The position numbers and the translations under genes are program-made. Below the pieces are notes generated by a model, which saw only the letters and a list, made by a program, of their open reading frames with translations, had not been told where the DNA came from and did not search any database. A DNA stretch of 51,075 nt, taken from positions 1 through 51,075 of the forward strand of contig JAATGJ010000080.1 in assembly GCA_015654695.1 (NCBI GenBank), written 5' to 3'. Every line of letters begins with the position of its first letter. Position 1 is the first letter of the stretch. Below are positions 1-51,075 of the stretch, piece after piece. Source of the DNA: Chitinophagales bacterium (GTDB lineage Bacteria > Bacteroidota > Bacteroidia > Chitinophagales > Chitinophagaceae).

Positions 1-2
1 AT

Positions 3-716
3 GATATTACCACAGCGGGTATTGTACAAACAACAAAATACCTGAACCTGAATGGCTATTACAGGGGGTCTTCGTTTATTACACTTGGGCTGCCATTTAA
101 AAATCCAAAACTCAAAGGGTCAAGCCTCAACTTTACCAATAACCTTTCCTATACTAATGATGTAGGGATGCTACAGGGATCAAAAAACAGGACAAAGACA
201 TTTACAGCTTCACAGGGATCCGGCATCAATTTCAATAAAACAAAATTTGATGTAGGGGTAAGGCTGAACATTGCTTACACCAATGTAAAAGCGACGGTTC
301 ACACCCAGATAAATGAAAATTATTTTACCCAGACCTATTCCGCTGATTTTTCCTATAACTTCCCGAAAAATTTTATTTTTTCCACTGCTTTTGATTATTA
401 CCTGAATACAGGAAGGGGTGAGGGGTATAACCTGAGCATCCCGCTTTGGAACGCCAGCGTGAGCAAACAGGTATTCAAAAAGAAAAATGGCGAGATCAAG
501 CTTTCTGTAAACGATATACTGAACCAAAATCAAAGTATCAGCCGTACGGCTTCAGATAACTATATACAGGACACCCGCAGCATGGTATTGCGCCGCTATT
601 TCATGCTTGGTTTTCTATTCAACCTGAACAGGATGGGAGGAAAGAGTCCGCAATCTCAAATGCCGCCAATGCCCCGTATGATGGAAAGAAGAATGCGCGA
701 TGTACGTGTTGATTAA
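3..716 (+). CDS. Outer-membrane beta-barrel (TonB-receptor-like) protein, 3' part
   Basis: The frame is open from the left edge to a TAA at 714-716, so this is the C-terminal part of a larger gene whose start lies outside. The visible 237 residues are aromatic-rich alternating strands typical of an outer-membrane barrel. The end ([50 protein letters not shown]) aligns by eye with the C-termini of the two full-length barrel genes at 1827 and 45912, so three paralogues of one family occur in the window. Family members carry a CarboxypepD-like domain and a plug-like domain before the barrel; here those are not seen. It probably sits in the outer membrane; the ligand is unknown. A good terminator follows at once. 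Confidence 0.85.
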
Positions 717-720
717 ATAA

Positions 721-750
721 AAAAACGTCCCGGGTAGCCGGAAACGTTTT
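721..750 (+). terminator. Rho-independent terminator after the first barrel gene
   Basis: Arms AAAACGTCCCGG and CCGGAAACGTTTT pair around GTAG with one small bulge and end in TTTT. It begins five bases after the stop codon. The rest of the gap to 1051 holds no convincing gene; a short CCTGCCGCAGG palindrome lies near 808 and an ACGAA/TTCGT palindrome at 968-980 precedes the next gene. Confidence 0.7.
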
Positions 751-1051
751 AGATATAATGGATGGGTTAGTAAAGAAAAAATTATTTCCTTCTCCTGGCA
801 CAGCCTGCCGCAGGGGATGTTCCTGAAATAAAAATGTATAAAACTGATCTCACTAAACGGAAAATGTTGAAGGAAGGTTTGTAATAATTGTGATAGATCT
901 TTGCTTCTTCGTGAGCATGTACAATGTGCCTGTTTTTCATGATTTGGATCGTTTGATAAAAGACTTAACGAAATATTCGTATTCAAAGTATATAATAACT
1001 GTAATATTTAATAATATTGCGCCTGATTTCTAACCTGTTAAATCCAAACTG

Positions 1052-1627
1052 ATGAAACCATTCGTAAAATTACCTGTACTTTTTACTATTGTCTTTCTTT
1101 CCTTTAATGTCGCTACCGCACAATTTAAGCTCAATCCCGTCAACACTATTGCCAGGGATGTCAAAAAAGTAATTGATGCTTATCCCGTTCATTTTGATAA
1201 TATAATCGGCGAAGCCATTATACAAAATCCGCAGTCAACCGACTACCAGTGCAATTTTAAAGTGAGCGGCGCGGAAGAATGTATCATTACCAGGTACACG
1301 GGAAAGAAGAACCAGGTAAGCAGTTGGCAGGCATTAATGCTGACAACAGAGAACTTTGAAGATGCGAAGAAAAAGTTCAAAACGCTTTATACGCAGCTCA
1401 ACAATCTTTCTGTAAAAACAATGCACCTGTCAGGCGTATATGAATCCCCGGTTGAAGAAAAGAAATTCAGCAGCGTCCTTTTTTCATTTGATCCGGCAGA
1501 TGAATCATTAAAGAAATTAAAAGTGGAATTGGTCATAGAAGCTGAAGGAATGGACTGGAAAGTGAAAGTGCTGGTCTATGACCGCGACAGGAATGATGAT
1601 GAAAGAGGAGATACTATCGAGAACTAA
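1052..1627 (+). CDS. Small secreted protein of unknown function
   Basis: The 191-residue product starts with a clear signal peptide (about residues 1-23, cut after ATA before Gln) and has no further membrane segment, so it is probably periplasmic or surface-associated. I do not recognise a named domain. The middle contains a Cys pair (YQCNFKV and EECIIT) and many alternating hydrophobic/charged stretches that suggest a mixed alpha/beta fold. It ends in a very acidic tail (DRDRNDDERGD). It stands alone, between the terminator of one barrel gene and the promoter of the next, on the same strand as both. A role beside the barrel proteins is only a guess from position. Confidence 0.7.
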   Translation: MKPFVKLPVLFTIVFLSFNVATAQFKLNPVNTIARDVKKVIDAYPVHFDNIIGEAIIQNPQSTDYQCNFKVSGAEECIITRYTGKKNQVSSWQALMLTTENFEDAKKKFKTLYTQLNNLSVKTMHLSGVYESPVEEKKFSSVLFSFDPADESLKKLKVELVIEAEGMDWKVKVLVYDRDRNDDERGDTIEN

Positions 1628-1741
1628 GAGATAAAAGATGAAAGCTTACTTCCTGCCAGCTATAAATAATTTCAAAATCAAAGACCGTATTTTCCTTTTC
1701 TCTTTCACTCTCCAAAGCTTGCCGAAGGATGAACTCTTAGC

Positions 1742-1769
1742 CATTAACATTCATTAACATTAAAGCAAG
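1742..1769 (+). promoter_or_regulatory. Direct-repeat operator candidate, shared with the kinase promoter
   Basis: TTAACAT occurs at 1744 and again exactly 10 bases on at 1754, and a TTAACC follows at 1775. The 28 bases starting here match 21 of 28 positions, without gaps, to 15193-15220 upstream of the histidine kinase/OmpR-type pair. A 10-base period fits a winged-helix regulator binding in tandem. A weak -7 box (TATTTTCG, 1802-1809) lies 33 bases downstream, and the receptor start follows at 1827. Confidence 0.5.
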
Positions 1770-1826
1770 CCTGGTTAACCCGCTTTGTCACCGTGTAAGA
1801 ATATTTTCGTAGCTGAAACAACAGTT

Positions 1827-4655
1827 ATGAGAAAAATATACCTGGCGATGGGCTTTGTTCTTTTTACCGTCATTGCATTTGCTCAAAAAAATGGTAGTGT
1901 AAAAGGCCTTGCATTTGATACCCTCTCTCATCAGCCGGTTGCCGGCGCTACTGTTACAGTAGTGGAGAAAAAAGATTCTTCACTTGTTTCCTTTACCATG
2001 ACAGATAATGAAGGCCGTTTTGAACTGACAGGTATTCCTAATGGTGAATACCGGGTAATGATCACGCATGTCAATTACCATAACACGAATATCTTATTTA
2101 CGATCAGTGATAATAACAAGAAACAGGACCTCGCCAATATCACGATGAATGATAAAAACAAAATACTCGCCGAAGTAATTGTAACGAATGAAGCGCCGCC
2201 GGTAACCATGGTCGGCGATACGGTACAGTATAATGCCGCTTCTTTCAAAGTACAGCCCAATGCAAGCGTAGAACAATTATTAAAGAAACTACCGGGAGTA
2301 AAAGTAGAAAAAGACGGAACCGTAAAGGCGCAGGGTGAAAAGGTAAGCCGGGTGTTGGTGGACGGAAAAGAGTTTTTTGGTAACGACCCGAAGATCGCCA
2401 CTAAAAACTTACCGGCTGATGCGGTTGACAAAGTACAGGTATATGATAAGCAAAGCGACCAGGCGCAGCTTACAGGATTTGAAGACGGCAACTATGAAAA
2501 AACGATCAACCTGAAACTGAAGAAGGATAAAAAGAAAGGTGTTTTCGGGAAAGTAACTGCAGGAGCAGGTAACAAGAAACGCTATGAAGGAAAGTTCAAC
2601 GTCAATTCCTTTAAGGGTGCCAGACAATTATCGGCTATCGGTATGGGAAATAATACCAATGCGGAAGGCTTTTCTTTTATGGATATTCTAAACTTCACCG
2701 GGGAACTGGCAAGGATGCAGAGAAATTCTGGCGGTGGTGGTAATATTAATATCAACATCTCGGGAGATGAAGCAGCAGCACTTGGTGTTGGCGGTAACCG
2801 TAATAGCGGTATCAATACTGCATGGGGAGGAGGACTGAATTATAATAATATAATAGGAACTAAACTGGATTTCCAGAGCAACTATTTCTACAACCGTTTT
2901 AATCCAAATATTGAAAGACATATCAACCGGCAGAACTTTTTGCCCGGTACTACCAGTTATTATAACCAGAATTCATTTTCCGATAATTTAAATAATACCC
3001 ACCGGTTCAACCTGAATTCTCTTTACCAGGTTGATTCGATGACTTCACTGCGCATTACCCCTTCGTTCAGTTATCAGAAAACAAGGAACAGGTCAGTAAC
3101 GGATTATAAAACCCTGGCGGATGCCCATGCAAAAATCAATGAAGGGGGCACCAGCAATCTCTCAAATAATGAAGGATTTAATTTTCGCAACGATCTTATA
3201 TTCCGTAAAAAATTCAAACGCAAAGGAAGAACGTTTTCACTTTCATTGCAAACCAGCCTGAATGAAAGTGATGGTGATGGCAGCCTGAACTCAATTACCA
3301 ATTTTTATGACCCCTCTTCAGGAACCCTGGTGAAAAGAGATACGTTAAACCAGCAGAATAGTAATAACAGCAGCCTGCGAAGCTATAGTGCAAGAGCCGT
3401 TTATACAGAACCTGTTTTCAAAAGATCATTGCTGGAGTTCAGTATAGGGAAAAGTAACAGCAAAAACATTTCAGAACTCACTACTTACGATTATAACAGG
3501 CAAACAGGAAAATATGATAACCTGAATACCGTGCAGACCAATGATTATCAAAATATCTATGGCTTCACCAATGCTGGTTTCTGGATGCGTACGCAAAAGA
3601 AAAAATACAATTACTCTTTCGGTCTTAGCTGGCAGCAGGCCAAACTGGAAGGCAAGATCAGCACTGGTATAAAAGATTCTGTGATCAGCAAAACATTCCG
3701 CAACCTGTTGCCCAATGCAAGTTTCAGGTATAATATTTCCCGGTTTAAAAGTTTTTCGATTACCTATGGTGCGAATACCAATCAACCTAATATAACCCAG
3801 TTGCAACCCGTACCTGATCTTACTAACCGTCTGAACATACGCCAGGGTAACCCGGATCTGAAACAAGAGTATAATCATAACATACAAGCCAGCCTGAACT
3901 TGCTGAGTCCTTATAAGAATAAGAACCTGTTCCTGTTCCTCACCATGCAAACCACAAGGAATAAGATCGTGAACTATGATTCGGTGAACCTGCAAACCGG
4001 TGTGAGATATACCAAGCCCGTAAATGTAAACGGCGTTTATAATTTTAACAGTAATATCAGTTACAGCGTGCCGGTTCGTTTCCTGAAAGGCACAATAGAA
4101 CTTGGTGGCAGGGCAAGCTATTTTAAAGGAAAACAATTCATCAACTCCTTTGCCAACAATACAAAAGCATGGGCGCTCGGGCCAGAGATAAGGCTGGATA
4201 TGAATCCCACTGACAAGTTGAATGTTTCTGTAAGCACTAACCTGGATTATAACAATACACAGTATTCGTTGCAATCTGCCATGAATACGAATTATATCTC
4301 ACAGGAATACAGTGGCTCTTTTGACTGGCAGTTACCTAAACAGTTTTCCCTGTCAACAGATTTTACTTATACCATCAATAGCCAGCGGGCAGCCGGCTTC
4401 AATACCAAAGTACCTATATGGAATGCCAGTATCAGCAAACAATTCCTGAGATACAACCGGGGTGAATTGAAGTTGAGCGCCTCCGACCTGATGAATAAGA
4501 ATGTTGGCATCAGCCGCACTACCAATCAGAATTATATTGAGGACAGCCGGGTCAATATACTGCGCCGTTTCTTTATGCTGAGCTTTACCTATAGTCTCAG
4601 TAAGACCGGCTTGAATAATGCAGGCAGTGGTGGAATGAGAGTAATAACAAGATAA
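1827..4655 (+). CDS. Outer-membrane beta-barrel protein with CarboxypepD-like N-terminus
   Basis: I chose the ATG at 1827 because it opens a good signal peptide (MRKIYLAMGFVLFTVIAFAQ); the longer frame needs a TTG start and hides it. The 942-residue product has a carboxypeptidase-regulatory-like beta-sandwich (about 23-110), a plug-like region with the family signatures GDTVQYNAASFKV, LLKKLPGVKVEKDGTVKAQG and VLVDGKEFFGND, then a long barrel of aromatic-rich strands ending in FTYSLSK. A Gly/Asn-rich stretch (GGGGNININISGD) lies at the start of the barrel. Related proteins are TonB-receptor-like outer-membrane proteins of Bacteroidota; no SusD partner is adjacent, so nutrient uptake is not assured. 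Its promoter carries the same operator-like repeat as the two-component operon at 15269, so control by that system is likely. Confidence 0.88.
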   Translation: MRKIYLAMGFVLFTVIAFAQKNGSVKGLAFDTLSHQPVAGATVTVVEKKDSSLVSFTMTDNEGRFELTGIPNGEYRVMITHVNYHNTNILFTISDNNKKQDLANITMNDKNKILAEVIVTNEAPPVTMVGDTVQYNAASFKVQPNASVEQLLKKLPGVKVEKDGTVKAQGEKVSRVLVDGKEFFGNDPKIATKNLPADAVDKVQVYDKQSDQAQLTGFEDGNYEKTINLKLKKDKKKGVFGKVTAGAGNKKRYEGKFNVNSFKGARQLSAIGMGNNTNAEGFSFMDILNFTGELARMQRNSGGGGNININISGDEAAALGVGGNRNSGINTAWGGGLNYNNIIGTKLDFQSNYFYNRFNPNIERHINRQNFLPGTTSYYNQNSFSDNLNNTHRFNLNSLYQVDSMTSLRITPSFSYQKTRNRSVTDYKTLADAHAKINEGGTSNLSNNEGFNFRNDLIFRKKFKRKGRTFSLSLQTSLNESDGDGSLNSITNFYDPSSGTLVKRDTLNQQNSNNSSLRSYSARAVYTEPVFKRSLLEFSIGKSNSKNISELTTYDYNRQTGKYDNLNTVQTNDYQNIYGFTNAGFWMRTQKKKYNYSFGLSWQQAKLEGKISTGIKDSVISKTFRNLLPNASFRYNISRFKSFSITYGANTNQPNITQLQPVPDLTNRLNIRQGNPDLKQEYNHNIQASLNLLSPYKNKNLFLFLTMQTTRNKIVNYDSVNLQTGVRYTKPVNVNGVYNFNSNISYSVPVRFLKGTIELGGRASYFKGKQFINSFANNTKAWALGPEIRLDMNPTDKLNVSVSTNLDYNNTQYSLQSAMNTNYISQEYSGSFDWQLPKQFSLSTDFTYTINSQRAAGFNTKVPIWNASISKQFLRYNRGELKLSASDLMNKNVGISRTTNQNYIEDSRVNILRRFFMLSFTYSLSKTGLNNAGSGGMRVITR

Positions 4656-4684
4656 ACCTGATGAAAACAATATTCAACCAAGGA

Positions 4685-6385
4685 TCATGCAAGCGGCAAT
4701 TGAAAACTAAATTTGCTTCCTTCGCCATAATTGCTTTCCGCCCAGGCCTTGCCGCCCATTGCCTCAATGAATTCTTTGCAGATCGCCAACCCGATCCCCG
4801 ATCCCTTTTTATCGGACCGGCCGGGTATTTGAAAGTAACGTTCAAATATCCTGCTGAGGTATGATTGATCAATTCCTGAACCTCTATCGGTAACTGAAAA
4901 AATAATTTGTTTGCCTGTTTTCTCTACGGACACAATAATAGCGCTTCCGGGTGGCGAGTACCTGATCGCATTGGTCAAAAAATTATTCAACACCCAGCTT
5001 ATTTTATCCGCATCCGTATGGATGCCGGGAAGATCATCTTCCAGTTTTTTCTCAATAGTAATATTCTTTTCCCTTGCGGTATTACTAATTGCCTCTATGG
5101 AAGTTTCTACTACCGGGTAAGGGCTGACATACTGCATATTCAACTGTATCTTTCCCGCTTCTACCTGCGACATATTCAGCAACTCGCTTAATATTTTAAG
5201 CATGCGCTGGTTATCATTTTTCAGTTGCTGCACCAATTCTTTTTGTTCACTGCTTAATTCCCCGATACGGCTATCTTCCAAGAGTTTCAGACTAAAGTCA
5301 GAAGAGGCAAGCGGCGTTTTTAATTCATGTGATACCGTAGCAATAAAATTGGTCTTGGCCACATCCAGTTCTTTGAACGAAGTGATATTTTTTAACACAA
5401 TAACATTACCGATCTTTTCTCCACGCTGGGTGATGTCAACCATCTCTTTGGTGAAATAGTTTTCCTTACTATCCACTACTATTTTAAAAGGAATATTATT
5501 TTCCTCTTTTACAAGAAACCTGAACAAGTCATTCTTTTTTTGCACGGCTTCCTGCGGCTGGCCCACTATTTCCAGCTCCTGCAGGTTAATTAGCTGCAGG
5601 GCTTGCTGGTTGGCAAAAAGTATCAATCCTTTATTGTCTATACCTATGCTTGCATCCTTCAGGGAATTGATCACTGTTTCGGCCCTTTGCTTTTCGAATA
5701 AAATTTTTGACAAATTGCTATGCTCATATTCATCCAGCTTCTCCGCCATACTATTAAACGCATCGGCCATTTGACCGAATTCATCTTTACGGTTCAGGTG
5801 GATACGTTCGCTATAGTTTTTGCCGGCTATCGCCTTAATACCTTCCGTCAGTTTGGCAATGGGTGAAGCAACCAATGAAGGGAAATTAAAAACAAACGTC
5901 AGCCCAAGCAGTGTACAAATAGTAAGGATAAACGTGATGATGGTTTTAGCATTTTCCGCTGAAGCCTTAGCGGCAAGGTTCTTATTATTGATCGCCTGCA
6001 GGTTCAGTTGCATGATGCCGCTGATATTTTTCCGGATTAACGACCGCAGTGAATCAACAGATTTTTTTTTCTTTAACTCATTAAAATTCTTCCGCAATGA
6101 TACTGTCATTTCTTTTTCAGAAGGTTCGGTGATGTTCTTTTCCTGCTGTTGAAGGCTTTCCTCAAAATTATTATACGCATTCATGCTGTCTCCACCATTC
6201 AATTCATCCAGTTCCTTCAGCATATCCCTTGAATAGTTCAGCGTTTCATAGTTGTTTTTTACAATATCCTTTGCTTCTTCCGTAATCCGGTTAAAATAAA
6301 AAAAACTGACCGCACCCACCAGTACGAGCAGTGCGAAGAGAAAAATGCCTCCAAGGGCTACTTTCGTTTTTAGTTTAATCGCCAT
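4685..6385 (-). CDS. Membrane sensor histidine kinase paired with the KdpD half
   Basis: The 566-residue protein has one transmembrane helix near the N-terminus (about 12-31), a helical periplasmic region, a second helix (about 148-172), a HAMP linker, a PAS-like domain (about 235-335), a HisKA domain with phospho-acceptor His353 (VSHELKTPLAS) and an ATPase domain with N-box NNFLTNAIRY, G1 DRGSGI and G2 GSGIGLAICK. Its start shares one base with the stop of the KdpD-like gene (TGATG), so the two are co-translated. In E. coli one KdpD polypeptide holds both parts; here they are separate proteins. It probably senses potassium or envelope state and phosphorylates the NtrC-type regulator at 12572-13903, since no KdpE-type regulator is adjacent. 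Confidence 0.88.
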   Translation of the reverse strand: MAIKLKTKVALGGIFLFALLVLVGAVSFFYFNRITEEAKDIVKNNYETLNYSRDMLKELDELNGGDSMNAYNNFEESLQQQEKNITEPSEKEMTVSLRKNFNELKKKKSVDSLRSLIRKNISGIMQLNLQAINNKNLAAKASAENAKTIITFILTICTLLGLTFVFNFPSLVASPIAKLTEGIKAIAGKNYSERIHLNRKDEFGQMADAFNSMAEKLDEYEHSNLSKILFEKQRAETVINSLKDASIGIDNKGLILFANQQALQLINLQELEIVGQPQEAVQKKNDLFRFLVKEENNIPFKIVVDSKENYFTKEMVDITQRGEKIGNVIVLKNITSFKELDVAKTNFIATVSHELKTPLASSDFSLKLLEDSRIGELSSEQKELVQQLKNDNQRMLKILSELLNMSQVEAGKIQLNMQYVSPYPVVETSIEAISNTAREKNITIEKKLEDDLPGIHTDADKISWVLNNFLTNAIRYSPPGSAIIVSVEKTGKQIIFSVTDRGSGIDQSYLSRIFERYFQIPGRSDKKGSGIGLAICKEFIEAMGGKAWAESNYGEGSKFSFQLPLA

Positions 6386-7506
6386 CAGGATAGTATGATC
6401 AGGTCAACATCGTTTTTAGAAAGTGTTTTTAATAACTGGTTGAAAACATTGGTTTTCAAAATAACCTGGAACAAATTTAGGTGGGGCTTGCCGATACAAA
6501 CCGTAGTTATGTGTTTTTCTTCTACTGTGTCCATAATTACATCGGAGACATTACTGCCTTTTACCTGCAAAACCTCCGCACCAAGTTCCGTGGCGTTTTT
6601 AAAGTTATTGATAAGATGACGTTGTGCCGCCAAAGGAATTTTATCTAATGATTCTTTGGGCGTCTGTACATACAGCACATACCATTTGCTATTGTAATAA
6701 GAAGCTAACCTGGCCGTTTTCCGGATAATAGTCTGCGCCATTTCGTGGTTGGAGGAAATGCAGGCCAGGAAATGTTCATGCCGCCAGGGCCTTTCTTTAG
6801 CCGTTACTTCATGATCCACCTTTCTCTCTACCTGGCCGGCTACTTCCTTTAGCGCCAGCTCACGTAATTGTAAGATCTTTTCAGACTGGAAAAAGTTTTG
6901 TAAAGCCTGTTGCACTTTACTGTGGTCGTATATCTTTCCTTCTTTCAGTCGTGTGATCAGTTCATCGGCTGTCAGGTCAATATTTACCACCTCATCAGCT
7001 AATTGTAATATTTTATCCGGTACCCTTTCTTTTACTTCTACCCCCGTAATCTCTTTTACATCCTCGTTGATGCTTTCAATATGCTGGATATTGATAGCCG
7101 ATATCACATTGATACCTGCATCAATTATATCCAATACATCTTGCCATCTTTTTTCATTCTTACTGCCGGGAATATTGGTATGTGCGAGTTCATCAATGAT
7201 CACTACTTCTGGCTGCAATAAAAAAATGGCCTGTACATCTAGCTCATCCAGTTCTTTGCCTTTATAAAAAACTTTTCTTCTTGGAATAAACGGTAATCCT
7301 TCTACCAACGCTTCCGTTTCTTTTCTTCCATGCGTTTCTACATAGCCGACTCTTATGTTCACTCCATTGCGGAGCAGCGTATGCGCTTCCTGCAGCATGC
7401 GGTAGCTCTTTCCCACACCGGCGCTCATGCCAATATAGATTTTCAGCTTTCCTTTTTTCTCCTGCTGAATCTTAGCTAACCATTTATCTGCTTCGTTTTC
7501 CGGCAT
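6385..7506 (-). CDS. kdpD: KdpD-like sensor, N-terminal half (KdpD + USP domains)
   Basis: The 373-residue protein matches the cytoplasmic N-terminal part of KdpD: Walker A GMSAGVGKS (26-34), the signatures VGYVETHGR and IIDELAHTNIPGS (Walker B-like), INIQHIESIN and VPDKILQLADEV, followed by a universal-stress-protein-like domain (about 250-373). No membrane segment or kinase domain is present; those are in the overlapping downstream gene. Full KdpD proteins are about 900 residues, so this is the sensory half of a split KdpD. It would bind ATP and modulate the kinase partner in response to low potassium. It follows kdpC with a 58-base gap on the same strand. Confidence 0.9.
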   Translation of the reverse strand: MPENEADKWLAKIQQEKKGKLKIYIGMSAGVGKSYRMLQEAHTLLRNGVNIRVGYVETHGRKETEALVEGLPFIPRRKVFYKGKELDELDVQAIFLLQPEVVIIDELAHTNIPGSKNEKRWQDVLDIIDAGINVISAINIQHIESINEDVKEITGVEVKERVPDKILQLADEVVNIDLTADELITRLKEGKIYDHSKVQQALQNFFQSEKILQLRELALKEVAGQVERKVDHEVTAKERPWRHEHFLACISSNHEMAQTIIRKTARLASYYNSKWYVLYVQTPKESLDKIPLAAQRHLINNFKNATELGAEVLQVKGSNVSDVIMDTVEEKHITTVCIGKPHLNLFQVILKTNVFNQLLKTLSKNDVDLIILS

Positions 7507-7564
7507 ATATTTTTTATGTTATCATCTTCTGTTAAACACCCCGCCACCTGTTTCATCCCGTTAA

Positions 7565-8128
7565 TCATAGTTCAGACATCTTATCCAACCCAATATTTAA
7601 TTTTAAAACATTTACAAGGGAAGGCCCGCCCAACAATGATGTCTCAATATGTTCGTCAACTAAAGTTCTCACTTTATTTTCTTGCAGCTTTCTTATAGCC
7701 GCCACGCGTTTTACCTGTACATACGCAGAAGCGGGTGAAATATCAGGATCCAAACCGCTGCCACTTGCAGTAACGAGGTCAGCAGGTATTTCTTCTTTTT
7801 TAATGCCGGGGTTATGAACCAAAAAACTATCAATCCTGTCCTGTACAATTTTTAAGTACTCAGGATTAGATGGCCCTTTGTTGCTGCCTGCTGAACCAGC
7901 GGCATTATAATCAACAGCAGAAGGTCTTCCCCGGAAGTATTTATCTTCTGTAAACTTTTGCCCCACTCTTTCATACCCCACTACTTTGCCATTTACAGAA
8001 AGGGTTTCACCTTTTCCGCCACCGGGTGTTACTTTACCAATACCTGCAATCAATAAAGGATATAATACTGCACACAATATGATCATCACCAGTGTCAGTT
8101 TCAGGGATATTAATACATTCTTTTTCAT
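7565..8128 (-). CDS. kdpC: Potassium-transporting ATPase subunit C
   Basis: The 187-residue protein has the usual KdpC size and layout: one N-terminal transmembrane helix (about 9-30) and a periplasmic domain. Family signatures are FRGRPSAVDYNAAGSAGSNKGPSNP and SGSGLDPDISPASAYVQVKRVA, the most conserved KdpC block. KdpC is an accessory subunit that stabilises and assists the KdpFABC high-affinity potassium pump. It lies 88 bases after kdpB, and the gap contains a strong hairpin (8162-8203). Confidence 0.95.
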   Translation of the reverse strand: MKKNVLISLKLTLVMIILCAVLYPLLIAGIGKVTPGGGKGETLSVNGKVVGYERVGQKFTEDKYFRGRPSAVDYNAAGSAGSNKGPSNPEYLKIVQDRIDSFLVHNPGIKKEEIPADLVTASGSGLDPDISPASAYVQVKRVAAIRKLQENKVRTLVDEHIETSLLGGPSLVNVLKLNIGLDKMSEL

Positions 8129-8161
8129 TTTATTTTCAATTAAGTTGTTAGCCGGTAAGAC

Positions 8162-8203
8162 TGTAAGTCGGTAAGAGATGCTATTCCCCGTCTTTCCGAC
8201 TTA
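8162..8203 (-). promoter_or_regulatory. Stem-loop between kdpB and kdpC
   Basis: Arms 8162-8175 (GTAAGTCGGTAAGA) and 8190-8203 (TCTTTCCGACTTAC) pair over 14 bases with one mismatch around a 14-base loop. No U-run follows on the minus strand, so it is unlikely to terminate. It could be an RNA-processing or stability site that sets the kdpC level, or part of a dispersed intergenic repeat; a second copy of CGGTAAGA lies at 8152-8159. Confidence 0.5.
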
Positions 8204-8216
8204 CCAGCAATTTTTT

Positions 8217-10298
8217 TTACATAAATACACCAAGCAGCATATCAATCAATTTTATTCCAATAAATGGTGCGATGATGCCGCCCAGACCGTAGATCAGCAG
8301 GTTTCTTCTCAGCAATGCAGAAGCGCCGATGGGTTTATACGCCACACCTTTTAATGCCAGTGGTATCAGCATCGGGATAATAATAGCATTAAAGATCACA
8401 GCGGATAAAATGGCTGACTCAGGGCTTTTCAGGTTCATTATATTCAACGACTGCAATGCGGGTATGGATGCAATGAACAATGCAGGTACGATGGCAAAAT
8501 ATTTCGCTACATCATTGGCAATAGAAAAAGTAGTCAGCGTTCCCCTTGTTATTAATAATTGTTTACCTATCTCCACTACTTCTATCAGTTTTGTGGGGTC
8601 ATTGTCCAGGTCAATCATGTTGCCTGCTTCTTTAGCAGCCTGTGTACCGCTGTTCATAGACACTCCTACATCCGCCTGGGCTAGTGCAGGTGCATCGTTG
8701 GTACCATCCCCCATCATCGCCACCAGTTTACCTGAAGACTGTTCCTGGCGGATATAGTTCATTTTATCTTCCGGTTTTGCTTCCGCAATAAAATCATCCA
8801 CACCGGCTACATTGGCGATGTATTTTGCTGTAAGCGGGTTATCACCGGTAACCATTACAGTCTTCACCCCCATCTTACGCAGACGTTCAAAACGCTCCTG
8901 TATGCCGGGTTTGATAATATCCTGTAATTCTATTACTCCTTTTATCTCATCATCTACGGCTACTACCAGTGGTGTACCGCCATTGCCGGCAATTAGTTTT
9001 ACTTTTTCTTCAGTTTCTGCAGGCACAGTATTGCCCGCTTTGACTGTCATATTACGGATAGCATCGAAAGCGCCTTTGCGTATCCTTGTTCCGTTTGCCA
9101 TAGTCACGCCACTGCTTCTTGTCTCTGCAGTAAATTTGATAAACCGCGCTCCACTCAAATCCTCACTGAACAGAATAACTTTTGAGGTATCCGATTTTTC
9201 AATATTACTTTTTGCCAGCTCAATGATTGATTTTCCCTCAGGAGTATCATCCGACATCGAGCTTAATGCAGATATGCGTATAAATTCTTTATTGCTGACA
9301 CCATTGGCCGGGTAAAAATTGGTAGCCTTCCTGTTACCAATAGTGATCGTACCTGTTTTATCCAGTAACAAAACATCTATGTCCCCCGCAGTTTCTACTG
9401 CTTTACCGCTTTTTGCAATTACGTTGGCCCTTAATGCCCTGTCCATACCTGCGATGCCGATAGCAGATAGCAGGCCGCCGATAGTTGTCGGTATTAAACA
9501 AACAAATAAAGAAATGAATGCCGCAATCGTAATGGGTGTATTGGCATAGTCAGCAAATGGCTTCAGCGTTACACACACAATAATGAAGATAAGTGTGAAT
9601 GCCGCCAATAATATAGTCAATGCAATTTCATTAGGCGTTTTTTGCCTGGAAGCCCCTTCTACCAAAGCTATCATTTTATCCAGGAAGGATTCACCCGGTG
9701 CTGTTGTTACTTTCACTATGATACGGTCACTCAAGATTTTGGTGCCTCCTGTTACAGATGATTTATCACCACCGGCTTCCCGGATAACAGGAGCGGATTC
9801 ACCCGTAATAGCTGACTCATCAATCGTAGCAATACCTTTAACGATCTCACCATCCATCGGAATAATATCTCCCGCTTCGCATACAAAGTGATCACCCAGC
9901 TTTAAGGTGGATGAAGCCACAACAGTAGTTTCTTTACTAAACCCGTTTCCTGTCGCAGTTATTTTTTTAGCAGGTGTATCCTCTCTTGTCTTACGCAGGC
10001 TTTCCGCTTGTGCTTTACCCCTTGCTTCCGCTAATGCTTCAGCAAAGTTGGCGAAGAGCACCGTGATAAAAAGGATAGCGAATATGGTAATATTATACCA
10101 CAATGCGCCTTGCGTAGTATCGCCGGTAACTGCCTGCCAGGCCGAAACAACCAGCATGACCGCAGTACCTATCTCTACTGTAAACATCACCGGGTTCTTT
10201 ATCATTAGCGCCGGGTTCAGCTTTATAAAAGATTGTTGGATAGCAGTGCCGGTCAGCGCAGGATCGAATAATTTTATAGAACGTTTTCTTTGTTTCAT
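8217..10298 (-). CDS. kdpB: Potassium-transporting P-type ATPase subunit B
   Basis: The 693-residue protein is a P-type ATPase of the Kdp class. It shows the actuator motif AITGESAPV, the phosphorylation motif DKTGTIT with Asp313, and the hinge motifs [14 protein letters not shown] and [19 protein letters not shown]. Membrane segments lie near 35-75, 215-260 and 575-690, as expected. KdpB hydrolyses ATP to drive potassium through KdpA. Length agrees with the family (about 680). It starts 14 bases after kdpA in the order F-A-B-C. Confidence 0.97.
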
Positions 10299-10311
10299 AA
10301 TAGATCAGTAT

Positions 10312-12027
10312 TTAATAAATAGAAAAGTATTCAGCGATCGGTCCCAGTCCCAGTGCCGGCAAATAGGACAACGCCGTGATGATAATAATGATGACCAATG
10401 TCATTACCCCGAACGTGTATGAATCCGTTCTTAATGTACCCGGCGATTCAGGAATAAATTTTTTATTCGCCAGCAAACCCATGATCGCTAATGGCGCTAT
10501 GATCGGGAGAAACCTGCCCAGCAGCAATACAATACCGGTGCTTACATTCCAGAAAATATTGTTATCACCCAATCCTTCAAAACCGCTTCCATTATTGGCA
10601 TTGGAGGAAGTATATTCATAAAGCATTTCCGAAAAACCGTGATACGACGGATTATTCAACCAGGCGGATGGCTTCACGGCCCATCCAATTTCAGGATGAT
10701 GAATGACCATGTATGCAGCCAGCGCTGTAAAACCTTTTATAAGAAATGCAGATAATAAAGTAATCAGTGCAGCGATCTTTACTTCTCTCGCTTCTACTTT
10801 ATGTCCCATGAATTCCGGGGTTCGCCCCACCATCAAGCCGGAAATGAATACAGCGATGATGATGAATATAAAATAGTTTAACAGCCCGACACCAACACCT
10901 CCATACAGGGCATTGATCATCATATCCAGAATTACAACACCCCCGGAAACGGGTGTTAAGCTATCATGCATACCATTTACCGATCCGTTAGAAGTAGAAG
11001 TGGTGGCCACACTCCAGAAAGCGGTAGCGGCTGCTCCCAGTCTTACTTCTTTTCCTTCCATGCTGCCCATGTTTTGCGCTACTCCCAGTTTATCAATAGC
11101 GGGATTGCCTTTTGTTTCATAGTAAATATTAATAGTGCAAAAAATGACGAACAGAAATGTCATTACGGCAAATATTACTTTGGCCAGTTTCCTGCGGTGG
11201 ATATAAAATCCTAAAGCAAATACCAATGCAATCGGTATCAATAAAATAGCAATCGTTTCAACAGCATTGGTAAAGTAATTAGGGTTCTCTAACGGATGCG
11301 CAGAGTTTACGCCAAACCAGCCACCACCATTTGTTCCTAATTGTTTGATAGCGATCATACCTGCCGCAGGACCTCTTGATACCTGTACACTATCTCCTTG
11401 TAATGTCACAATGCTGTCTTTGCCATCATAGCTGGTGGGTGTGCCGTTAAAAGCCAGTATTGCCGCAACCACAATGGATAAAGGCAGCAATATCCTTGTG
11501 GTGCTTTTTACAAGGTAATTCCAGAAGTTGCCGAGATTATTGGTTGTTTTTTCTTTCAAGCCGTTAAATAATGCAACTAATGCAGCAATACCTGTAGCGG
11601 CGCTTACAAACTGTAAGAACGTAATGACTATTAACTGGGTTAAATACGTTAATCCTGACTCACCGGAATAGTGCTGCAGGTTACAGTTTACCAAAAAACT
11701 GATAGCTGTATTGAAAGCCAGGTCAGGGGTTTGGCCGGGATTACCATCCGGGTTTAACGGAAGTTTGTCCTGGAAGAGAAGCATAAAGAAAGCATATACC
11801 AGCCATAGCATATTAATGGTAAGCATTGCCTTCAGGAACTGTTTCCAGTTCATGCTTTCTTTGGGATTGATACCACTGATACGGAAAATCAACCTTTCCA
11901 GCGGGTTCATAAAATCAGTAAGGGTCTTTTCCCCGTTAAAAACTTTTGCCATGTATTTTCCCAGCGGGTATGCCAGCATCATCGTAAAAAGGAAAATGAT
12001 TATTGTGCCTAAAATTTCTGTACTCAT
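10312..12027 (-). CDS. kdpA: Potassium-transporting ATPase subunit A
   Basis: The 571-residue, highly hydrophobic protein is the channel-like, potassium-binding subunit. The four filter-type repeats can be read: CNLQHYSGE, GTNGGGWFGVNSAHPLENPN, TTSTSNGSVNG and SSNANNGSGFEGL, plus GRTPEFMGHKVEAREVK. Length is near the family norm of about 560. It is preceded by kdpF and followed directly by kdpB, so the pump operon is complete. The ATG lies at 12025-12027. Confidence 0.97.
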   Translation of the reverse strand: MSTEILGTIIIFLFTMMLAYPLGKYMAKVFNGEKTLTDFMNPLERLIFRISGINPKESMNWKQFLKAMLTINMLWLVYAFFMLLFQDKLPLNPDGNPGQTPDLAFNTAISFLVNCNLQHYSGESGLTYLTQLIVITFLQFVSAATGIAALVALFNGLKEKTTNNLGNFWNYLVKSTTRILLPLSIVVAAILAFNGTPTSYDGKDSIVTLQGDSVQVSRGPAAGMIAIKQLGTNGGGWFGVNSAHPLENPNYFTNAVETIAILLIPIALVFALGFYIHRRKLAKVIFAVMTFLFVIFCTINIYYETKGNPAIDKLGVAQNMGSMEGKEVRLGAAATAFWSVATTSTSNGSVNGMHDSLTPVSGGVVILDMMINALYGGVGVGLLNYFIFIIIAVFISGLMVGRTPEFMGHKVEAREVKIAALITLLSAFLIKGFTALAAYMVIHHPEIGWAVKPSAWLNNPSYHGFSEMLYEYTSSNANNGSGFEGLGDNNIFWNVSTGIVLLLGRFLPIIAPLAIMGLLANKKFIPESPGTLRTDSYTFGVMTLVIIIIITALSYLPALGLGPIAEYFSIY

Positions 12028-12030
12028 GAT

Positions 12031-12095
12031 CGTGAATAATGAATGGTGAATAGTGAATGGCAGCCTTGTTGTGAAAGTTCACAATTGACCATTCA
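12031..12095. repeat. AATGGTGAATAGTGAATGG-type intergenic repeat
   Basis: The gap between kdpF and kdpA contains overlapping copies of GTGAATAATGAATGG and AATAGTGAATGG, then the inverse form GACCATTCACATT, with GTGAAAGTTCAC in between. A further GTGAATGGTGAAAGG lies at 12446. Such short tandem/inverted GTGAATGG motifs look like a dispersed non-coding repeat. The arms can fold back on each other in the transcript between kdpF and kdpA. Confidence 0.4.
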
Positions 12096-12097
12096 CA

Positions 12098-12178
12098 TTA
12101 AAATTTTTCAGGTTTGACCAAAACATAAACCAGGTAACAGAAGACTGCTATGGATAGTATAAAAAGTATTGTCATCAT
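12098..12178 (-). CDS. kdpF: KdpF small membrane subunit
   Basis: The 26-residue frame starts at an ATG at 12178 (a doubled ATGATG) and ends in TAA. It reads as one hydrophobic helix (ILFILSIAVFCYLVYVLVKP) ending PEKF, the typical KdpF pattern of a single membrane span followed by a Pro-Glu/Arg-Phe end. KdpF is a lipid-like stabilising subunit of the Kdp pump. It lies 70 bases before kdpA in the canonical place and is too short for routine gene callers. Confidence 0.9.
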   Translation of the reverse strand: MMTILFILSIAVFCYLVYVLVKPEKF

Positions 12179-12183
12179 AATGT

Positions 12184-12267
12184 TTATATTTTTTCGAACC
12201 AGTCAATGGATTTAAAAAATAGCCAGAAGAAAATAAGTCCGGTTCCTATTAAAATAATTGTCAGCAT
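12184..12267 (-). CDS. 27-residue membrane microprotein in the kdp leader
   Basis: The ATG at 12267 opens a 27-codon frame ending TAA at 12184-12186. It reads MLTIILIGTGLIFFWLF followed by FKSIDWFEKI, that is one transmembrane helix with a short amphipathic, charged end. It lies 5 bases before kdpF and 2 bases after a third small frame, so the three are probably co-translated in one operon with kdpABC. I know no named family for it; an extra small subunit or regulator of the pump is an inference from position and topology only. Confidence 0.65.
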   Translation of the reverse strand: MLTIILIGTGLIFFWLFFKSIDWFEKI

Positions 12268-12269
12268 GA

Positions 12270-12386
12270 TTAAGCGTTAAATTGTTTAATAATTAAACAG
12301 GCTACCAGTATTGTCACATACACAACAGGTAGTAGTATATGCAGCTTTAGTTTTTTGCCTAAGCCTTGTAAAGGATCGCTGTTCAT
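12270..12386 (-). CDS. 38-residue membrane microprotein, first gene of the kdp operon
   Basis: The ATG at 12386 opens a 38-codon frame ending TAA at 12270-12272, two bases before the next microprotein. A short hydrophilic N-terminus (MNSDPLQGLGKKLKLH) precedes one hydrophobic helix (ILLPVVYVTILVACLII) and a KQFNA end. Positive residues before the helix suggest a cytoplasmic N-terminus. It is the first frame after the terminator of the regulator gene, so it heads the pump operon. No family recognised. Confidence 0.6.
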   Translation of the reverse strand: MNSDPLQGLGKKLKLHILLPVVYVTILVACLIIKQFNA

Positions 12387-12518
12387 TTGTTTGAGTTTTG
12401 TGGTAAGATGCCAAAAGGGATGCCGGGAGGCTGGCAAGGTGATTTGTGAATGGTGAAAGGTAAGCTGGTAGAAGGTTTGGCCAGAATCAGCAGTTAGAGT
12501 TGAGTAGGGCAGGAAATG

Positions 12519-12542
12519 AAAAACCCTTCCAAAATGGAAGGG
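12519..12542 (-). terminator. Terminator of the NtrC-type regulator gene
   Basis: On the minus strand CCCTTCC and GGAAGGG (12536-12542 and 12524-12530) form a perfect 7-base stem around ATTTT, followed by TTTTT. It ends transcription of the regulator gene just before the kdp operon, so the kdp promoter must lie between about 12387 and 12518. I found no convincing sigma-54 -24/-12 pair there. Confidence 0.85.
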
Positions 12543-12571
12543 TGGCTTTTCATTTTGAAAATGATTTTATT

Positions 12572-13903
12572 CTATTTTGGAATCAAATATTCTTCCATTT
12601 TTCTATACAATGTAGTTAACCCAATCCCCAAATATTCCGCCGCCTTCGTCTTATTCCCCTTTGTATGCTGCAATACTTTTTCGATATGCTTTTTCTCAAC
12701 AGAAGATAAGGTGAGATTGTTGGCGGATGTGTCACTTTGTTTTTGAATCTCATACGGCAGGTGTTCCGGAAGAATGCTGTTGCCATCTGTAAGAATAGCC
12801 GCTCTTTCCATTACATTTCTCAGTTCACGGATATTTCCATGCCAGGCATGCCGCTCTAATAATTGTAACGCTTCTTTGCTTAATGATAAGTCCCTTTTAT
12901 TTTCTCTGCTCCCGTAGCGGGAAAGAAAATGATTCGCCAGTACGGGTATATCCTCCACCCGGTCACGCAACGCCGGCAGTTCAATAGTAAATACATTCAG
13001 CCTGTAATAAAGATCTTCCCGGAATATCCCCTGCTCCGCTTCCTTTTTCAGGTCACGGTTGGTAGCCGCAATGATCCGTACATCCGCTTTGGTCGTTTTT
13101 TCATCACCCACTTTTATAAACTCACCGGTTTCTATCACCCGTAAAATTTTAGCCTGCAGGTCAATATTCATTTCACCTATTTCATCAAGAAACAAGGTTC
13201 CGCCATGGGCCAGCTCTATCAATCCCTTTTTATCTTTTACAGCGCCGGTATAGGCCCCCGCTTTATGCCCGAAGAGTTCGCTTTCCAGCAATTCCCTGGA
13301 GAAGGCGCTGCAGTTAATAGCGATAAAAGGGTTTTTTGAACGTTTGCTGGCGGCATGAATAGCATTGGCGAAAACTTCTTTACCTGTTCCGGTTTCCCCT
13401 AATAGTAACACATTGGCACCGGTAGGAGCGATCTTTTGCGCAATCTTAGCAGCTTCTTTGATAAGGGGACTTTCGCCAAGTATATCTTCAAAACCGTAGG
13501 AACCTTTATCACTGATCTTAACAGCGGACTGTTTATTCGCTTTTACCTTATCCATCGCCTGGAAAAGCAGCGGGATGATCCTGTCGTTATCATTTCCTTT
13601 GGTGATATAATCGAAGGCGCCGTTCTTGATGGCCTGCACACCATCCGGGATATTGCCATAAGCGGTCAGCAAAATAAATTCAATCAAGGGAAACTTGGCT
13701 TTCGCCTCTTTTACAAAATCAACGCCATTACCATCAGGTAGTTTTACATCGCAAAGCACTACATGTATTTCCTGTGTTTCCAATTTTTTCCACCCGGCTG
13801 CGCAGGTACCCGCTTCCAGCACATCAAAACCCTCAAGAGCAATAATGCGTTTCATCAGGCTGCGAAGGGTTTCTTCATCATCAATGATCAGGACTTTGTT
13901 CAT
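12572..13903 (-). CDS. Sigma-54-dependent (NtrC-type) response regulator
   Basis: I start at the ATG at 13903 ([11 protein letters not shown]), the true beginning of the receiver domain; the longer frame only adds 12 unlikely residues. The 443-residue protein has a receiver (Asp52, phospho-acceptor), an AAA+ domain with Walker A GETGTGKE, Walker [13 protein letters not shown] and the sigma-54 contact loop in the form GAYTGA rather than GAFTGA, and a Fis-type helix-turn-helix ([19 protein letters not shown]). It lies just upstream of the kdp genes on the same strand, with its own terminator. Context suggests that it replaces KdpE as partner of the Kdp sensor kinase. Confidence 0.9.
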
Positions 13904-14030
13904 GCGGTAAGAATACAAAATGTATTCAAAACTATACAAAATAGGATTCTGCTGAAGCGGTTAATACTGAAAAGACTGCACTTAACAGCAATCACTATAA
14001 CTTTTTAACTATCCGTTAAATCGCCTTTGA

Positions 14031-14219
14031 TAAACCTTAGTAGAAACCAGGTATCATCAGTGACTCAACCTTATTACCTTATCGGGGATAAAATGAAAAC
14101 AAAGTTAATACACTCATTTTGTTTTAATGATCTGGCATTACTTGCTTTCTGCGTAGTGTTAATCAAAAGAAGGTAATAAGGTTAAAGAGATTTTATTGGG
14201 CATTTTCTACTAAGGTTTA
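14031..14219. repeat. Nested inverted-repeat element (MITE-like)
   Basis: The outer arms 14031-14046 and 14204-14219 are a perfect 16-base inverted repeat (TAAACCTTAGTAGAAA). Inside, 14067-14080 and 14170-14183 form a second perfect 14-base inverted repeat (AACCTTATTACCTT). The core has no coding frame of note. It fills much of the 420-base gap between the regulator gene and the GLPGLI gene. No target-site duplication is evident at the ends. It may be a small non-autonomous element or a large RNA cruciform structure. Confidence 0.65.
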
Positions 14220-14251
14220 AATTCAGAGTACCGGATTTTGAAAATAAATAA

Positions 14252-14277
14252 GGTCTTGAATGATCAGTCTCAAGACC
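14252..14277 (-). terminator. Terminator of the GLPGLI gene
   Basis: GGTCTTGA (14252-14259) and TCAAGACC (14270-14277) form a perfect 8-base stem with a 10-base loop. On the minus strand the stem is followed by TTATTTATTTT. It lies 47 bases after the stop of the GLPGLI gene. Confidence 0.65.
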
Positions 14278-14323
14278 CTTATCCCCTCAAAATATGAATT
14301 ACCCGTTAACCCTAATAATGCAA

Positions 14324-15130
14324 TTAATTTATCCGTATTTGCCTGTTGCCCCCGCCATTGTTCCGTTGCATTTCGTCCATCATCTTATCTCTTTCTTTAC
14401 GGAACTCTTCGGGTGTATAATGTTTTTTTCCTGTTGGCGCTTTTATTACTGCTATATCAGCCTTAGCGGAAATATCAATGGCTTTAAACGTTTGCCGGCC
14501 ATTCGCTACATCCATTTCCAGTATCAACCCGGGAAGCTGCCCCTGGTATTCTGCCGGGCCCGCCGCCACCGGAATATCAGTTGCAAACCATGCAACGATA
14601 GCCGAAGTATCTTCTATTTCTTTCCGTTCCATTTTGCCATTATCCATAGTCATCTGCATCCTCTTATTGATCTGCGTAGTGGTCGCCTTCATGCAATTGT
14701 GGTTCAAAATGGTTTTTGTTTCCCCGGTCATTTTCCACTTCAGTACCCGTATGCTGTCATCAATGATGAATTTTTTATCAAACATATCCCGTTGTTCTAC
14801 TTTTGTACGGGTTTCAAAATTATTATACAGCACATCATCAGTGCCGCCACCCATTATACGTATCTGCATACCCCCGCCGCCAAAATTATCCTCCTGTTCA
14901 TTTTCCTTTTCAGCCTGTTTCCACAGTGATTGGTTATTACCGAAAACCAGTTCAAAATTATCCTTCCTTGTTTTAGGCAGCATGTTTTGCATTTCTTCCC
15001 CCATGTGATCATCATTAATGCGTATCTGTATTTGTACAATTCGTTCGTAGGTCACTTTACCCTCTTTTTGCTGTGCCTGCACCATTATTGCAGTAAAAAA
15101 AGCGCAGCCGGCGATTAGTATTTTCTTCAT
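14324..15130 (-). CDS. GLPGLI family secreted protein
   Basis: The ATG at 15130 (MKKILIAGCAFFTAIMVQAQ) gives a clean signal peptide; the longer frame adds seven residues before it. The 268-residue protein carries the family-naming motif as GQLPGLILEM and the usual KVTYERIVQ start, a Gly-rich patch (FGGGGMQIRIMGGG) and a conserved late Cys-containing block (LNHNCMKATTT). GLPGLI proteins are secreted or periplasmic Bacteroidota proteins of unknown function, often beside barrel proteins and two-component genes. Here it is divergent from the kinase/regulator pair, with which it shares the 139-base promoter region. The end (RNNGGGNRQIRIN) is basic and Asn-rich. Confidence 0.88.
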   Translation of the reverse strand: MKKILIAGCAFFTAIMVQAQQKEGKVTYERIVQIQIRINDDHMGEEMQNMLPKTRKDNFELVFGNNQSLWKQAEKENEQEDNFGGGGMQIRIMGGGTDDVLYNNFETRTKVEQRDMFDKKFIIDDSIRVLKWKMTGETKTILNHNCMKATTTQINKRMQMTMDNGKMERKEIEDTSAIVAWFATDIPVAAGPAEYQGQLPGLILEMDVANGRQTFKAIDISAKADIAVIKAPTGKKHYTPEEFRKERDKMMDEMQRNNGGGNRQIRIN

Positions 15131-15148
15131 AAATGTTTTGTTTAAAAT

Positions 15149-15156
15149 CAAATCTA
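15149..15156 (-). promoter_or_regulatory. -7 box of the GLPGLI promoter
   Basis: On the minus strand TAGATTTG matches the Bacteroidota -7 consensus TAnnTTTG, 18 bases before the ATG. No -33 TTTG is found at the usual spacing; instead GTTAACTTAAC lies there, which would fit activation by the neighbouring regulator. Confidence 0.45.
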
Positions 15157-15192
15157 TACAAGCAGCGCGGGAAGTTAAGTTAACCCACCTTT

Positions 15193-15220
15193 CATTAAGG
15201 TTAATAAAGGTTAAAGCAGG
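15193..15220 (+). promoter_or_regulatory. Direct-repeat operator candidate of the kinase operon
   Basis: GGTTAA occurs at 15199 and again 10 bases on at 15209, within a 28-base block that matches 1742-1769 at 21 of 28 positions without gaps; both blocks end TTAAAGCA. It lies 24 bases before the -7 box at 15244. Position and 10-base period suit an OmpR-type activator, plausibly the regulator encoded at 17036 acting on its own operon. Confidence 0.55.
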
Positions 15221-15243
15221 ATGAAACGGAGAAAAAAGCAGGT

Positions 15244-15251
15244 TACATTTG
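15244..15251 (+). promoter_or_regulatory. -7 box of the kinase/regulator operon
   Basis: TACATTTG is a full match to TAnnTTTG. A transcript starting a few bases later would include the ATG at 15269 but not the one at 15221, which is one reason for choosing the later start. Confidence 0.5.
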
Positions 15252-15268
15252 TACCGGGATCAACAAAC

Positions 15269-17014
15269 ATGAAAAAATTCCGGTGGCTGGCAATATTAAT
15301 GGGGATCACTATCCTGGGTATTACAGGCTTTCAACTGTATTGGCTGAGGAATAATTATGACCGGGAGAAGCTATCGCTGGATCTGCTGACCAATGCATCT
15401 TTCAGGCAGACTATTCTTGAGCTGCAGGCATCCAAAATGAAACTGGAAACAATAAATTTTGAATCAGACGAGCATCCTTTTCCCGGCGGGCCGGGTGTTT
15501 CTGTCAGGAGAGACAAAAATAAAAATGCCGTTGTTCAATTGACTGACGGTAAGAAAGAGCCGCCGATAACGATGATCAACCTGCTCCAGCAGAAGATGAA
15601 AGAGTATGAAGGAGACAGCACTAAAAAGAATACGCTCATTTTTTCCGCCGGCAAATCTGATTCCGTAGAGTTGGTCACGGGAAAAAGAAGAAGCAACATA
15701 AGGTCTATCACTATTTCCGCCAATGGTGATTCAATGATAAAAAACCTGGATCCGGATTTGATCAGGGAAATATCGGTGAATAGCAGTAAGAAAGAAGATG
15801 GCGGGGGCGAAAAAATAATCGCCATCGGCTATGGCAATAAGCCTGCAGGTACATTAAACATGGATACGGCATATACCGGCAAACCGCGCAGGATATTTGA
15901 GAAACGCGTTCCCGGGATGGTGGTGGAGGATGTGATCAATCAAAACGGCGCGACAAATAAACATGGCAGGAATGACGTATTCCGGTTTTTATACAATGTG
16001 GATTCGCTTTCGGTAAAGGATTCCATTACTATAAAAGAAATTACGGATACGTATGCAGCAAAACTGAAAGAAGATAAAATGAACCTTGTATTTGCTGTGA
16101 GCAGGTTAGACAGCAGCTATGAAGATTCCCCGGATATGAATGATGTGACAGTTGGCTTTGCCAAACCAATGACCTATCGTCTTTCTTTGAATAATGAAAT
16201 GAGTTATATTCTGAAAGAACTAAAACTCCCTATATTATTTTCCCTTTTGCTGGTGGGTATTACGATTGCGTCATTTGTTTTGTTGTATCGCACCCTTTTA
16301 AAACAACGAAGACTGGCGGAACTGAAGAATGATTTTATCAGCAACATTACTCATGAATTAAAAACCCCGATAGCTACCGTTGGCGTGGCGATAGAAGCAT
16401 TGAAAAATTTCAACGCTATTCATGACCCGCAGCGAACGAAAGAATACCTGGATATTTCACAAAATGAATTGCAGCGGCTGAGCCTGCTGGTGGACAAGGT
16501 GCTGAAACTTTCCATGTTTGAGAAAAAGGAACTTGAATTAAAGAAAGAGACATTCGATTGTAAGCAACTGGTAGAGGAAGTCATGAACAGTATGAAACTG
16601 CAGTTTGAAAAATATCATGCGAAAGTAAAACTGCATACGGAAGGGGATAATTTTTTAATAGATGCCGACAAGCTGCATATCACCAGTGTGATATATAATC
16701 TCCTGGACAACGCTTTAAAATACAGTAAGGAAAATCCGGTGATTGATGTGCAGTTATCATCACACCCCGAGTTTATCGAGTTCAGCGTAAGTGACAATGG
16801 TATTGGTATTCAGCCGGCTTACAGGGACAAGATATTTGATAAATTTTTCCGGGTTCCTACCGGGAATAAACACAATACTAAGGGATATGGCCTGGGGTTA
16901 AGTTATGTAGCGGAAGTAATCAAACGTCACCAGGGCAAGGTATCTGTTGAAAGTGAATTTGGCAAAGGCAGTACCTTTACGGCGAAAGTACCTTCGGCAG
17001 GTATGCGATTATAA
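15269..17014 (+). CDS. Sensor histidine kinase with large periplasmic domain
   Basis: I take the ATG at 15269 (MKKFRWLAILMG) because the -7 box lies between it and the earlier ATG at 15221. The 581-residue protein has a transmembrane helix (about 3-25), a periplasmic region of about 290 residues with no domain I recognise, a second helix (about 318-342), a HisKA domain with His362 (NITHELKTPIATV) and an ATPase domain with N-box NLLDNALKYS, G1 DNGIGI and G2 GYGLGLSYV. No HAMP domain is evident. It is followed after 21 bases by its OmpR-type regulator. The shared operator with the barrel gene at 1827 suggests envelope control. Confidence 0.9.
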   Translation: MKKFRWLAILMGITILGITGFQLYWLRNNYDREKLSLDLLTNASFRQTILELQASKMKLETINFESDEHPFPGGPGVSVRRDKNKNAVVQLTDGKKEPPITMINLLQQKMKEYEGDSTKKNTLIFSAGKSDSVELVTGKRRSNIRSITISANGDSMIKNLDPDLIREISVNSSKKEDGGGEKIIAIGYGNKPAGTLNMDTAYTGKPRRIFEKRVPGMVVEDVINQNGATNKHGRNDVFRFLYNVDSLSVKDSITIKEITDTYAAKLKEDKMNLVFAVSRLDSSYEDSPDMNDVTVGFAKPMTYRLSLNNEMSYILKELKLPILFSLLLVGITIASFVLLYRTLLKQRRLAELKNDFISNITHELKTPIATVGVAIEALKNFNAIHDPQRTKEYLDISQNELQRLSLLVDKVLKLSMFEKKELELKKETFDCKQLVEEVMNSMKLQFEKYHAKVKLHTEGDNFLIDADKLHITSVIYNLLDNALKYSKENPVIDVQLSSHPEFIEFSVSDNGIGIQPAYRDKIFDKFFRVPTGNKHNTKGYGLGLSYVAEVIKRHQGKVSVESEFGKGSTFTAKVPSAGMRL

Positions 17015-17035
17015 ACAGGCAGCTAATACGAATAT

Positions 17036-17722
17036 ATGGCCATCAAAATTTTTTATGTTGAAGACGAATTGTTCCTGGGAAAAATAGTAAAAGAAAGCCT
17101 GGAAAGCCGCGGCTTTGAAGTGATCATGGAAAGCGATGGCGGCAAAGCAACAGAACTTTTCAAAAAGTCGAATCCGGATATCTGCGTACTGGATATCATG
17201 CTACCGAATAAAGATGGTTTCACAATCGCCGATGAGATACGTGAACTGAATGAAGAAGTTCCTATTATTTTCCTCACCGCCAAAACACAGACCGAAGATG
17301 TAGTGAAAGGCTTTACCATGGGAGGTAATGATTATATCCGCAAGCCATTCAGTATGGAAGAGCTGATCGTTCGCATACAAAACCTGTTGCGGAATAAATC
17401 AGAAGGCCCGCAAAAGATCAGCAGCGACAGTATCACTATGGGCAAATACAATTTCCAGGTACACCGCCAGGTACTCAGCACCGGGAAAGAAGACCGCAAG
17501 CTTTCCTTTCGCGAAAGTGAACTGCTGAAAGTATTATACGAGAACCGCTCAACAATCATTGACCGCAAAGACATACTGAATTTACTCTGGGGGAATGATT
17601 CTTTTTTCAATTCCCGTAACCTTGATGTATATATCACCAAACTCCGCAGTTATTTAAAAGAAGATCCCCAACTGGAGATCATTACTATTAAAGGAATAGG
17701 TTATAGATTTGTAGTAGCCTGA
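17036..17722 (+). CDS. OmpR-family response regulator
   Basis: The 228-residue protein has a receiver domain with acidic pocket ED (9-10), phospho-acceptor Asp53 (VLDIMLPNKDG), a conserved Thr (FLTAKT) and Lys (YIRKPF), and a C-terminal winged-helix DNA-binding domain (about 130-228; LSFRESELLKVL, NSRNLDVYITKLRSYL, IKGIGYRF). It is the partner of the kinase just upstream. Tandem TTAA repeats with 10-base spacing before the kinase gene and before the barrel gene at 1827 are its most likely binding sites. Confidence 0.93.
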   Translation: MAIKIFYVEDELFLGKIVKESLESRGFEVIMESDGGKATELFKKSNPDICVLDIMLPNKDGFTIADEIRELNEEVPIIFLTAKTQTEDVVKGFTMGGNDYIRKPFSMEELIVRIQNLLRNKSEGPQKISSDSITMGKYNFQVHRQVLSTGKEDRKLSFRESELLKVLYENRSTIIDRKDILNLLWGNDSFFNSRNLDVYITKLRSYLKEDPQLEIITIKGIGYRFVVA

Positions 17723-17845
17723 TCCCGCCTCTTAAAAGCTATCACTTATCCGCCCACGGCTACAGTTATTGACGAAAGGCATCAGTTATCAAAAGACAGG
17801 CTTTGCTGGCTTATCTCTTTTTATATTACTTATCTGATCAGGCTT

Positions 17846-19870
17846 ATGGTGAAAAGAAAAAATCCATACACTACACCAGGGAATCTATTTTTTATACTGT
17901 TGCTTTTCAGCAGGGTGACTGTTTTTTCTCAAACCAAAGAAACAGACAGTCTCAGGCTTGTTCTTGACAATCACAAAAATGAAGATACCGGGAAAGTAAA
18001 TACGCTGAACGCACTGGCGCTTGCATACAGGAGTAATGATGCGGATACCGCTATGTATTTTGCCGGCAGGGCATTAACACTTGCAACAAAACTGAATTAT
18101 GAATTGGGTATTGCAGATGCGAAATCAGGAACAGGCATAATAATGTCCAATCTCGGAAAATTTGATGAGGGGTTGAAAAACTGTATGGATGCCGTGAAGC
18201 TATATGACCAATTGCTCAGGTCATCAAATATCAGGGACAAATCAATAATCCTGCGAAAACAATCCTATGCTTACAATAGTGCCGGAATTATTTACTCGCA
18301 ACAGGGTAATTACCCGGAAGCGTTAAAGAATTTATATGCTGCCTTAAAGATCAGGGAAGAAACCGGTGATAAAAAAGGCGTGTCTTATACACAGAACAAT
18401 ATTGCAATTATTTATTTTACCCAACATAATTATGCCGGAGCGCTAAAGTATTTTTCCGCCTCTTTAAAAATAAGGGAAGAACTTGGGGATAAACGGGGCG
18501 TCTCCGATTCTTACAACAACATCGGCGTTATTTATCAAAATCAACACAACCAGCCGGAAGCACTGAAGAATTACCTGACTTCCTTAAAACTTGCGAGAGA
18601 AATAAACTACCAGGATGGCCTCGCTTCGGCTTATGTCAATATTGGAATTATTCAAACGGAGCAGGAAGATTATAACGAAGGGCTGAAGAATTTATTCGCT
18701 TCCTTAAAAATCAACGAAAACACAGGGAACCGGGAGTCTATTGCTTTGTGTTACGACAACATTGGAATTCATTATACGAAACGAAAACAATTCAGGGAAG
18801 CCGCCTATTACCTTAATAAATCCTTAGCGCTGTCACTTGAGATCGGCAGTATGGATAATATTAAAGAGAGTTATAAAGATCTTGCAAAAATGGATAGTGC
18901 GGCAGGTAACTATCACCAGGCGCTGCAGCATTACAAATTATATATCACTTACCGGGACAGTCTGTTCAATGAAGAAAATACAAGGAAATTAGTTCAGTCA
19001 CAAATGCAATACGACTTTGATAAAAAGGAAGATTCATTACAACAACAGCATTTCATCACGGAAACAAAACTACAGGCACAGCATAAACAAAAGTATTTCT
19101 ATTGGGGTGGTCTCGCTATGCTGGCAGCTCTTGCCTTTTTTGTTTTCCTCAATTTCCGCAATCAAAAGAAAATAAACAAACTGGCTGGCAACGCCCATGC
19201 CAAAGAAAAAGCGGAGCTGGAACTGCAAAGCCTGCGGGCTCAGCTCAATCCGCATTTTATGTTCAACTCACTGAATGCGATACAGGAACTGATATTACTG
19301 GAAGAAAATGAAAAATCACAATCTTACCTGGCCAGGTTTGCCAAGCTGCTGCGAATGCTTTTGGAAAATGCAGATAAGCCATTTATTCCGCTACAGAGAG
19401 AAATTGATTTTCTGCAACTATATCTTTCATTAGAGAATCTGCGTATTCCCGACCTGGAACATTCTATCACTATTGATCCGGCGATTGATACCGAACAAAC
19501 CATGATCCCCAACATGATCCTGCAACCCTATATTGAAAATGCTATCTGGCACGGGCTGTCACATAAGCAAAGTGACCGGAAACTATGGATACGTGTAACA
19601 AAAACAAACGGTATTGTTCAATATGCGATTGAAGACAACGGTGTGGGAAGAAAAAAATCGGCTGAATTGAAAAGTCTTTTCCGGAAGGAACATAAATCGA
19701 AAGGAATGGAGCTGTTATCAAAACGGTTTAAGTTACTAGCGAAAGAATATGGCTCCGATATTGAAACAACCATTACGGATATAATAAATAATGAAGCCGT
19801 ATCCGGAACTTTAGTAACGATCCGGGTGCCGGTGGCCTTTTCAGGAAAAATTAAAACCACAACATCATGA
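17846..19870 (+). CDS. TPR-repeat sensor histidine kinase (LytS/His_kinase type)
   Basis: The 674-residue protein starts with a signal/anchor segment (about 10-30), then seven or so tetratricopeptide repeats (about 50-370; repeated pattern such as GNYPEALKNLYAALKIREETGD), a coiled region, one transmembrane helix (about 412-432) and a LytS-type kinase domain with His470 in LNPHFMFNSLNAI and a C-terminal ATPase (IEDNGVGRKKS). TPRs lie outside the inner membrane, so the ligand is probably a periplasmic peptide or protein. The stop overlaps the start of the LytTR regulator by four bases (ATGA), so the pair is translationally coupled. Confidence 0.92.
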   Translation: MVKRKNPYTTPGNLFFILLLFSRVTVFSQTKETDSLRLVLDNHKNEDTGKVNTLNALALAYRSNDADTAMYFAGRALTLATKLNYELGIADAKSGTGIIMSNLGKFDEGLKNCMDAVKLYDQLLRSSNIRDKSIILRKQSYAYNSAGIIYSQQGNYPEALKNLYAALKIREETGDKKGVSYTQNNIAIIYFTQHNYAGALKYFSASLKIREELGDKRGVSDSYNNIGVIYQNQHNQPEALKNYLTSLKLAREINYQDGLASAYVNIGIIQTEQEDYNEGLKNLFASLKINENTGNRESIALCYDNIGIHYTKRKQFREAAYYLNKSLALSLEIGSMDNIKESYKDLAKMDSAAGNYHQALQHYKLYITYRDSLFNEENTRKLVQSQMQYDFDKKEDSLQQQHFITETKLQAQHKQKYFYWGGLAMLAALAFFVFLNFRNQKKINKLAGNAHAKEKAELELQSLRAQLNPHFMFNSLNAIQELILLEENEKSQSYLARFAKLLRMLLENADKPFIPLQREIDFLQLYLSLENLRIPDLEHSITIDPAIDTEQTMIPNMILQPYIENAIWHGLSHKQSDRKLWIRVTKTNGIVQYAIEDNGVGRKKSAELKSLFRKEHKSKGMELLSKRFKLLAKEYGSDIETTITDIINNEAVSGTLVTIRVPVAFSGKIKTTTS

Positions 19871-20634
19871 TACGGACCATTATTGTTGACGATGAGCCAT
19901 CAGCGGTCAATGTGTTAGCATTGCTGCTGAAAAGGAAATGCAAAGAAGATGTAGATGTCATTGCCACTTCCACCTCTCCCCTTGAGGGCAGAACACTGAT
20001 TGAACAACATAAACCCGATCTTGTTTTCCTGGATATAGAAATGCCTGGTATGACCGGTGTGGACCTGTTGCGTTCCTTTATCAATCCCGGTTTCCGGGTA
20101 ATATTTGTAACGGCTTATGATGCTTATGCCGTGGAGGCTTTTCGGCTGAGTGCATTGGATTACCTGCTGAAACCGGTGGAAGGAGATGATGTAATGAAGG
20201 CGGTGCAAAAAATAAAAACTGACATTAACAGAAATGAAAATACGATCAGTTCCCAGTTGCATCAACTGGAAAAACTGCTGATGCATAGTAACCACCCATC
20301 CGGCAGCAGGATCGGTATTGGTATGGCTGACAAAATTGTTTTTATAAATATCCCTGACATTATTTACTGCGAAGCCAATGGGGCCTACACACATGTGTAC
20401 CTGAAGGATGGTCAGAAGATGGTAGCGTCTAAATCCCTTGGTGATTTTGAAGCACAGCTTGTCTCCAATAAATTTTTCCGGATACATCATTCATCACTGA
20501 TCAACCTGAACCGGATAAAGGAATTTCAGCGGCATGATGGCGGCTACGTGATATTGGAAAACGGAAAGCAATTAGAAGTATCGCAACGGAAGCGAAAGGA
20601 TTTCCTGGACGCCATTCATGATATCGTAGTTTAA
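19867..20634 (+). CDS. LytTR-family response regulator
   Basis: The 255-residue protein has a receiver domain (acidic DDE 8-10, phospho-acceptor Asp56 in FLDIEMPG, conserved Lys in YLLKPVEG) and a C-terminal LytTR DNA-binding domain (about 155-255; ANGAYTHVYLKDGQ, FFRIHHSSLINLNRIKE). It is the cognate regulator of the TPR kinase with which it overlaps. Targets are unknown. A terminator follows directly. Confidence 0.94.
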   Translation: MIRTIIVDDEPSAVNVLALLLKRKCKEDVDVIATSTSPLEGRTLIEQHKPDLVFLDIEMPGMTGVDLLRSFINPGFRVIFVTAYDAYAVEAFRLSALDYLLKPVEGDDVMKAVQKIKTDINRNENTISSQLHQLEKLLMHSNHPSGSRIGIGMADKIVFINIPDIIYCEANGAYTHVYLKDGQKMVASKSLGDFEAQLVSNKFFRIHHSSLINLNRIKEFQRHDGGYVILENGKQLEVSQRKRKDFLDAIHDIVV

Positions 20635-20640
20635 AAAGAA

Positions 20641-20670
20641 AAACCCGGCAATAACTACCGGGTTTAAAAA
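20641..20670 (+). terminator. Terminator of the TPR kinase/LytTR operon
   Basis: AAACCCGG (20641-20648) and CCGGGTTT (20658-20665) form a perfect 8-base stem followed by a weak T-run on the plus strand; the A-run before it lets it serve the minus strand too, where a short gene ends at 20710. Confidence 0.8.
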
Positions 20671-20709
20671 ATCGACAGGCTGGTTATGGTTTAATGCCGT
20701 AATTATTTT

Positions 20710-20829
20710 TCATCGCTTTTCTCTCCACTCGTTCATCCGCTGTTTTATTTTGCTTCGGGGTCCTGAAAGTATGGAATGGATACTATTAGATTTACCAGTT
20801 GAAGCAGAAGATGGCTGCCGGTTTCTCAT
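20710..20829 (-). CDS. 39-residue peptide, short paralogue of the lipoprotein C-terminus
   Basis: An ATG at 20829 opens a 39-codon frame ending TGA. Its second half (SIHSILSGPRSKIKQRMNE) is nearly identical to the C-terminus of the lipoprotein at 21319-22335 (SIRSILSGPRSKIRQRMNE). The 23 bases at 20834-20856, just upstream of its start, are identical to 22340-22362 upstream of that gene. So it looks like a copy that kept the leader, the first codons and the C-terminal tail but lost the middle. It has no signal peptide, and is basic. It may be an expressed peptide or a deletion remnant. Confidence 0.55.
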   Translation of the reverse strand: MRNRQPSSASTGKSNSIHSILSGPRSKIKQRMNEWREKR

Positions 20830-20904
20830 GATTACTATTTTTGGTTATTAAATGTGCATGACTACAATTGCCGGTACATTCAAAAAACCTGGTAATTTCT
20901 TCCG

Positions 20905-21285
20905 TCATTTCTCCAGTACTGAGATGCCGTCTATACATTTACTTTTACAGGCTTGTATCTCCCCATAAAGACTTTTGTTGGCGTCCTTACATTTCCGCTC
21001 CATTTCCTTTGATATCGAAATAAGACAAGAATCTCTTTGCCGGGGAGAAGAAAGGTTATTACAATCCAGGATTCTGCCCAGGTTTCGTAACAATTGATCC
21101 AGTTTGCACTGCGCCATAGCATCCTCATACTGCTCCTGCTTTTCATCGCATGCTCTCCTGCAATTTTCATAGCTTGAAACGGAGGCGCTTATTTTGCTAT
21201 TAATCTGCTGCTGGTTATTGCATGATGTGGCTATTACAGTGATGAGTAGTAAAGCTGCTGCGGCTGCCAGTATCATCCTTTTCAT
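20905..21285 (-). CDS. Small cysteine-rich lipoprotein
   Basis: The 126-residue product has a lipoprotein signal peptide with lipobox ending ATSC (Cys22). The rest is helical and rich in Lys, Glu and Cys, with eight further cysteines spaced like helical pairs (NCRRAC, QCKLD, LDCNN, DSCLI, RKCKD, ACKSKC), so disulphide bonding outside the cytoplasm is likely. I recognise no family. It lies 33 bases after the next gene on the same strand, so they may be co-transcribed. Confidence 0.7.
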   Translation of the reverse strand: MKRMILAAAAALLLITVIATSCNNQQQINSKISASVSSYENCRRACDEKQEQYEDAMAQCKLDQLLRNLGRILDCNNLSSPRQRDSCLISISKEMERKCKDANKSLYGEIQACKSKCIDGISVLEK

Positions 21286-21318
21286 AAAAGAGTTTTAATG
21301 ATTATTGGTAGGTTTAAT

Positions 21319-22335
21319 TCATTTTAATTGTTTTCTCATCTCATTCATCCGTTGTCTTATTTTACTCCTTGGTCCTGAAAGAATAGAGCGGATAGACGGG
21401 GCTTTTCCGTTTAAAGGAGAAATATTCCTGTTACCCGCTTCGTTTGCTTTATGGTGCGATGAATGATCGTTGTTGCTGCGGCCACAATTTTCGAATTCAA
21501 AAGCAACAGACAGGGGCGTGCGACTCAGCTTATCCACGTAGCCAACATAAGAAGGATAATTCTGAAATGCCATCTGCCATTTAGTTTGACGGGGATCCTG
21601 GTCATAATAAACAGAGGCTACACCATTTTCATCATAATAGGTGATCTTTTCGCTGGAATACCACCTGTCAGTGGTGCCGAATGCGGCATTTGCATAAGGA
21701 AAGGAATAATCAACGCCAGGGGTGAGTTTGAGCGGGTTCCTGTAATGACTATAATACGTGTAATCGGCAGTTGCAAAAAGACTGCCGCTTATATGTAATT
21801 TCCAGCCTGCCAGGTCACCTTTTGCAGTATAGGTATTTGTAGTATAATAATCGTTATTAATACTTTCACCCTTTGTCATCTGGCCCTTCCTGTTATAGGT
21901 ATAATAAACAATATCCGCCACCTCTTTTGTATTGCCGCTATACCATATCTCTTTAACCACCTTATCATTTTTATAAAAAAAATGAATGGTATATAACAGT
22001 ACGTCGCCATCATAATTTCTTGCCTTTTTCAACCTGCCGTTGTGATCATATTCCATTTTATATACGCCACCATACCAGACCGCCCATTCATCAACAAGGC
22101 CTTTTTTGTAGCTGTAATAATCAAACTGGTGAAAATCGGCGACCCCGTCATAGTAATCAAATACCGCCACCCGGCAACCGCCGGAATGGCCTTTTTTTTC
22201 TGCAGACTGGTCAATGCTTTCTTCATTCAACTGGTTTATTTCCTCCTTCGGTTGTTGTATTTCTTTCCTGCAGCCCGAAAGCCAGATAAAAAAGGATAGA
22301 ATTATACTGCCTGAAATAATAAAATTCTTTCTCAT
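21319..22335 (-). CDS. Lipoprotein with YD/RHS-like strand repeats
   Basis: The 338-residue protein has a lipoprotein signal (WLSGC, Cys22), then an acidic linker and repeated strands such as YKMEYDHNGRLKKARNYDG, YTYNRKGQMTKGE and ITYYDENGVASVYY, which resemble YD-type repeats though they do not form a full RHS array. The last 45 residues form a separate Asn/His-rich linker and a basic helical tail (SIRSILSGPRSKIRQRMNE). That tail is copied in the 39-residue frame at 20710-20829. It is probably exposed at the cell envelope; the function is unknown. Confidence 0.7.
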   Translation of the reverse strand: MRKNFIISGSIILSFFIWLSGCRKEIQQPKEEINQLNEESIDQSAEKKGHSGGCRVAVFDYYDGVADFHQFDYYSYKKGLVDEWAVWYGGVYKMEYDHNGRLKKARNYDGDVLLYTIHFFYKNDKVVKEIWYSGNTKEVADIVYYTYNRKGQMTKGESINNDYYTTNTYTAKGDLAGWKLHISGSLFATADYTYYSHYRNPLKLTPGVDYSFPYANAAFGTTDRWYSSEKITYYDENGVASVYYDQDPRQTKWQMAFQNYPSYVGYVDKLSRTPLSVAFEFENCGRSNNDHSSHHKANEAGNRNISPLNGKAPSIRSILSGPRSKIRQRMNEMRKQLK

Positions 22336-22482
22336 GGTAACTATTTTTGGTTATTAAATGTGTATGGCATCCTGAATGTATTCCAGGATAAGAAGATTTA
22401 CAACCGGCCCTTTGTAACCGCTACAGGTATTTTGATAAGTGATGGAGCGGGAGGATAAGTGCAGGGGCCGGAGGATTTAGCC

Positions 22483-22623
22483 TTATGGTAACCGGGAGCT
22501 TATTGTTTTAGCTTCGAAGTAAAACATATCCAGTATGTATTCATACAAAAGCCAGCAAAGACCAGAAAATAGAACCAGGTACAGCAAAATGACCGCCGAA
22601 GATATTGCGATGTCCTTTTTCAT
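22483..22623 (-). CDS. 46-residue single-span membrane peptide
   Basis: An ATG at 22623 opens a 46-codon frame ending TAA at 22483-22485. It starts MKKDIAISS, followed by one hydrophobic helix (AVILLYLVLFSGLCWLLY) and a polar end. On the minus strand TAGTTTTG, a match to the -7 consensus, lies just before it. It occupies the otherwise empty stretch between the lipoprotein gene and nagA. No family recognised; a real gene is possible but not certain. Confidence 0.45.
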   Translation of the reverse strand: MKKDIAISSAVILLYLVLFSGLCWLLYEYILDMFYFEAKTISSRLP

Positions 22624-22751
22624 ACAAATAGCTTTAGCGATCCAAAACTATCCCGGCATACAACAGAATTCTACAGTGCATTGGTATCTGAAGTAAATGT
22701 TTTGATAAGTGACAGCATATAGGAACTGGTGGCGGAGAAAAAGGTAAATAA

Positions 22752-22759
22752 TATATTTG
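22752..22759 (+). promoter_or_regulatory. -7 box candidate at the nagA start
   Basis: TATATTTG is a full match to TAnnTTTG but overlaps the TTG proposed as start at 22757. If it is the promoter, the transcript begins near 22763-22767 and the coding start must lie further in, for example the TTG at 22775. No good -33 box is seen. Confidence 0.35.
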
Positions 22760-23878
22760 CATGAAAACTTATTATTGAGAAAAGTCAAAGCATATACCGC
22801 TGACCAGGTTTTTACTGGTGATGAATGGTTAAATCATCATGCGGTAATCATTGATAACGGGATGATAGTGGACGTTGCCCCTGCTGCCTCATTACAGGAA
22901 AACATAATCACAGAGAAATTGGAAGGCTGTTTCCTTGCACCCGCTTTTATTGATCTGCAGATTTATGGCGCTCATGAAAAGCTGCTGGCTGTTTACCCGG
23001 AAGCGGATTCATTATTTAAGCTAAACGAATACTGTAATAACGGAGGCGCTGCTTTTTGCCTGCCCACTGTCAGCACCAATACATATGAAGTGCTTTATAA
23101 ATGTATAGATGCGATAAAAGACTATTGGAATAAAGGGGGGCAGGGGATTTTGGGGTTTCATATAGAAGGGCCCTGGATAAACCCTGTCAAAAAGGGAGCG
23201 CATATTGAATCGCTGATACATTCTCCTTCCCTGAAGCAAGTGGAAGATCTGTTAAACTATGGTAAAGGAGTTATTAAAATAATAACACTGGCCCCGGAGG
23301 TTTGCAGTAAAGAAGTGATGGATTGCATTCTTTCCCATAACGTCATTATATCAGCGGGACATAGTAATGCAACCTATCACCAGGCGATGGATAGTTTTGC
23401 CGGCGGCATTATTACCGTCACACATTTATATAACGCCATGAGCCCGTTGCAGCATCGCCAGCCAGGATTAGTGGGGGCTACATTGGATCATACTACAGTA
23501 ATGGCCAGCATTATTCCTGATGGTCATCATGTGGACTTTGCTGCGATACGAATAGCCAAAGAGGTAATGAAAGAAAGGTTATTTGTAATCACAGATGCGG
23601 TAACCCAAACCGGTAAAGGATATTACCAGCATGAGCTGGTTGGAGATAAATATGAATCGTCAGGCATTCTCAGCGGCTCTGCTCTCACGATGGGCAAGGC
23701 TTTTTTCAACCTGGTAAAATATGCAGGCATTGAAAAAAGTGAAGCACTCCGGATGTGCAGCTTATACCCCGCCCGTGTTATCAACCGGGATCAGGACCTG
23801 GGTAAAATTGCAAAAGGATACCGTTTTAGCGTATCGGCAATAGACGAACAGGCAGAAACAGCCATCTTTCTTCCCTGA
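22757..23878 (+). CDS. nagA: N-acetylglucosamine-6-phosphate deacetylase
   Basis: The 373-residue protein has the NagA motifs: PAFIDLQIYG, the metal-ligand block HIEGPWI, SAGHSNATY, THLYNAM, the substrate-binding IPDGHHVD, and the catalytic Asp in VITDAVT, with the usual LSGSALTM near the end. It removes acetate from GlcNAc-6-phosphate in amino-sugar catabolism or cell-wall recycling. No nagB or transporter is adjacent. The start is odd: the frame has no suitable ATG, so a TTG at 22757 (or 22775) is assumed. An ATG at 22761 in another frame reads MKTYY then stop, as if one base were lost or gained near 22775. Confidence 0.9.
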   Translation: MHENLLLRKVKAYTADQVFTGDEWLNHHAVIIDNGMIVDVAPAASLQENIITEKLEGCFLAPAFIDLQIYGAHEKLLAVYPEADSLFKLNEYCNNGGAAFCLPTVSTNTYEVLYKCIDAIKDYWNKGGQGILGFHIEGPWINPVKKGAHIESLIHSPSLKQVEDLLNYGKGVIKIITLAPEVCSKEVMDCILSHNVIISAGHSNATYHQAMDSFAGGIITVTHLYNAMSPLQHRQPGLVGATLDHTTVMASIIPDGHHVDFAAIRIAKEVMKERLFVITDAVTQTGKGYYQHELVGDKYESSGILSGSALTMGKAFFNLVKYAGIEKSEALRMCSLYPARVINRDQDLGKIAKGYRFSVSAIDEQAETAIFLP

Positions 23879-23969
23879 TTTAAAAAAAATATTTGTCAGG
23901 ATATTGTCATGTTGGGGAAAATTCCAATCTTTAGTAGCCAACATTTTCTTCCACCAAACTGCCATTGAA

Positions 23970-24935
23970 ATGAGAAAGGTTTTTGTACTTGCAGCCATAC
24001 TTGTTATAAGCATGGCTGTTGTTTATTTTTCTTCGTGCAACAACGAAACAAAAGAACCCGAACCTACTGCAAACAAAGATTCCCTTGAGCAAGTAATAAA
24101 AAGGGGAGAATACCTGACCGTGCATGTAGCGATGTGCCTGGGTTGTCACAGTAAACGGGATTTTTCAAAATATTCCGGACCTGTAATGCCCGGCAGCGAA
24201 GGGGCAGGAGGAGAAGAATTTGGTGAGAAGATGGGTGTGCCGGGGGTGGTATATGCCCGCAACATTACTCCCGATGCGGAAACAGGTATCGGCACATGGA
24301 CAGATGATGAGATACTGAGATCTGTGACCCATGGCATCAGTAAGAATGGGGATACACTTTTCCCCATCATGCCTTATATGAATTATAACCGCATGGCAAA
24401 AGAAGACCTCCTGAGTATCATTGCTTATATCCGTACATTAAAGCCCATAAAAAGTAAAGTAGCTCCCAGGCAGTTAATGGCGCCCATAGCGGCGTTTTAT
24501 GCTCCACAATTTCTTCAGCCAACAATTGAAGGCAATGTTCGTCCGCCGGAAAGCGATAGAGTTAAATATGGCGAGTATATGACAACATTTGCAGTCTGTG
24601 GAGACTGCCACATCCCCATGACACCAAAGGGCCCGGATATGAGCCGTCCTTTTGCCGGCGGCTTCACATTTGATGTAGGGACTTTCAAAGTGGGTACTGC
24701 AAATATCACTCCTGATTCTGCTACTGGTATCGGCGCCTGGACCGAGGAACGTTTCCTGAATAAATTCACGCTGTACCGGGAAGAAAAGAACTATGATTTT
24801 AATCCGGGAAAAGAAAATTCATATATGCCCATCTCGGCCTATGCGGGTATGAAAGACGATGACCTTAAAGCCATTTTCGCTTATCTCCATAGCATAAAAC
24901 CGATCAGTAATAAAGTAGAAAAATATCCGAAATAA
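23970..24935 (+). CDS. Diheme c-type cytochrome, probable lipoprotein
   Basis: The ATG at 23970 (MRKVFVLAAILV) opens a signal sequence ending YFSSC, so the mature protein is probably lipid-anchored at Cys23. The 321-residue protein contains two c-type domains with heme motifs CLGCH (56-60) and CGDCH (210-214). Both domains have an internal NITPD-x-TGIG-W block and a Met (MPYMNYN, MPISAYAGM) suited as axial ligand. The duplicated layout resembles cytochrome subunits of alcohol/aldehyde-type dehydrogenases. No dehydrogenase or oxidase gene is adjacent, so the partner is unknown. A terminator follows. Confidence 0.87.
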   Translation: MRKVFVLAAILVISMAVVYFSSCNNETKEPEPTANKDSLEQVIKRGEYLTVHVAMCLGCHSKRDFSKYSGPVMPGSEGAGGEEFGEKMGVPGVVYARNITPDAETGIGTWTDDEILRSVTHGISKNGDTLFPIMPYMNYNRMAKEDLLSIIAYIRTLKPIKSKVAPRQLMAPIAAFYAPQFLQPTIEGNVRPPESDRVKYGEYMTTFAVCGDCHIPMTPKGPDMSRPFAGGFTFDVGTFKVGTANITPDSATGIGAWTEERFLNKFTLYREEKNYDFNPGKENSYMPISAYAGMKDDDLKAIFAYLHSIKPISNKVEKYPK

Positions 24936-24958
24936 ATTTATTGCAGGTGTACAGGAAG

Positions 24959-24983
24959 GAGCAGTGAATAGCTGCTCTTTTTT
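24959..24983 (+). terminator. Terminator after the cytochrome c gene
   Basis: GAGCAG (24959-24964) and CTGCTC (24972-24977) pair around a 7-base loop and are followed by TTTTTT. Confidence 0.8.
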
Positions 24984-25092
24984 GTTGTTGTATTCTTTCC
25001 GGTTTGTTGCAGGAATGCAAAAAATAATAAAGCGCAAAAAAATTGGAGCAGGATGATTAAATTTGCAATACATAAATAAAATTGATCATCCT

Positions 25093-25245
25093 ATGTCACT
25101 CCTGAACAACAATAACAAAAAAGACAAAAAGAAGAATCAGCAACAGCGTAACACTCCGGGTTTTCCTGCTCCCAAGGGAAAAGCAAATACAAAAGGAGTG
25201 GTGAAAAACACTAAACTTACAGGTGGTTCTCAACGCGGTTCTTAG
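25093..25245 (+). CDS. Small basic, Asn/Lys/Gln-rich protein
   Basis: The 50-residue product (start ATG 25093, MSLLNNNNKKDKKKNQQQRN) is very basic and of low complexity, without signal peptide or membrane segment. Its end (KNTKLTGGSQRGS) is more regular. The composition suggests nucleic-acid or ribosome association, but no family is recognised. It follows the cytochrome terminator and precedes the helicase gene by 83 bases on the same strand. Confidence 0.55.
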   Translation: MSLLNNNNKKDKKKNQQQRNTPGFPAPKGKANTKGVVKNTKLTGGSQRGS

Positions 25246-25328
25246 TACTGCTTCGCTTCCGGTAAATTTCTGCGATCAACTTACTCACCCCGGCCCGGTC
25301 ATTCGGCGCTATCCTGTAACTTGCAGGC

Positions 25329-27689
25329 ATGATTGATTACTTAAAAGGATTGAATGAACGGCAGCAGGAAGCCGTATTGCATATTGATGGCCCGCTGATG
25401 ATCGTAGCAGGCGCGGGCAGCGGGAAAACGAAAGTGCTGACCACCCGCATCGCACACCTGATGGCCAATGGCGTTGATGCATTCAACATACTCGCCCTGA
25501 CCTTTACCAATAAGGCGGCGAAGGAAATGAAAGAACGGGTAGAAAAAATTCTTGGAAACAGCGAAGCACGCAATTTATATATTGGCACTTTTCACAGCGT
25601 ATTTGCAAGAATACTGAGAGCGGAGGCGCACCGCCTTGGTTATCCAAACAGTTTTACCATCTATGATACGGATGATGCAAAGAGTGTGGTAAAAGCGGTG
25701 GTCAATGAACTGAACCTCGACGATAAACATTACAAACCCAATACAGTTTATAACAGGATATCTTCCGCGAAGAACGCATTAGTAGGTCCTGTTGAATACG
25801 CCAACGATTATTACCTGCAGCAGGAAGACATGCGTTCCAACCGTCCTGCTATTTCTCAGATCTACGCAGCGTACGTACAGCGTTGTTTTAAGAACGGCGC
25901 CATGGATTTTGATGACCTGTTGCTGAAATTTTATGAGTTACTAAAAAATTTCCCGGAAAGCCTGAGTAAATACCAGCATAAATTCAGGTACATCATGATT
26001 GATGAGTACCAGGATACCAACCGCGCCCAATACGAGATCATCAAACTGCTGGGGGCCATGCATGAGAACGTATGCGTGGTAGGAGACGATGCGCAAAGTA
26101 TTTATAGTTTTCGCGGGGCTACTATTGAGAACATTCTTCAGTTCCAGAAAGACTATGATGATGTAAAAGTGGTAAAGCTGGAACAGAATTACCGCAGCAC
26201 ACAGAGTATCCTTCATGCAGCCAACCAGGTGATCAGTAATAATAAGGGACAGATAGAAAAAATATTATTTACCGAAAATGCGGAAGGCGAGAAGATAAAG
26301 CTGGTGCGGACGATGACGGATAATGAAGAAGGAAAATTCGTGTCCGATACCATCCAGGAACAAAAACTCCGCAATCATTATAACAATAAAGATTTCGCTA
26401 TTCTCTACCGTACCAATGCACAAAGCCGTGCATTTGAAGAAAGCCTCCGGCGTATGGGCATTGCTTATACTATTTATGGCGGCATGAGTTTTTACCAGCG
26501 CAAAGAGATCAAAGATGTGGTGGCTTATTTACGTTTGCTGGTCAATCCAAAAGACGAAGAAGCATTAAAACGCATCATCAATTTCCCGGCTAGAGGTGTA
26601 GGAAAAACAACTATTGATAAAGCGATACTGGCGGCCAATGAGAACAATCTTTCCATGTGGGAAGTATTGGAGAATGCAGCAAGGTTTGGTTTCAAAGCAG
26701 GTACACTTCAATCTATCGAAGAGTTTGTAACGATGATCAAAAGCTTTGCCAGCATGTTACAGGTAAAAAATGCGTACGAGGTAGCGTTTCATGTAGGCAA
26801 GCAAACCAATATTGTAAAAGAATTGTTCAATGATAAAAGTACGGAAGGTGTGCAGCGGTATGAAAACATACAGGAATTGCTGAACAGTATAAAAGAGTGG
26901 ACAGAAAGCCCCGACAATGAAGATGGCGAAGTAGGCGACAAAGGTCTCGGCGCTTACCTGCAGCAAATTACTTTACTGACGGATGCAGATGAAAAAGATC
27001 CTAATGCTGATACGGTAAAACTGATGACGATACATGCGGCGAAAGGGTTAGAGTTTGGCTGTGTATTTGCCGCAGGCCTGGAAGAAATGCTTTTCCCCAA
27101 TGCGATGAGCATTAATACAAGAGAAGAACTGGAAGAAGAACGCCGTTTATTTTATGTGGTGATAACAAGGGCAAAAAGCCGTTTATGGATCACGTATGCC
27201 AATACGAGGTATAAGTTCGGCTCTTTGGTACAAAACGAACCAAGCCGCTTTTTGGATGAATTACCGGAAAAATATTTAGACAGAAGCTTTGCTGGTGGCG
27301 GTGCGAAAAATCAAACAGCTTATGGGTTCGGTCCTTCAGGTTCCGCGCATGAAAGAATGAGTAAAGGATTTGGTGGTTCTTCCAATTCAGGCTGGCCATC
27401 AAAAACACAAAGTGAAAACCTGCCTGCCGGACAGGCAGGTAAAAAACCTTCCTATATGTCTCCTGTTGCAAGACAGCAGACAAAAGAACATGTTCCTTCC
27501 GCCGATTTTGTAGCCAGCGATACATCTGCGTTACAAGTGGGTCAAAAGATAGAACACCAGAAATTTGGTTTTGGTGAAGTAACAAAAATGGAAGGGGCCG
27601 CACATAATCCTGTCGCTACCGTGAAGTTTGAATTGAATGGCGAGAAGAAGATCATGCTTAATTATGCGAAGCTGAGGATTGTTGAATAG
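25329..27689 (+). CDS. UvrD/PcrA-type ATP-dependent DNA helicase
   Basis: The 786-residue protein has all superfamily-1A motifs: Q-motif LNERQQEAV, Walker A GAGSGKTKVL, Ia LTFTNKAAKEM, II DEYQDTNRAQ, III GDDAQSIYSFRGA, IV RTNAQSRAFEE, V TIHAAKGLEF and VI RRLFYVVITRAK. The C-terminus has a PcrA-like strand domain (GQKIEHQKFGFGEVTKMEG). Such helicases act in nucleotide-excision and mismatch repair and in removal of RecA or stalled polymerase. The linker before the C-terminal domain carries an in-frame insertion reading LPAGQAG, produced by a palindromic DNA repeat (27418-27440). Confidence 0.95.
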   Translation: MIDYLKGLNERQQEAVLHIDGPLMIVAGAGSGKTKVLTTRIAHLMANGVDAFNILALTFTNKAAKEMKERVEKILGNSEARNLYIGTFHSVFARILRAEAHRLGYPNSFTIYDTDDAKSVVKAVVNELNLDDKHYKPNTVYNRISSAKNALVGPVEYANDYYLQQEDMRSNRPAISQIYAAYVQRCFKNGAMDFDDLLLKFYELLKNFPESLSKYQHKFRYIMIDEYQDTNRAQYEIIKLLGAMHENVCVVGDDAQSIYSFRGATIENILQFQKDYDDVKVVKLEQNYRSTQSILHAANQVISNNKGQIEKILFTENAEGEKIKLVRTMTDNEEGKFVSDTIQEQKLRNHYNNKDFAILYRTNAQSRAFEESLRRMGIAYTIYGGMSFYQRKEIKDVVAYLRLLVNPKDEEALKRIINFPARGVGKTTIDKAILAANENNLSMWEVLENAARFGFKAGTLQSIEEFVTMIKSFASMLQVKNAYEVAFHVGKQTNIVKELFNDKSTEGVQRYENIQELLNSIKEWTESPDNEDGEVGDKGLGAYLQQITLLTDADEKDPNADTVKLMTIHAAKGLEFGCVFAAGLEEMLFPNAMSINTREELEEERRLFYVVITRAKSRLWITYANTRYKFGSLVQNEPSRFLDELPEKYLDRSFAGGGAKNQTAYGFGPSGSAHERMSKGFGGSSNSGWPSKTQSENLPAGQAGKKPSYMSPVARQQTKEHVPSADFVASDTSALQVGQKIEHQKFGFGEVTKMEGAAHNPVATVKFELNGEKKIMLNYAKLRIVE
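27418..27440. repeat. Palindromic repeat inserted in the helicase gene
   Basis: ACCTGCCTG and CAGGCAGGT are exact inverted arms around CCGGA. Translated in frame it gives LPAGQAG, and on the other strand RQAG. It lies in the flexible linker of the helicase and keeps the frame. The form suggests a dispersed palindromic element rather than native coding sequence. Confidence 0.6.
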
Positions 27690-27725
27690 AATCGGTAAAA
27701 ATTGACACTAAATACTTGTTTTCTT

Positions 27726-28679
27726 ATGAAGCAAGTGATGATATCTTGTCTCTTCATTGTATTGGGCAGTTCAATTAATGCTCAGCAGGAACCACTTTAT
27801 TATTTTATCAGTAAGGATAGTTTGCTTGGAGTAAAGAACATTAAAGGAAAAATTATAATTCCTGCAAGGAACAGGCTATTTTACGAAGTTAAGAATGGGC
27901 AAAAGGTTGAGAGTGGACTTCTCAATCTTATTGACTTAAATGATGCATTTACTGTCGAAAGAAAAAGTTGGGGCAAAACATATAATCGGAGTGGCGTTTT
28001 TTTGTATAGGCCGTACAATTATGATAATGGCCCCGATTATTTAAAGGAGGGATTAGCACGGTTTGTGGAAAATGACAAGATTGGTTTTGTGAACCGGCAT
28101 GGAAAAAAAATTATACCAGCCCAATTTGATTATGTGGAGGAATTTAATCTTGGCACAGCTGCATTTTGTATGGGTTGCTATTTTAATAAAAAAGAAGGTA
28201 GTGAGCATCCTCCGCTAAGAGGGGGATATTTTGGATTAATCAATAAAGAGGGTAATGTTTTAATCAATCGAATACCTAATGACTCCAGCTCACAGGTATG
28301 GCGAAAATTAGATACTTTAAAAAGCCATTTCTATTCGCTGCAATTTCGTTATACCTCTTTTGAAAAAAATCTTATTGAAAAATTTATCCCCTATAAGAAG
28401 ACTATCGAAAAACAATTTTTCAGCAACTGGTCGGGTTTTGCTGAACCAAAATCACTGGAGTTTACTATTGTGGAAAGGCCAACAGCCAGTTTTCCCTATT
28501 ATGTAGTTTATTCCATGGAAAAGCTGGGTAATTATATGCACAGCGGAACTTGGGATGGGCTGGAGTTTTATGTCAGTAAGGATGGCAAACAAATATATTT
28601 TTGTGACTACATGGAGAAGTTGGTTCCTTTTTCAAAATGGTATCGTATCTATAGTAAAGGTGGTCGTGATTATGATTGA
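27726..28679 (+). CDS. Secreted WG-repeat-like protein
   Basis: The ATG at 27726 (MKQVMISCLFIVLGSSINAQ) opens a signal peptide. The 317-residue product has KWG/WG-type units such as GLARFVENDKIGFVNRHGKK followed by IIPAQFDYVEEF, and YFGLINKEGNVLI, in its first two thirds; the last third is a different, aromatic-rich domain. WG-repeat proteins are found in cell envelopes and bind unknown partners. Its base composition is more AT-rich than the helicase before it. The stop overlaps the extended frame of the next gene, but the likely start of that gene is 45 bases downstream. Confidence 0.75.
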   Translation: MKQVMISCLFIVLGSSINAQQEPLYYFISKDSLLGVKNIKGKIIIPARNRLFYEVKNGQKVESGLLNLIDLNDAFTVERKSWGKTYNRSGVFLYRPYNYDNGPDYLKEGLARFVENDKIGFVNRHGKKIIPAQFDYVEEFNLGTAAFCMGCYFNKKEGSEHPPLRGGYFGLINKEGNVLINRIPNDSSSQVWRKLDTLKSHFYSLQFRYTSFEKNLIEKFIPYKKTIEKQFFSNWSGFAEPKSLEFTIVERPTASFPYYVVYSMEKLGNYMHSGTWDGLEFYVSKDGKQIYFCDYMEKLVPFSKWYRIYSKGGRDYD

Positions 28680-28723
28680 GTAAATCGTTCTTCCGGGCTT
28701 TTTTATCCACTGAAATAACTTTC

Positions 28724-29902
28724 ATGCTTATCAATCAATCAGCCACAACCAATACTTCTTTTGATGTGATCGTTATTGGTGTCGGCTCTATGGGTTCATC
28801 CACTTGTTACTTCCTTGCACAACGTGGCTATAAAGTATTGGGGATTGAACAATTTGATATTCCACATGACCAGGGCTCTCACGCCGGGCAAACCCGCATT
28901 ATCCGCAAAGCCTATTTTGAACACCCGGATTATGTGCCCCTATTGCACAGAGCTTATGAAAATTGGAAAAGCCTGGAAAAAGAAACAGGAGAACAGGTCT
29001 ATTACCAGACAGGGCTGGCTTATTTTGGCCAACCTGATAACGAAATGCTAAGTGGAGTAAAGCGATCTGCTGCTTTGTATGATATACCGCTTGATACTTT
29101 TGATACATCTTTTGCAAAAGAACGTTTCCCTCCATTTAAAATACCCGGCAACTTTGAAACTTTGTTTGAACCAGAAGCTGGTTTTGTAACACCGGAGAAG
29201 GCAGTTAAACTTTTTGCAGAACAGGCAATCAGAAACGGAGCTGAAATTCATACAAAGGAAAAAGTTCTGGAATGGAGGAAAGAAGGGGACGGCATCATCA
29301 TAACAACTGATAAAAATATTTATCACAGCAAAAAATTAATTATAGCAGCCGGTGCATGGTCAGGTAAATTGATCCCGTCTATTGCTGAAAAAATAAAAGT
29401 AACCAAGCAGTACGTAGCATGGATAAAACCAAAGAAATGGGATGATTTTACACTAAATAATTTCCCCTGCTGGTTGCTTGCTGATGATGAGCAGCCGGGC
29501 TGTTACTATGGTTTTCCCATATTACCTGCCACAATGGTTGACGGACCTGTTGGATTAAAATTGGCTCATCATTATCCGGGTATAGAAAGTGACCCGGATA
29601 ATGTCAACCGGCAAACAGGTACTGAAGAACTGGAAGATCTTATGTATGTTCTTAATAAATATTTACCGGGAGCTTTTGAATCCGTAATTGCTTCAAAAAC
29701 CTGTTTGTACAGCAATACACTTGATGAAAATTTCATTATTGATAAATTGCCCGGGTTTGAGGATCATGTAACAGTTGCCTGCGGCTTCAGTGGGCATGGT
29801 TTCAAATTCGCTTCAGTAATAGGAGAAATCCTCGCTGACCTTGCCACTGAAGGCTCAACAAAACAATCCATTGATTTTTTAAATGCAACACGCTTTGCGT
29901 AA
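28724..29902 (+). CDS. solA: N-methyltryptophan/sarcosine oxidase-like FAD enzyme
   Basis: I choose the ATG at 28724. The 392-residue protein starts with a dinucleotide-binding fold (VIVIGVGSMGSSTCYFLAQRG), then DQGSHAGQTRIIRKAY, the FAD-contact block of the monomeric sarcosine oxidase family. Cys327 in TCLYSNTLDENFIID matches the Cys that binds FAD covalently, and ACGFSGHGFKFAS is the usual C-terminal block. Such enzymes oxidise N-methyl amino acids, releasing formaldehyde and hydrogen peroxide. Substrate choice between N-methyltryptophan and sarcosine cannot be settled from sequence. It is the last gene before the AT-rich island. Confidence 0.87.
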   Translation: MLINQSATTNTSFDVIVIGVGSMGSSTCYFLAQRGYKVLGIEQFDIPHDQGSHAGQTRIIRKAYFEHPDYVPLLHRAYENWKSLEKETGEQVYYQTGLAYFGQPDNEMLSGVKRSAALYDIPLDTFDTSFAKERFPPFKIPGNFETLFEPEAGFVTPEKAVKLFAEQAIRNGAEIHTKEKVLEWRKEGDGIIITTDKNIYHSKKLIIAAGAWSGKLIPSIAEKIKVTKQYVAWIKPKKWDDFTLNNFPCWLLADDEQPGCYYGFPILPATMVDGPVGLKLAHHYPGIESDPDNVNRQTGTEELEDLMYVLNKYLPGAFESVIASKTCLYSNTLDENFIIDKLPGFEDHVTVACGFSGHGFKFASVIGEILADLATEGSTKQSIDFLNATRFA

Positions 29903-30021
29903 TAGAGGGAATTAAAGTTTTAAAAAATTCTTATCAACAGTTGCACACTTTCATATTTTGCTTTCCAGTTGTAGAATATATTCTTTAACAAGCATAGCGG
30001 AAAACTCAATGTTGAACTAAA

Positions 30022-30320
30022 GTTATGTGTCAACCGAAGCAAGGTTTGTCCTCCTGATGTTGCAACTGAGTTTATCTTGAATGGCCAATTCTCGACCAAT
30101 TATTTATCCGCCAAATAACCGCCATAACCGCCACGTTTTCGCCATAAATCGACTATCAGGAATTTTATAAGATTGCTCCTTGCTTGTCAATTCTTCAAGG
30201 GTCCTGCGTATAGCTGTTCTTTTGGAAGTATTACATACTTGCTGATACTTACCATTTACAGCACATTTAATTTTGCACGGCTCTTAAACCCACCTACAAC
30301 CTCGTTTGCTGACACATAAC
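30022..30320. repeat. 11-base inverted repeat bracketing a remnant region
   Basis: GTTATGTGTCA at 30022-30032 and its exact complement TGACACATAAC at 30310-30320 face each other over about 300 bases. The gap between the oxidase gene and the island (29903-30422) otherwise holds only a degraded winged-helix fragment. The repeat may mark the ends of a small inserted segment; integron-type core sites are not matched. Confidence 0.4.
30104..30271 (-). pseudogene. Degraded winged-helix fragment, possibly from a Fic-family protein
   Basis: On the minus strand a frame without start codon reads KIKCAVNGKYQQVCNTSK followed by RTAIRRTLEELTSKE, then loses sense at MAKTWRLWRLFGG and stops at 30104-30106. 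The YQxxxxxSKRTAxRxLEEL pattern resembles the C-terminal winged helix of Fic-family and related mobile-gene regulators. No Fic catalytic motif is present. It is best seen as a remnant left of the defence island; the family assignment is tentative. Confidence 0.3.
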
Positions 30321-30422
30321 AATACAAAACCACTTATAGGTCACAAACCGACAATAAAACTTAAATTAGTGGCTTAATCAGTTGAAGCACATAACTTAAA
30401 AAAAATGCCCTAATCATATTGA

Positions 30423-31328
30423 ATGATTCTAAACAATACATACTATCACTCGCTTTGGGAGAAGTTCCAAAACGTCCAGACCCTTTCAACTGAGCAATTT
30501 GACAACTCTGTTAGCCTTTCAGTTAAAATCATTTTGGAACATTACAGTAAAAAGATACCCCTGCATATCAATTTTCAAAACTCAAAGGAATCAATCCTGC
30601 AGATAGCTCGCCAACTATTTGTTGAACTTGCTAATGATATTTATTTAAACCATTACGACTTACCTAATAGTTTCTGCGTCGGAGACAAATTAAAAAAAGT
30701 AAAAGACAATCAGTATTATGAAGTAATTAGAAAGGAAAAAGATGATTATACGATAAAGCAGGTATTGAGAAAAAGAAAAGCAGATATTTCACCTGCAATA
30801 ATTCAGGGATTAACTTATGATAAACTAACTAAAGGTTACTTGAAAGTAGATTTAGGGATTAGCGAAAAGACAATTAAAAATTATTTTAATTTTTTTCAGG
30901 AACTAAATAATGAACGTAGTGAATTTCCGAAAACAAACTTTGAAATGAAATCAGTTTTTATTTCAAAGAGACTGCTGTGGAATAATTTAAATCAAAAAGG
31001 TAAAATACCATCTATATACTTACCAAATCCAAGAGAAGAAAGTAATCTTTCGGAAGATAAATCCATACCTGCACTTTCTGATTGTATGATTTATTTCACT
31101 CCCAAATATGAAGTGTGTTATCAAAAACTCCTACTCAAAAATGAAAAAATAAAAACAATAGTTGTGTTTGATACAGAAGTTAATGCAATCCCACAAATGC
31201 TTCAAGATAGACACCGATTTGGTTTTAATATTATCATACTCTCTAATAGTTACTCGCCTATTAAAAACAATACAATACCTTGTTGGAATTGGTTTAAAGA
31301 AGAAATAAATATAATCAATTCCTTATGA
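30423..31328 (+). CDS. DrmE-like protein, N-terminal half (proposed)
   Basis: The 301-residue protein is the first gene of the four-gene island. It has no signal peptide or membrane helix. Hydrophobic strands followed by turns in the last third (KIKTIVVFDTEVNAIPQML, GFNIIILSNS) look like a Rossmann-type fold, and a helical, charged N-terminal half comes before. I know no motif for it by itself. Its stop overlaps the next start (ATGA), and the two together make 788 residues, about the length I recall for DrmE of class 2 DISARM, which also stands beside drmA. A split DrmE is the best reading, but it rests on context and size. Confidence 0.5.
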   Translation: MILNNTYYHSLWEKFQNVQTLSTEQFDNSVSLSVKIILEHYSKKIPLHINFQNSKESILQIARQLFVELANDIYLNHYDLPNSFCVGDKLKKVKDNQYYEVIRKEKDDYTIKQVLRKRKADISPAIIQGLTYDKLTKGYLKVDLGISEKTIKNYFNFFQELNNERSEFPKTNFEMKSVFISKRLLWNNLNQKGKIPSIYLPNPREESNLSEDKSIPALSDCMIYFTPKYEVCYQKLLLKNEKIKTIVVFDTEVNAIPQMLQDRHRFGFNIIILSNSYSPIKNNTIPCWNWFKEEINIINSL

Positions 31329-32788
31329 TACATTTTGAAATTATCAACAATGAAGAATTAGAGAGCTCTATCAAACGATTTGATGCAAAGATTCTATTTC
31401 TGAAAAATCAATTTAATATTGAATCGAAAACCTATGGGAATATTTTACGTATCGCTTTAAATACAATTCAAAATGAAATGTTTGATAATTTAATTGAAAG
31501 AGTTGAAATTAACAAAGAATTAGAATCGGCTCTTGCCCATGAAGGTGGTTATACTATTGATTTTATTAGTGAGAACAATCCTAAAACTGAACTTATTAAT
31601 CTCTTAAATTTTTTGAAAGAAAGCTCACTCAAAAAACAGAGACTATTTAACCACATTCAGAAAAATAACAAACGGGAAATTCTGATAACTGATGCAAATG
31701 ATATTGATTTTATCAAAAAATATAATCGTAATTCAAGGTTGGAAATATTGTCTTTTACAACGCTTAAAAAGAGTGATATTTTAAATAAAGCCTTAGTGTT
31801 TCATTCATTCAATGGTCAAAAGGATTTTGATTATCTCTACAATCTTGATTCAGAGATTACAATGATTCTATACGAACAGGAGCATCAATTATATCAGAAA
31901 CAAATTAACAATAGAAAAAGCCTAATTGAAGATGAGATAAGAAATGAAGACCGATTAAAACTATGTGGGTTAACTTATACCACAATGCCAGATAGACCAG
32001 TGAACATAAGCGGAACAATTGAAAATATTGTGAATAGATTGGATGATTGGGGAAGCAGGGCTTACGATGGCTATAAAAATGAATGTGATTTGCTTTTAGA
32101 TGAAATCGAAGAAAAGGTAATTTGTAAGATTACTTCCGAAAATAAAGTATTCTATTTAGACAGTAACGACACAATTTTTAATAATACTGGGGATTTAATA
32201 AAAGCCTATAAGATAAAGATTGGAGATACAATAAGAATTTACCCAAAAGAACAATTAGCTGAAAATCTGTATCAGGTTGCTGTTGAAACAGAACCAGAGA
32301 TATTTGGCAAAGTAGAAGAACATTCAATATTTTGGAAGAAACTAATATCTGAACTAAGAGCAAAATATGGCAGTGAAATGCTTTACCAGCATTTAAAAGG
32401 AAAAGGACTAAGAGTTTTACCTTCCACTTTAGAAGCCTATGGAAAAAGCAACAGAAAGTTTCCTATGTTCAACAATGATTTGAGGGCAATTTTTAAATTA
32501 TATTATCCTATAAAAAATGATGACGAAATAGACTTGGTTTTGAAACCCATTTTAAAATCCAAAACCACATACAATAGTACTATGATTGTATTGGGCAGGG
32601 GATTAAAACAAGAGCTACGTTTATTTTTAAAAGAAAAGCGAATTGGAGAAATATTAGAAAAAAGAAATTTCAATGCAAATACCTTACAGGTCTTTATTGA
32701 TGAATTTATGCCCTTATATAAAATAACCGCTAAAGAGGTCTTAAATGAGGAATTAGACAACAGCTTATTTGAACAAATAGAATTATGA
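31325..32788 (+). CDS. DrmE-like protein, C-terminal half (proposed)
   Basis: The 487-residue protein overlaps the preceding and following genes by four bases each (ATGA). A middle beta-rich segment (VICKITSENKVFYLDSND, KIGDTIRIYPKEQL) is followed by a helical region with a winged-helix-like block (LYQHLKGKGLRVLPSTLEAY, FPMFNNDLRAIFKLYYP) and a last block with MIVLGRGLKQELRLFLKEK. This latter layout recalls the C-terminal part of DrmE as I remember it. No catalytic motif is visible. It is probably a component of the DISARM-like complex. The alternative is an unnamed accessory protein of the same operon. Confidence 0.5.
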   Translation: MIHFEIINNEELESSIKRFDAKILFLKNQFNIESKTYGNILRIALNTIQNEMFDNLIERVEINKELESALAHEGGYTIDFISENNPKTELINLLNFLKESSLKKQRLFNHIQKNNKREILITDANDIDFIKKYNRNSRLEILSFTTLKKSDILNKALVFHSFNGQKDFDYLYNLDSEITMILYEQEHQLYQKQINNRKSLIEDEIRNEDRLKLCGLTYTTMPDRPVNISGTIENIVNRLDDWGSRAYDGYKNECDLLLDEIEEKVICKITSENKVFYLDSNDTIFNNTGDLIKAYKIKIGDTIRIYPKEQLAENLYQVAVETEPEIFGKVEEHSIFWKKLISELRAKYGSEMLYQHLKGKGLRVLPSTLEAYGKSNRKFPMFNNDLRAIFKLYYPIKNDDEIDLVLKPILKSKTTYNSTMIVLGRGLKQELRLFLKEKRIGEILEKRNFNANTLQVFIDEFMPLYKITAKEVLNEELDNSLFEQIEL

Positions 32789-35700
32789 GTACATCACTAA
32801 ATAGAAATAAAGTTATAAAACGTGTAGAGAAAGAAATTATCGGACCAGGTTCTGATATATTCCTATGTGATGATAATTTAAAAAATGAAATAATTGAAGG
32901 TAAACCGCTACAGAGGTATTTTTCAGCGATTCTATTTCCTAAGCAATTACAGCCTAACGCAAGCGATAACGGACAGGAAGAAAATAAAGATGAAGACGTT
33001 GATGAAAATTTTGATCTGCTTGCTGATACTCCACAAGATTCAGAACAAACAGGGAAAGAAAAGGAAAAATTTGAAGAAGACGAAGACGACCCTACTGACA
33101 CACAACCGAAATATACTTCCAATACATTTTTCCCATCCCACTTCGGAATTTCATTTTGTGTTGACAAGTCTTGTAAATCATTTAAAACCATTATAAGTTT
33201 TGGGAATTACAAAAAGGCTGATTTCAATGAAATAAAATTACCATACCAAGGTGGGGAAGTTAATCTATTGAATGAGTCTGGATTAAACTATTTCGTTGCC
33301 TTTGATGAAGATAATAAAACACTTTATCAAACTAAAAAAACGCAAAGAACCGAAGGCAGTAAATTAACTGCTGATTATCTTCTTCTTCAAGATTCTCTAA
33401 AATCATTAAGGCAAAAAGCTGATAAAGATTTAGCATTATATAAATACATTTCAAAGCTTTTCTTCAAAGACAAGTATAAGAGATATAATAATGAAATAGA
33501 GATTCAAATAAGCATTGATGACGTATTGAATACCCCAAACAAGCATTTAGAACTAGTTATATCCCAAACAGCAAATTGCAATTCAGAGCATTGGCATAAA
33601 GAAATAAAAGAAAACCTAATACTGCATTTGAAATTGTATAATAATACAAAGGATAAATATTTTATTAAAGCAGTTATTGAAAATAAGACACCAATACCAA
33701 AGAAAAAATTCTCATTATCAAAAGAAAAAGTAAATCAGGTTTGTTGTTTTCAAACGGAGATTAAAATAGAAAGCGATAAGCTTTTACCATTCCGAGATTA
33801 TAAAACACATTTATACAAAACAGAAGAAGACAAAATGCTTGATTATTTATATCGAAATAAACTTGCTTTTGGAATCGGTCATAACACTGCCTGTAATTGG
33901 GAAAACAGCAGTACAAATCAAACTCCTGCTTGGATAAAATCAACATTCTTGCCTGAGTATGATGTAAAAAGCCAAAGTTCACAAACAGACAAAATAAAAA
34001 GCGATGTTCTTTCCATTAAGAATATCTCCTCATTCAATCTAAATAAAGAAAATGTAATTCAAAATTTACAAACTATTACTAATGCTTATTTAGGCTGGAT
34101 TAATTCGGAAGAAACCGAAGCCAAAGGGAATGAGTTTGGCATAAGGAATATAACAAAATGCAAAGCCATTCATCAGCGAATATCAAATGGGATTAAGTTA
34201 TTAGCAGAAAATGAAAATGCCTTAAAAGCTTTTCAGTTAGCCAATACGGCAATCTATTTACAAATGTTCCAAAGCCAACAACATTTCAATAGTAAAAAAG
34301 AAGGTTATGAAGTATGGGAACGAAACGAAACATTGCAATACTCTTTTGCTGAATATGCCTCAAAACCATATCCAACTGATAGTGAAGGAAAAGTAAAAGA
34401 ACCGATATGGAGACCTTTTCAATTAGCTTTTATTCTTCAATGTTTAGCTTCATTTGTTGATGAAAATAGTAATGAAAAGGATTTAATTGATTTGCTATAT
34501 TTTCCTACAGGTGGCGGTAAGACGGAAGCTTACTTGGCTGTATCAGCCTTCTTGATTTTTTGGAGAAAAATACAATATCCTGATACCAGTGCTGGCGTAA
34601 ACATTATTATACGTTACACTTTGAGATTACTTTCTGCACAGCAATTTGAAAGAGCCACCAAACTAATTTTAGCTTGTGAATTTATCAGGAATAATTCTAA
34701 GGATTTAGGCAAGGAGAAAATTTCAATTGGTTTTTGGATTGGAAGTTCCTCTATCCCTAATAAATTAAAGAATGACCAAGGTAGAGATGCAGAAGCAAAG
34801 TTAATTAAGCTTTTGGAAAAATTTCAAAAACAAACATATAAACCCAACTATGATGTAAACCCATTTCAGTTATCCAATTGTCAATGGTGTAATACAAAAA
34901 TAATTTCAAGGCTTAAACAAACCGACACAATTTATCAAATCGGACACAGAATTAACAAACAGCTTCATTCCTACTGCTTAAATGAAGGTTGCCATTTTTC
35001 AGAAAGAAATGGCGGCTTGCCAATAGTTTTGATTGATGAAGATGTTTATTCTCATCCACCCACTATTTTATTTGCGACAGTTGACAAGTTTGCTATGTTA
35101 GCTTGGAAATCGGAAGCCACATCATTGTTCAATAATGGTGAAAATCGAAAACCGGAACTGATTATTCAAGACGAATTGCACTTGCTAAATGGAACTTTAG
35201 GCAGTTTGGTTGGTTTGTTTGAAAACGCAATTTTAGCACTTTGCACAACAGAAAACCAAAGACCAAAAATTATTGCTTCCACAGCAACAGTAAAAAATGT
35301 TGATAAACAGATTAGAGGTTTGTATGGTAGGGAAGCCAGCGTATTCCCTCAATACGCAACAAATGCTGACGATACATTTTTCTCAAAAGTGATTGAAGAA
35401 AGTAAACGCAAATATTTAGGAGTTCTGCCAACAGGCAAAACTACAGTTATGACAAATTTGCAATTGCTTGCATCTCTTTTATATGCCCGATTAGAAGTTT
35501 ATCAGCAATCAGAAAATAAAGAAGATGCTGACCAGTTTTGGACTTTACTTTCTTATTTTAAAAGTTTAAAAGAGGTTGGCAGGTTTTCAAATAAAATCAA
35601 TTCGGAATTGAAGCCAGTTATTAAGCAACTTCAAACAAGGTATTTAAATGATAGTTACAAAAGTGCCAATAACTATTTGAAACTTTCTTACAGAAACATT

Positions 35701-36441
35701 GAGCTAACAAGCAGAATTCCAAATGAGAAAATTAAAAAGAACCTTGATAAATTAGACATCAAATTTGAAGGTGATATTAAAGAGCATAAAGCTTATGATT
35801 TAGTATTAGCTACAAATATGATAAGCGTTGGGCTTGATGTTAGTCGTTTAGGAATTATGGTAATGAATGGAATGCCTCCAAACACAGCCGAATATATTCA
35901 GGCTAGTAGCCGAGTTGCTAGAAAAAATGAGGGATTGGTTATTGCATTATACGACCCATTCAATAGCAGAGATTTATCATTTTATGAAGATTTTGTTCAG
36001 TTTCACAAAACCTTTTATAAGCAAGTCGAGCCTTTAACTGTAACACCTTTTGCAGAGAATGCCCTAGAGAAAATGCTTTTCACATTAGTACTTTCTTACT
36101 TTAGACATTCTACAATTTACACAGCAAACGACACTGCAACCGCACTTATTGATGAGAAGGTAAAAAGTGAGCTTCGAGAAAATGCAATTGGTTTATTTAA
36201 AAATCATTCATTTGTTAAACAAGACTTAGCTCTAATAACTGAAAAATTAGATGCGTTGCTGATACAATGGAAATATAAAATTGATGCTCAAAGAAATTTA
36301 AAATATTATTGGAAAGACCATCCGCAAGAATCTCTAATGACACCATTACAGGATAAAAAAAATGAGGCTGATATATTGATTGCAATGCAATCAATGCGTA
36401 GCGTAGAACCCAACTCAGAAATTTTAATTAAGCAATACTAA
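32785..36441 (+). CDS. drmA: DISARM helicase DrmA
   Basis: The 1218-residue protein is a superfamily-2 helicase with Walker A FPTGGGKT (Lys579), a DELH-type motif II (IIQDELHLLNG, 796-799), motif III STAT (832-835), motif V ISVGLDVSRLGIM (about 1013-1025) and motif VI QASSRVAR (1039-1046). A Cys-rich insertion (CQWC ... CLNEGC) lies between motifs I and II. The N-terminus has a long acidic stretch and then SNTFFPSHFGISFCVD, a known DrmA-type segment. DrmA and DrmB form the DNA-translocating core of DISARM, which blocks phages by recognising non-self DNA. It overlaps the gene before it by four bases and is followed by drmB after three. Confidence 0.88.
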   Translation: MSTSLNRNKVIKRVEKEIIGPGSDIFLCDDNLKNEIIEGKPLQRYFSAILFPKQLQPNASDNGQEENKDEDVDENFDLLADTPQDSEQTGKEKEKFEEDEDDPTDTQPKYTSNTFFPSHFGISFCVDKSCKSFKTIISFGNYKKADFNEIKLPYQGGEVNLLNESGLNYFVAFDEDNKTLYQTKKTQRTEGSKLTADYLLLQDSLKSLRQKADKDLALYKYISKLFFKDKYKRYNNEIEIQISIDDVLNTPNKHLELVISQTANCNSEHWHKEIKENLILHLKLYNNTKDKYFIKAVIENKTPIPKKKFSLSKEKVNQVCCFQTEIKIESDKLLPFRDYKTHLYKTEEDKMLDYLYRNKLAFGIGHNTACNWENSSTNQTPAWIKSTFLPEYDVKSQSSQTDKIKSDVLSIKNISSFNLNKENVIQNLQTITNAYLGWINSEETEAKGNEFGIRNITKCKAIHQRISNGIKLLAENENALKAFQLANTAIYLQMFQSQQHFNSKKEGYEVWERNETLQYSFAEYASKPYPTDSEGKVKEPIWRPFQLAFILQCLASFVDENSNEKDLIDLLYFPTGGGKTEAYLAVSAFLIFWRKIQYPDTSAGVNIIIRYTLRLLSAQQFERATKLILACEFIRNNSKDLGKEKISIGFWIGSSSIPNKLKNDQGRDAEAKLIKLLEKFQKQTYKPNYDVNPFQLSNCQWCNTKIISRLKQTDTIYQIGHRINKQLHSYCLNEGCHFSERNGGLPIVLIDEDVYSHPPTILFATVDKFAMLAWKSEATSLFNNGENRKPELIIQDELHLLNGTLGSLVGLFENAILALCTTENQRPKIIASTATVKNVDKQIRGLYGREASVFPQYATNADDTFFSKVIEESKRKYLGVLPTGKTTVMTNLQLLASLLYARLEVYQQSENKEDADQFWTLLSYFKSLKEVGRFSNKINSELKPVIKQLQTRYLNDSYKSANNYLKLSYRNIELTSRIPNEKIKKNLDKLDIKFEGDIKEHKAYDLVLATNMISVGLDVSRLGIMVMNGMPPNTAEYIQASSRVARKNEGLVIALYDPFNSRDLSFYEDFVQFHKTFYKQVEPLTVTPFAENALEKMLFTLVLSYFRHSTIYTANDTATALIDEKVKSELRENAIGLFKNHSFVKQDLALITEKLDALLIQWKYKIDAQRNLKYYWKDHPQESLMTPLQDKKNEADILIAMQSMRSVEPNSEILIKQY

Positions 36442-36444
36442 TTT

Positions 36445-38331
36445 ATGCCCAACGATAAAATAAAGCACGGAAGAAGTAAGCATATTTCAAATTATGGTGG
36501 TGTTGGTTCCATTATTGAAACAACAGATTGTTCAATAATAATAGAAACCTTTGATAACTGGGGCTACAATGACTTGAATGAAAAGCTTGCTCAATATATT
36601 ATTAAAGATGACCGGCTTTTAGAAAGACTTAAAAGTCGTTTTCAAAATTTAAAGCATTTAGTTTCAATCCCCGAATTCAAAAGTTATAAATTTAATAACC
36701 CTCCGATTGTTCAACCAAAGGCTAATTATTTCCCTAAATGGTTTTATTGTAACACTTGTAATAAACTAGCCGAATATTCCGAATGGAAAGAACGATGGAG
36801 AAGTTCAGGCAAAAATCTTGATTTTTTTAACCCGCCAAAATGCAACAACAGGGAATGTAAAGAATCCAATTTAGAGCAAATTCGTTTTGTTATGACTTGC
36901 ACTAATGGTCATATCCATGATATTCCTTGGGAATATTGGAATAACCGCTTACCAACTGATAGAACCAACGAAGAAGAAGATAATGACGATGATTCAAAAA
37001 ATGCAAAACCAAACGGACCACAATTAAATTTTTCAAAATGTTGTTCTGAACAAAGTTTAACATATAAAATTAGTCGTGAAAATACAGAGCTATCAGGTAT
37101 TTGGATTGAATGTTCAAAGTGTAGTAAGAGACAGAATTTAAAAGGGATTTTTAACTATGAACAGAAATGTAATGGAAAAAAATATTGGTTAGGTCAATTT
37201 AATGGTAAGTTTTCTGAAATAGAATGCACGGAAGTAACCAGTGTGAAAGTAAAAACAAGTAATAGTGTTTATTATGCAAATACTTTAAGTAGTCTTTTCA
37301 TTCCTGAAATGCAAAACCCACTTTCTTCCGAAATCAGGATTGATATTGACAATATGGCTGAAAGTAAAAAATTTACTAAAGAGCAAATTATCCAGCTAGT
37401 TAGCATTCAAAAGGGAATTTCAGAGGACCTTATTTCCCAATATTTAGAAACAGGTGAAATAAAATATATTCCTGACAATGTTTATCGCCAAACTGAATAC
37501 GATTACTTTTTAACCAGAGAACAACCTGAAAACAATCAAATAAAATTCAGACTAATTGATTATAGTGAACAGATTTTCGGATTTTCTAAAATCGTTAAAA
37601 TTGACAAGCTGAAAAAAATAACAGTACAAACATCCTTTACCCGAAATGAGCCTATAGACATTGATTCAATCCTTCAAGAGCAGAATGAGTATGAATATAA
37701 TGTAGAAAGGCAATCTGTTTCAAAAAACAATTTCAATACAAGAACACTTCCAGCATTAGAAAGTTATGGTGAAGGGATTTTATTTGTTTTGGATAGTGAA
37801 AAAATGGAAGAATGGGAAACCCAAGAGCAAGTAATACTCCGAACAGAAAAAGTTAGGAAAAATGCTAAAAATGCTGATTGGAAACTTCATCAAATAATTG
37901 CGCAAACTCTTACTCCAAGAAAAATTTTAAGTCATACACTGTCTCATTTACTGATTCGTGAATTAGAATATGTTTGTGGTTATCCAAGTTCATCCTTACA
38001 AGAAAGGCTTTTTGTAAGTGAGACAATGAATGGTTTTTTAATATCTGCATTTGACGGCACAGACGGATATTTGGGTGGATTAGCAAACCTTTGTAACGAC
38101 TTAAACGAGTTGAACAAAATAATAAAGAGTGCAATTTTTAGGGCGACAGATTGTTCGTCAGACCCAATTTGTTTGGAATCAGAAGGGCAAGGTGTTGGGC
38201 AATTAAATTTAGCGGCTTGCCATTCTTGTACTCTGACGCCTGAGACGACTTGTGAACTTTCAAATTTATATCTTGATAGAAAATTAATTATTGACAATGA
38301 ATTTGGTTTCTTTAAATCATTAATACAATGA
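36445..38331 (+). CDS. drmB: DISARM protein DrmB (DUF1998)
   Basis: The 628-residue protein starts RSKHISNYGGVGSIIE, as DrmB proteins do (R-x-x-x-I-x-x-x-G-x-G-S-I). Paired cysteines follow (CNTCNK, KCNNREC, ECSKCSK), then the HTLSHLLIRELEYVCGYPSS block and at the C-terminus the DUF1998 zinc signature ACHSCTLTPETTCE (Cys592, Cys595, Cys603). DrmB partners the helicase DrmA in DISARM. The stop overlaps the start of another frame by four bases (ATGA), as at the other junctions of this operon, so a further gene once followed. Confidence 0.9.
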   Translation: MPNDKIKHGRSKHISNYGGVGSIIETTDCSIIIETFDNWGYNDLNEKLAQYIIKDDRLLERLKSRFQNLKHLVSIPEFKSYKFNNPPIVQPKANYFPKWFYCNTCNKLAEYSEWKERWRSSGKNLDFFNPPKCNNRECKESNLEQIRFVMTCTNGHIHDIPWEYWNNRLPTDRTNEEEDNDDDSKNAKPNGPQLNFSKCCSEQSLTYKISRENTELSGIWIECSKCSKRQNLKGIFNYEQKCNGKKYWLGQFNGKFSEIECTEVTSVKVKTSNSVYYANTLSSLFIPEMQNPLSSEIRIDIDNMAESKKFTKEQIIQLVSIQKGISEDLISQYLETGEIKYIPDNVYRQTEYDYFLTREQPENNQIKFRLIDYSEQIFGFSKIVKIDKLKKITVQTSFTRNEPIDIDSILQEQNEYEYNVERQSVSKNNFNTRTLPALESYGEGILFVLDSEKMEEWETQEQVILRTEKVRKNAKNADWKLHQIIAQTLTPRKILSHTLSHLLIRELEYVCGYPSSSLQERLFVSETMNGFLISAFDGTDGYLGGLANLCNDLNELNKIIKSAIFRATDCSSDPICLESEGQGVGQLNLAACHSCTLTPETTCELSNLYLDRKLIIDNEFGFFKSLIQ

Positions 38332-38420
38332 CAATCCTACATGGATCGTTTGGCTTTCAAAGTTTGTTTAACTTTAGGCATGGCGTTAAACTTTTACCTC
38401 TTTGTCCCGATAGTAATCGA
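38328..38420 (+). pseudogene. 5' remnant of a fifth island gene (drmC?)
   Basis: An ATG at 38328 overlaps the drmB stop in the same ATGA manner as the other genes of the operon. It reads MTILHGSFGFQSLFNF and then turns into sequence without protein character (Cys/Trp/His-rich), and the frame runs on into the lysozyme gene in another phase. In DISARM the next gene is usually drmC, a phospholipase D-like protein. The likely explanation is loss of all but the first codons. The end coordinate is approximate. The stretch to 38520 has nothing else I can name, except a CCCGATAGTAATCG-like repeat fragment near 38406. Confidence 0.35.
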
Positions 38421-38544
38421 AATTGGTTTTGTGTCGTAGGTTCAGCAAAAAAGGGGATTGCTAAAAATAGCGTAGGATCGAGTTGGCAAAGTCATATATG
38501 CTTAAATTATGTAGGAGATGCTGTTTATCGTGACGCACAACGTT

Positions 38545-38552
38545 TATATTTG
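38545..38552 (+). promoter_or_regulatory. -7 box of the lysozyme gene
   Basis: TATATTTG is a full match to TAnnTTTG, 32 bases before the ATG at 38585. It shows that the native, non-island sequence has begun by here. Confidence 0.5.
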
Positions 38553-38584
38553 CCCTGCTTTCTTACAAAAGCATCCATCTTTTC

Positions 38585-39355
38585 ATGCCACGCCGCCGAA
38601 AAAAGAAGTTCCCCCGCTGGATCATTTCCTTTATTGTAATCGCCGTGCTGGCTTTTGCTGCGTGGACAGGCTACCGGTGGTGGATGTACCGTAAGGCGAA
38701 ATTTACCCGCTATCCTGAGTTCGGCATCGCTATCCCTTCTGACTATTCCATTCATGGTATTGATGTATCCAAATACCAGGACATTATCGCCTGGGAAGAA
38801 GTAAAGGCGATGAGAGTAGATAATATCCAGGTGGGATTTGCCTTTATGAAAGCGACTGAAGGGATCGGCAACAGGGATCCGCAGTTTCACCGCAACTGGA
38901 AAAAAGCCAAAGCCAATAATATCGTCCGGGGAGCTTATCATTTTTTTGTCGCTTCAAAAGATGGCAAGATGCAGGCGCAGAATTTTATCAAACGGGTAGA
39001 GATAGAACCCGGTGACCTGCCGCCAGTGCTTGATGTAGAACAACGAAATGGCGTAAGTACGGCACAACTAAAAAAAGAAGTAATGAAATGGCTGGAGACA
39101 GCGGAGAACTATTATAAAGTAACGCCGATCATTTATACCAATGTTGATTTTTATAAACAATACCTGGGCAGCGACTTTGATAAATATCCTTTGTGGGTAG
39201 CGCATTATTATGAAGAACAGCAACCCCGCATCCAGCGCAACTGGATATTCTGGCAGCATAATGACCAGGGAACGGTGAATGGCATCATACACAAAGTTGA
39301 CTTCAATGTCTTTAAAGGAGATTCATTAGCATTCAAAAACATTCTTGTCAGGTAA
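38585..39355 (+). CDS. Glycoside hydrolase family 25 lysozyme-like protein
   Basis: The 256-residue protein has a basic N-terminus and one membrane anchor (about 13-30), then a GH25 domain: IHGIDVSKYQ, FAFMKATEG, VRGAYHFF, the catalytic pair region PPVLDVE, PIIYTN, LWVAHY and FWQHN. Such enzymes cleave the N-acetylmuramic acid to N-acetylglucosamine bond of peptidoglycan. The membrane anchor places it in the periplasm, so a role in wall remodelling is more likely than export. It lies just right of the island and has its own promoter. Confidence 0.92.
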   Translation: MPRRRKKKFPRWIISFIVIAVLAFAAWTGYRWWMYRKAKFTRYPEFGIAIPSDYSIHGIDVSKYQDIIAWEEVKAMRVDNIQVGFAFMKATEGIGNRDPQFHRNWKKAKANNIVRGAYHFFVASKDGKMQAQNFIKRVEIEPGDLPPVLDVEQRNGVSTAQLKKEVMKWLETAENYYKVTPIIYTNVDFYKQYLGSDFDKYPLWVAHYYEEQQPRIQRNWIFWQHNDQGTVNGIIHKVDFNVFKGDSLAFKNILVR

Positions 39356-39392
39356 AAGTTTGTACCTTGTTTTCTTCAAAAAAATAATTTGT

Positions 39393-39617
39393 ATGGAGCA
39401 GGGATGGGACCCCGACGTGAAAAAGTTTTTCCTGAAGATCATTAATTCTTTTTCACTTGGATTATTGTGGATGATGAGCGCCGTAGGAGCAGGCCTGTAC
39501 TTTAGATTAGCATACAGAACAGATATTTCCATTGTCTATGTCATCCTGTTTTATGTATTCTTTTCAGCAACCCTGGTCCTGCTGGTATGGTACCTGTACC
39601 GGCTTTGGAACAAATAA
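39393..39617 (+). CDS. Small two-span membrane protein
   Basis: The ATG at 39393 (MEQGWDPDVKKFFLKIINSFSLG) is preferred over the longer frame, which overlaps the lysozyme gene. The 74-residue product has two transmembrane helices (about 17-36 and 45-66) and a short YRLWNK end. No named family is recognised. It lies 37 bases after the lysozyme gene on the same strand and may be co-transcribed with it. Confidence 0.65.
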   Translation: MEQGWDPDVKKFFLKIINSFSLGLLWMMSAVGAGLYFRLAYRTDISIVYVILFYVFFSATLVLLVWYLYRLWNK

Positions 39618-39705
39618 CTTTTGTTAGATTTTATCAAAATACCTGCCATACGGTATAGCCGCCTGATTAAAATAGGTTATTTTGAACGCATATTTTACCA
39701 ACACC

Positions 39706-40128
39706 ATGGAATTAAAACAGGTAAGCAAACGAATATTCATCATTGGTACATTGGTCATCTGGACTATTAAGTTTATTATCAGGCCCATGCATTGGTTTGA
39801 TGATCCGGCCAGGTTTTTCCTGGGCATTGCACCCAATCTCTTTGGTTCTTTCCTGGTCCCCTTTGCCGCTTATTGGTTTTTTAGCGGAAAGAATTTTTTT
39901 GTAGCAAGAGTTTTTCGTATCCAATCTATGTATGATCTCAGGCTGGTATGCCTCATGGGGTTTGGTATGCTTATCATTAACGAATACCTGCAGCTCATTC
40001 CCTTCTTTGGCCGTACGTTTGACTATAATGACATTGTTTTTTCTTCCATAGGCCTGGTGGCCTCTCATTTCGTTTTTGGTAAAATTCAATCCCGCAAAAA
40101 GAGGGATTACCAAATTGAGGCTAATTAA
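39706..40128 (+). CDS. Four-span membrane protein with a VanZ-like C-terminus
   Basis: The ATG at 39706 is taken as start; the longer frame needs a TTG. The 140-residue product has about four transmembrane segments. The C-terminal half (NEYLQLIPFFGRTFDYNDI, then SSIG) resembles the VanZ-like pattern E-x-x-Q ... GR-x-x-D-x-x-D ... N-x-x-G, though shortened. Function is unknown. It converges on the SPFH gene with a 4-base overlap of the 3' ends. Confidence 0.6.
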   Translation: MELKQVSKRIFIIGTLVIWTIKFIIRPMHWFDDPARFFLGIAPNLFGSFLVPFAAYWFFSGKNFFVARVFRIQSMYDLRLVCLMGFGMLIINEYLQLIPFFGRTFDYNDIVFSSIGLVASHFVFGKIQSRKKRDYQIEAN

Positions 40129-41027
40129 TTTTTCGCATCCAGTATTATAGGAGCATTGCCTTTCCCCATAATGATCACTTTTGAATTAGCTGATTTCGCC
40201 AGTTCCAGGTAGGCTTTGATCTGCTCATATTGCAGTTGCTGGTCGGTTAATCCTATATTGATGATCCGCTGGTAATCGGCAATACCCTGTGCTTCCACTC
40301 TTTTTCTTTCGGCTTCCTGTTTCTCTTTCAGCAAAACAAATTGCATTTTCTGGGCATCCTGTTCCGCATTGATCTTTTGTTCAATAGTCGCTTTCACTGA
40401 TTGCGGTAAGGTGATATTCCTTACCAGTAATTGTTCCAGGATCAATCCCCTTTTTTTAAAATCATTTTCAATACTGGTAAAAATGCGTTGCTGAAATTCA
40501 TCCCGCTTGGTAGAATACAGGGCGATAGCTTCATAATATACCGAGTTGTCGCGGATCTTGGTCCTTGTTACCGGCCGCACGATCTTATCAGTATAATCAT
40601 CGCCGGTTTCTCTTAACAGCCTGGGGGCTTCAGAAGACAGCAGTTTGTACAATACAGTAAGGTCAATCGTTACTTCTAATCCGTCTGAAGTTAAAACCCG
40701 GATAGCATCATCAGCCGATTGTACACCTTCATCAAGCTGGCCGCTCATGGTATAGTTTTGTGTTTTAATGTCAAGTTGTTTGACTTCTACAAATGGGTTA
40801 ACAAAATGCAGTCCGCTGCTGAGTACATCATTCTGCACTTTTCCAAACAGTGATTTGACGCCTACCTGCCCGGCGCCAATTTGTACGATGCATTTTGTTA
40901 ATACACCGGCGATGATTAATACAATAGCCAGGCCGCGGACGATATTCGCAAACCGGCCATACTGAGGGTTTCTTTGCAGGACAAAACCTGCGATCAAAAC
41001 AAGGATACCAATAATGATGAGCGCCAT
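40125..41027 (-). CDS. SPFH/prohibitin-family membrane protein
   Basis: The 300-residue protein has two closely spaced N-terminal helices (about 2-18 and 31-50), then a Band-7/prohibitin domain (VQIGAGQVGVKSLFGKVQND, GLHFVNPFVEV, EVTIDLTVLYKL, VRPVTRTKIRD) and a long coiled coil (about 215-265; NAEQDAQKMQFVLLKEKQEA). Such proteins form large membrane rings or microdomains. The best match in memory is the prohibitin group rather than HflK/C, and no hflK/C partner is present. It ends in a converging 3' overlap with the VanZ-like gene. Confidence 0.9.
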   Translation of the reverse strand: MALIIIGILVLIAGFVLQRNPQYGRFANIVRGLAIVLIIAGVLTKCIVQIGAGQVGVKSLFGKVQNDVLSSGLHFVNPFVEVKQLDIKTQNYTMSGQLDEGVQSADDAIRVLTSDGLEVTIDLTVLYKLLSSEAPRLLRETGDDYTDKIVRPVTRTKIRDNSVYYEAIALYSTKRDEFQQRIFTSIENDFKKRGLILEQLLVRNITLPQSVKATIEQKINAEQDAQKMQFVLLKEKQEAERKRVEAQGIADYQRIINIGLTDQQLQYEQIKAYLELAKSANSKVIIMGKGNAPIILDAKN

Positions 41028-41051
41028 ATAAAAAATTTTAATTTTAAACTC

Positions 41052-41474
41052 TTAGCTGCTATGATCGGAAACGATCATCCAGTTACCATTTATTTTTTGG
41101 AATAATAAAGTAAAATGTCCTTCCAGGTTGCCAATACTCCGCTGCAAATGCCATTTTCCAATTACCTGGTAATATTCTGATGAAAGTTTCTTAACGACCA
41201 GCAGTGTGAAAGCAAGCTTACCCATGGAAGCGGTATCGGGATAATTTTTTTTATAATTAGTCAATGTATTATTCCAGCCATAGGTTATACCGCTCTTACC
41301 AATAAACATCAATGAATCGTTTTCCCAGTACCCTTTCATAAAACTTTCAATATCGCCGTTGTTCCAGGCAATGGTCTGGCTGTTTAATAATTTCCGGATG
41401 GACAGCTTATCATCTGACTGACCGGAGGCCTGTAAAGCGCCAGCAAGAAAAAGAAGTAAAACAACTTTTTTCAT
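41052..41474 (-). CDS. Secreted DUF4440 / NTF2-like protein
   Basis: The 140-residue protein has a signal peptide (MKKVVLLLFLAGALQASGQS) and an NTF2-like fold of the DUF4440 kind: SIRKLLNSQTIAWNNGDIES, FMKGYWENDSLMFIG, then strands with EGHFTLLFQKINGNWMIVSDH at the end. Such domains bind small molecules or act as small hydrolase-like folds, but no active-site residues can be assigned. It precedes the SPFH gene by 25 bases on the same strand, so they may share a transcript. Confidence 0.8.
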   Translation of the reverse strand: MKKVVLLLFLAGALQASGQSDDKLSIRKLLNSQTIAWNNGDIESFMKGYWENDSLMFIGKSGITYGWNNTLTNYKKNYPDTASMGKLAFTLLVVKKLSSEYYQVIGKWHLQRSIGNLEGHFTLLFQKINGNWMIVSDHSS

Positions 41475-41526
41475 GAAAAATATTTTTCAAGGTAACTCAA
41501 ATACAACAAAGCCGGGCGCAAAACTC

Positions 41527-41919
41527 TTAATGATCGCAATCGTCCGCATGTGCATGATTGTGTACGCGACAGAAGCGGAAATTTAAAATATGCGCCAAAA
41601 TAATAAAAGCCACAGCCGGGATCAATAACCAGGTTTCATAGTGAATGAAGAACAATTTCAAAACAAGGAGGATAATACCAACGCTAAACAAAATAAAAGG
41701 TAAAGGGTTATGATGATGACTGCGGTACCCATGATAAAATGAATAGCTGCCAATACCAAAAGCCAGCATGACCATTCCCATTTCGAAAAATAGGTTGTGA
41801 ATGATATTAATGCCAAACAGCGGCAGGCTGGTTAAAAAAAGGGGAAGCAAGGCACAATGAATGGCGCAGGCCAGCGAAGCGGTAATTCCAAGTGCGTCCC
41901 AGTTTATTTTCAATTTCAT
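41527..41919 (-). CDS. MerC-domain membrane protein
   Basis: The ATG at 41919 (MKLKINWDALGITASLACAIHC) is preferred. The 130-residue protein has four transmembrane segments. The first helix holds the MerC Cys pair (ACAIHC) followed by ALLPLFLTSLPLFG, and the C-terminus is His/Cys-rich (FRCRVHNHAHADDCDH). MerC proteins were named as mercury-uptake proteins; in Bacteroidota the similar proteins probably carry other metals. The gene is divergent from the SCO1 and Fur genes, with a palindromic operator candidate inside its promoter. Confidence 0.85.
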   Translation of the reverse strand: MKLKINWDALGITASLACAIHCALLPLFLTSLPLFGINIIHNLFFEMGMVMLAFGIGSYSFYHGYRSHHHNPLPFILFSVGIILLVLKLFFIHYETWLLIPAVAFIILAHILNFRFCRVHNHAHADDCDH

Positions 41920-41926
41920 GAAGAGG

Positions 41927-41959
41927 CGAAAATACAAAAAAAGCAACAATGTTGCAAAA
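41927..41959 (-). promoter_or_regulatory. merC-like gene promoter with embedded operator
   Basis: On the minus strand TTTTG (41955-41959) is a -33 box and TATTTTCG (41927-41934) a near-consensus -7 box, exactly 20 bases apart. The palindrome GCAACA-A-TGTTGC (41943-41955) lies between them, so a bound repressor would block the polymerase. Confidence 0.55.
41943..41955. promoter_or_regulatory. Palindromic operator for a Fur-family regulator (proposed)
   Basis: GCAACA and TGTTGC are perfect 6-base arms with one central base, between the divergent merC-like and SCO1 genes. The Fur-family gene is two genes away on the plus strand. Fur-family sites are dyads of about this half-site size, so autoregulation of the cluster by metal is likely. 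Confidence 0.5.
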
Positions 41960-41983
41960 TAATAATCAGGTCTTATTATCGTT

Positions 41984-41991
41984 TATCTTTG
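41984..41991 (+). promoter_or_regulatory. -7 box of the SCO1-fur transcript
   Basis: TATCTTTG is a full match to TAnnTTTG, 17 bases before the ATG of the SCO1-like gene. Confidence 0.5.
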
Positions 41992-42008
41992 CGTAAGAAA
42001 TATTTAAA

Positions 42009-42617
42009 ATGACAAAGAAGAACTGGCTCTATATCGGATTTTTCTCGGTGCTTGTTGTTTGCTTTTACTTTGTTATTACAGCGCTGGTGCCGGATTTTGG
42101 TAAAAGAAACCTGCCACCGGTCAGCTATGTAAGGCCCTTTGCTTTTACCGACCAGGATGGCAAACCTTTTACAGAAAAAGATGTGGCGGGTAAGGTATAT
42201 GTAGCGGAATACTTCTTTACTACCTGCAAAGGCATCTGCCCGATCATGAACAATAATATGCGGAAAGTATATGAGCGGTTTAAAAATGAAAAGGGCTTTC
42301 TTATTCTTTCACATACCTGTGATCCTAAAACCGATTCTGTGCCGGTATTAAAGAGATATGCGGATTCAATGGGCGTAGCATCTTCCAACTGGATATTCCT
42401 GACGGGAAGAAAAGACAGCCTGTATAATATGGCGAGGGTCAGCTATGTGATTGACGATCCTAAAGACAACCTGGCGGATACAAAAGATGATTTTTTACAT
42501 ACACAGTTCTGGGCGCTGGTAAATAAGAACGGGGATGTTAAAAAAATTTATGACGGCCTGAAGCAGGGTGAAGTAAATGAGCTGATGAAGGATATAGAAA
42601 AACTTCTTACCGAATAA
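42009..42617 (+). CDS. SCO1/SenC family copper-delivery protein
   Basis: The 202-residue protein has one N-terminal membrane anchor (about 5-26) and a thioredoxin-like domain with the SCO motif CKGIC (Cys73, Cys77) and the distant copper-ligand His164 (FLHTQ). SCO proteins bind copper at the membrane and hand it to the CuA site of cytochrome oxidase, or act as thiol-disulphide switches. It lies 28 bases before the Fur-family gene and is divergent from the merC-like gene, so a metal-responsive cluster is implied. No oxidase gene is nearby. Confidence 0.92.
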   Translation: MTKKNWLYIGFFSVLVVCFYFVITALVPDFGKRNLPPVSYVRPFAFTDQDGKPFTEKDVAGKVYVAEYFFTTCKGICPIMNNNMRKVYERFKNEKGFLILSHTCDPKTDSVPVLKRYADSMGVASSNWIFLTGRKDSLYNMARVSYVIDDPKDNLADTKDDFLHTQFWALVNKNGDVKKIYDGLKQGEVNELMKDIEKLLTE

Positions 42618-42645
42618 ATTTGTTGTACTAAAGAAACGGGAAACT

Positions 42646-43074
42646 ATGCATGAAGAGATAAAAGATATGCTGAAGAAGAATAACCTGAGTATTACCGGCA
42701 GCCGGGAAAAGATACTGGGCCTGTTCCTTAACCAGGAAGGTGCGCTGGCGCATGGGGATATTGAAAAAAAAGCCGGTGAAAAGTTTGACAGGGTTACTGT
42801 ATATCGCACCCTGCAGATATTTGTCGAAAAAGGCATCATACATACTATCCCCACTGCAGATAATTCCATACGCTATGCACTATGTAAAGACAACTGCTCC
42901 GAAGGCCATCATCATGATCAGCATATCCATTTTCAGTGTACTAACTGCCACAATACGTATTGCCTGGATGATATAGTCACACCTGATATCAAATTACCGA
43001 AGGGATATGTTTCTTCACATATCGAGGTAGTAGTAGAAGGAACCTGTAAAAATTGTAAGTCACCCGTAGCGTAA
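42646..43074 (+). CDS. Fur-family metal-dependent transcription regulator
   Basis: The 142-residue protein has a winged-helix N-terminus (ITGSREKILGLFLNQEGALA, DRVTVYRTLQIFVEKGII) and a dimerisation/metal domain with a His-rich site (GHHHDQHIHFQC) and two CxxC pairs (CTNC, CKNC) that would hold structural zinc. Within the family it resembles Zur/PerR-type proteins; the sensed metal cannot be fixed from sequence. It follows the SCO1-like gene closely and probably binds the palindrome at 41943-41955. A weak hairpin lies at 43076-43096, and nothing else is seen up to 43261. Confidence 0.9.
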   Translation: MHEEIKDMLKKNNLSITGSREKILGLFLNQEGALAHGDIEKKAGEKFDRVTVYRTLQIFVEKGIIHTIPTADNSIRYALCKDNCSEGHHHDQHIHFQCTNCHNTYCLDDIVTPDIKLPKGYVSSHIEVVVEGTCKNCKSPVA

Positions 43075-43261
43075 AGGGTTATAAAAAGATAGCCCTCATG
43101 TAGAAACAGGAGGACTAAGGTTAAGGCTCTGATTAGTAGCTATTTTGTATTGACGGTTTCGCTCAAATCAACCAGTCAATTAATTAGCATCTTTCTCAAT
43201 CAAATATAGTTGCTCATTTTGACATCTGCGCATCGAAGGCATACCATTTAGCGGGTATTTT

Positions 43262-44989
43262 TCAATCTTTTTTCAGCCCGTCCAATTCTTTTTTTACAAA
43301 CTGCATCAAACCACTGATATGCGCCGGTGACAAATCAAATTGCAAACCCGCGGCACGAAATAATTCGGGCAAAGTTCGGGTGCCGCCAAGATCTAACGCT
43401 GTTATATAATTATTAATTGCTGCCTCCGGATCCTTTTTATACTGTTGCCAGAGACCAATTGCCCCAAGCTGTGCAATTCCGTATTCGATATAGTAAAAAG
43501 GAACTTCGAATAAATGCAGTTGCCGCTGCCATCCAAAGCGACGGTATTGATCTAATCCTGAAATATCCAGGACCGGGGAAGTAAATTCATTCACTATCTC
43601 CACCCAGCGATCAGCTCTTTCTTCCAATGTATGTTGAGGATGTTCATATACCCAATGCTGGAATTTATCAATAGTCGCTATCCATGGAAAAATGGTGATC
43701 ACCCTTTCTAATTGCTGCTCTTTGGCCCGCAGCAATTCTTCTTTATCAGAAAAAAATACAGTCCAGTGATCCATACTGAAAAGCTCCATGGACATACTGG
43801 CTACTTCAGCTATCTCGGTTGGATATTCTTTGAACCCATTCAACTCTTCATCATGTGTAAGGAAAGAATGAATAGCATGGCCGCCTTCATGCACCATCGT
43901 AGTTACATCATCCAGTTGCCCCGCTGCATTCATGAAGATAAAGGGGGCACCGGTTTCTGCCAGCGGACAATTATAACCACCGGGAGCTTTACCTTTCCGG
44001 CTTTCCAGGTCAAGATGACCAAGGCTCTTCATTTTCTTCAAACAATCTCCAAAGAATGGTTTTAGCTCATTAAAACATTGTATTGTTTTTTCAACCAGTT
44101 CTTCTCCTGTTTTAAAAGGTTGCAGGGGTTGTATGCCTGCCGGTTCGGCTTCTATATCCCATGGACGTAATGTATCTAAACCAAGCTTTTTCTTTTTTTC
44201 TTCATACAGTTGATCAACTAATGGCATCACATGCAATTTTACCGCTTCATGAAACTGGTAGCAATCTTCTTTGGTATAATCAAACCGGCCAAGTTCTGTA
44301 AAGCGATAATCCCCATAATTGGAAAAACCGGTATTCAATGCGATCTGGTGACGTTTGCGAAGCAGGGAAGAATAAAGATCATTCAGGGCTTCTTTATCCT
44401 GCATCCTTCTTTCAGCGATCTTGCGATAGACCTCTTCACGAAGATTCCTGTCAGGATCTTCCAAAAATTTAGCGGCTTGCTGTAATGTATATTCCTGGCC
44501 ATTTACCGTCACCGTCATTTTCCCGGATATCATTCCAAAATGCTGGGCTTCTACATTCATCTCCGCCTGTATCGGGATATTCGCTTCGCGAAAAAGATCA
44601 ATATTCTTTTTAACATTGCGCAGGTAAGTAAAAAATTTCTTTTGATCAAGCTTACCCGTAAAAGGGCATTCTACCAGCTTACGATTGAGTATATCTGCAT
44701 ACGGCTGCACTTTCGGTTGTATCTCCATCATAAAGAAGTTGAAAGAATCTTCCAGTTCTTTATTCTCCGTATCGCAGGTCATTTTTATCTGCCGCCAGCA
44801 GGCATCTTCACTGATGGCCGCTTCCAGTTCGCTGGAGTCTTTCAGCCATTGTTCCAGGTCAGCTTCAGAATTGATTTGCTTTTCTGATAAGATTTTAAAA
44901 TAAGGTTCAAGCGTTTCCCAATCCTTTACCACAAAATTTCCAGGGAGAAAATGTCTTGGCAATTTTTTAATATCAGCGCTGTAATTCAT
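43262..44989 (-). CDS. M3-family oligoendopeptidase
   Basis: The 575-residue protein is an M3 metallopeptidase of the oligoendopeptidase F group. The zinc motif is H-E-G-G-H at 367-371 (TMVHEGGHAIHSF), with the downstream ligand Glu in EIAEVASMSMEL; the C-terminal part has FYYIEYGIAQLGAIGLWQ and the helical GRTxx-like LGGTRTLPELF block. Length agrees with the family (about 560-600). It cleaves short peptides in the cytoplasm; no signal peptide is present. It stands alone on the minus strand. Confidence 0.95.
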   Translation of the reverse strand: MNYSADIKKLPRHFLPGNFVVKDWETLEPYFKILSEKQINSEADLEQWLKDSSELEAAISEDACWRQIKMTCDTENKELEDSFNFFMMEIQPKVQPYADILNRKLVECPFTGKLDQKKFFTYLRNVKKNIDLFREANIPIQAEMNVEAQHFGMISGKMTVTVNGQEYTLQQAAKFLEDPDRNLREEVYRKIAERRMQDKEALNDLYSSLLRKRHQIALNTGFSNYGDYRFTELGRFDYTKEDCYQFHEAVKLHVMPLVDQLYEEKKKKLGLDTLRPWDIEAEPAGIQPLQPFKTGEELVEKTIQCFNELKPFFGDCLKKMKSLGHLDLESRKGKAPGGYNCPLAETGAPFIFMNAAGQLDDVTTMVHEGGHAIHSFLTHDEELNGFKEYPTEIAEVASMSMELFSMDHWTVFFSDKEELLRAKEQQLERVITIFPWIATIDKFQHWVYEHPQHTLEERADRWVEIVNEFTSPVLDISGLDQYRRFGWQRQLHLFEVPFYYIEYGIAQLGAIGLWQQYKKDPEAAINNYITALDLGGTRTLPELFRAAGLQFDLSPAHISGLMQFVKKELDGLKKD

Positions 44990-45010
44990 ACACTATTTTG
45001 TTTTAAAATA

Positions 45011-45049
45011 TAAAAAGCCACAAACGTCAACTACTTGAAGCTTGCGGCT
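45011..45049 (-). terminator. Terminator of the DUF5606 gene
   Basis: On the minus strand AGCCGCAAGC (45040-45049) pairs with GTTTGTGGCT (45016-45025), ten pairs including two G-U, followed by TTTTTATA. It lies 19 bases after the DUF5606 stop codon. Confidence 0.6.
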
Positions 45050-45068
45050 CTTTAGCTAATGTTACGGG

Positions 45069-45725
45069 TTATTTTTTCTTTGCAGCTGGCTTTTTCTTCG
45101 GAGCCTCTTCTTTTTCTTTCGCCGGCTTTTTTGTTTCTTCCTTCTTTGCCGTTGATTTCTTTACCGGTTTTTCTTCCGCTTCAGGAGCTGCTTTCGTTTC
45201 TTTTTTCACCGCTTTCTTTGCAGGCTTTTCTTCTTCAACTTTAGCCTCTTTCTTTGCGACTTCGGTACTGGCTGGCTTCGCTTCTTTTTTTGCGGGCTTT
45301 TCTTCTACAACGACCACTTCTTCCTCTTCTTCTTCAGGAAGTTCAGTCAGTTTTATTTCAATATTGTTTTTCTTGAGTACTTCAAACCATTTGACCATTT
45401 TTTTCAGGTCACTTGGATATACCCTTTCAAAATCAAGATCGGGATATGCTTTTTCAAAGTATTTTTTTACTGCCGCGTTATCTTTAGTATCCGGCAAAGA
45501 ACCGGCGGCTTTTTCCATCGCATAAAAAATTTCTACCAGGTTCACATTATCCCCGGTAGTAAATACTTCAATACTCTCCAAATGTGAGAAATTGTGTATG
45601 CGGGAAGCGGCGAATTTAGTGCTGTTATCTTCCAGGGATCGGACAATGGCCCCGTCGCTTTTGCTGTTGATCAGTTCATAAAGACCGGGCAACCCGGTCA
45701 CGGCTACTAGTTTACTGTACTCCAT
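45069..45725 (-). CDS. DUF5606 protein with Lys/Ala/Glu-rich tail
   Basis: I take the ATG at 45725 (MEYSKLVAVTGLPGLYELIN), the conserved start of the DUF5606 family; the longer frame adds 26 unlikely residues. The 218-residue protein has the family domain (about 1-125; GLYELINSKSDGAIVRSLED, FSHLESIEVFTTGDNVNL, YPSDLKKMVKWFEVL) and a C-terminal low-complexity region of about 85 residues made of repeated EKPAKK/EEEKPAKK units. DUF5606 is found in Bacteroidota and has no known function; the tail may bind nucleic acid. The palindrome CCAAAT/ATTTGG (45769-45786) lies upstream. Confidence 0.88.
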   Translation of the reverse strand: MEYSKLVAVTGLPGLYELINSKSDGAIVRSLEDNSTKFAASRIHNFSHLESIEVFTTGDNVNLVEIFYAMEKAAGSLPDTKDNAAVKKYFEKAYPDLDFERVYPSDLKKMVKWFEVLKKNNIEIKLTELPEEEEEEVVVVEEKPAKKEAKPASTEVAKKEAKVEEEKPAKKAVKKETKAAPEAEEKPVKKSTAKKEETKKPAKEKEEAPKKKPAAKKK

Positions 45726-45768
45726 AAAGGTTTGAATAATTAAGGAGGTGCAAGATAGTTGAGTTCTG

Positions 45769-45786
45769 CCAAATGAAAATATTTGG
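45769..45786. promoter_or_regulatory. Palindrome upstream of the DUF5606 gene
   Basis: CCAAAT and ATTTGG are perfect arms around GAAAAT, 44 bases upstream of the ATG. It may be an operator or a short hairpin; no known regulator motif is matched. Confidence 0.3.
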
Positions 45787-45911
45787 TCATGTGAAATCTG
45801 CAAGACCTGGTTATTCCGCCATTTAGATCAGTTAACGGATTTTACCCCGTTGCGGCCATTTACCGAAGGTTGAGACTGCTTTAAACGTCTTATCGGGGTA
45901 ACACTTTTCTT

Positions 45912-48779
45912 ATGAAACAAATACAGCTGTTAGTATTGTTCACGCTCGGTTTATTCGTGACCGCTCATTCACAAAGCATTAAAGGAAAACTGGTGGACCT
46001 GGTGGACAGCAAACCTCTTGCGGGCGCCACTTTAAAGCTAAACCCAGTAAAAGATTCGGCAAATATTTTCAACGGCATATCAAACAGTAAAGGGGAGTTT
46101 GAATTTACCAACCTGCCAAAAGACTCATTCATGCTCCAGGTAAGTTTTATCGGATATGAGAACTATAAACAATTTGTGGTCCTCAATGATTCACTTCCCA
46201 TGATAGATATAGGAACAGTCTTCGTTCCTAAAACCACCACAGAAATAGGTGGGGTAACAATAATTTCTAAAACACCGCCTACCCAGCAAAAAGGAGATAC
46301 GACACAATTCAATGCCAGCCAGTACAAAGTAAATCCCGATGCAACTACCGAAGACCTTATCAAAAAAATGCCCGGTATTACGGTAGATAAAGACGGCACC
46401 GTAACAGCACAGGGTGAACAGGTGAAAAAGGTTACGATTGATGGCCGTGAGTTTTTTGGCGACGACGCTACCGCTGCTTTGCGCAATCTCCCTTCAGATA
46501 TAGTGGACAAAATACAAGTATTTGACCGGTTGAGTGACCAGGCTCAGTTTACCGGTTTTGATGACGGCAATTCAGTAAAAGCTATCAATATTGTTACCAA
46601 ATCAGGAATAAAGAATGGACAGTTTGGCCGTATATACGCCGGAGCAGGAACGGATGAAAGATATTCAGCAGGCGGAAATGTAAGTTTCTTTAAAGGCGAC
46701 AGAAGAATTTCCCTGGTAGGAAATTTTAATAATATCAACCAGCAAAACTTTGCGTCACAGGACCTGCTGGGTGTTACCAGCAGCGGTAACAATAACCGTG
46801 GGGGCGGGGGAAACTTTGGAGGCGGAGGTAATCGCGGGGGAGGAGGTAACAACCGTGGAGGCGGGGGTTTCGGTGGGAGCGAAAATTTTTCAGTGGGCCA
46901 GCAAAGCGGTATCAGCACTACCAATGCTGTCGGAATTAATTTTTCCAACAAATGGGGCAAAAAAACGGATGTGCAGGGAAGTTATTTCTTTAATAACAGT
47001 AATAACGTAAATGATAACTCTTCCAGAACAGAAACGCTGGGCGAAAATTTTTTTAATAATCAAAGCAGTACATCACAGAGTAAAAACTATAATCACCGGA
47101 TCAATTTCCGGCTGGAGTATAAGATAGATTCCAGCAATTCAATTATTATCAGCCCAAGTCTTAATTTTCAAAAGAACAGATCAATAACCAGTTCTATTGA
47201 AAATTCATTGTATGGTACAGACGATACGGTGAATACTTCAGTTAGTGACAGGAGTGTTTTAAGAACAGGTTATAACCTGAGAAATAACATTCTCTACCGT
47301 CACTCCTTTGCCAAAAGAGGAAGAACTTTTTCCGCCGGATTCAACACGTCTGTTAATAAAAACGACGGGGAAACTTACTCCATCTCCAGCTACCGTTTTT
47401 TTAAAGGCAATGGTATCATTACCGATTCACTGCAAAACCAGTTTACTGACAATCCGACGAATGGTTATACGCTTTCCGGTAATATATCCTATACAGAACC
47501 GCTTAGTGTGAAAAGCCAGGTACAATTCAATTACTCACCTTCCTATTCAAAAAACAAGGCTGATCAGCAAACGCTTTTATACGATCCGTTTGACCAAAAG
47601 TATTCAGAGTTTGTTTCTTCGCTGTCGAACAAGTTTGATAATACAACTACCACACATAATGGCGGCGTCACTTACCGTTTAGGTAATAGTCGTGATAACC
47701 AGTTTTCGGTTGGTCTCAGCCTGCAATATTCAAAACTGGAAAGCGACAGAACGTTTCCTACCACAACAAGTGTTAACCAGTCTTTCACCAACCTGTTGCC
47801 TAACCTGCAATGGCGCAAAAAAATATCGGCCCGCAGCAATATCAATATTTTTTACAGGGCCAATACCAATTTTCCGGGTGTAACACAATTACAGGATGTA
47901 GTGAATCAAAGCAACCAGTTGCGGTTGAGTATCGGCAACCCGGATCTGAAGCAATCTTATACCCATTTTTTATCCGGTCGTTACACATTTACCAATACAC
48001 AAAAGGGACAGGCTTTTTTTGCTAATATCTTTTTGCAGGCGCAACAAAACTATATTTCCAACGCTACCTATATTGCCGGGGCTGATTCTGTCATTCAGCA
48101 GGGCGTAACATTGGTAAAAGGCTCGCAATTGACCAAACCGGTAAACTTAAACGGGTACAAGAGCTTCCGTTCCTTCTTTACTTTTAGTCAGCCGGTGAAG
48201 TTTATCAAATCAAATATCAATTTAAGTACCGGTTTCTCTTATTCCAAATTACCGGCATTGATCAACCAGTTGAAAAGTATGACGGACAATTATACTTACA
48301 ATGCAGGGATTGTTATCGCCAGCAATGTCAGCGAGTATATTGATTTCAATCTTTCTTATAATGCCAATTTTAATACAGCCACAAGTACCGCCCAGAACAG
48401 CTCTTCTACAAAATATATAAACCAGGCAGCTGGCATGCAATTAAATTTATTGTCGAAGAACGGATGGTTTTTCCAAAATGATGTAAGCAACCAGTCTTAC
48501 ACAGGTATGAGCGATGGATTCAACCAGAGTTTTTGGTTATGGAATGCAGGGGTAGGTAAAAAATTCCTGAAGAAAAAACAGGCTGAATTGAAATTATCTG
48601 TCTTTGACCTGCTGAAACAAAACCAGAGCATTTCGAGAGAAGTAACTTCAACTTATATCCAGGATTCACAAAGCCAGGTGTTGCAGCAGTATTTCCTGCT
48701 AACATTTACTTACAGTCTCAAGAATTTTGGCAAAGCCAATACCAATATGCAAAGAAGGGACAGGATGCCCATGTTTTAA
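45912..48779 (+). CDS. Outer-membrane beta-barrel protein with CarboxypepD-like N-terminus (paralogue)
   Basis: The 955-residue protein has a signal peptide (1-21), a carboxypeptidase-regulatory-like sandwich (about 22-105), the plug-like block of this family (GDTTQFNASQYKVNPDATTE, LIKKMPGITVDKDGTVTAQG, VTIDGREFFGDD, DRLSDQAQFTGFDDGN) and a barrel. It resembles the gene at 1827 along its whole length. A special feature is a run of GGGG units with Asn/Arg between (about residues 295-325) at the first barrel strands. It lies 64 bases before the ECF sigma gene on the same strand, so the two could be linked functionally, although the shared TTAA operator seen upstream of the gene at 1827 is absent. 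Confidence 0.9.
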   Translation: MKQIQLLVLFTLGLFVTAHSQSIKGKLVDLVDSKPLAGATLKLNPVKDSANIFNGISNSKGEFEFTNLPKDSFMLQVSFIGYENYKQFVVLNDSLPMIDIGTVFVPKTTTEIGGVTIISKTPPTQQKGDTTQFNASQYKVNPDATTEDLIKKMPGITVDKDGTVTAQGEQVKKVTIDGREFFGDDATAALRNLPSDIVDKIQVFDRLSDQAQFTGFDDGNSVKAINIVTKSGIKNGQFGRIYAGAGTDERYSAGGNVSFFKGDRRISLVGNFNNINQQNFASQDLLGVTSSGNNNRGGGGNFGGGGNRGGGGNNRGGGGFGGSENFSVGQQSGISTTNAVGINFSNKWGKKTDVQGSYFFNNSNNVNDNSSRTETLGENFFNNQSSTSQSKNYNHRINFRLEYKIDSSNSIIISPSLNFQKNRSITSSIENSLYGTDDTVNTSVSDRSVLRTGYNLRNNILYRHSFAKRGRTFSAGFNTSVNKNDGETYSISSYRFFKGNGIITDSLQNQFTDNPTNGYTLSGNISYTEPLSVKSQVQFNYSPSYSKNKADQQTLLYDPFDQKYSEFVSSLSNKFDNTTTTHNGGVTYRLGNSRDNQFSVGLSLQYSKLESDRTFPTTTSVNQSFTNLLPNLQWRKKISARSNINIFYRANTNFPGVTQLQDVVNQSNQLRLSIGNPDLKQSYTHFLSGRYTFTNTQKGQAFFANIFLQAQQNYISNATYIAGADSVIQQGVTLVKGSQLTKPVNLNGYKSFRSFFTFSQPVKFIKSNINLSTGFSYSKLPALINQLKSMTDNYTYNAGIVIASNVSEYIDFNLSYNANFNTATSTAQNSSSTKYINQAAGMQLNLLSKNGWFFQNDVSNQSYTGMSDGFNQSFWLWNAGVGKKFLKKKQAELKLSVFDLLKQNQSISREVTSTYIQDSQSQVLQQYFLLTFTYSLKNFGKANTNMQRRDRMPMF

Positions 48780-48795
48780 CATATAAGGCAATAAC

Positions 48796-48803
48796 TATTT
48801 TTG
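48796..48803 (+). promoter_or_regulatory. -7 box of the ECF sigma operon
   Basis: TATTTTTG is a full match to TAnnTTTG, 40 bases before the proposed start. No good -33 box is seen. Confidence 0.4.
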
Positions 48804-48843
48804 TTTCTTGTTAAAAGACCGGAAATGAAAACAAAAGGAATTT

Positions 48844-49452
48844 TTGCGTAATATCGTTTCAAGTAAAAATCTTGAACGTTTGGATGAAAGAATCTTAGTA
48901 GAACAATTAAAGCAGGGAAATGAGGCCGCTTTCAAAACCATTGTTGAGACCTGGCAAAATATGGTCTTCAACACGGCGCTGGGCATTGTGCAAAATGCAG
49001 AAGATGCGGAAGATATATCCCAGGAAGTGTTTGTACAGGTTTACCAGTCCATTAGTTCTTTTAAAGGCGAGTCTAAATTTTCTACCTGGTTATACCGTAT
49101 TACGGTTACCAAATCGCTGGATCATGAAAGGAAGAAGAAGAGAAAAAAAAGGTTTGCGTTTGTCCGCAGCATTTTTGGCGAGCAGAATGAAGTACTTGTA
49201 AATCCCCCGGACTTTCATCATCCCGGCGTAGTGTTAGATGACAAAGAAGATGCAGCAGTATTATTCAGCGCCATTGCTGAACTGCCTGAAAATCAGCGGG
49301 TGGCTTTTACATTAAATAAAGTAGAAGGACTTAGCTACCAGGAAGTAAGTGAAATAATGAAAAGCACGGTATCATCTGTAGAATCGCTGATGCACCGGGC
49401 GAAAAATAATTTAAAGAAAAAGCTGGAAGATCATTATAATAGCAGGAAATAG
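48844..49452 (+). CDS. ECF-type RNA polymerase sigma factor
   Basis: The 202-residue protein has sigma region 2 (about 15-85; NMVFNTALGIVQNAEDAEDI, SQEVFVQVYQSISSFKGESK) and region 4 (about 135-195; LPENQRVAFTLNKVEGLSY, VSEIMKSTVSSVESLMHRAK). No ATG opens the frame: a TTG at 48844 is assumed, or a second TTG at 48880. An ATG at 48825 lies in another frame and stops after eight codons. It is the first of a four-gene set with the small membrane protein and two Spy-like proteins, so an envelope-stress role is likely. Confidence 0.9.
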   Translation: MRNIVSSKNLERLDERILVEQLKQGNEAAFKTIVETWQNMVFNTALGIVQNAEDAEDISQEVFVQVYQSISSFKGESKFSTWLYRITVTKSLDHERKKKRKKRFAFVRSIFGEQNEVLVNPPDFHHPGVVLDDKEDAAVLFSAIAELPENQRVAFTLNKVEGLSYQEVSEIMKSTVSSVESLMHRAKNNLKKKLEDHYNSRK

Positions 49453-49491
49453 CACAAGTTTTATCGCCTGCAAACGTCTAAATTTAAGGTT

Positions 49492-49839
49492 ATGAACAGA
49501 CAAACAGATATTGATAAAAAGGTAAACAAAGCGCTGGAAAGCCTTGAAGGAATTCAAAGAGCTGAGCTTACTCCTTATTTTTTTACCCGTGTGAAAGCCC
49601 GGCTACAGCGGGAAGAGAAAAGTGGATGGGAAATCACCAGTGCCTGGCTGGCCCGACCTGGTATAGCAATAGCGGGTTTGTTGCTTATCCTTTCACTGAA
49701 TGCTTTTCTTCTTTTTGAAAAAGATACCACCACTACTGTTGAACCATCAGCTAATTACACTTCTCAAAATACTGAAGAAGAATATGTCCTTACAGCTTCC
49801 ACTAATACAAGTTACGATTACGAAAACATAGAGCCATAA
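49492..49839 (+). CDS. Putative anti-sigma factor (single-span membrane protein)
   Basis: The 115-residue protein has a helical cytoplasmic N-terminus (DKKVNKALESLEGIQRAELT, YFFTRVKARLQ), one transmembrane helix (about 58-76; GIAIAGLLLILSLNAFLLF) and a Thr/Asn/Glu-rich outer part. The layout fits an anti-sigma factor of the gene just upstream, but no zinc-binding HxxxCxxC motif is present, so this role is inferred from position and topology. Its stop overlaps the next start by one base (TAATG). Confidence 0.6.
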   Translation: MNRQTDIDKKVNKALESLEGIQRAELTPYFFTRVKARLQREEKSGWEITSAWLARPGIAIAGLLLILSLNAFLLFEKDTTTTVEPSANYTSQNTEEEYVLTASTNTSYDYENIEP

Positions 49840-50333
49840 TGAACACCTCAAAAAACAAATCTCTGATCTTTATTATTATATTCCTTTTACTTACCAACAT
49901 CGGGGTATTAGGCTATTTTCTATGGTTTAAGAAGCCGCCGCAGAAGGTTGATAATAACCGCCAGAACTGGATGATGAACGCCTTGCAGAAAGATGTGGGA
50001 TTTACTGAAGAACAGGTGGCACAATACAAACAATTAAATGATGACCACTGGAAAAAAATAAAACCCATGTTTGAAGATATCCGCAAAAGCAAGGATAGCC
50101 TTTTCAAACTACTCAGTGACGAAACTGTAAATGATTCAGTGATCAATATAAAAACAGAAGTGATCGCACAGAAGCAAAAAGCAATAGACGTCCAGGCATT
50201 TAATAATTTCAAAAAAATAAGGGCTTTGTGCACTACGCAGGAACAACGGGTAAAATATGACTCTCTTATTCAACGGTTGATGAGAAAGATGGGCAAACCC
50301 CGCGGTGAACAAAAGAAAGAAGAGAAAAAATAA
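49839..50333 (+). CDS. Spy/CpxP-like envelope-stress protein, membrane anchored
   Basis: The 164-residue protein has an N-terminal membrane anchor (about 8-29) and a helical periplasmic part with the repeat-like blocks GFTEEQVAQYKQLNDDHWKK and CTTQEQRVKYDSLIQRLM, which resemble the LTxxQ motif regions of Spy/CpxP-type and heavy-metal-resistance proteins. The tail is basic and acidic (KPRGEQKKEEKK). Such proteins sense or chaperone misfolded envelope proteins or metals. It overlaps the anti-sigma-like gene by one base and is followed by a second protein of the same kind. Confidence 0.7.
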   Translation: MNTSKNKSLIFIIIFLLLTNIGVLGYFLWFKKPPQKVDNNRQNWMMNALQKDVGFTEEQVAQYKQLNDDHWKKIKPMFEDIRKSKDSLFKLLSDETVNDSVINIKTEVIAQKQKAIDVQAFNNFKKIRALCTTQEQRVKYDSLIQRLMRKMGKPRGEQKKEEKK

Positions 50334-50370
50334 GTCCTCATACTTTTTAGTTACAATAAAATTCTGTTAT

Positions 50371-50766
50371 ATGAAAAAGATGTTCTTAGTATTTGCAACA
50401 ATACTGCTTGCCGGCACAATGGTTGTAAATGCACAAGGTGGTGGAAATTTTCCCCGTCGCACAGTAGAAGAAAGAGTACAGGCCGTTCACCAGAAGATTG
50501 ACAGTGCCTTTAAACTGGATGCTGCAAAACTTATACAGGCAGACTCCGTATTTGCCAATTATTACCGTTCCACTGACAAGCTAAGAGATGAATTGGTGGC
50601 AGGAGGCGGAGACCGTTCGGCTATGCGTGAAAAGATGCAGCCATTAACAGAGGCAAGGGATAAAGAACTGAAACCCCTGTTGGGTGACGATAATTTCAAA
50701 AAATGGAAAGATGAAATTGAGCCTTCTATGAGACGTCCCGGTGGCGGTGGTGGCAGAAATAACTAA
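50371..50766 (+). CDS. Small secreted Spy/CpxP-like protein
   Basis: The ATG at 50371 (MKKMFLVFATILLAGTMVVNAQ) opens a signal peptide and is preferred over the longer frame that overlaps the gene before. The mature part (131 residues in total) is helical and highly charged (VEERVQAVHQKIDSAFKLDA, FANYYRSTDKLRDELVAGGG, DNFKKWKDEIEPSM) and ends in a PGGGGGRNN tail. The pattern suggests a relative of Spy/LTxxQ proteins, with KIDSAFKLDAAKLIQADSVF in place of the LTxxQ block. It probably belongs to the sigma regulon above. A strong terminator follows. Confidence 0.7.
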   Translation: MKKMFLVFATILLAGTMVVNAQGGGNFPRRTVEERVQAVHQKIDSAFKLDAAKLIQADSVFANYYRSTDKLRDELVAGGGDRSAMREKMQPLTEARDKELKPLLGDDNFKKWKDEIEPSMRRPGGGGGRNN

Positions 50767-50790
50767 TAGTGTTTGCACCTAATGTACCCA

Positions 50791-50820
50791 CCCGTTGCGT
50801 TAAAAGGCAACGGGTTTTTT
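50791..50820 (+). terminator. Terminator of the ECF sigma operon
   Basis: CCCGTTGC (50791-50798) and GCAACGGG (50807-50814) form a perfect 8-base stem followed by TTTTTT. Confidence 0.88.
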
Positions 50821-51075
50821 ATTGTCCCAGCCATTCTTTAAAAGCGGATACATTTTCCTGGCTGATGATAACATCTTCGCTGACTGGCGGCTCTATTTCC
50901 AGTTGCAGTTTACTTTTAGGATAGCTTTTTATTTTTTTCCTGTTTTGCGCACTTTTCATAAAACAGCCCAAAAATCCTCTGGAACCCTTACTGAATGCGG
51001 GATGTTTTTTGAAAATGGGTGCCTCACCACTAAATTTGGAGAGTGTTTGTCCGAAAGAAAAAAAATAAAAGCGGG
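50819..51075 (-). CDS. Partial gene with LytTR-like C-terminus
   Basis: On the minus strand a frame is open from the right edge to a TAA at 50819-50821, giving 84 residues. The end (KSYPKSKLQLEIEP, VIISQENVSAFKEWLGQ) closely fits the last strands and helix of LytTR DNA-binding domains in Bacteroidota. The part before (FSFGQTLSKFSGEAPIFKKH, GFLGCFMKSAQNRKK) does not read like the rest of such a domain, so a frameshift or a diverged member is possible. The start lies outside the window. Confidence 0.4.
   Translation of the reverse strand, partial: RFYFFSFGQTLSKFSGEAPIFKKHPAFSKGSRGFLGCFMKSAQNRKKIKSYPKSKLQLEIEPPVSEDVIISQENVSAFKEWLGQ

Follow-up and report, generated by a model that had tools for sequence, protein, structure and literature searches.

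Can a DISARM-like operon with no DNA methyltransferase of its own distinguish host from phage DNA, and by what means? The name DISARM reflects a link with restriction-modification, and both methylation and DNA-structure gating have been proposed for the self-protection of these systems. The question is raised by four plus-strand genes at 30423-38331 of the window (the whole stretch of DNA analysed, 51,075 nucleotides), which in its list of open reading frames encode proteins of 301, 487, 1218 and 628 aa.

A four-gene operon built around DrmA and DrmB

30423..31328, +, E1, 301 aa, putative N-terminal part of a DrmE that is divergent and split (alignment to a fused Haliscomenobacter protein)
30654..30941, +, E1 residues ~78-173, exchangeable module, here in form I (predicted fold: a small beta barrel and a helix)
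31325..32788, +, E2, putative C-terminal half of the split DrmE, 487 aa (profile-profile match)
32159..32629, +, region of E2 aligned to DrmE, residues 279-435 (hhalign)
32785..36441, +, DrmA, YprA/DISARM-type SF2 helicase, 1218 aa (NF038325, PADLOC DrmA, 7s9v_A)
32950..33099, +, acidic stretch of DrmA, residues 56-105, 21 D/E and 4 K/R (at the place of the Serratia trigger loop)
34504..34524, +, Walker A motif of DrmA (PTGGGKT)
35167..35181, +, motif II of DrmA (QDELH)
36445..38331, +, DrmB, DUF1998/MrfA-zinc-binding type, 628 aa (NF038324, MZB, 7s9v_B)

The junctions are tight (E1/E2 -4, E2/DrmA -4 and DrmA/DrmB +3 bases, both overlaps being ATGA), as the initial annotation had described, and the four genes probably form one transcript. 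The operon is also richer in AT than its flanks, as first noted, with a GC content of 31% against 41% (0.314 and 0.410 in the remaining window); each of 56 equally long stretches of the flanks lies above it, at 0.406-0.424. Three genomes of the same genus have other genes at this site, and the view of the operon as an AT-rich acquired island is supported. Across loci, the flanks hold scattered AbiE, type I and III restriction-modification and candidate PADLOC families, and among the families listed (25 of 279 and 25 of 91) the highest recurrence is 3 of 76 proteins.

The assignment of genes 3 and 4 to DrmA and DrmB, made originally by motif, is borne out by profile and structure searches. DrmA matches NF038325 at 1.5e-255 (851 bits, below the curated cut-off of 950), PADLOC DrmA at 1.2e-196 and the Serratia DrmA of PDB entry 7s9v (chain A) at 4.3e-126. 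DrmB scores 354.6 bits with NF038324 (cut-off 240) and 25.3 bits with Pfam MZB (cut-off 24.2), matches 7s9v_B at 8.1e-44, and has a C-terminal cysteine cluster that is present in 15 of 15 C-termini inspected, the window included. Walker A and QDE[LT]H are kept in all 21 DrmA relatives checked, again counting the window. A motif III pattern was found in 0 of 21 and a motif VI pattern was absent from three (L082, L092, L094); we take these misses to reflect narrow patterns, as the alignment to 7s9v_A shows ASTATV in the window DrmA.

According to excerpts of PMC9142583, Serratia DrmA is autoinhibited by a trigger loop (residues 176-232) that gates DrmAB. DrmAB favours ssDNA and 5' overhangs, and the system can do without DrmC. 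The acidic stretch of the window DrmA aligns weakly with residues ~184-232 of 7s9v, contributing only 4 bits there. Such a stretch occurs in 21 of 21 DrmA relatives (14-23 acidic residues per 50) and in all 12 other DISARM-like DrmA proteins checked (10-22).

Helicases of the YprA family also have repair roles, as stated in parts of PMC12458937, and the four genes might be a non-defence operon, with a YprA/MrfA-type helicase acting in DNA repair or plasmid control. We consider this very improbable, since DrmA and DrmB best match the DISARM profiles and the cryo-EM structure of Serratia DrmAB, and since the operon is an AT-rich island at a variable site, with one relative borne on a plasmid and a patchy distribution (3 of 396 genomes from the order and 4 of 395 from the phylum, its own genome counted in each). 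Among viral contigs there were 68 pattern matches, with no relative among them.

E1 and E2 as one probable, divergent DrmE

The first two genes had initially been read as two DrmE-like genes. Kinship to DrmE stands for the C-terminal half, but the number does not: sequence comparison suggests that E1 and E2 are one divergent DrmE in two genes, with the homology carried by that half. In all 17 loci measured, counting the window, the two are separate genes with an ATGA overlap, and in other relatives a single protein of ~790 aa stands in their place; E1 aligns with residues 1-309 of such a fused protein, of 792 aa, from Haliscomenobacter. Using hhalign in local mode with deeper sequence sets, E2 matched the C-terminal half of DrmE at 2.9e-6 (probability 88%, 151 columns), with controls at 0.15 (DrmA) and 0.4 (DrmB). 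The corresponding part of a Hymenobacter protein reached 9.1e-9 with NF038316, although its 34 bits fall short of the cut-off, 80. The E1 half is marginal against true DrmE, its best hmmsearch value being 2.7e-4 with a six-protein set and its hhalign value, 0.5, not significant.

Searches of PADLOC, NCBIfam and Pfam gave nothing meaningful for E1 or E2. The NF038316 and PADLOC DrmE profiles matched neither the split pair L004 nor the fused proteins L005/L015 and L031, and a DrmE profile search of the own genome returned no match. From an iterative search we retained L022 (first round) and, from a direct profile search, L069 (62 bits); later rounds were contaminated by an L016 frame, initially at 3e-5 (G182 gave a second weak match, 7e-4), which was taken as chance.

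The AlphaFold2 model of E1 has a pLDDT of 84.3 and a pTM of 0.84, and that of E2 78.5 and 0.44. Foldseek placed neither against the PDB at E <= 1e-3. The weak matches below this level, to RecA-like helicase domains for E2 (Vasa C-domain, probability 0.75; ISWI, 0.69) and to F1-ATPase subunits for E1 (probability ~0.1), were judged too weak, and a dead helicase as the identity of E1E2 is only a lead from the predicted models. Profiles of E1 and E2 run against PDB sequences matched designed repeat proteins (8.3e-7 over the full length, although no individual stretch passed) and transporter lipoproteins (0.06 at best), both of which were rejected. To our knowledge DrmE has no assigned function.

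The operon recurs without a methyltransferase

The absence of a methyltransferase and of drmC, as originally claimed, is confirmed in the operon, and none was matched in the 51-kb window: ORFs of >=150 aa all lack a [DNS]PP[YFW] motif, none of the ORFs of >=80 aa matches C5 or HsdM methyltransferase profiles, and the C5 methyltransferase DrmMII is found in neither operon nor window. The four genes include neither the SNF2 helicase DrmD nor the adenine methyltransferase DrmMI. That annotation spoke of a missing "intact" DrmC; the qualifier is superfluous because neither drmC nor a remnant of it was seen. The only frames picked out by a simple HKD-type pattern were those of E2 or DrmB, in three loci (L078, L081, L090), and these hits were taken as chance.

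One check suggested at the outset was whether other operons share the E-E-A-B layout and likewise lack a methyltransferase, and they do. On genome contigs the E1-E2-A-B order appears in 18 further loci, 14 with all four genes whole and four (L083, L091, L092, L093) interrupted by contig ends or an N run. None of these operons contains a methyltransferase or drmC, no drmC follows drmB in the loci read, and no shared methyltransferase adjoins the operon there. Loci from Tsukamurella, Photobacterium, Deinococcus and a Priestia plasmid have other genes where E would be. No paper on a split DrmE or on methyltransferase-free DISARM was among the literature matches listed.

Is the operon instead a degenerate class 2 DISARM that has lost drmMII and drmC, either a remnant or one served in trans by an unrelated host methyltransferase and a PLD nuclease? 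Related operons with a methyltransferase do exist, on a Lactiplantibacillus plasmid (DrmMII, 2.6e-138) and at L062, L063 and L066. Among 395 same-phylum genomes there are 20 strong DrmA loci, 15 without the E family and five with it. Of the 15, which are not independent because several share one genus, 11 have a methyltransferase candidate nearby (nine by C5 profile, two by motif only) and four show none, three of these on short contigs; the five E-family loci show no methyltransferase, though for two of them the contig stops within the operon or next to it. A drmM gene beside drmC remnants elsewhere in the genome had been named as one finding that would tell against the annotation. The own genome has one C5 methyltransferase match. 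It neighbours HNH and DndB-like genes on a contig of 4.8 kb and resembles type II enzymes (156 bits) more than DrmMII (96 bits). The genome also has adenine-methyltransferase matches, and PLD-domain matches in frames of 394, 700 and 695 aa.

Of 21 host genomes, mostly drafts with completeness stated for only three, 20 carry one or more Eco57I or N6_Mtase matches, and marking in trans, also by other methyltransferase families such as PF02086 or by 7-deazaguanine or phosphorothioate modification, may play a part. Against degeneration stand seven of the same 21 genomes with no PF00145 match, and [Flexibacter] sp. ATCC 35208 (G777, 8.6 Mb): PF07669, PF02384 and PF01555 have no match there and PF00145 matches only a 45-residue piece with a stop, so by profile search this host shows no intact member of the four families. 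The dN/dS values of the four genes in three close pairs, the module left out where it is exchanged, are 0.056-0.192, indicating purifying selection on the E1-E2-A-B operon. Kept motifs, recurrence and low dN/dS together argue that the operon is not decaying, and we consider a degenerate class 2 system, as a remnant or served in trans, unlikely. Of the two explanations offered initially, loss of the self-marking part fits less well, and another way of telling self fits better because the layout is widespread, is under purifying selection and occurs in the [Flexibacter] host.

An exchangeable module in E1

The E1 module, of ~85 residues, exists in two forms that have been exchanged between operons otherwise ~90% identical in DNA. 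In two such pairs its core windows fall to 37-57% and 44-55% DNA identity. At the protein level the module is 22-35% identical between forms and 38-93% within them, and the rest of E1 53-95%. The forms are homologous (hhalign 5.1e-12), and on the DrmAB tree (15 labelled tips, five with form II) the form has changed at least four times. The module has the largest pairwise-residual spread of all 80-column windows in the operon. Module swapping is a newly described feature and the strongest exchange signal in the operon. A second divergent stretch, DrmB residues ~261-376, stems from a single member (L080).

The exchange points to a specificity element in DrmE; structural support for a recognition role of E1 is limited to the barrel prediction, since neither E1 nor E2 has a confident PDB match. 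We tentatively raise the possibility of a DISARM-like class in which a protein recognition cassette replaces methyl-marking: the re-assortable E1 barrel would set the target, much as the target-recognition domains of restriction enzymes decide theirs, the DrmAB motor would stay constant, and the split of DrmE may serve to let E1, its sensor half, re-assort. A rather doubtful alternative is that the module is a docking site for phage-encoded inhibitors, or for a host partner, each form being kept as inhibitors fit one of them. Clean cassette exchange would agree with docking, as would the presence of only two discrete homologous forms among 15 close members, where many alleles would be expected of sequence-recognition domains; the results do not separate docking from recognition, and the divergent DrmB stretch fits both.

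A model for the operon

From the gene content, split DrmE (its C-terminal half by homology), recurrence without methyltransferase or drmC, purifying selection and module exchange, which are established at the level of sequence comparison, we favour, with a probability of roughly 55%, a minimal DISARM-like defence against phages that works with no methyltransferase: loop and DNA structure would gate DrmAB, and DrmE would add recognition. Defence activity is suggested by kinship to DISARM. DrmE would act as two proteins, E1 and E2, made from overlapping genes, alongside the DrmA translocase and its partner DrmB. On host DNA, DrmAB would stay silent because its acidic loop inhibits it and because it needs exposed single-stranded ends, as reported for Serratia DrmAB, a gating mode that we infer for this operon. 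Entering or replicating phage DNA would switch DrmAB on, and its travel along the DNA could block circularisation, replication or transcription with no dedicated nuclease. Self would then be told from non-self by DNA structure and DrmE, not by methylation, and the exchangeable domain of E1 may recognise something that varies among invaders or among their counter-measures. The recurrent lack of a methyltransferase and the swapping of the module suggest a cue other than DNA methylation.

A natural, recurrent version of DISARM that is free of methyltransferase would make self-avoidance directly testable, the [Flexibacter] strain being one such host. Systems of this kind are probably under-counted because E1 and E2 go unmatched in PADLOC and NCBIfam, DrmA falls under the NCBIfam cut-off and required genes are missing.

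Comparison with known systems

Class definitions for DISARM were taken from portions of PMC9252829 and PMC9142583. With class 2 (DrmE, DrmMII, DrmA, DrmB, DrmC) the operon shares the DrmA-DrmB order and, upstream, has a putative DrmE homologue (E1+E2) of the same total size; unlike class 2 it lacks DrmMII and DrmC, and its putative DrmE is very divergent, with no profile match, and lies in two genes. The PADLOC type II definition, which demands all five genes (PMC9252829, in part), does not cover it. Class 1, as in Serratia (DrmD, DrmMI, DrmA, DrmB, DrmC), has the DrmAB core and, by a weak alignment, the acidic stretch at the trigger-loop place in common with the operon, which has no DrmD, DrmMI or DrmC; by alignment offset, ~120 residues before the loop of Serratia DrmA are absent from the window DrmA. 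ARMADA, described in parts of PMC12458937 as a YprA helicase with a BrxHII-like helicase and a PglX-like methyltransferase, has a YprA-family helicase core like that of the operon, but the operon lacks the BrxHII-like helicase and PglX, and its helicase and DUF1998 protein are separate genes, as in DISARM. Lactiplantibacillus plantarum plasmid pMK02 (methyltransferase, 801-aa protein, DrmA, DrmB) resembles the operon in gene order and sizes and likewise has no drmC annotated in the stretch read. Its 801-aa protein had no detectable kinship to E1 or E2 in the searches made, and the plasmid differs from the window operon in carrying the DrmMII cited above.

Gene content and genomic site of the operon

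The operon (30423-38331, +) consists of four genes on one strand, arranged as in the initial annotation, with junctions of -4, -4 and +3 bases:

gene 1, E1, 301 aa
gene 2, E2, 487 aa
gene 3, DrmA, 1218 aa
gene 4, DrmB, 628 aa

It is also richer in AT than its flanks, as claimed, with a GC content of 0.314 against 0.410 for the rest of the window and 0.406-0.424 across 56 flank stretches, each of operon length. Profile and structure-sequence matches confirm gene 3 as DrmA (PADLOC DrmA, 1.2e-196; Serratia DrmA, 7s9v_A, 4.3e-126), its match to NF038325 (1.5e-255, 851 bits) lying under the curated cut-off of 950, and gene 4 as DrmB (NF038324, 354.6 bits, above the cut-off of 240; 7s9v_B, 8.1e-44). 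Genes 1 and 2 gave no usable match in the profile searches. The reported absences also hold: the whole window shows no methyltransferase, and drmC is seen neither within the operon nor immediately 3' of it.

28676-39355, variable site before the GH25 gene, with the operon in the window and other genes in same-genus genomes

In three genomes of the same genus (G792, G793 and G794) this site, between a PcrA/UvrD-type helicase gene and the GH25 gene, is without the operon and is occupied by a two-component pair (annotated by eye) and short genes; in G794, as in the window, the helicase gene is followed by an oxidase gene. The variable site, taken with the GC difference, indicates that the operon was acquired. 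The operon is not decaying. All 21 DrmA sequences keep Walker A and QDE[LT]H, all 15 DrmB C-termini shown have the C-terminal cysteine cluster, and dN/dS is 0.056-0.192 (Nei-Gojobori; three close pairs, four genes, the exchangeable module of E1 excluded where swapped).

Genes 1 and 2 as a probable single split DrmE

The first two genes had been described as DrmE-like. This stands for the E2 half, which is remotely related to DrmE, but the pair is not two DrmE proteins; sequence comparison indicates that the two genes together are probably one split DrmE. Gene 2 is present in 3/396 same-order genomes, own genome counted, and G395 (locus L014) has the same split pair. In G182, whose gene coordinates are those of Haliscomenobacter plasmid pHALHY02, a single 792-aa gene spans both E1 and E2. 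Further fused E proteins occur at L031 (790 aa) and, more distantly, at L069 (816 aa; E2 profile match of 62 bits) and on a Hymenobacter plasmid (L022, 864 aa). Residues 682-787 of the Hymenobacter protein match both the profile of the window's E family (3.4e-19) and the NCBI DrmE family (9.1e-9, 34 bits, cut-off 80). When 21 E2-type sequences were compared by local hhalign with the C-terminal halves of six DrmE-like proteins, E was 2.9e-6 (probability 88%, 151 columns), with controls of 0.15 for DrmA and 0.4 for DrmB; two of the six (L066, 79.6 bits; L068, 75.4 bits) match DrmE_fam just below the cut-off of 80, and the remaining four (L070, L073, L074 and L076) were chosen by position and size. 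The link of E1 to DrmE is marginal, with a best E-value of 2.7e-4 and 0.5 by hhalign. The plasmid of the fused 792-aa gene also carries a 352-aa frame (L016, 7469-8527; G182:C3) with weak E2 matches (7e-4 and 3e-5), which were taken for chance.

The splitting of DrmE is not unique to the window's E family, since the DrmE-like proteins of L068, L070, L074 and L076 are also encoded by two genes, with 4-base overlaps. Split pairs of overlapping or adjacent genes in other DISARM-like operons thus make it recurrent.

Two-gene DrmE-like loci and basis of assignment
L068, 13632-16315, DrmE_fam match
L070, 1144-3719, position
L074, 13434-16045, position
L076, 3745-6320, position
L095, 1036-3198, DrmE_fam match

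Recurrence of the operon

The E-E-A-B layout, whose recurrence without METHYLTRANSFERASE the initial annotation had proposed to examine, was found at 18 loci (L077-L094) when genome contigs were scanned with four E2 sequences, and none carries a methyltransferase or drmC inside the operon. Three of these records coincide with G395, G645 and G740. By record title 14 are Bacteroidota in the narrow sense, three Ignavibacteria or Melioribacter relatives and one a Limnohabitans MAG. All four genes are whole in 14/18; in L083, L091, L092 and L093 a contig end or an N run interrupts the operon. The E1/E2 overlap is ATGA in 17/17 measured loci and the E2/A overlap four bases in 13/16. The Limnohabitans-titled contig (L088) shares a mean 90% DNA identity over drmA-drmB with a Bacteroidetes bin (L087) and is probably misbinned.

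The flanks were scanned at 17 loci (76 proteins of at least 150 aa within 5 kb; L086 yielded none, L091 and the window were left out). Among the best 25 of 279 PADLOC and 25 of 91 Pfam families they hold one type I (HsdM) methyltransferase, at L079, and one type III, at L094 (own profile and motif). L081 has a 95-aa C5 piece at a contig end, adjoining an MvaI/BcnI nuclease, and L084 two flanking frames with a methyltransferase motif.

NF038325 had matches in 44/395 same-phylum genomes at E <= 1e-3, and the neighbourhoods of all 20 strong matches (<1e-50) were read. Five belong to the window's E family (the window, L029, L030, L031 and L069) and none of these has a methyltransferase candidate, the contigs of L029 and L030 ending within the operon. 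In contrast, 11 of the other 15 have one (nine C5 by profile, two by motif only); the four without are L064, L067 and L073, on short contigs, and L071. Since several of the 15 share a genus, the cases in this contrast are not independent events.

Host methyltransferases of four Pfam families were surveyed in 21 genomes that carry the system, split in 19 and fused in two (completeness given for 3/21). There was no match to PF00145 (C5) in seven, to PF01555 (N6_N4_Mtase) in four, and to PF07669 (Eco57I) and PF02384 (N6_Mtase) in one each. G777 (L082, [Flexibacter] sp. ATCC 35208, 8.6 Mb) has no PF07669, PF02384 or PF01555 match, and its only PF00145 trace is a 45-residue piece with a stop. The only C5 match of the window's own genome lies on a 4.8-kb contig (L017, G000:C160) with HNH and DndB-like genes.

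An exchangeable module in E1

E1 residues ~78-173 occur in two forms, form I in 10/15 close members, including the window, and form II in five (L079, L080, L084, L085 and L087). Identity in this module is 22-35% between forms, 38-93% within form I (L089 lowest) and 38-76% within form II, and 53-95% in E1 outside it. The forms are homologous (hhalign 5.1e-12), with a predicted fold of a small beta barrel plus helix (from the DSSP string). For L087/L088 and L077/L085, mean drmA-drmB DNA identity is 90% and 92% (individual 90-base windows as low as 69-70%) and E1-E2 outside the module is mostly >80% identical, while the module core falls to 37-57% and 44-55%, respectively. Module form changes at least four times over the 15 labelled tips of a quick DrmAB tree (3/13 inner branches open; L089 and L094 on long branches). 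Pairwise residuals, taken in 80-column windows along all four proteins, spread most widely over the module (19.1; median 5.2, 95th percentile 10.8). These patterns indicate that a cassette is swapped at a single position, homologous recombination being the simplest route. Independent movement of E1 is further indicated by its 81% identity between the window and L082, for which E2, DrmA and DrmB reach 60%, 74% and 77%.

The next-largest spread, at DrmB ~261-376, is caused by L080 alone (15078-16973), whose stretch shares 46-51% identity with those of the other members (38% with L089), which are 55-95% identical among themselves; it is possibly a second exchange site.

Comparison with known systems

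According to PMC9142583, a trigger loop holds Serratia DrmAB off; the complex requires ATP hydrolysis, its DNA ligands are ssDNA and 5' overhangs, and DrmC is not essential. The window operon would retain those parts of this scheme that are independent of methylation. An acidic stretch of DrmA (residues ~52-109) is kept in 21/21 relatives; phmmer aligns it to the Serratia trigger loop, where it scores only 4 bits, and acidic stretches also occur in 12/12 other DISARM-like DrmA checked. As DrmE is the only component besides DrmAB, its swapped domain would be the obvious place for a surface that acts in recognition or against inhibitors.

Related operons vary in their additional genes. At L069 (G448:C1, 11670-19761) the E-A-B relative directly follows, on the same strand and at a distance of 13 bases, a Piwi-domain (argonaute-like) gene (690 aa, PF02171 1.7e-15), a gene of 559 aa that has no match and a McrB-like AAA gene (613 aa), a possible argonaute-McrB-DISARM-like composite. 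L066 (6639-8366) and L070 (3707-5443) have a 575-578-aa UvrD-like helicase between DrmE and DrmA, with a NERD nuclease domain in L070; the window operon is without this helicase. Lactiplantibacillus plasmid pMK02 (L021, NZ_CP012655.1) encodes DrmMII, an 801-aa hypothetical protein, DrmA and DrmB, drmC not being annotated within the stretch examined.

PMC12458937 places DISARM among YprA-family systems and refers to DISARM-like classes that are uncharacterised, as well as to a DISARM-like cassette adjoining McrBC; 'DrmE' is absent from its main text. A methyltransferase-free or DrmE-split DISARM is not described among the literature matches listed, from a search with most subscription papers outside it. 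The window operon falls outside DISARM class 1 (DrmD, DrmMI, DrmA, DrmB, DrmC) and class 2 (DrmE, DrmMII, DrmA, DrmB, DrmC) as defined, and is a new variant of DISARM-like systems.
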